Positions 1-22,500 of a DNA stretch of 22,500 nt are shown here, in pieces. The translations under genes were made by a program, and so were the position numbers. The stretch is from the NCBI GenBank assembly GCA_018398765.1, contig JAHBMJ010000454.1, positions 1 through 22,500 of the forward strand, given 5' to 3'. Below the pieces are notes generated by a model. It worked only from the letters and a program-made list of their open reading frames with translations. It ran no database searches and was not told the origin of the DNA. Within the stretch, counting starts at the first letter, position 1, and every line of letters starts with the position of its first letter. This DNA is from Chromera velia. Lineage: Eukaryota > Sar > Chromeraceae.

Positions 1-126
1 GAGGAGCGTCAAGTATGAGGTCGCATGAGAGAGAGAACTAGTAGCGAGAGCAGTAACTAGGACAGAAGGAAGAGATGAAAGACGTATAGGCCAGACGCTA
101 GGAACAAACTTTAAGTCGATGCCCCC
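1..126. other. Non-coding left flank
   Basis: Short purine-rich stretch before the satellite array. I see no open reading frame, RNA gene or repeat here. Confidence 0.5.
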
Positions 127-1268
127 CACTGTAATATTCAATATACTAGCATTTTTTCTATATATGATATCTATCTTTTACATACTTTATTCTATAAGCT
201 GTTTTGGGTAGTGGACTGTGGATAGTGTTACACTAGCTAGCACACTAGGATATATATTGCATGCTGACATGTTTCATTAGAAATCTATAGCTGAAAATTG
301 TTTTATTTCAATAAATATTTTATATTTAAAAAAATCAAATTGAAATACATAAAACTGTGCGTTACCTCTGATAGCCAGTACGTCTATTGAGCTCTTCTAA
401 GATATTACAAACTTTCATATGTTATGCAATATAATTCAATTTTTGTTTTATTGTTAATTTCTCTAGATTATTTTAAATTATTCAGTGTAATATTCAATAT
501 ACTAGCATTTTTTCTATATATGATATCTATTTTTTATATACTTTATTCTATAAGCTGTTCTGGATAGTGGACTGTGGATAGTGTTACACTAGCTAGCACA
601 CTAGGATATACATTGCATACTGACATGTTTTATTAGAAAGCTATAGCTGAAAATTGTTTTATTTCAATAAATATTTTATATTTTAAAAAATCAAATTGAA
701 ATACATAAAACTGTGCGTTACCTCTGATAGCCAGTACGTCTATTGAGCTCTTCTAAGATATTACAAACTTTCATATGTTATGCAATATAATTCAATTTTT
801 GTTTCATTGTTAATTTCTCTAGATTGTTTTAAATTATTCACTGTAATATTTAATATACTAGCATTTTTTCTATATATGATATCTATTTTTTACATACTTT
901 ATTCTATAAGCTGTTTTGGGTAGTGGACTATGGATAGTGTTACACTAGCTAGCACACTAGGATATACATTGCATGCTGACATGCTTCATTAGAAATCTAT
1001 AGCTGAAAATGGTTTTATTTCAATAAATATTTTATATTTTAAAAAATTAAATTGAAATACATAAAACTGTGCGTTACCTCTGATAGCCAGTACGTCTATT
1101 GAGCTCTTCTAAGATATTATGAACTTTCATATGTTATGCAATATAATTCAATTTTTGTTTTATTGTTAATTTCTCTAGATTGTTTTAAATTATTCACTGT
1201 AATATTCAATATACTAGCATTTTTTCTATATATGATATCTATTTTTTACATACTTTATTCTATAAGCT
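127..1268. repeat. 356-bp AT-rich tandem (satellite-like) array, 3.2 copies
   Basis: The word GTAATATT(C/T)A starts at 131, 487, 843 and 1199, an exact 356-bp period each time. Three full monomers and about 70 bp of a fourth are present. Monomers differ by scattered substitutions that are mostly C/T or G/A, and length is conserved. Each monomer contains ACTAGCTAGCACACTAG and a run resembling AATAAATATTTTATATTT. The array begins abruptly at about 127 and stops at about 1268, where the outer transposable element begins. No coding potential: the short ORF across the fourth copy is AT-rich noise. Confidence 0.93.
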
Positions 1269-1697
1269 CTGCACTCCATTTAAAAAAAAAAAAAGAAAAA
1301 AAAAGAAACTTTTCGATCTTTGTTTTTTTTTTTATTCATCAACTGAAAAGTAAATGGTTTTCAATGCAACACCCCATATAACACTCTTACAACACTTGAA
1401 CAATAGTTGTTTGCCTATTAAACATGGTTAGGTCTGTTCAGACAGACAAACTACAGTGTTTTTACTAAAAATGCACTAATATTTTCACGTATATATAGTT
1501 TTCACGGTATATACTAATTTAATTAGCACTAAAGTTCACATGGTAAAAAATTAGTGTCTGTTAGTAATACTAAAATTTTTGTCAGTAATTTTTTAGTCAT
1601 ACTAAAAAAATTCTTTGTATTTTCATAGTAGCAATTTTAGTATTTATTTAGTAATGCTTAAGAAAGAAGCAATGCTTATTACCATAACTTTTAGTAA

Positions 1698-2028
1698 GTT
1701 GAAGTATAGGGTACCAGCCTGCCGCGTATCCATGCTTGCTTCTGGACCTACCAAGCCAAGCGTGCAGGCCGTACCACGCGGTGCTGAAGCACCGTGCTGG
1801 CTGGGATAGGATTGCCGCACGCGTATTCGATTTTGTATGATTTGTGCCGCACGCATTCAGCACCAGCCAGTTCAGATCGATCCATTTCGTGCAGCACTAG
1901 CTGATTGAACGCCTTTTGGCTGTTCGTTCTACTTTGCCTTGACGGACAGACTATTTTATGAAGTAGTTTCACCATCATGGAGATCTAGCTCTGCATTCCG
2001 TTTGACCATCATTTGGTCATTCTCTTTT
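1698..2028 (+). repeat. First 331-bp direct repeat (LTR-like), uninterrupted copy
   Basis: Begins GTTGAAGTATAGGGTACC and ends TCATTCTCTTTT. It aligns without gaps to the second copy once the hAT-like element is removed. Because it keeps AGTATAGG only once, it preserves the empty target site of that insertion. The short ORFs here are not conserved genes. Confidence 0.9.
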
Positions 2029-3249
2029 GCGGTTGACAGCGCTCTATTGTGTCCTATTTTGGTCAGTCTCCTCGTCTCCTCGTCTCTCCAGCTATCTTTT
2101 GCCCCACCTTTCTACTGCTTGGAAGCCATCCGTTCCAGTCAGAGGTGAAAATTACACCGTGAAATGAGAAAAGGTTTTCAGAAAGCTTTCTCCTTCCAAT
2201 CTGGAAGCTGTGGAGGATGGATCAACCTGCAGCCACTGCTGCGCCTGTAGGTCTCTGCTGGGAGACGTCATGTTGCACGATGATGTTCGTTTGTCGAAGA
2301 CTCCAACGTGGACGCCAGATGAAAAACTAAGTCTCCACTGTTCTCCCAAGCTCTTTCGGCTTCTCTCCCCAACAACATCACCCAGATCAAGCACGTGAAC
2401 AAGGACCGCCAGTAGCATGATTGCTGCCATTTTTGCCGAGAGCCGCCCTCACCTCAGCTGCCACCAGCTGCTGCCTGGACCGCACTGAACTGTCAGTGCA
2501 CCATCTGCTTGCAGTTGCTTTCCGGGCCACCAAGAGCTGAGAGTGCTGCAGCTTTTCTACTGCGACTTTGCTTGTCTGCTCGCCAAGGATCACAGAGGAA
2601 GGCAAAGTTTCGGAAGCGCCTCTTTGGAGGGGGGGGACTTTTGATAACTTTTTCATCCATGCTTGGTTGTCTCCGTATCTTCTGCCAGTCAACATCCATC
2701 CGTGTGTACACTGGAGTGAGGGGGGATACAAGGACGCTCCGCTGAGTTGCGAATGCAAGGTTTGCAGTATTTATTTTCTCTTCTTAGGCAGTGAGTGCAA
2801 ACTGTGTATGTAATCGAACTTTGATGGAGAAATATGCAAGGCGCGATTTGTTCTCTGTCTTTCTGTACAGCCACTGCATCGATTCTTTCTTTCCCTGTTG
2901 TTTTTCCAGTGTTGCGAAGCATATCTTTTCAAAGGCATCAGAGAGGCAGGACGAAAGAGGCAGACCGGAGATAGGTAGACTTATTAAAGTGGCAGACCAG
3001 AGTCAACTGATCTTGTGATGTCTAGCCCTCTACCTTGTTCTTGTGATGTCTAGCCCTCTGCTTCTCTGCATTCCGTTTGTGCATACTCTTCGATCAACGA
3101 CACCGGCAGGCAAGTGAAAACAAGAAAAGATTTTATTGGCTTTCAGGCAGTCAGACCAAAAGGCTGTTTCATTCCTTTTGTCTTTATCTTTCCCTGGTGT
3201 TTTGCTTCCGTTTCTTTCTCTTTGTATAGAAACGTAATCGAGGGGGGGA
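2029..3249. other. Internal region of the LTR-like element, no recognised gene
   Basis: About 1.2 kb of unique sequence between the direct repeats. The longest reading frame (minus, 2387-2758, 123 codons) has no motif I recognise and overlaps equally long frames on the other strand. A small tandem duplication of 28-bp period sits at 3012-3067, where CTTGTGATGTCTAGCCCTCT appears at 3012 and again at 3040. A purine run ends the region. Confidence 0.55.
3012..3067. repeat. Two-copy 28-bp tandem duplication
   Basis: CTTGTGATGTCTAGCCCTCT occurs at 3012 and 3040, with similar spacer bases between. Confidence 0.85.
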
Positions 3250-3309
3250 GTTGAAGTATAGGCAGGGTTGCCGATTTTTTTGGCGGTAGACAAGTTTCAT
3301 TACCAGTAA

Positions 3310-3323
3310 CCGGTAATTACCGG
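3310..3323. promoter_or_regulatory. Subterminal palindrome of the hAT-like element
   Basis: CCGGTAATTACCGG is a perfect 14-bp palindrome. A related cluster (TTACCGGTTACCGGCAATTG) lies near 4839-4858 at the other end. This is a candidate transposase-binding motif by analogy with hAT subterminal repeats. Confidence 0.5.
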
Positions 3324-3447
3324 CAGAGTTTGCTGGCAGTTGGCAAAGACTTGGCAGAATTCTAACAGTCACTAACACTTTTCAATAACCTAAGTCCTAG
3401 GTTATAGGTCAATCAATCAATCACTTAAGGCTACACTTACGGTCAAT

Positions 3448-3672
3448 TCAAAAAGTTAATGCATCATCTGTAGGGACAGCTATGCGGCCAGTGTGCTTGA
3501 AGATAACGCAGGTCGAAGCGATGGGTCCCGTCTTGTACTTGGCGCCCAAAGACAGAGAACCGCTGGCCGCAATAACCACAGCTGGCCCAGACAGATACAC
3601 CCACACGATTCCAACAACGGAAAGAATCCGCCTCAAAATTTGGGTGGTCCCCCCAATCAAGTGCTCCAGCCT
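3448..3672 (-). pseudogene. Possible captured terminal exon inside the hAT-like element
   Basis: On the minus strand, a pyrimidine-rich run ending TTCTTTAG (splice-acceptor-like) precedes an open frame of 74 codons that closes with TGA. The peptide starts RLEHLIGGTTQ and contains one hydrophobic segment (residues about 18-36, VGIVWVYLSGPAVVIAASG), then KTGPIASTCVIFKHTGR. It looks more protein-like than other frames in the element and could be a host exon carried by the transposon. I do not recognise the family. It may equally be a chance frame. Confidence 0.3.
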
Positions 3673-3779
3673 CTAAAGAAAGACCCACCACTAAAAGCTG
3701 ATGTCTGAGGCCTCGAAGGGCCTCTGACTCCGGAGAGTCTAACCCAGGAAGGTGGAGATTTGTCATCTGCAAGCAAGCA

Positions 3780-4200
3780 GACATGAAAGAATCATAAGTA
3801 AATAAGCGAACAGAGATAAGGAAAGCGAGTATGTGAACAAAAGGCGGTTGGGCGTTTGTAGAGACAGGGAGGGCAAGTATGTGAACAAAAGGTAATTGGG
3901 TTTGTGTGTGAGTAGATAGAGACAGGGAGAGCGAGTATGGGAACGAAAGGCGAGTGGACCTCTATAGAGAAGGTAAAAGAGAGGAGTCCGAAGAAAAGAG
4001 CGAGGAAGAAGAGGAGGAGAGGGGAGGGGATGAGGAGGAAGAGGTAGAAGACGATGTTGAGGCAAACGGGGGGGGCAGAGTAGAGGAAGAGGTGCAGGTA
4101 CAAGAAGAGGAGGCGGGGGAAGAAAGGCCCAGAAACCCGCCGCCTTCAGAGAGAAGAGAGAACAAAAGAGGGAGATGCAGCGTAGAAGAAGAAGGCTCTC
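3780..4200. repeat. Purine-rich (GA) low-complexity tract in the hAT-like element
   Basis: The plus strand is almost entirely purine from about 3965 to 4120. Three degenerate repeats of GCGAGTATGTGAACAAAAGG start near 3825, 3873 and 3931. The plus-strand frame (3954-4385) reads as Glu-rich and the minus frame as Pro/Leu-rich; neither is supported as a gene. Confidence 0.6.
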
Positions 4201-4907
4201 CAAAAAGAGCCATGATTCGTGTTCTCCCCCCCTCTGCCCCAGCCTCTGCTAGTGTTCGGTCCCCTCAGGTACCGGTCGCTCCGGCTTCTTTTTATAGCCA
4301 CGGTGCAGCAGCCGCATCCACCCCTTCCTCTTTCCGTCCAAGACCACCCAGCCCTAGACCCAGCCGCACCATGGGGGGAGCTTGAGGAGGCAATGTTCTT
4401 CTTGCTCCTCCCCTCTCAGCAAACCGGACAGGGGCTGCATAAGTACAGAGCCGCAGGCTTATCATCTCTTCGTTTTTCAGAAAGAAGTAGACTTTTTCCG
4501 TTTCTTACTTTGATCGCTCTCTAAAGACGGTCAAGGCCTGATATACAGAGAAGCAGAACAGTGAGACATGAAGCAAAATAAAAAAAGAGAGTAGTTGTTG
4601 GACAGACGCTGTCATAGAGCTGTTAGAACTTTTTGCCACTTATAGGGGTGAAGCAGTTAAAAATTTATATTTTTTTAATATTTTTTTTATTTTTTTGTGT
4701 GTGTGAATAGGCTTTTCAAATGCTAATAAACACTTAAAAACATGTTTTTGAAGGTTGGCACCGCAGGCGAAATTTTTTTTGGGGGACCCTAATTTTTATT
4801 ATTTTTTTTGTCGGTAAAAAGAAGGCAGACTGATGCCATTACCGGTTACCGGCAATTGTCGGTAGACTAGACCTGTTACCGACCAAAAAAGCAACCCTGA
4901 GTATAGG

Positions 4908-5225
4908 GTACCAGCCTGCCGTGTATCCATGCTTGCTTCTGGACCTACCGGGCCGAGCGTGCAGGCCGTGCCGCGCGGTGCCGAAGCGCCGTGCTGGCCA
5001 GGATAGGATTGCCGCGTGCGCATTCGATTTTGTACGATTTGTGCCGCGCGTATTCAGCACCAGCCAGTTTAGATCGATCCATTTCGTGCAGCACTAGCTG
5101 ATCGAACGCCTTTCGGCTGTTTGTTCTACTCTGCCTTAACAGACAGACTATTTCATAAAGTAGTTTTACCATCATGGAGATCTAGCTCTGCATTCTGTTT
5201 GACCATCATTTGATCATTCTCTTTT
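4908..5225 (+). repeat. Second direct repeat (LTR-like), main part, split by the hAT-like insert
   Basis: Continues the copy that starts at 3250-3262. Compared gap-free with the first repeat over 325 bp (4901-5225 against 1704-2028), I count 28 differences. All are transitions, in both directions, about half of them at CpG. It is followed by TAGTAA. Confidence 0.9.
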
Positions 5226-5713
5226 TAGTAATAATCGATCTAACAGTCAATGCATGTATGCGTCAACATTGTCTTCTTTATGTCTGTTTGGTCACGTGCA
5301 TGAGGTGACCAGTATATTCAATAGATCAAATACCAACCAAAGTAGGATAGAGGTTTCATAGATAGTTTAACTTAATTATAATATATACATATCAGTTCAC
5401 TTTGTACTGATTCACTTTACAGTGAATGTTACTAAGTAAAAAAAAGTACACACTGTGTAAAATACTCAAATTTTACTAGAGATTTTTTTTTTAATACTAA
5501 AATTTTACTATAAGAAAAAATATATTAATATTAAAAAAAATACTAAGTATATGTTAGTATACATCCAACTTTTACTAGTGCATGTTAAGTGAATCCACTG
5601 TAATTTGTCTGTCTGAACAGACCTAACCGTGAATGCTATAATAAATAAAAAAAGATTCTATAAAAAAAAACTTTTTCTCATCTTTTATTTCTTTTTTTAT
5701 GTAGTGCAGAGCC

Positions 5714-6597
5714 TAGACTTTATTTCAGCAAAAATATGAAATAATGTAAGCTAGCGTAGGGCGTAAGCTAATTTAGTTACATAGTGACATACGGTCTAGC
5801 ATATGGTTATATACGGTACAATGCAGTACTTTATCATAGACCCTTATCATTACTCCGTAAATATGTATGTATACGTAGTTATATGATGATGATGATGATC
5901 ACATGATAGAAGACTTAACAATACTCTGTTCTATACACAAAACTCCGTCTATGATGTAATGTTACATACAGTCAGCATTAAATTGATGGTTGTTGTCATA
6001 TAACGATCGAAAACATCACTTTTGTTATCGTAAGTCGCTGACTCAACTTTTTTTTGTTGTAAATCACTGACTCTCAGACTCTGGGCTTTGCTGACCCTAT
6101 CGCTTCGACCGCTGCTCGTTGCTGTTTTCTGTCTGTGTGTTTGGCTGTCCTGTCAGAGTTGTTTCTTCTCTTTTTGTTTGCATACTTGATTGTTTGTTTA
6201 GGCGCATGGAGAGGAAAGTTTCGGAGATGCCAGTTGCGCGGCGATTTGCTGGTGGGGGGACCCGTCAAAAGAAAACCCCCAAGAAAAGAAAAGAAAATGA
6301 GGCGCATGCAATGAACAAAGACATTGGCATGAAAGACACGGCATGGCATGACATGAGTGTAGAAAGTGACGGGGCATGAAACAAACCAGCTGATCGCTTT
6401 GCTTTGACAACTCTTTCCCTTCCTTCTCGTAGCAGTCCCTCGCAACTGCTCAAGTAAGGACGTACATCTGTCGGATTTTTGCACGGCCTTTTTTTGTCTG
6501 CACGTTCTCAGGATGTTTTCAACGATCGAGCCAATCAAGAAGCTTGCTCACTGATCCGTGCATGCCAGATCTTCCTTCAATTTCCTTTCTTTCCTCA
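5714..6597. other. Intergenic, no gene recognised
   Basis: AT-rich to about 6060 with a small (GAT)n tract at 5884-5899, then mixed sequence. ORFs of 70-154 codons overlap on both strands with no recognisable motif. The part next to 6598 is probably the 3' untranslated region of the neighbouring minus-strand gene. Confidence 0.5.
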
Positions 6598-8162
6598 TCA
6601 AACACCGCAGAAGGGAACCTCCACGTTCCCAGACCCCCCAGTCTCCCCCTCACCCCTCACCCTCATTCCCACTCGCGCCGTTGCAGACTGCCCCCCTGTC
6701 GACGCTCCTGCCAACAACTGGCCGGGCTGAAGGTTCAGGACCCGAGGGGGCAACTTCAACATACCCGCCTTCGCTCTGGCAGCGCTGAGGTCTTTCACCA
6801 TTGCCGTCATCGTCTTTCTGGCCGTCGTGTATTCTTCCTTCTCCATCGCCCTCTCGGTGCCCTTCTGGAATTCCGTCAAATGTTCCAGGAAGGTGGCGGT
6901 GGTGTCGGGTGCTCCTTCGGGGGGAGACGAAGAACGGGGGGGCGGACGTCTGGAAGTCGTTGTCGTCGTGTGATGATGGGTGGTGGTGGCGTGAGCACCC
7001 CGTGTGTGGTCTCTGTCTTTCTCTGTGTGTCGAGCGGCTCTGGATCGTGAGCTCTCTCGGTGGCGAGAGTGTCTTGTCTTCTCCCTCTCCCGGTCCTTCT
7101 CCCTCTCCCTGTGCGTGACCTCACGTTGCCCCTCCTCTGTCGGTTTGCTCCTGCGAGACGACCTGCGTCTTCTCCTTTCTGAGGAGGCATGCTTCGACGA
7201 CCGTGAAGGCTCGGGAGGGTCCGGGATCAGCTGTGAGGCCAGACACTCCTTCCATGTCCTCTCCCTCCATGCCTGAGTAGACCTGCATCCATCCACATCC
7301 ATCCAAGCATGTGATTGTAAGCACAATACGTGCACACAGAAGCCGACAAACACCTCGTGATCGTCTTTCTCGAACGATACATGCATCCATTCTCCCCCTA
7401 AAAAAAGCACAACCTCGAGCTGCCAGGCTCCATTCTTCCTTCCTTGTTCCCAGTCCTACGTGAATCCTCTCAGGCCTTTTTCTTTCTGAGACTTTCTGGA
7501 GAGAAAAGGATTCAAACTTTTCTCCGAGGTACTCTGGCTTGGCGCAGTGAATGAGTGAGAAGAAGAAAAGAAGGCTTACGTGAGACGATGTTCGGGCAGG
7601 GGCAGGGAGACAGAATGCACGCCTTACAAGCAAGTATCCTTAATCTCTAGCTCTTTTCCTGGCTTGATTCCTGTCCATCAGACAGACAAAGTACCTAACT
7701 CCACGAGGTTCCCTTCCATGCACTCTGTTGAATTTCTCTTCCTCTCTCTTTCCTTTCTTTCTTTTCAACAGACGGGCAAATGAAAGCACACGCGGCTATG
7801 CAGGTAGTCAGGCATGTCAAGAGAAACACAAAAGGACAGCAAAACAAACAGGTCGCGACACAGAGACACGGGAGACACCGAAGGAGAGAAAGAAGAGGAA
7901 CGACCCATAAGGGGGCATTATTCGGGGGACTCACCCACGCACCCACTCACCTGGCAACTTCCATCACGACCTCGTTGCGCTGCTTTTGTTCTTCCAGCAG
8001 ACCCTCCAGACCCCTGCACGCACGAGTACACACAGGGCGACACAGTTAGCAAGAATTTACTTTGGACGGGCATGAACAGAAAGCTCGCGGCGCATCAGAA
8101 AGAAAGAGAAGGGAGATAAGAAAGCCGAACAAGCTTGGGAGCAACGGGAGACACAGACGGCG

Positions 8163-8208
<46 letters not shown>

Positions 8209-9901
8209 CACGCACGCACGCACGCACGCAGGCGGGAAGACTGACTGACAGACAGACCGACATCTATGTAGACCGACCCCATAAGAAATTCCAGCCTGGC
8301 GATGTCCCTGTCGAGTTTTTCTTCTTCGCTCATCTCCCTGTAGGGTTTCGCCTGTTTGTTCAGAAAGCTTCGTGGACGTGAGATGGAGTCTCTCACAGGA
8401 AAGAGTCCCTGCGGAGCCCGTGGGACGGGAGGAAGAGGAGGTGCCGCCCGCTGAGCTGCAGTGGGAGGCATGATATACGGCGGATAGACGGGCTGCGACA
8501 CTTGCTCTGCCTGGGGGGGAGGTATCAGCGGCGTTTGCGCCGGGGGCGCCACCTGCTGAGCTTGGGTGGGAGGCATGGTGAACGGCGCATGGACGGGCTG
8601 CGACACCTGCTGTGCATGGGGGGGAGGTATCAGCGGCGTCTGCGCAGAGGGCGGCACCTGCTGAGCTTGGGTGGGAGGCATGGTGAATGGCGCATGGGGG
8701 GGCTGCGACACCTGCTGTGCATGGGGGGGAGGTATCAGCGGCGTCTGCGCCGGGGGCGCCACCTGCTGAGCTTGGGTGGGAGGCATGGTGAACGGCGCAT
8801 GGACGGGCTGCGACACCTGCTGTGCCTGGGGGGGAGGTATCAGCGGCGTCTGTGCCGGGGGCGCCACTTGCTGAGCTTGGGTGGGAGGCATGGTGAACGG
8901 CGCATGGGGGGGCTGCGACACCTGCTGTGCCGGGGGTGGAGGTATCAGCGGCTTCTGCGCAGGGGGCGGCACCTGCTGAGCCTGGGAGGGAGGAAGGCCG
9001 GTCTGTGTGTGGGGGGGCGGGATTCGTTGCGGGTGTGAAGGAGGGCGATGAGCCTCGGTGGTGGGGGGAGGCTGGCCTCGTGCCTGTGAAGGGGTGGGTG
9101 CCGTGTGAGGTTGGGGGGTGGGGGCGAAAGTCTGAGAGGTGGATGGCGCCTGGGGCCCTGCCCTGTTGGCATTCGTTGATGGGGTGTGAGGGGGAACGGT
9201 GGTTTTTTGGGGGGTTTCATGTTGGTCTGAGGGGGTATTCCTCTTTGGAGTGTGTAGTTGATCTTGGTCTTTCGTGATTGGTTCCTGAACGTCGCCCTCG
9301 GACTCCTCCAAAGTTGGAGAGACCTGGTTAGTCTCTCCGTTTTTTGGAGAATCTCTTTGGGGCCTGGGGGGAGTCTTCACCCCGTTGACTGTCCATCCGG
9401 GTGGAGGCCTTTCTTCTTTCTCCTTGTTCGCGTTGTTCTCTGGAGGCTTGAACGCCATGTAGGCCTTCTTGAGAGCCCTACGAACAGAAAGGAGGGGAGG
9501 TGACAAGCCAGTTGACGAGTTTAGAAGAAGTTTCAAAGAAATGGACAGACACAGAGAGGGAGAGAGAGATACAACACATAGGTAGATCCATCTGTACCCA
9601 GAAACGTGTGCAACTTTTGGTAGACTTCATACAGAAGAACATGTAGCCAGACTGACTTGAACAGTTTCTCTCGCCACACGTCGTTGTTCCACGGGTTCCT
9701 TTTGCAGTTCGTGCAGTCAGGAGGTTCTCTCGGTGAGAGAAAGAGGGTGCTGAAGAACACAGCCGCCACTGCTGTTGGGATGAAAACCATGTAGAAGTAC
9801 ATCTTGAACTCTGCTCGAAACCAGTCATAGGTTGCAAGCATTCGAACTTGCCACCGCATCTCTGGGGTGAAATAGTCAGGGAAAAGGTCTTCGTAGTCCA
9901 T
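6598..9901 (-). CDS. Predicted single-pass membrane protein with Pro/Gln repeats and an RS/RE-rich region, four exons
   Basis: Function unknown. Proposed exons are 9901-9576, 9477-8278, 8013-7951 and 7282-6598. The reading phase is consistent across all junctions, giving about 757 aa. The start is the ATG at 9901 (context TTCAAAATGGAC); the frame is open upstream but without another ATG. Residues 1-33 are acidic and aromatic (MDYEDLFPDYF). Residues about 34-55 form a membrane segment (YFYMVFIPTAVAAVFFSTLFL). A CTNCKRNPW motif follows at 63-71. Exon 2 is Pro/Gln/Thr-rich with five 35-residue repeats, then a charged helix (MSEEEKLDRDIARLE) that runs on into exon 3 (GLLEEQKQRNEVVMEVA). Exon 4 has an Arg/Ser/Glu-rich tract and a His/Thr run, then a helix (FLEHLTEFQKGTERAMEKEE), and stops at 6598. 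Donors are GTGAGT at 7950 and GTCGGT at 8277. The exon 1 donor is the least certain: GTTGTA at 9575 fits the phase, while GTACAG at 9597 is a better site but would need a different acceptor. Confidence 0.62.
8161..8231. repeat. Compound microsatellite (CG)n(CA)n(CGCA)n in an intron
   Basis: Alternating purine-pyrimidine run: CG to about 8170, CA to about 8201, then CGCA units to about 8230. It lies in the intron between exons 2 and 3 of the gene at 6598-9901. On the sense strand it is a (GCGT)n(GT)n(GC)n run about 45 bases downstream of the donor, and is capable of Z-DNA. Confidence 0.95.
8469..8993 (-). repeat. Coding minisatellite: five 105-bp units (35-aa Pro/Gln repeats)
   Basis: GTGGGAGGCAT recurs at 8461, 8566, 8671, 8776 and 8881, an exact 105-bp spacing. 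On the minus strand each unit encodes 35 residues of the type PPTQAQQVAPPAQTPLI followed by PPPQAQQVSQPVHAPFTM. Units 2-4 are nearly identical; units 1 and 5 are more diverged. Unit length is kept in frame, as expected for a translated repeat. The long opposite-strand frame at 8502-9038 is its shadow. Confidence 0.95.
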
Positions 9902-10250
9902 TTTGAATGTCAGAAGGTGATGAGGGCCTGGAGTCGGAGGAGCAAACAAGGCCGTGCAGGCACGTGAACGTTCAGTCTGCAGAAGGATCAGTGGACGATC
10001 AACAGACAGAGCTTCGAGAAGCGTCTTTGTAGCAAACGCTCAGAACAGCCACTGATCTGACAAGCAATGAGAAAGATGTCGATCGATCAATCTCGCTTGC
10101 TTTCTACCTGTCCGAGCTTCCTTCGACTCTCTCAATCGATCTTGCTGCCCCTCGCGAGCTAGCTGGCAGCTTGTATGAGAATACGTGTCCCGGAAAGCGA
10201 AAAAGCCCTCAATTGCATGCACGCATGGCCCCGCCCGGAAAGTTCGTCGC

Positions 10251-10260
10251 TGTATATATG
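10251..10260 (-). promoter_or_regulatory. TATA-like box upstream of the gene at 9901
   Basis: The minus strand reads CATATATACA about 350 bp upstream of the ATG, just downstream of a GC-rich palindrome and followed by a GGGCGGGG box (about 10229-10238). This is a plausible core promoter, but the spacing would require a long leader or a leader intron. Confidence 0.35.
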
Positions 10261-10266
10261 GAGAAT

Positions 10267-10287
10267 CGGCGCGCATTCCGCGCGCCG
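10267..10287. repeat. GC-rich hairpin palindrome
   Basis: CGGCGCGC, a loop of ATTCC, then GCGCGCCG: a perfect 8-bp stem. It lies next to the TATA-like sequence upstream of the gene at 9901. Comparable CGCG palindromes lie upstream of the carboxypeptidase gene. Confidence 0.75.
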
Positions 10288-10323
10288 TGAGGTATATAGC
10301 GAAAATACACAAACTTTATGTTT

Positions 10324-10583
10324 TGTCACGGGACCTCCCTGAACCTAACTACCACTTGAAAGTTGAAGCCGCATTTTTAGACTAGCTTGAAAGTCTGCGC
10401 CGCAGGCGCGGATCAGTTACGCGCATTTACGGTGTCTTGAAAGCCAAGGCCGCATATCTGGACGGTGTCTTGACACTGTACGCCGCAAGCATGGACGGTC
10501 TCTTGAAAAACGATGCCGTAGATAGAGATTATCTTGATTATATTTTTTCAAGTGACACTTAGTTTCAGGGAGGTTTGTCACGG
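10324..10583. mobile_element. MITE copy 1 (10332-10575) with 8-bp target duplication
   Basis: Inverted ends: (G/A)ACCTCCCTGAA on the left and TTCAGGGAGGTT on the right. The flanks are a perfect 8-bp direct repeat, TGTCACGG, at 10324-10331 and 10576-10583. Internally CTTGA recurs at 10354, 10386, 10436, 10469, 10502 and 10533, mostly 31-33 bp apart, each followed some 7 bp later by GCCGCA or similar. No coding capacity. It is an inverted relative of the element at 10725-10958. The 8-bp duplication fits several superfamilies (hAT, MULE, P, Merlin); the ends do not look like typical hAT ends, so I leave it unassigned. Confidence 0.88.
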
Positions 10584-10716
10584 TGCTGGTTGCAAATTTC
10601 ACATGTGGTAACAATATGATCGGGAAAAACTGGACTATATTCACACTGCAGCACTTTATTACAGCAACTAGCAGCAAATCTTCTTCCTTCGATTCATTGT
10701 AGGAGGGGCTAAAACG

Positions 10717-10966
10717 GGCACAACAACCTCCCTGAACCTAAATACTACTTGAAAAAAAATAATTAAGATGATCTCTATCTGCGGCATCATTTTTCAAGAG
10801 ACTGTCCACACCTGCGGCGTAGCCAGTCAAAAGACCACCCAGATATGCGGCTTTAACTTTCAAGACACTGTAAATGATCCGCGCCAGCGGCGCGCACTTT
10901 CAAGCTTATCCAAAAATGCGGCTTAAACTTTCAAGTGGTAGTTAGGTTCAGGGAGGTTGGCACAAC
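10717..10966. mobile_element. MITE copy 2 (10725-10958), inverted relative to copy 1
   Basis: Ends AACCTCCCTGAACCTAA and TTAGGTTCAGGGAGGTT. The flanks are a perfect 8-bp direct repeat, GGCACAAC, at 10717-10724 and 10959-10966. Its reverse complement aligns with copy 1 along its whole length, including the CTTGAAAG...GCCGCA subrepeats, with mostly C/T and G/A differences. The two copies have different target duplications, so they are separate insertions rather than one duplicated block. Confidence 0.9.
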
Positions 10967-12632
10967 GTTACATAACTTGCTGCACAAGGGTATATAAGGG
11001 GTCCTTTCAAGTTTGAGTGTCTTAATTCTCGGCCGAAAGGGAAATGAAAATTGGAAGTTACACCGTTTTGCTGCGTTCTCCAGATTTTTTGATATATCAA
11101 ACAAAATTAATAATTTGATATCTTTTGACTTCATTTGACTTTGAGAGCGTAAAGTGAGTGTACAAAGACTGATTAATTGAAGGAGAGAGGCAAGGGGGAA
11201 AAGGTTTAAATGGTTAGCTCAGTGTCACTCTAACATCATTTAGATGATGACTATATATGAAAAACTTTCACCATAAACCAGAAATTCAATTTAATATATT
11301 ATAATTAAGGATCTCCTAGGATCTCCCATACCTACAGTCTGCTTACGTACAGCCCAATTCAAGTAACTCATGATCACTAAGTAACTCAAATAAACTTAAG
11401 TTTCAACTTTAAGAACATAATAAATATGTAATGAATTCATTACGTTTTTTTTTTTTCTTTTCTTAAAGTTTTTATTAGCTAGACGGCAACGCTTCCCCCT
11501 TTGAGTCGATCACCGCCACTCATCAGGCATGGCGGGAGGACGCCTCCCCCCCGCGAGACGCCATTATGAATTTATGGTGGAAGAGATTTGGTAGGGAAAT
11601 GAATCAAACAGCATTCGTGTCCAAGACTCTATAAGCATTCATCCATCTATCCATCCATGGGTATCCATGGGAGAATCAGTCCAGTATCAGAGATAATGGA
11701 CGTACATTCAACAGTGAAGGGATGGAGGGATCGATGCATGTGGAACAACAATCAGCTTTCTACTGTCTGCCCGGCCCCCGCGTTACTTGAATTCACAAGA
11801 CACCCCTGGCTGCTGTTGCAGGATTCGACCTAGGATTCGACGGGGTTTTGCCCGACAGCCGTTGAGACAAACGAGTGACCCAAAAGCGAAAACGAAGGGA
11901 AAAAAGAGACAAGACGAAAACGGGAAGAGAAAAGCATTCGGCAGCACGTCAGAAGACGACAAGCTGACAATCAAAGGAATTGAGGAAGAACATGAATCCA
12001 TGTGAGCGAACTAGAAGCTAATTAACAAAAAAAAAGACCAAGACTCATGGAAGCAAAAACTCTTGCAGACCACCCCCACTGGAGCTCCCACGTTCACGCA
12101 AACATTTCAGAGAAAAGGAATAAATAAACATGCAGAAAAGCGGAAACAAGTTAGGCAGCAATTTGAATTCAGTTACCACCGCTGACTGAACAGCGTCTGC
12201 AGCCATCCACTCGATCCACCCATGCATGCGTCCATTGATCCATCCACACAATTAACAACCCACCCACAAAAAGTGGATCCCCCGATCCATCCCCCGATCC
12301 ATCCATCCATCCATGTATGCACCCACCTTCATGCGTTGGTTTACTCGTACGCCGAGTCTGCCCTCTTTACTTACCGACATGCTTTGCTCTCTCTGTCAGG
12401 TGATGCGAAGAGCCATACAAAAGCCGAAGAGATCGGCTGCTGAGTCCCTAGCAACATTCATTCTCACGATCTCTCTTCCTCACTTCAAACAAACAGACGA
12501 ACACGTGTAGACACACATGCATACACGGACGCACAAGCACATGCACATCCATGCAGAGTCACCCTGCCCCATTCTATCTGTGAGCAGAATAACAACACAT
12601 CAGAACGACAGAACGCAACACACAAAAAAAGC
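10967..12632. other. Intergenic, no gene recognised
   Basis: AT-rich to about 11460, then mixed. There is a TATA-like TATATAAGG at 10991 with no supported gene after it, a small GC hairpin (GGGAGG, ACG, CCTCCC) at 11534-11548, and (ATCC)n tracts. Short ORFs at 11787-12005 and on the opposite strand have no recognisable motif. The part next to 12633 is probably carboxypeptidase 3' untranslated region. Confidence 0.5.
12222..12316. repeat. Imperfect (ATCC)n microsatellite
   Basis: Repeated GATCCATCCATCC words, interrupted by A-rich and C-rich bases. A smaller cluster is at 11640-11670. Confidence 0.8.
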
Positions 12633-14036
12633 TCATGGGAGAATTTCATTCTCTGCCCCTCCCTCTTCTCCCTGACTCCCCTCCGCCTCACCCTTCAAGC
12701 TTTCAAACACAGGCGCTGCCTCCTCTATGAACCCCAACAACCCCTCCTTATTCCTGTCCCAATAGAAAGGCAACATGCGGGCAGGGGGCATCTTCGGTCG
12801 GGACAGCTCCAACGTGAACATGCGGGTATTTCGAAAATGATTCATGTAGTCTTGCTCACCCCCCCACACAGAATACCAGTCATACCCATTTGTAATTCCA
12901 TTATCGAATCGGGACATGTATCTAGGATCTACAGCGTGGGCAGCATCAGCATACTTCTTTGCCACCCTCCTCCACCATGCATCGTCAGGGTGCCTCTCTT
13001 GAATAGAGTCCCATGGGTAATTGATCACCTCGGCCCCCCCATGCATATTCACACCCAGAGTGAAGTTGTGGGTTCTCACGAAGTCCAAAAAGACCTCATT
13101 CTCTGTCTGAATCGGCCGACCTCCAGGAGGCCCCTCTGCCATAAGCATGTACGGATGATTTCTGTTCAAATCCAACCAATTGGAGTTGAACCGTCTCGCA
13201 CCCCTGATCGTAGTATCCCCCCCCGCATAGGTCCCATCAGGATTCCTCAAGGGAATGAACCAGAGCACGCTGGAGTTGACGATCGACTTCAACCGAGCGT
13301 CGGAGTCATACCCTTGCAACAAAGTCTGCACCAACTTCAGAGACAAAGGAAGCCCCACAACCTCGTCTCCGTGCATGTTAGCATCAAGCAACACGGAGGG
13401 TTTGTCGTCGTTGGCGTCTCCCGACACCCTCATGAGCAGAATCTCTCTGCCCAAGACGCTGTCCCCAATCTTCTCCACCCGACACAGGTCGGGACGCAGG
13501 GCGGCTAGCCCCCTGACCAGGCTTTTATAGCCTTCATAGGTCGGATAGGCAGAAAGCACGTCGGAGGTTGCGGTGAGCTTGTCAGACATCACAGGCGCCT
13601 CCCCCGTCTCGCTGGGTCGCTGCCTGAGTTGGAGACTGTGGACGACTGCGGAGGTGCTACTGCTACTGCTGCTGTCTGCCTTAGGGAGGGAAAGAGACTT
13701 CTGAGCCTCTCGGATGGAACCCCGAAGACTGAGCACATCAAACATGGAAGGCAGGGAAGCGGAAGGGGACCCTGTCTCCTTGGCTTCATGTTGGGGGTGC
13801 TGCTCTAGGAGGGCTTGGAAGTTCTCTGTGGAGGCATACGCAGTGACAGTGCGCGTGGCGACGTCAATGGAGTCGATGGAGAGTTGCAAGTGCTGCACCA
13901 ACCGGTTGAGGGCAGAGAGCTCATTTATCTGGAAGGAGAAAAAGACTTCGTCTGTAGACAGAGAGAAGACTGAGCTCGACTGGAGTGTGTAAAGGAGGAG
14001 ACAGGGCAAGAGGGGCAAGAGGGAAGGGACCCTCAT
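12633..14036 (-). CDS. M14-family zinc carboxypeptidase, secreted, intronless
   Basis: A metallo-carboxypeptidase that removes C-terminal residues from peptides. The start is the ATG at 14036 (467 aa); the frame runs open to 14156, but only a GTG lies there, whereas this ATG opens directly into a signal peptide (residues 1-25, SLLPLLPCLLLYTL). Residues 30-80 form a small N-terminal domain (EVFFSFQI...VTAYAST), followed by a Ser-rich linker (residues 122-130). The catalytic domain starts near AYPTYEGY (163). Zinc ligands are H222 and E225 in MHGDEVVG and H332 in NMHGGAEVINYPWD. The substrate-binding Asn-Arg is N291-R292 in LDLNRN. The catalytic base is E410 in FTLELS. RNPDGTYAGG (264-273) and NGITNGYDWYSVWGGEQDY (379-397) are typical of the M14B-like branch. 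All key residues are present, so it is likely active in the secretory, vacuolar or extracellular space. The C-terminal tail (450-467) is acidic. The single uninterrupted exon contrasts with the intron-rich neighbours. Confidence 0.95.
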   Translation of the reverse strand: MRVPSLLPLLPCLLLYTLQSSSVFSLSTDEVFFSFQINELSALNRLVQHLQLSIDSIDVATRTVTAYASTENFQALLEQHPQHEAKETGSPSASLPSMFDVLSLRGSIREAQKSLSLPKADSSSSSSTSAVVHSLQLRQRPSETGEAPVMSDKLTATSDVLSAYPTYEGYKSLVRGLAALRPDLCRVEKIGDSVLGREILLMRVSGDANDDKPSVLLDANMHGDEVVGLPLSLKLVQTLLQGYDSDARLKSIVNSSVLWFIPLRNPDGTYAGGDTTIRGARRFNSNWLDLNRNHPYMLMAEGPPGGRPIQTENEVFLDFVRTHNFTLGVNMHGGAEVINYPWDSIQERHPDDAWWRRVAKKYADAAHAVDPRYMSRFDNGITNGYDWYSVWGGEQDYMNHFRNTRMFTLELSRPKMPPARMLPFYWDRNKEGLLGFIEEAAPVFESLKGEAEGSQGEEGGAENEILP

Positions 14037-14156
14037 CTCCCTTGCAGCTGGAGTGAGTGATTCGCTTCTTTTGTCTGCTGAGTCTCTTTGCCTGCAGCCA
14101 ATTTCAATCTCTCTCTGCAAAAGAACCAGAGCGTCTGGAAAGGATCTGATCGCCAC

Positions 14157-14574
14157 CCAGCTGGGCTAGCACGATGCCTCGATCGAAAGACTGAGTGAGC
14201 AGCTGTCTCTGTGTTTTTCGACGGTGCCCTGACAGCTTCTTGGAAGACGGACTAACTGAGGAGATGTGGTGGACGCTGTCTTGCGGATTCCACTTTTTGA
14301 GCAATTCCCGGCCACCGACGAAGAGGCTCGGAAGAGCACAACTGCAGGGGATCAACGTACTGGGTCATTCTGATTTCTTGCTGATCGAAAGATTGCATGA
14401 ACCTAGCTGCATGCATCATTTTTTTTGTGCATCGAACGGCGCGCTACGCGCGCTTGACAAAAACTTACGTGCCGCGAACTGAGTCCATGCAGTGCATGTG
14501 CGCGCACTTATGCGCGATATCGCGCGGCCGATGCAAAATGATGCAAAGGCCGGTGCATGCATGCACATGCACTC
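14157..14574. other. Carboxypeptidase upstream region with stacked palindromes
   Basis: About 120-540 bp upstream of the carboxypeptidase ATG (minus-strand gene). Contains GCGCG-CTA-CGCGC at 14439-14451, the perfect palindrome GCGCGATATCGCGC at 14512-14525, and TGCATGCATGCA-type words near 14554-14568. No gene recognised. A regulatory role is inference. Confidence 0.5.
14512..14525. promoter_or_regulatory. Perfect 14-bp GC palindrome
   Basis: GCGCGATATCGCGC is its own reverse complement. It lies about 480 bp upstream of the carboxypeptidase start and could be a dimeric factor site. Confidence 0.4.
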
Positions 14575-14718
14575 CTGATATTGAGGATTCTTCATACTGG
14601 TTCGACAAAGGACTAGAGAGACACTAAAGGTAATTCTTTATAGTGTCTCTCTGGTCCTGCATGTGTCGGGCCAGTATATGCATCTTGCCTATAGGTTATC
14701 CGTCTGATATTGAGGATT
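14575..14718. repeat. Imperfect hairpin element between 15-bp direct repeats
   Basis: CTGATATTGAGGATT occurs at 14575-14589 and 14704-14718. Between them, 14594-14626 pairs with 14641-14677 around a 14-base loop. The inner 17 bp (ending GAGAGACACTA) has one mismatch, a transition, and the outer part (ATACTGG...CGACA) pairs with a few bulges. This could be a foldback or MITE-like element with a duplicated target, or a small-RNA precursor. Confidence 0.65.
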
Positions 14719-14735
14719 GCATGCATGCATGCATG
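14719..14735. repeat. (GCAT)n self-complementary microsatellite
   Basis: GCATGCATGCATGCATG directly after the second 15-bp direct repeat. Confidence 0.9.
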
Positions 14736-15550
14736 ATCGAACAGCGGGAATAACAGCGAATTCATATCAATCACGAGGCAGATCAAGCCTTCCATCAGAC
14801 CTCTGCACAAGTGTGGCCGCTGAAGTGGTTGGCATGGGCGCCCATGCATTCCTTTTCTAAAAGTCGCGCTCAACAGAGCTGAACGATCGCAAATGCTCGC
14901 ATGCAAACGGTAGACTGCATGCCTGACCTTCAGAGAATAATAATATTAGATACAGGAAGACCGATTGGGCAGCAATGAGAGTGTCTGCAGGTTGGAAGTG
15001 AAGAAGAAGAACCCCACTAAGTTGGTTTTTTCTTCGCATTTGACCCTCAGTGCGCGAGGAGACGGAGGACGCCGTAGCTGGACGGAAACCTGACATGGGA
15101 GCGTCAGCGTCTCCGTGTGTTTCTGAGAACGCCGTCTGGAAGCTGGACTGCTGCACGCTGTAACGTTGGCCTGTCCTGGGTTTTCGTTTGAGCCGTGCTC
15201 TCTGAATGGCCCTGGAGTTGGGACGGTTCGGTCTTCTTTGCAGCGTTAGGGCGAACTTTCGGGCTCGGTCTGGACACTTTCAGCAGGGAGACAGAGTGCT
15301 TGTTGGAAAAGTTCTGCAGATCTACACCGTAGTCGCATTTGTTTCCTCCTCGTATGTGTAGAACAGATACTTTTGTCACTCCCTATGGGGTCTGCGTGCG
15401 GGTAAAATCCCGTGTCGCTCTCGTCAAATCTGCACAGGCGTCAATAAAAACACCCTACTGCATTGGGAATGGATATATATATAAAGGTGTGTACATGTGC
15501 ATGCACACGGACGGACAGACGGACGTGTGTGTGTATAGTGTATATACATA
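14736..15550. other. Intergenic, no gene recognised
   Basis: Mixed sequence with short overlapping ORFs on both strands. A minus frame at 15104-15379 (91 codons) is Ser/Lys/Gln-rich but has no motif I can name and no supported splice partners. Confidence 0.45.
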
Positions 15551-15598
15551 TGTGTGGGTGGGTGGGTGGGGGTGTGGGGGTGTGGGTGTGGGTGTGGA
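15550..15598 (+). repeat. G-rich minisatellite with G-quadruplex motif
   Basis: GGGTGGGTGGGTGGGGG at 15556-15572 has four G-runs with single-base loops, followed by more GTGTGGG units. It lies immediately upstream of the reverse transcriptase remnant. Confidence 0.85.
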
Positions 15599-15599
15599 A

Positions 15600-16520
15600 G
15601 AAAAAACAGGTCGAAAAAGGTGACCCCCTATCCCCTCTTCTGTTCTTGATTTTTATTCAGGACCTCCATGAGAGAGTGAAGGCATCTGCACTACAGTAGT
15701 GCGAATGTCGTGCTCGGCGGTGTTGAGTGCGACAGCCTCGGATATGCGGACGCCTTTGTGCCTTTGGCTGAATCCGTGCAAGACTTCCAGGTGAGTCAGT
15801 CTGGATCGATGAGTTGAATGCATGCCTTTGGTCAAGAGAGAGGCCTCACTGTTGATCTAACAAAGGCGAAAGTCATGCGTCTGTCCGATCGGATTCCCTG
15901 TTTTTGATAGAAAGGAGGTCGAAAGAGCCTATAAAGTCCTACAAATATCTGGGTATTAATTCTTTTGTTTAAAGGAGGCAATTTGAAGAAGCTGATTGAA
16001 GAAACACTCAGAGTAGCCGACAGGCAGAAAGATTTGGCATGCACAAGATTTGGACCTTTCATTAGGACACCTTCTCCCTGCAGGAGAAGTCGACAATGTG
16101 TGTCCCTGTGCATTCTGGCTATCGCTACCACCGTTGCTTTATACCATTTGACAGCCCTACCATCCTTCAGTCAGACTTGGATGCCTTGAATGTCCTCCGA
16201 TTGCGTTTTTTTCGTTGGGTACTGAGTCTGTCTTACTCTTCTTTCCATTTTTTTCCGTCAACCCACTGTATGCTATTGGTCGACACCAAGGCCGGATTGT
16301 TCTAGCTCCAGCGCCGCCGCATCGTCTTCGTGGACCATGGTCTCCTGTTTATCATGCCTGCATGTACATGACATTGTTGCCGCGTGGTATCTGAATGGCT
16401 GGATGCCTTCCAATCTCAGAATACCGGCAGACATCTGAGCTGTCTTGATGAATGGTACTTGTCCCACCGCAATGATGTACGGCGCATACAAGTTGGTTGG
16501 GTGGATGCCGCGTGACTGGG
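15600..16520 (+). pseudogene. Decayed non-LTR retrotransposon (LINE) reverse transcriptase
   Basis: GDPLSPLLFLIFIQDL at 15619-15666 matches the RT palm motif of LINE elements (usual form QGDPLSPLLF). The catalytic box, normally YADD, reads LGYADAFVPLAES near 15737-15775, so the second Asp is lost. GLTVDLTKAKVM (15842-15877) and YKYLGI (15940-15957) follow in the order usual for LINE RTs. These motifs fall in different frames (one shift between the first and second, another before YKYLGI) and stops intervene. A last open stretch, SEWLDAFQSQNTGRHLSCLDEW..., ends at a TGA near 16512, followed by an A-rich tail (16553-16575). Endonuclease and upstream RT motifs are missing, consistent with 5' truncation. 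Inactive. Confidence 0.78.
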
Positions 16521-16575
16521 GTTGAAACAAATTGTAATTGCTGATCAGTAATTTAAAAAAAATAAAGAAAGACAG

Positions 16576-17483
16576 CCATAGTGAGGCGCAAAGTTGGTCA
16601 TCTTCTTCAGCAAAGAGCAGTAATCGTCCGTGAATTTGAAGCTAGATTTGAAGTCGAAGGGTACGTTGAATCCTAGGTTGAATCAAAATACCTGTGGGCT
16701 GCTTGATTATGCCTTGATAGTTATATTAGAAAGGGTGGCACGGATTATAGGCGGTTTCTATCTATTTTCAAGTTTATCACTAACACTTTCAGTGGACCAC
16801 TGGACCACGGGGGAACCCAGAACATACATCCTAATCCTAATTCTAATCCCAAATTCTAACCGTAATCTTTTGAATTCTTTTCACTCAGTGGCAAAAAAAA
16901 AATTCCTATAATTATATTAGTAAAATTTTTGGTCTACTAGATCATTCTACTAGTAATTGAAATTAACAAGCAAAATACTAGTAAAAAACGTAGAGCTAAC
17001 TACATCGAATCAATCAATTATTGTTATTTCAAATTTAGTTTTAAGTACGTGCCAGCTTGTGATTCTCAGACCTATATTACAAAATTTAGAGGGGAACTTT
17101 TGACTGTCGCCTCGAGTGCTGCTCACTCTATAGTGCTCACTGTAATTAATTGTGGTTGATGATGATGATGATGATGGTTGCCAAACCCCAGGTGGAGCTC
17201 TAGGCAAAACATATGAATGAATGAATGAATGACTATAGCCGTCGGAGCCTAGCTCCTGGCAGTCCATGTTCATGTAGCCTCTTTAATTAATTTAAACAAA
17301 CATATCGCTGCGTTACATGTTTTGATGATGTAAGAATATGTACGATGGTTGACCCGCATTTATAAATTATCAATCAAATGTTTACAAATCTTGTAGGGAA
17401 AAAAAAAAAGAAACAAGATTGCAGGATTTTCTAAACACATACATCCTTTTTTGACAATGTTTGTGACTCTCGCAACACTTTTC
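16576..17483. other. AT-rich intergenic region
   Basis: No gene recognised. Holds (GAT)n at 17158-17176, (ATGA)n at 17213-17232, and degenerate CTAATCCTAATTCTAATCCC repeats at about 16829-16860. The end nearest 17484 is likely the 3' untranslated region of the next gene. Confidence 0.5.
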
Positions 17484-17887
17484 TCAGCCATGTTCACCTC
17501 CGCCGTCGCGAAGCACTTCAAAATGCTTCAACTGTTCCGCTCTCATGCGCTGCACAAAACACCAGTCACAAGAAAATGCAAGGCCAGCAGTCAAGTATTT
17601 TCGTATTTTCATTGATTGATCGATTGATTGATTGATTAACACACACAGACACAAGAATTGGCCCAGAGTGTCTGAGAAAACTCCAAAGAAAACTGTTTCA
17701 TGTGTCGACATTGAACATCCCCATGGCCGGGGATTGGGGTGCATACACACAAGTGCGTGCTCGCACACAGATAGACTCACGAAGACGCATGCACACACAT
17801 TTTCTGTCCGTCTCTTTCTCTCACATACGCATACATGCGCGCGCGCACCCCATCACTCACTCACTCACTCACTCACTCACTCAATAA

Positions 17888-17926
<39 letters not shown>

Positions 17927-20900
17927 GCACATCCTCAGAAGCTCCTCCCGCTCCCTCCCCCTCCATGACCGACAACACGCGGTCCACAAAAGGAGACAGG
18001 GGAGACAGACGCGGACACATGGACGCAATCCCGAGACCTGCGCATGACATGAAATGAAGGACGGAACAGTAGATTCACTGGTGCATCTTCTCTCCATTGA
18101 TTGATTGATTGTTTGCTTGATTGATTGATTGATTGATTGATTCTTCATCCATTCTTGTCTGTCGGGTTCAATTCAAAAGTCAACTTCTGCTCCAGCACAC
18201 GAGCACTGCAATGATTGAGTTGGACAAGACGCCGCCTTCAGAAACAAAACACCCGACCCGAAACAGAATGAAGGCAATTAACCTTCCTGCTCGCAGCGCA
18301 ACAAGGCCCCAACGCTGACACCGCATGAGAACTTAAGTAGAACGGAACGAATCACGTATGCAGCCCCTCAGGCATCCATCATATCGCGTACAAGAAAGAT
18401 GAATTCCATACATACAGCCAGGAGAAAAGATCAGGGATTATTGAAAGAAACAGACGAAGAACTAGCATTCGTTCTCGGTTTCGCTCTTCCTTTTCCTCAG
18501 GTCTCCTCGCCCCCTCATGTGAGCTCTTGACTGACTGCATGAACCTACGCGGATTTTTCTTTTTTCTTCACTTCCAAAAGAACTAATAAGCAGCCTGCCT
18601 ACCCTTTTCTCTCCCCCCTTCATCCTGGCGGTTCCACAAACGGATGTACGCCAAAGGGTCTGTCCGCACAAGCCTCGGGAGGTCCCCTTCCTGTCCTGCA
18701 GTCGATGCAGACGCAGACGCAGACGCCCCCTCTTCCCCCACGTCCCCCGATCCTCTGTGCTCTCCCGACAGACCCACTCCCGCAATCTGAACAATCTCGT
18801 CGATCACTCTGCATGCAGGCAAGTGGAATGAATGCAATCAAGCTTCATGTGTCTGGAGGCCCGTTTCAACAAGAAGAAAAGAAAAAGAATGGTCAAAAAG
18901 GAAATTTGTTCATGCAGAACGAAAGAGGAAACGAAGAAAGGAACCATCAATGAACCAATCAATCAATCAACAGAGAAAAGACGCCGTCTTTCAATTCCTC
19001 CAGGAGACACAGACAAACAATGAATGAATGCATGCATGCATGAATGAATGAATGCATGAACTGACGACTGAAGCTCCGGAATCACGCAATCCCCCTTCAT
19101 CGACGCCAGAGCACCTGCCCACTTCCTCTCCATCACCCTCTCCTCCTCACTTCGCAAAGGATCCCTCTCTCTCTCGTCTACCCCCCCGTGCCGCCACTGC
19201 CCATCTCCCTCACCTGTCCGTCTCAAACTCCCACTCCCACTCCTTCCCGCCTCCCTCTCATGCTCCCCCCTCACCCCTGCCGTCCCTACTCGAAGAGTCA
19301 CGTCAACCCGCCCGCCTCCAGACGGCAGGGGCACGTCACACGAAGCAGACGCGCACACAGTCCCATCATCTCCCCCACCCCCCTCCACCTGTCGCGATGA
19401 CTGCGCTCCACTTCTCCCTGCTGTCACGAGCCTCTCTTTCTCTGGCGACTCTGTCGCGACCTTCCCAGGCTGCCCCCTGGCGTCCCCCCTGAAGGTGAAC
19501 TCATGGAGGGGGGTCCTCCCTGAGAAGACAGGGGGCGGGGAGTCAACAGAGCCCCATGCACTCAGATGATCAGGGCGGGATGTCCTGTGACTCTCCCTCC
19601 CCGATTCTCTCTGCTGCCCCGCGTTCCCCCCCCGAGTCTCGAAGTTCTGAATGAGATCGTGTGCAGAGACGGACACGGAGTCAGGAGGAGGAGGTCCATC
19701 TCCACTCAGGCCACCAGGCCGGGAGACTGCAAACTCCCCTCCCGGACCAAGTTGAACGCCATCCCGGGGAGGTGTGTAGCAGTTCCGTGCCCTCTCCAAA
19801 GAGGCCGCTGCCTGCGACTGCAGCCGTGCTCTCACAGGGCTGCAGGGGGCAGAGACGGCACCCCCCAGTCCTGCCATCTCCCCTGCCAGGCCGGCGAGGC
19901 CCCTGAAGGAAGAGAGGGGACCTGCGGGATCGGAATGAAGACCTCCTCTGTCCCTGCTGTCTCTTTCTCTTTCTGCCTCCATCACCCTGCGCGCCAATCC
20001 AGAGGGGCCAGTTAGGGAGACGCTCTGGGGGGAGAGTCGGGAGGGAGACGGACGGTCTCCCTTTGTGCCTGCATACCTTTCTTCAGGGTCGCCTGGGTGG
20101 AGGCGGAGAGGCAGAGCAGAGACCAGACCTCCTCGTCCTCTGCCTGCACAGAGCGGTCAGACACAAACACAGAGATGTGAGTGAGAGTTTTTTTTCATCT
20201 TCTCCACAAAAACTGCTTTCTTTTGGGGAGAAACTGCAACAAGAAAGAAAAAGAGAGCCTGAGGGCTTCTCTCCCTTTGCCCTCACACAAGATGATTCCT
20301 TCCGTTCCTTTTCAGAGGCATGAACAAAAAAAGCATGGAGCGAAAAGGCGAGACGTCCGTCATCTCTCTCCATGGAAGAAGACCAAGGAAGCACAGATGC
20401 AAGCGAGCGAATGACAAGGCATGCTTTTAAAGCAAAGAAATGCTAGCAAGATGGGCTTCATTCAGTCCTTTAAAAGTCCGTCTTTGCATTCCAACCCTGC
20501 TTCCTATTGTCTCTCTGTACATTCTGGTCATGGGCTTGCAGAAAGGAACACACCCCCCTCCCCTCCACATCATACCCCCAACTAACTTGAAAGATCCTCG
20601 TCCAGCCCCAATCCCACCTTCACCCCACCCCACGCTGGAGTGTCCGGAATCCCTCCGTCTCCCCTGAGTGCACTCAGACCCTCAAGCCCTCTGCTGCCCC
20701 CCACAATGAGCCTCTCGGGGTTTCCTGAAGGATGCACAAACCGGGAGGGGACCTCTCTTTCTCCCAGAGACGGTATGCAATCTGCACAACCTCCCGTGTC
20801 TGCCGCTGCCATCGGAGAGGTTACATAGGCACCCACATGCCTTCCTCTTCCAGGCGAAAGTCTGTCCTCGATTCTTTTCCTCTCACTCTGCCCTCTCTCC

Positions 20901-22500
20901 TCACACTCACGCAGCATCTGCTCAGCTCGGCGTATCAACTCACACACAGAGAAGTCCCCCTTCCAAGTACCCGCAATGCCATTGCCAACAGCCCCCTTAG
21001 GCCTTCCAGCCGAAGCCTCTGCTCCCCTCTGATCCCTCTCTCTTTCTGCACCCATATTCTGTCGACGAGTGCGCAACGTGGTTATGCCATGGGGACGAAC
21101 TTGGGATGTGTGGGGGGACGAGGGCCTGCTGCCGGGGCCTATGCGTTCGTTTGACGTTCCCACCCCCCCTCCCCCTCCTCTATCGCTTGGGCCCCTTCCT
21201 GGGCCCTGAAGTTGAGGACTACACGGCATTGCCCCCCCTGTCCCCCGCCCCCCATTTCTGTTTCGAGAACCCCCCTTCAACCCCCCTCTCCCTGCTTGCC
21301 TCCCCCTCTGTCCTTCACCTCCTCCCCTCTCAGCATCGTCCTCTGCCCCCACAGACGTCCGGGACCTCCCGACTGGCACAGCAGAACCTCTGGCACCTGG
21401 ACTGACTCTCACCTGCCTCCCCCCTATCCTCGCATGGATGTCTCCCGACCCAGCCTGCCTCTCTTCCGCTGTGGTCCACATGAGCGCATTGGCCATCGTC
21501 GTGGAGGTGTGCGATGCCACTGCAACACTGTCAGGCTGCTTCCAACAGTCTACTCGAGATCTGATGGTCCGATAATCAGGGGCAGACTTGGCAGGCTGCA
21601 CTCTCTGGGTTTTTCTTCGAAGGAAGGGGCTGGGACTCGGATTGCGTCTCTGCAGCCCTTCCCCCCCTCCTCCTCCTTCTCCTGCTGTGTCCGCACCCGC
21701 ATCGTCCTCCCCCTCCGGGCCTATTCTCCTGTCTCTGTCCTCCTCCTCTCGGGAAATGCCCATGATCCCCTCTGCCTCTCCTGCCGTCTCCTCAGGGAGG
21801 GCTTCCACACTCATGCCGGCACCCTTCCCTCTTTGGGGCGGGGAGCCGTTAGCAAGGGGAGACCTGGAGCCTCCTGAGGTGGAACGACGCTGTGCTCCCC
21901 TCCCCCTGCTGTCTCTTCCCGTTTGTCGGGCATCTCCTCCTCCTCCTCCTCTAGGAGAGGAACGGGCCGAGAAGGGAGGGGAAGGGGAGGAGGGGACGTC
22001 GTCTGCAGGGATGATGCCAAGCTTGAGTTTGCGTGCAAGGGCAGGCACGATCTGGTCGTCTAGAGACGGAACGGGGGGGGCGGGGGGGGCACCTGAGGGG
22101 GCGGCCGGGTCCCTCCCGCCTCCGTTGGCCCCCCCTGCTGTCACGGTGGCTGCTGAGGGCGAATCGTTCGGCATCCCTCCTTTTGCACTGTGTGATGGCG
22201 AGGGGGGTTCCTCCTGTGTGTCTTTCTTCTTTTGGAGAGAGGAGACGGGAGGGGCTTCTGAGGGCATCATGGGGGGATCGTGGGGGGGGAGAGACTGGGG
22301 AGGGGCCCTAGGGGAGGGGGGCATGAGGGCTGGCTGACTTGGGGCCTCTTCATGTGGTCTTCTGTCTTGTGGAGGAAGTGAGGAGGGGACGGGATCTGGG
22401 GGGAGACGAGAGGAGAGGGGTCCTCCCACAGTCTCTGTGACAACAACTGGAGGTCTGTGTTGTTCTTCTCTTCCTGGCATCCATCTGTCAGCGTGGGGGG
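17484..22500 (-). CDS. Low-complexity Ser/Pro/Gly/Arg-rich protein, at least six exons, 5' end outside the window
   Basis: Function unknown. Exons inferred from open frames, splice sites and phase: A (22500 or beyond to 20587 or 20618), B 20143-20077, C about 20022 or 19986 to 19115, D 18806-18603, E 18037-17925, F 17549-17484 (stop TGA). D to E to F is well supported by phase (REKG-LGIASM and SEDVQ-RMRAEQ). A to C is ambiguous, because two phase-consistent chains exist: exon B reads either as RGRGGLVSALPL or as AEDEEVWSLLCLSAS. The frame of exon A is open to the window edge, so the true start may be upstream of the ATG at 22480. Exon A is a disordered Pro/Ser/Gly/Arg region with islands: DDQIVPALARKLKLGIIPADD, SAPDYRTIRSRVDCW, and a charged helix (FSVCELIRRAEQMLRECEE). 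Exon D contains IDEIVQIAGVG and DPLAYIRLWNRQ; the C-terminus is MRAEQLKHFEVLRDGGGEHG. Introns carry (AATC)n and (GT)n tracts. Confidence 0.6.
17611..17638. repeat. (GATT)n microsatellite in the last intron
   Basis: ATTGATTGATCGATTGATTGATTGATT tract between the exons at 17549 and 17925. Confidence 0.9.
17854..17924. repeat. Compound microsatellite (ACTC)n(TC)n(CA)n at an intron's 5' end
   Basis: (CACT)n 17854-17883, (TC)n 17889-17906, (CA)n 17906-17924. On the minus (sense) strand the intron begins directly as (GT)n then (GA)n then (GAGT)n after the exon end CAG at 17925, so the splice donor is the first GT of the microsatellite. Confidence 0.92.
18096..18142. repeat. (GATT)n microsatellite in an intron
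   Basis: TGATTGATTGATT units with one interruption (GTTTGCTT), inside the intron between exons D and E of the large minus-strand gene. Confidence 0.92.
18956..19060. repeat. Intronic (AATC)n and (GAAT)n/(GCAT)n tracts
   Basis: CAATCAATCAATCAA at 18956-18970, and mixed GAATGAATGCATGCATG units at 19020-19060, in the intron between exons C and D. Confidence 0.88.

Follow-up and report, generated by a model that had tools for sequence, protein, structure and literature searches.

In fungi, repeat-induced point mutation (RIP) is confined to repeats, premeiotic and dependent on a RID-type enzyme, and CpA is its main target in most of the species that have it. Retrozymes are non-autonomous LTR elements of plants that carry hammerhead ribozymes, and LTRs usually, but not universally, have TG...CA ends. 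TRIMs are described as elements of less than 1,000 bp without retrotransposon proteins (PMC4717578). CpG-type C-to-T signatures in fungal transposable elements (TEs) have been ascribed to deamination of methyl-cytosine and not to RIP (PMC4352252). Chromera contains ∼30 Mb of transposable elements (PMC4501334). In Symbiodinium, methylation is mostly CG, with low CH methylation enriched on such elements (PMC5890265). By analogy, it would be unsurprising for a repeat in a protist to undergo methylation decay. This type of decay is already known, and it is the purity of the transition pattern described here that is unusual.

The pattern was pointed out in an earlier note on a window of 22,500 nucleotides from Chromera velia (contig JAHBMJ010000454.1), the whole stretch of DNA analysed here. 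A GT-AG intron, read by eye, is the only directly seen sign of a eukaryote in this window.

A short element with two terminal repeats

The two repeats lie at 1703-2028 and 4900-5225. They had been described without reference to an LTR structure, and here the earlier account has to be amended: the copies have the structure of the LTR pair of one element. The 5′ LTR (1698-2028, forward strand) is 331 bp long, and 326 bp of it were aligned to the main block of its partner. It is followed by an internal region of ∼1.2 kb (2029-3249, forward strand) without a recognisable coding domain, at the end of which a polypurine tract, AGGGGGGGA (3241-3249, forward strand), adjoins the second LTR; AGGGGGGGAGTTGAAGTATAGG spans 3241-3262. 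The 3′ LTR starts with 13 bases to the left of an insertion (3250-3262, forward strand), where GTTGAAGTATAGG, present at 1698-1710, recurs. This separated start, cut off by the insertion, was found 1.6 kb upstream of the main block of its copy, and once it is counted the pair measures 331 bp. The remainder of the 3′ LTR occupies 4900-5225 (forward strand). Directly outside the repeats, a candidate target-site duplication, TAGTAA, is present on the forward strand at 1692-1697 (up to TTTTAGTAA at 1689-1697) and at 5226-5231. In the AT-rich flank, 563 bases in all, this hexamer occurs four times, both candidate duplications included, and its match outside both LTRs is unlikely to have arisen by chance.

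The element thus delimited spans 1698-5225, or ∼1.9 kb without the nested insertion. With regard to membership as a non-autonomous LTR retrotransposon, terminal direct repeats, the TAGTAA duplication and a polypurine tract are all present. No gag or pol was recognised in the element, and of 24 stop-to-stop ORFs of at least 45 aa overlapping the interior, none of the 15 scanned (the five longest included) reached the Pfam cut-off. Weaker matches, the lowest with an E of 0.0099 over 17 residues, were considered as coding content and, being below the cut-off, taken as chance. Inspection by eye of the sequence from 2029 onwards revealed no recognisable primer-binding site, and the LTR ends read GTTGAAG...CTCTTTT instead of TG...CA. 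An exact LTR pattern had 0 matches in viral_contigs, which says little as these are viral and prokaryotic collections. Given the lack of a recognised primer-binding site and of TG...CA ends, the reading of the repeats as LTRs of one short, apparently non-coding element at 1698-5225 is good but not proven; they resemble the paired termini of a single small mobile element that is now dead. As LTRs, both copies would have been identical when the element inserted, so the differences between them would be later mutations.

Two further elements are nested with this one. The second LTR is interrupted by a hAT-like, apparently non-autonomous DNA transposon of 1,637 bp (3263-4899) with ends CAGGGTTGC / GCAACCCTG, flanked on the forward strand by exact copies of an 8-bp target duplication, AGTATAGG (left copy 3255-3262, right copy 4900-4907). 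We take it to belong to the hAT superfamily from its ends and the 8-bp duplication alone, by the usual rule. None of the 15 ORFs of at least 45 aa wholly inside 3263-4899 contained a hAT transposase at the Pfam cut-off; three of them gave five sub-cut-off, unrelated matches and the others none. The missing transposase domain is consistent with a non-autonomous hAT-like copy. The LTR element, in turn, seems to have inserted into an AT-rich element bounded by 59-bp inverted repeats, whose left end (1423-1481, forward strand) pairs with the right end (5573-5631, reverse strand) at 86%. The exact pattern of these outer ends was found 0 times in viral_contigs and 0 times in genome_contigs, collections that are viral and prokaryotic, so this says little.

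Transitions between the LTR copies and in other repeats

The alignment of 1703-2028 with 4900-5225 extends over 326 bp with 0 gaps and contains 28 differences, all of them transitions, with 0 transversions and 0 indels. This confirms the observation first made for the pair, namely two gapless repeats differing at 28 places, each of them C/T or G/A. The copies are still 91% identical, and 28 of 179 C/G sites have changed when C/G is taken as ancestral, a C-to-T polarity that is assumed for this dataset of one element and 28 changes. If transitions made up two-thirds of all changes, the probability of 0 transversions among 28 would be 1.2e-5; it would be 0.0019 at 80% and 0.011 at 85%. With 0 of 28 observed, transversions would make up at most 10% of changes (one-sided 95% upper bound).

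Other repeats of the window served as controls. A foldback at 10333-10957, aligned over 233 bases, has 22 transitions, 11 transversions and one 10-base indel, and a 356-bp tandem array with three full units has 15 transition and 4 transversion variable sites. The LTR pair (28:0) differs from the foldback (22:11) at Fisher P=0.0005 and from the tandem array (15:4) at P=0.022; as the pair had been singled out from a few repeat families for its extreme look, P values near 0.02 are to be read with a factor of ∼5. Against both families pooled (37:15) the test gives P=0.0008. Adjacent 105-bp coding units, compared in five pairs, have 20:17 (P=9e-6 versus the LTR pair), and these units, being coding, may be under selection. 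The outer inverted ends have 4:4 and the hAT-like ends 2:0 over 19 bases. The 48-bp units inside the hAT-like element also lean to transitions (8:0 with one indel, 4:1 and 3:1, in small comparisons among three units only), a sign that the LTR pair may not be unique.

The changes are spread over both strands and both copies. The T/A form is carried by copy 1 at 16 sites and by copy 2 at 12, as the earlier note had estimated when it described changes in both directions, and by type there are 15 C/T and 13 G/A differences. At the CpG dyad 1802/1803, one strand is altered in copy 1 and the other strand in copy 2. Editing before integration, by an APOBEC-like activity on cDNA or an ADAR-like activity on RNA, would likewise leave transitions only. 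However, editing of this kind should act on one side only, whereas here both strands (15 C-type and 13 G-type changes) and both copies are affected, which makes it an extremely improbable source. Strand symmetry and the alteration of both copies fit deamination of 5-methylcytosine (5mC) in double-stranded DNA after insertion. The copy that carries the T/A form drifts along the LTR (Mann-Whitney P=0.015, a post hoc test), and the number of switches between carriers is ordinary (P=0.31). No strand-coordinated tracts were significant in copy 1 (P=0.06) or copy 2 (P=0.18), and strand switches along the copies are ordinary as well (P=0.42 and 0.45). A shift from G-type to C-type changes along copy 1, considered as a deaminase tract, is suggestive, but with P=0.06 it was not accepted.

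Selection on a structured RNA could also shape such a spectrum, as base pairing would admit mainly changes of the G-C/G-U/A-U type and no indels. The fold of each LTR copy indeed beats all 100 of its own shuffles (z −3.9 for copy 1 and −2.7 for copy 2), and the consensus fold of the copies has 101 pairs, of which 0 are broken and 1 is compensated. Random C-to-T simulations, however, left no consensus pair broken in 300 of 300 runs and gave at least one compensated pair in 269 of 300. Threading one copy onto the fold of the other broke 11 of the 32 pairs that had changed (0.34), a share not clearly below the 0.39 of simulations (P=0.30), and 16 of the 28 changes sit in columns without pairing, which ought to tolerate transversions. 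Rfam returned no family at its gathering score, three weak matches in 1400-5700 being far below theirs. Structured-RNA selection is thus shown by simulation not to be needed, is not supported, and appears very unlikely to us.

Sequence context of the changes

Without any assumption on direction, 25 of 174 YpR sites in the LTR pair have changed, compared with 3 of 150 YpY sites (P=4e-5). With C taken as ancestral, the changed sites are 17/60 for CpG, 8/46 for CpA, 2/37 for CpC and 1/38 for CpT, so that 17 of the 28 changes fall at CpG, close to the half that had been proposed. Given the assumed C-to-T direction, CpG sites exceed all others (17/60 versus 11/119, P=0.0018), and CpA exceeds CpC and CpT together (P=0.02). 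In plant-style classes, the changed LTR sites amount to 17/60 for CG, 3/46 for CHG and 8/73 for CHH, without a preference for CHG.

These contexts bear on whether chance, acting on an ordinary and fairly strong transition bias (∼75–85%) without special methylation, could have produced the pair. The 15:4 of the tandem array and the sum of 15:2 over the 48-bp unit comparisons (three pairs, not independent) lend themselves to this explanation, as does the P of 0.011 obtained with 85% transitions. Yet the concentration at YpR and the excess at CpG are left unaccounted for, and we consider chance unlikely. Decay at CpG alone does not account for the 11 changes outside CpG, every one of which is a transition too (binomial P=0.024; Fisher versus the pooled controls P=0.053), so CpA or another context would have to be hypermutable as well. 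A weaker decay at CpA would cover 8 of these 11. Parallel loss of CpG was rejected as the origin of the CpA class, since by hand estimate it is too rare, explaining ∼0.3 of 8 sites.

The control repeats show related tendencies. In the foldback, 14/93 YpR and 7/115 YpY sites have changed (P=0.04), and in the tandem array 11/185 and 4/161, which is not significant (P=0.18). CpA compared with CpC and CpT gives 7/23 versus 7/53 in the foldback (P=0.11) and 9/41 versus 4/47 in the tandem array (P=0.13). Stratified over LTRs, foldback and tandem array, the CpA preference has P=0.001, and with the LTRs excluded P=0.023. The preference thus probably extends beyond the LTRs, and this points to a general process of cytosine decay. 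Majority-rule polarity in the tandem array gives 10 C-to-T or G-to-A changes versus 5 in reverse. The observed/expected ratio of CpG is 0.91 and 1.11 in the LTR copies, 0.59 in the interior and 0.33–0.50 in AT-rich repeats; it is 0.70 in the whole window and 0.46–0.84 in gene-like stretches. CpG is generally depleted, and the LTRs retain CpG to lose. As the ratio is low in the whole window and in gene-like stretches too, the depletion is not special to repeats.

Origin of the changes and comparison with known systems

Together, these data make it probable, although by no means certain, that the locus is a small non-autonomous LTR retroelement whose LTRs decay via deamination of methylated cytosines, at CpG more than at CpA. 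The mechanism, which we infer from the sequence, would start with a host that methylates cytosines in such repeats, mainly at CpG and more weakly at CpA. Deamination would then convert 5-methylcytosine to thymine, independently in each LTR copy, and methylated sites would mutate so much faster that 28 transitions gathered ahead of any transversion or indel. On this reading, the LTR element would be fairly young. The earlier note had attributed the pattern to cytosine deamination of repeats, through either methylation decay or a RIP-like process. This interpretation is partly supported: YpR sites, strand symmetry and changes in both copies agree with deamination, but the two options are not equal. 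Methylation decay is favoured because CpG outranks CpA, the copies are 91% identical, their CpG ratios remain at 0.91 and 1.11, and no strand tracts are significant. What counts against methylation decay is that 11 of the transitions lie outside CpG, that CpG is low in gene-like stretches too and, by analogy, that plants with methylated TEs have a milder transition bias: TE families of A. thaliana have a mean transition:transversion ratio of 1.2 (PMC4352252), and wheat TEs have 431:156, with a ∼2-fold excess in wheat LTRs (PMC2996936).

A RIP-like process, in which the host detects duplicated DNA and imposes a burst of C-to-T changes with CpA among the favoured sites, would account for the purity of the spectrum; all 28 changes are transitions, which would be C:G to T:A if the assumed direction holds. 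The transition:transversion ratio of the LTRs falls within the span seen in fungal TEs (means of 2 to 25.7, leaving out three species massively invaded by TEs) and not near that of A. thaliana, and in TEs of Tuber melanosporum CpG comes first and CpA second (PMC4352252). CpA also exceeds CpC and CpT in the LTRs. DNMT4 enzymes of diatoms may cluster with RID, the enzyme behind fungal RIP; the study gives their function as unknown and lists no DNMT4 outside diatoms in the authors' transcriptome database (PMC9998398). Against a RIP-like process stand the low density of changes (28 of 179 C/G sites, with an interior GC of 0.488), the rank of CpG above CpA, which does not mark CpA as the main target, and the lack of significant strand-coordinated tracts in the LTR copies. 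Moreover, the CpA preference in the foldback and tandem array together (P=0.023) suggests a general mutation context, and a fungal survey places repeat-enriched signatures in ascomycetes alone (PMC12543289). Among the papers listed, none reports a RIP-like process outside fungi by its title or the start of its abstract, which is no claim of absence. By analogy such a system outside fungi is conceivable; as the cause of the changes here, we regard a RIP-like process as improbable. It appears quite improbable that this element was hit by an enzyme-driven, repeat-directed C-to-T system that targets CpG and CpA in a non-fungal host, for example through a protist DNMT4/RID-type methyltransferase; in that case so pure a spectrum would be the trace of a burst instead of slow decay.

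If decay at CpG and CpA were genome-wide, the sequence of LTR pairs would by itself reveal the contexts in which this organism methylates its DNA, and ages from ordinary LTR dating would come out too high. If the changes were repeat-directed instead, they would point to a RIP-like defence outside fungi.

Compared with known systems, the nested insertion resembles hAT elements in its exact 8-bp target duplication and short inverted ends, but differs in having no transposase domain in any of its 15 ORFs of at least 45 aa. The host element shares with the retrozymes of J. curcas LTRs of ∼330 bp around a non-coding interior, which at 1.2 kb is longer than their ∼300–600 bp (PMC4918200). A retrozyme was rejected, as the element has no hammerhead and no Rfam match at gathering score; the hammerhead core pattern occurs twice in the window, against an expectation of 2.76, and neither occurrence lies within the element. 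TRIM and SMART elements share with it a layout of two LTRs, a short interior without a recognised coding domain, a purine tract and a short target duplication, which is 6 bp in the candidate here and 4–6 bp in TRIMs (PMC4717578). Unlike these, the present element is ∼1.9 kb long without its insertion, exceeding the <1,000 bp of TRIMs, has no recognisable primer-binding site and does not end in TG...CA. With fungal RIP, the LTR changes share their restriction to transitions in a repeat and the over-representation of CpA relative to CpC and CpT, whereas CpG outranks CpA, the changes are sparse and strand tracts are not significant. The decay of 5mC in methylated transposons differs in its milder bias, with ∼2:1 in wheat LTRs (PMC2996936) against 0 transversions of 28 and CpA in second place here, but it shares with this locus the excess of C/T and G/A changes at CpG on both strands.

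Nested elements at the LTR pair

The LTR element, an apparently non-coding candidate short LTR retroelement, is nested inside an AT-rich element (1423-5631) with inverted ends of 59 bp (86%), for which a search by eye revealed no clear target duplication. The second LTR is itself the site of a hAT-like element of 1,637 bp (3263-4899), which is accompanied by an exact 8-bp duplication, AGTATAGG, and contains three degenerate 48-bp units at 3812-3965. Along the compared blocks of the two LTRs (1703-2028 and 4900-5225), the T/A form shifts gradually from one copy to the other: nearer the 5' side it tends to lie in the first LTR, and nearer the 3' side in the second (P=0.015 in a Mann-Whitney test made post hoc).

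Control repeat families

As controls for the transition bias of the LTR pair, we used two other repeat families of the window. The tandem array (127-1268) comprises three full and one partial AT-rich 356-bp units that are ~97% alike, and comparison of the three full units showed 15 transition versus 4 transversion sites. The long, imperfect inverted arms of a foldback-like element (10333-10957) differ by 22 transitions, 11 transversions and one 10-base indel.

Coding and coding-like frames

A plus-strand frame at 15600-15700 reads GDPLSPLLFLIFIQDLHERV, which we take to resemble a motif of reverse transcriptase, as might remain from a non-LTR element in decay; none of the four ORFs tested had a Pfam match. 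On the minus strand, 105-bp coding repeats (8332-9123) specify 35-aa proline/glutamine-rich units within an ORF, which a GT-AG intron, read by eye from the sequence, seems to connect to an ORF at 9533-9949. Also on the minus strand, a 507-aa ORF (12633-14156) matches the zinc carboxypeptidase domain Peptidase_M14 in Pfam with an E-value of 1.5e-49, and its top match among the solved structures searched was a carboxypeptidase gp180 fragment.
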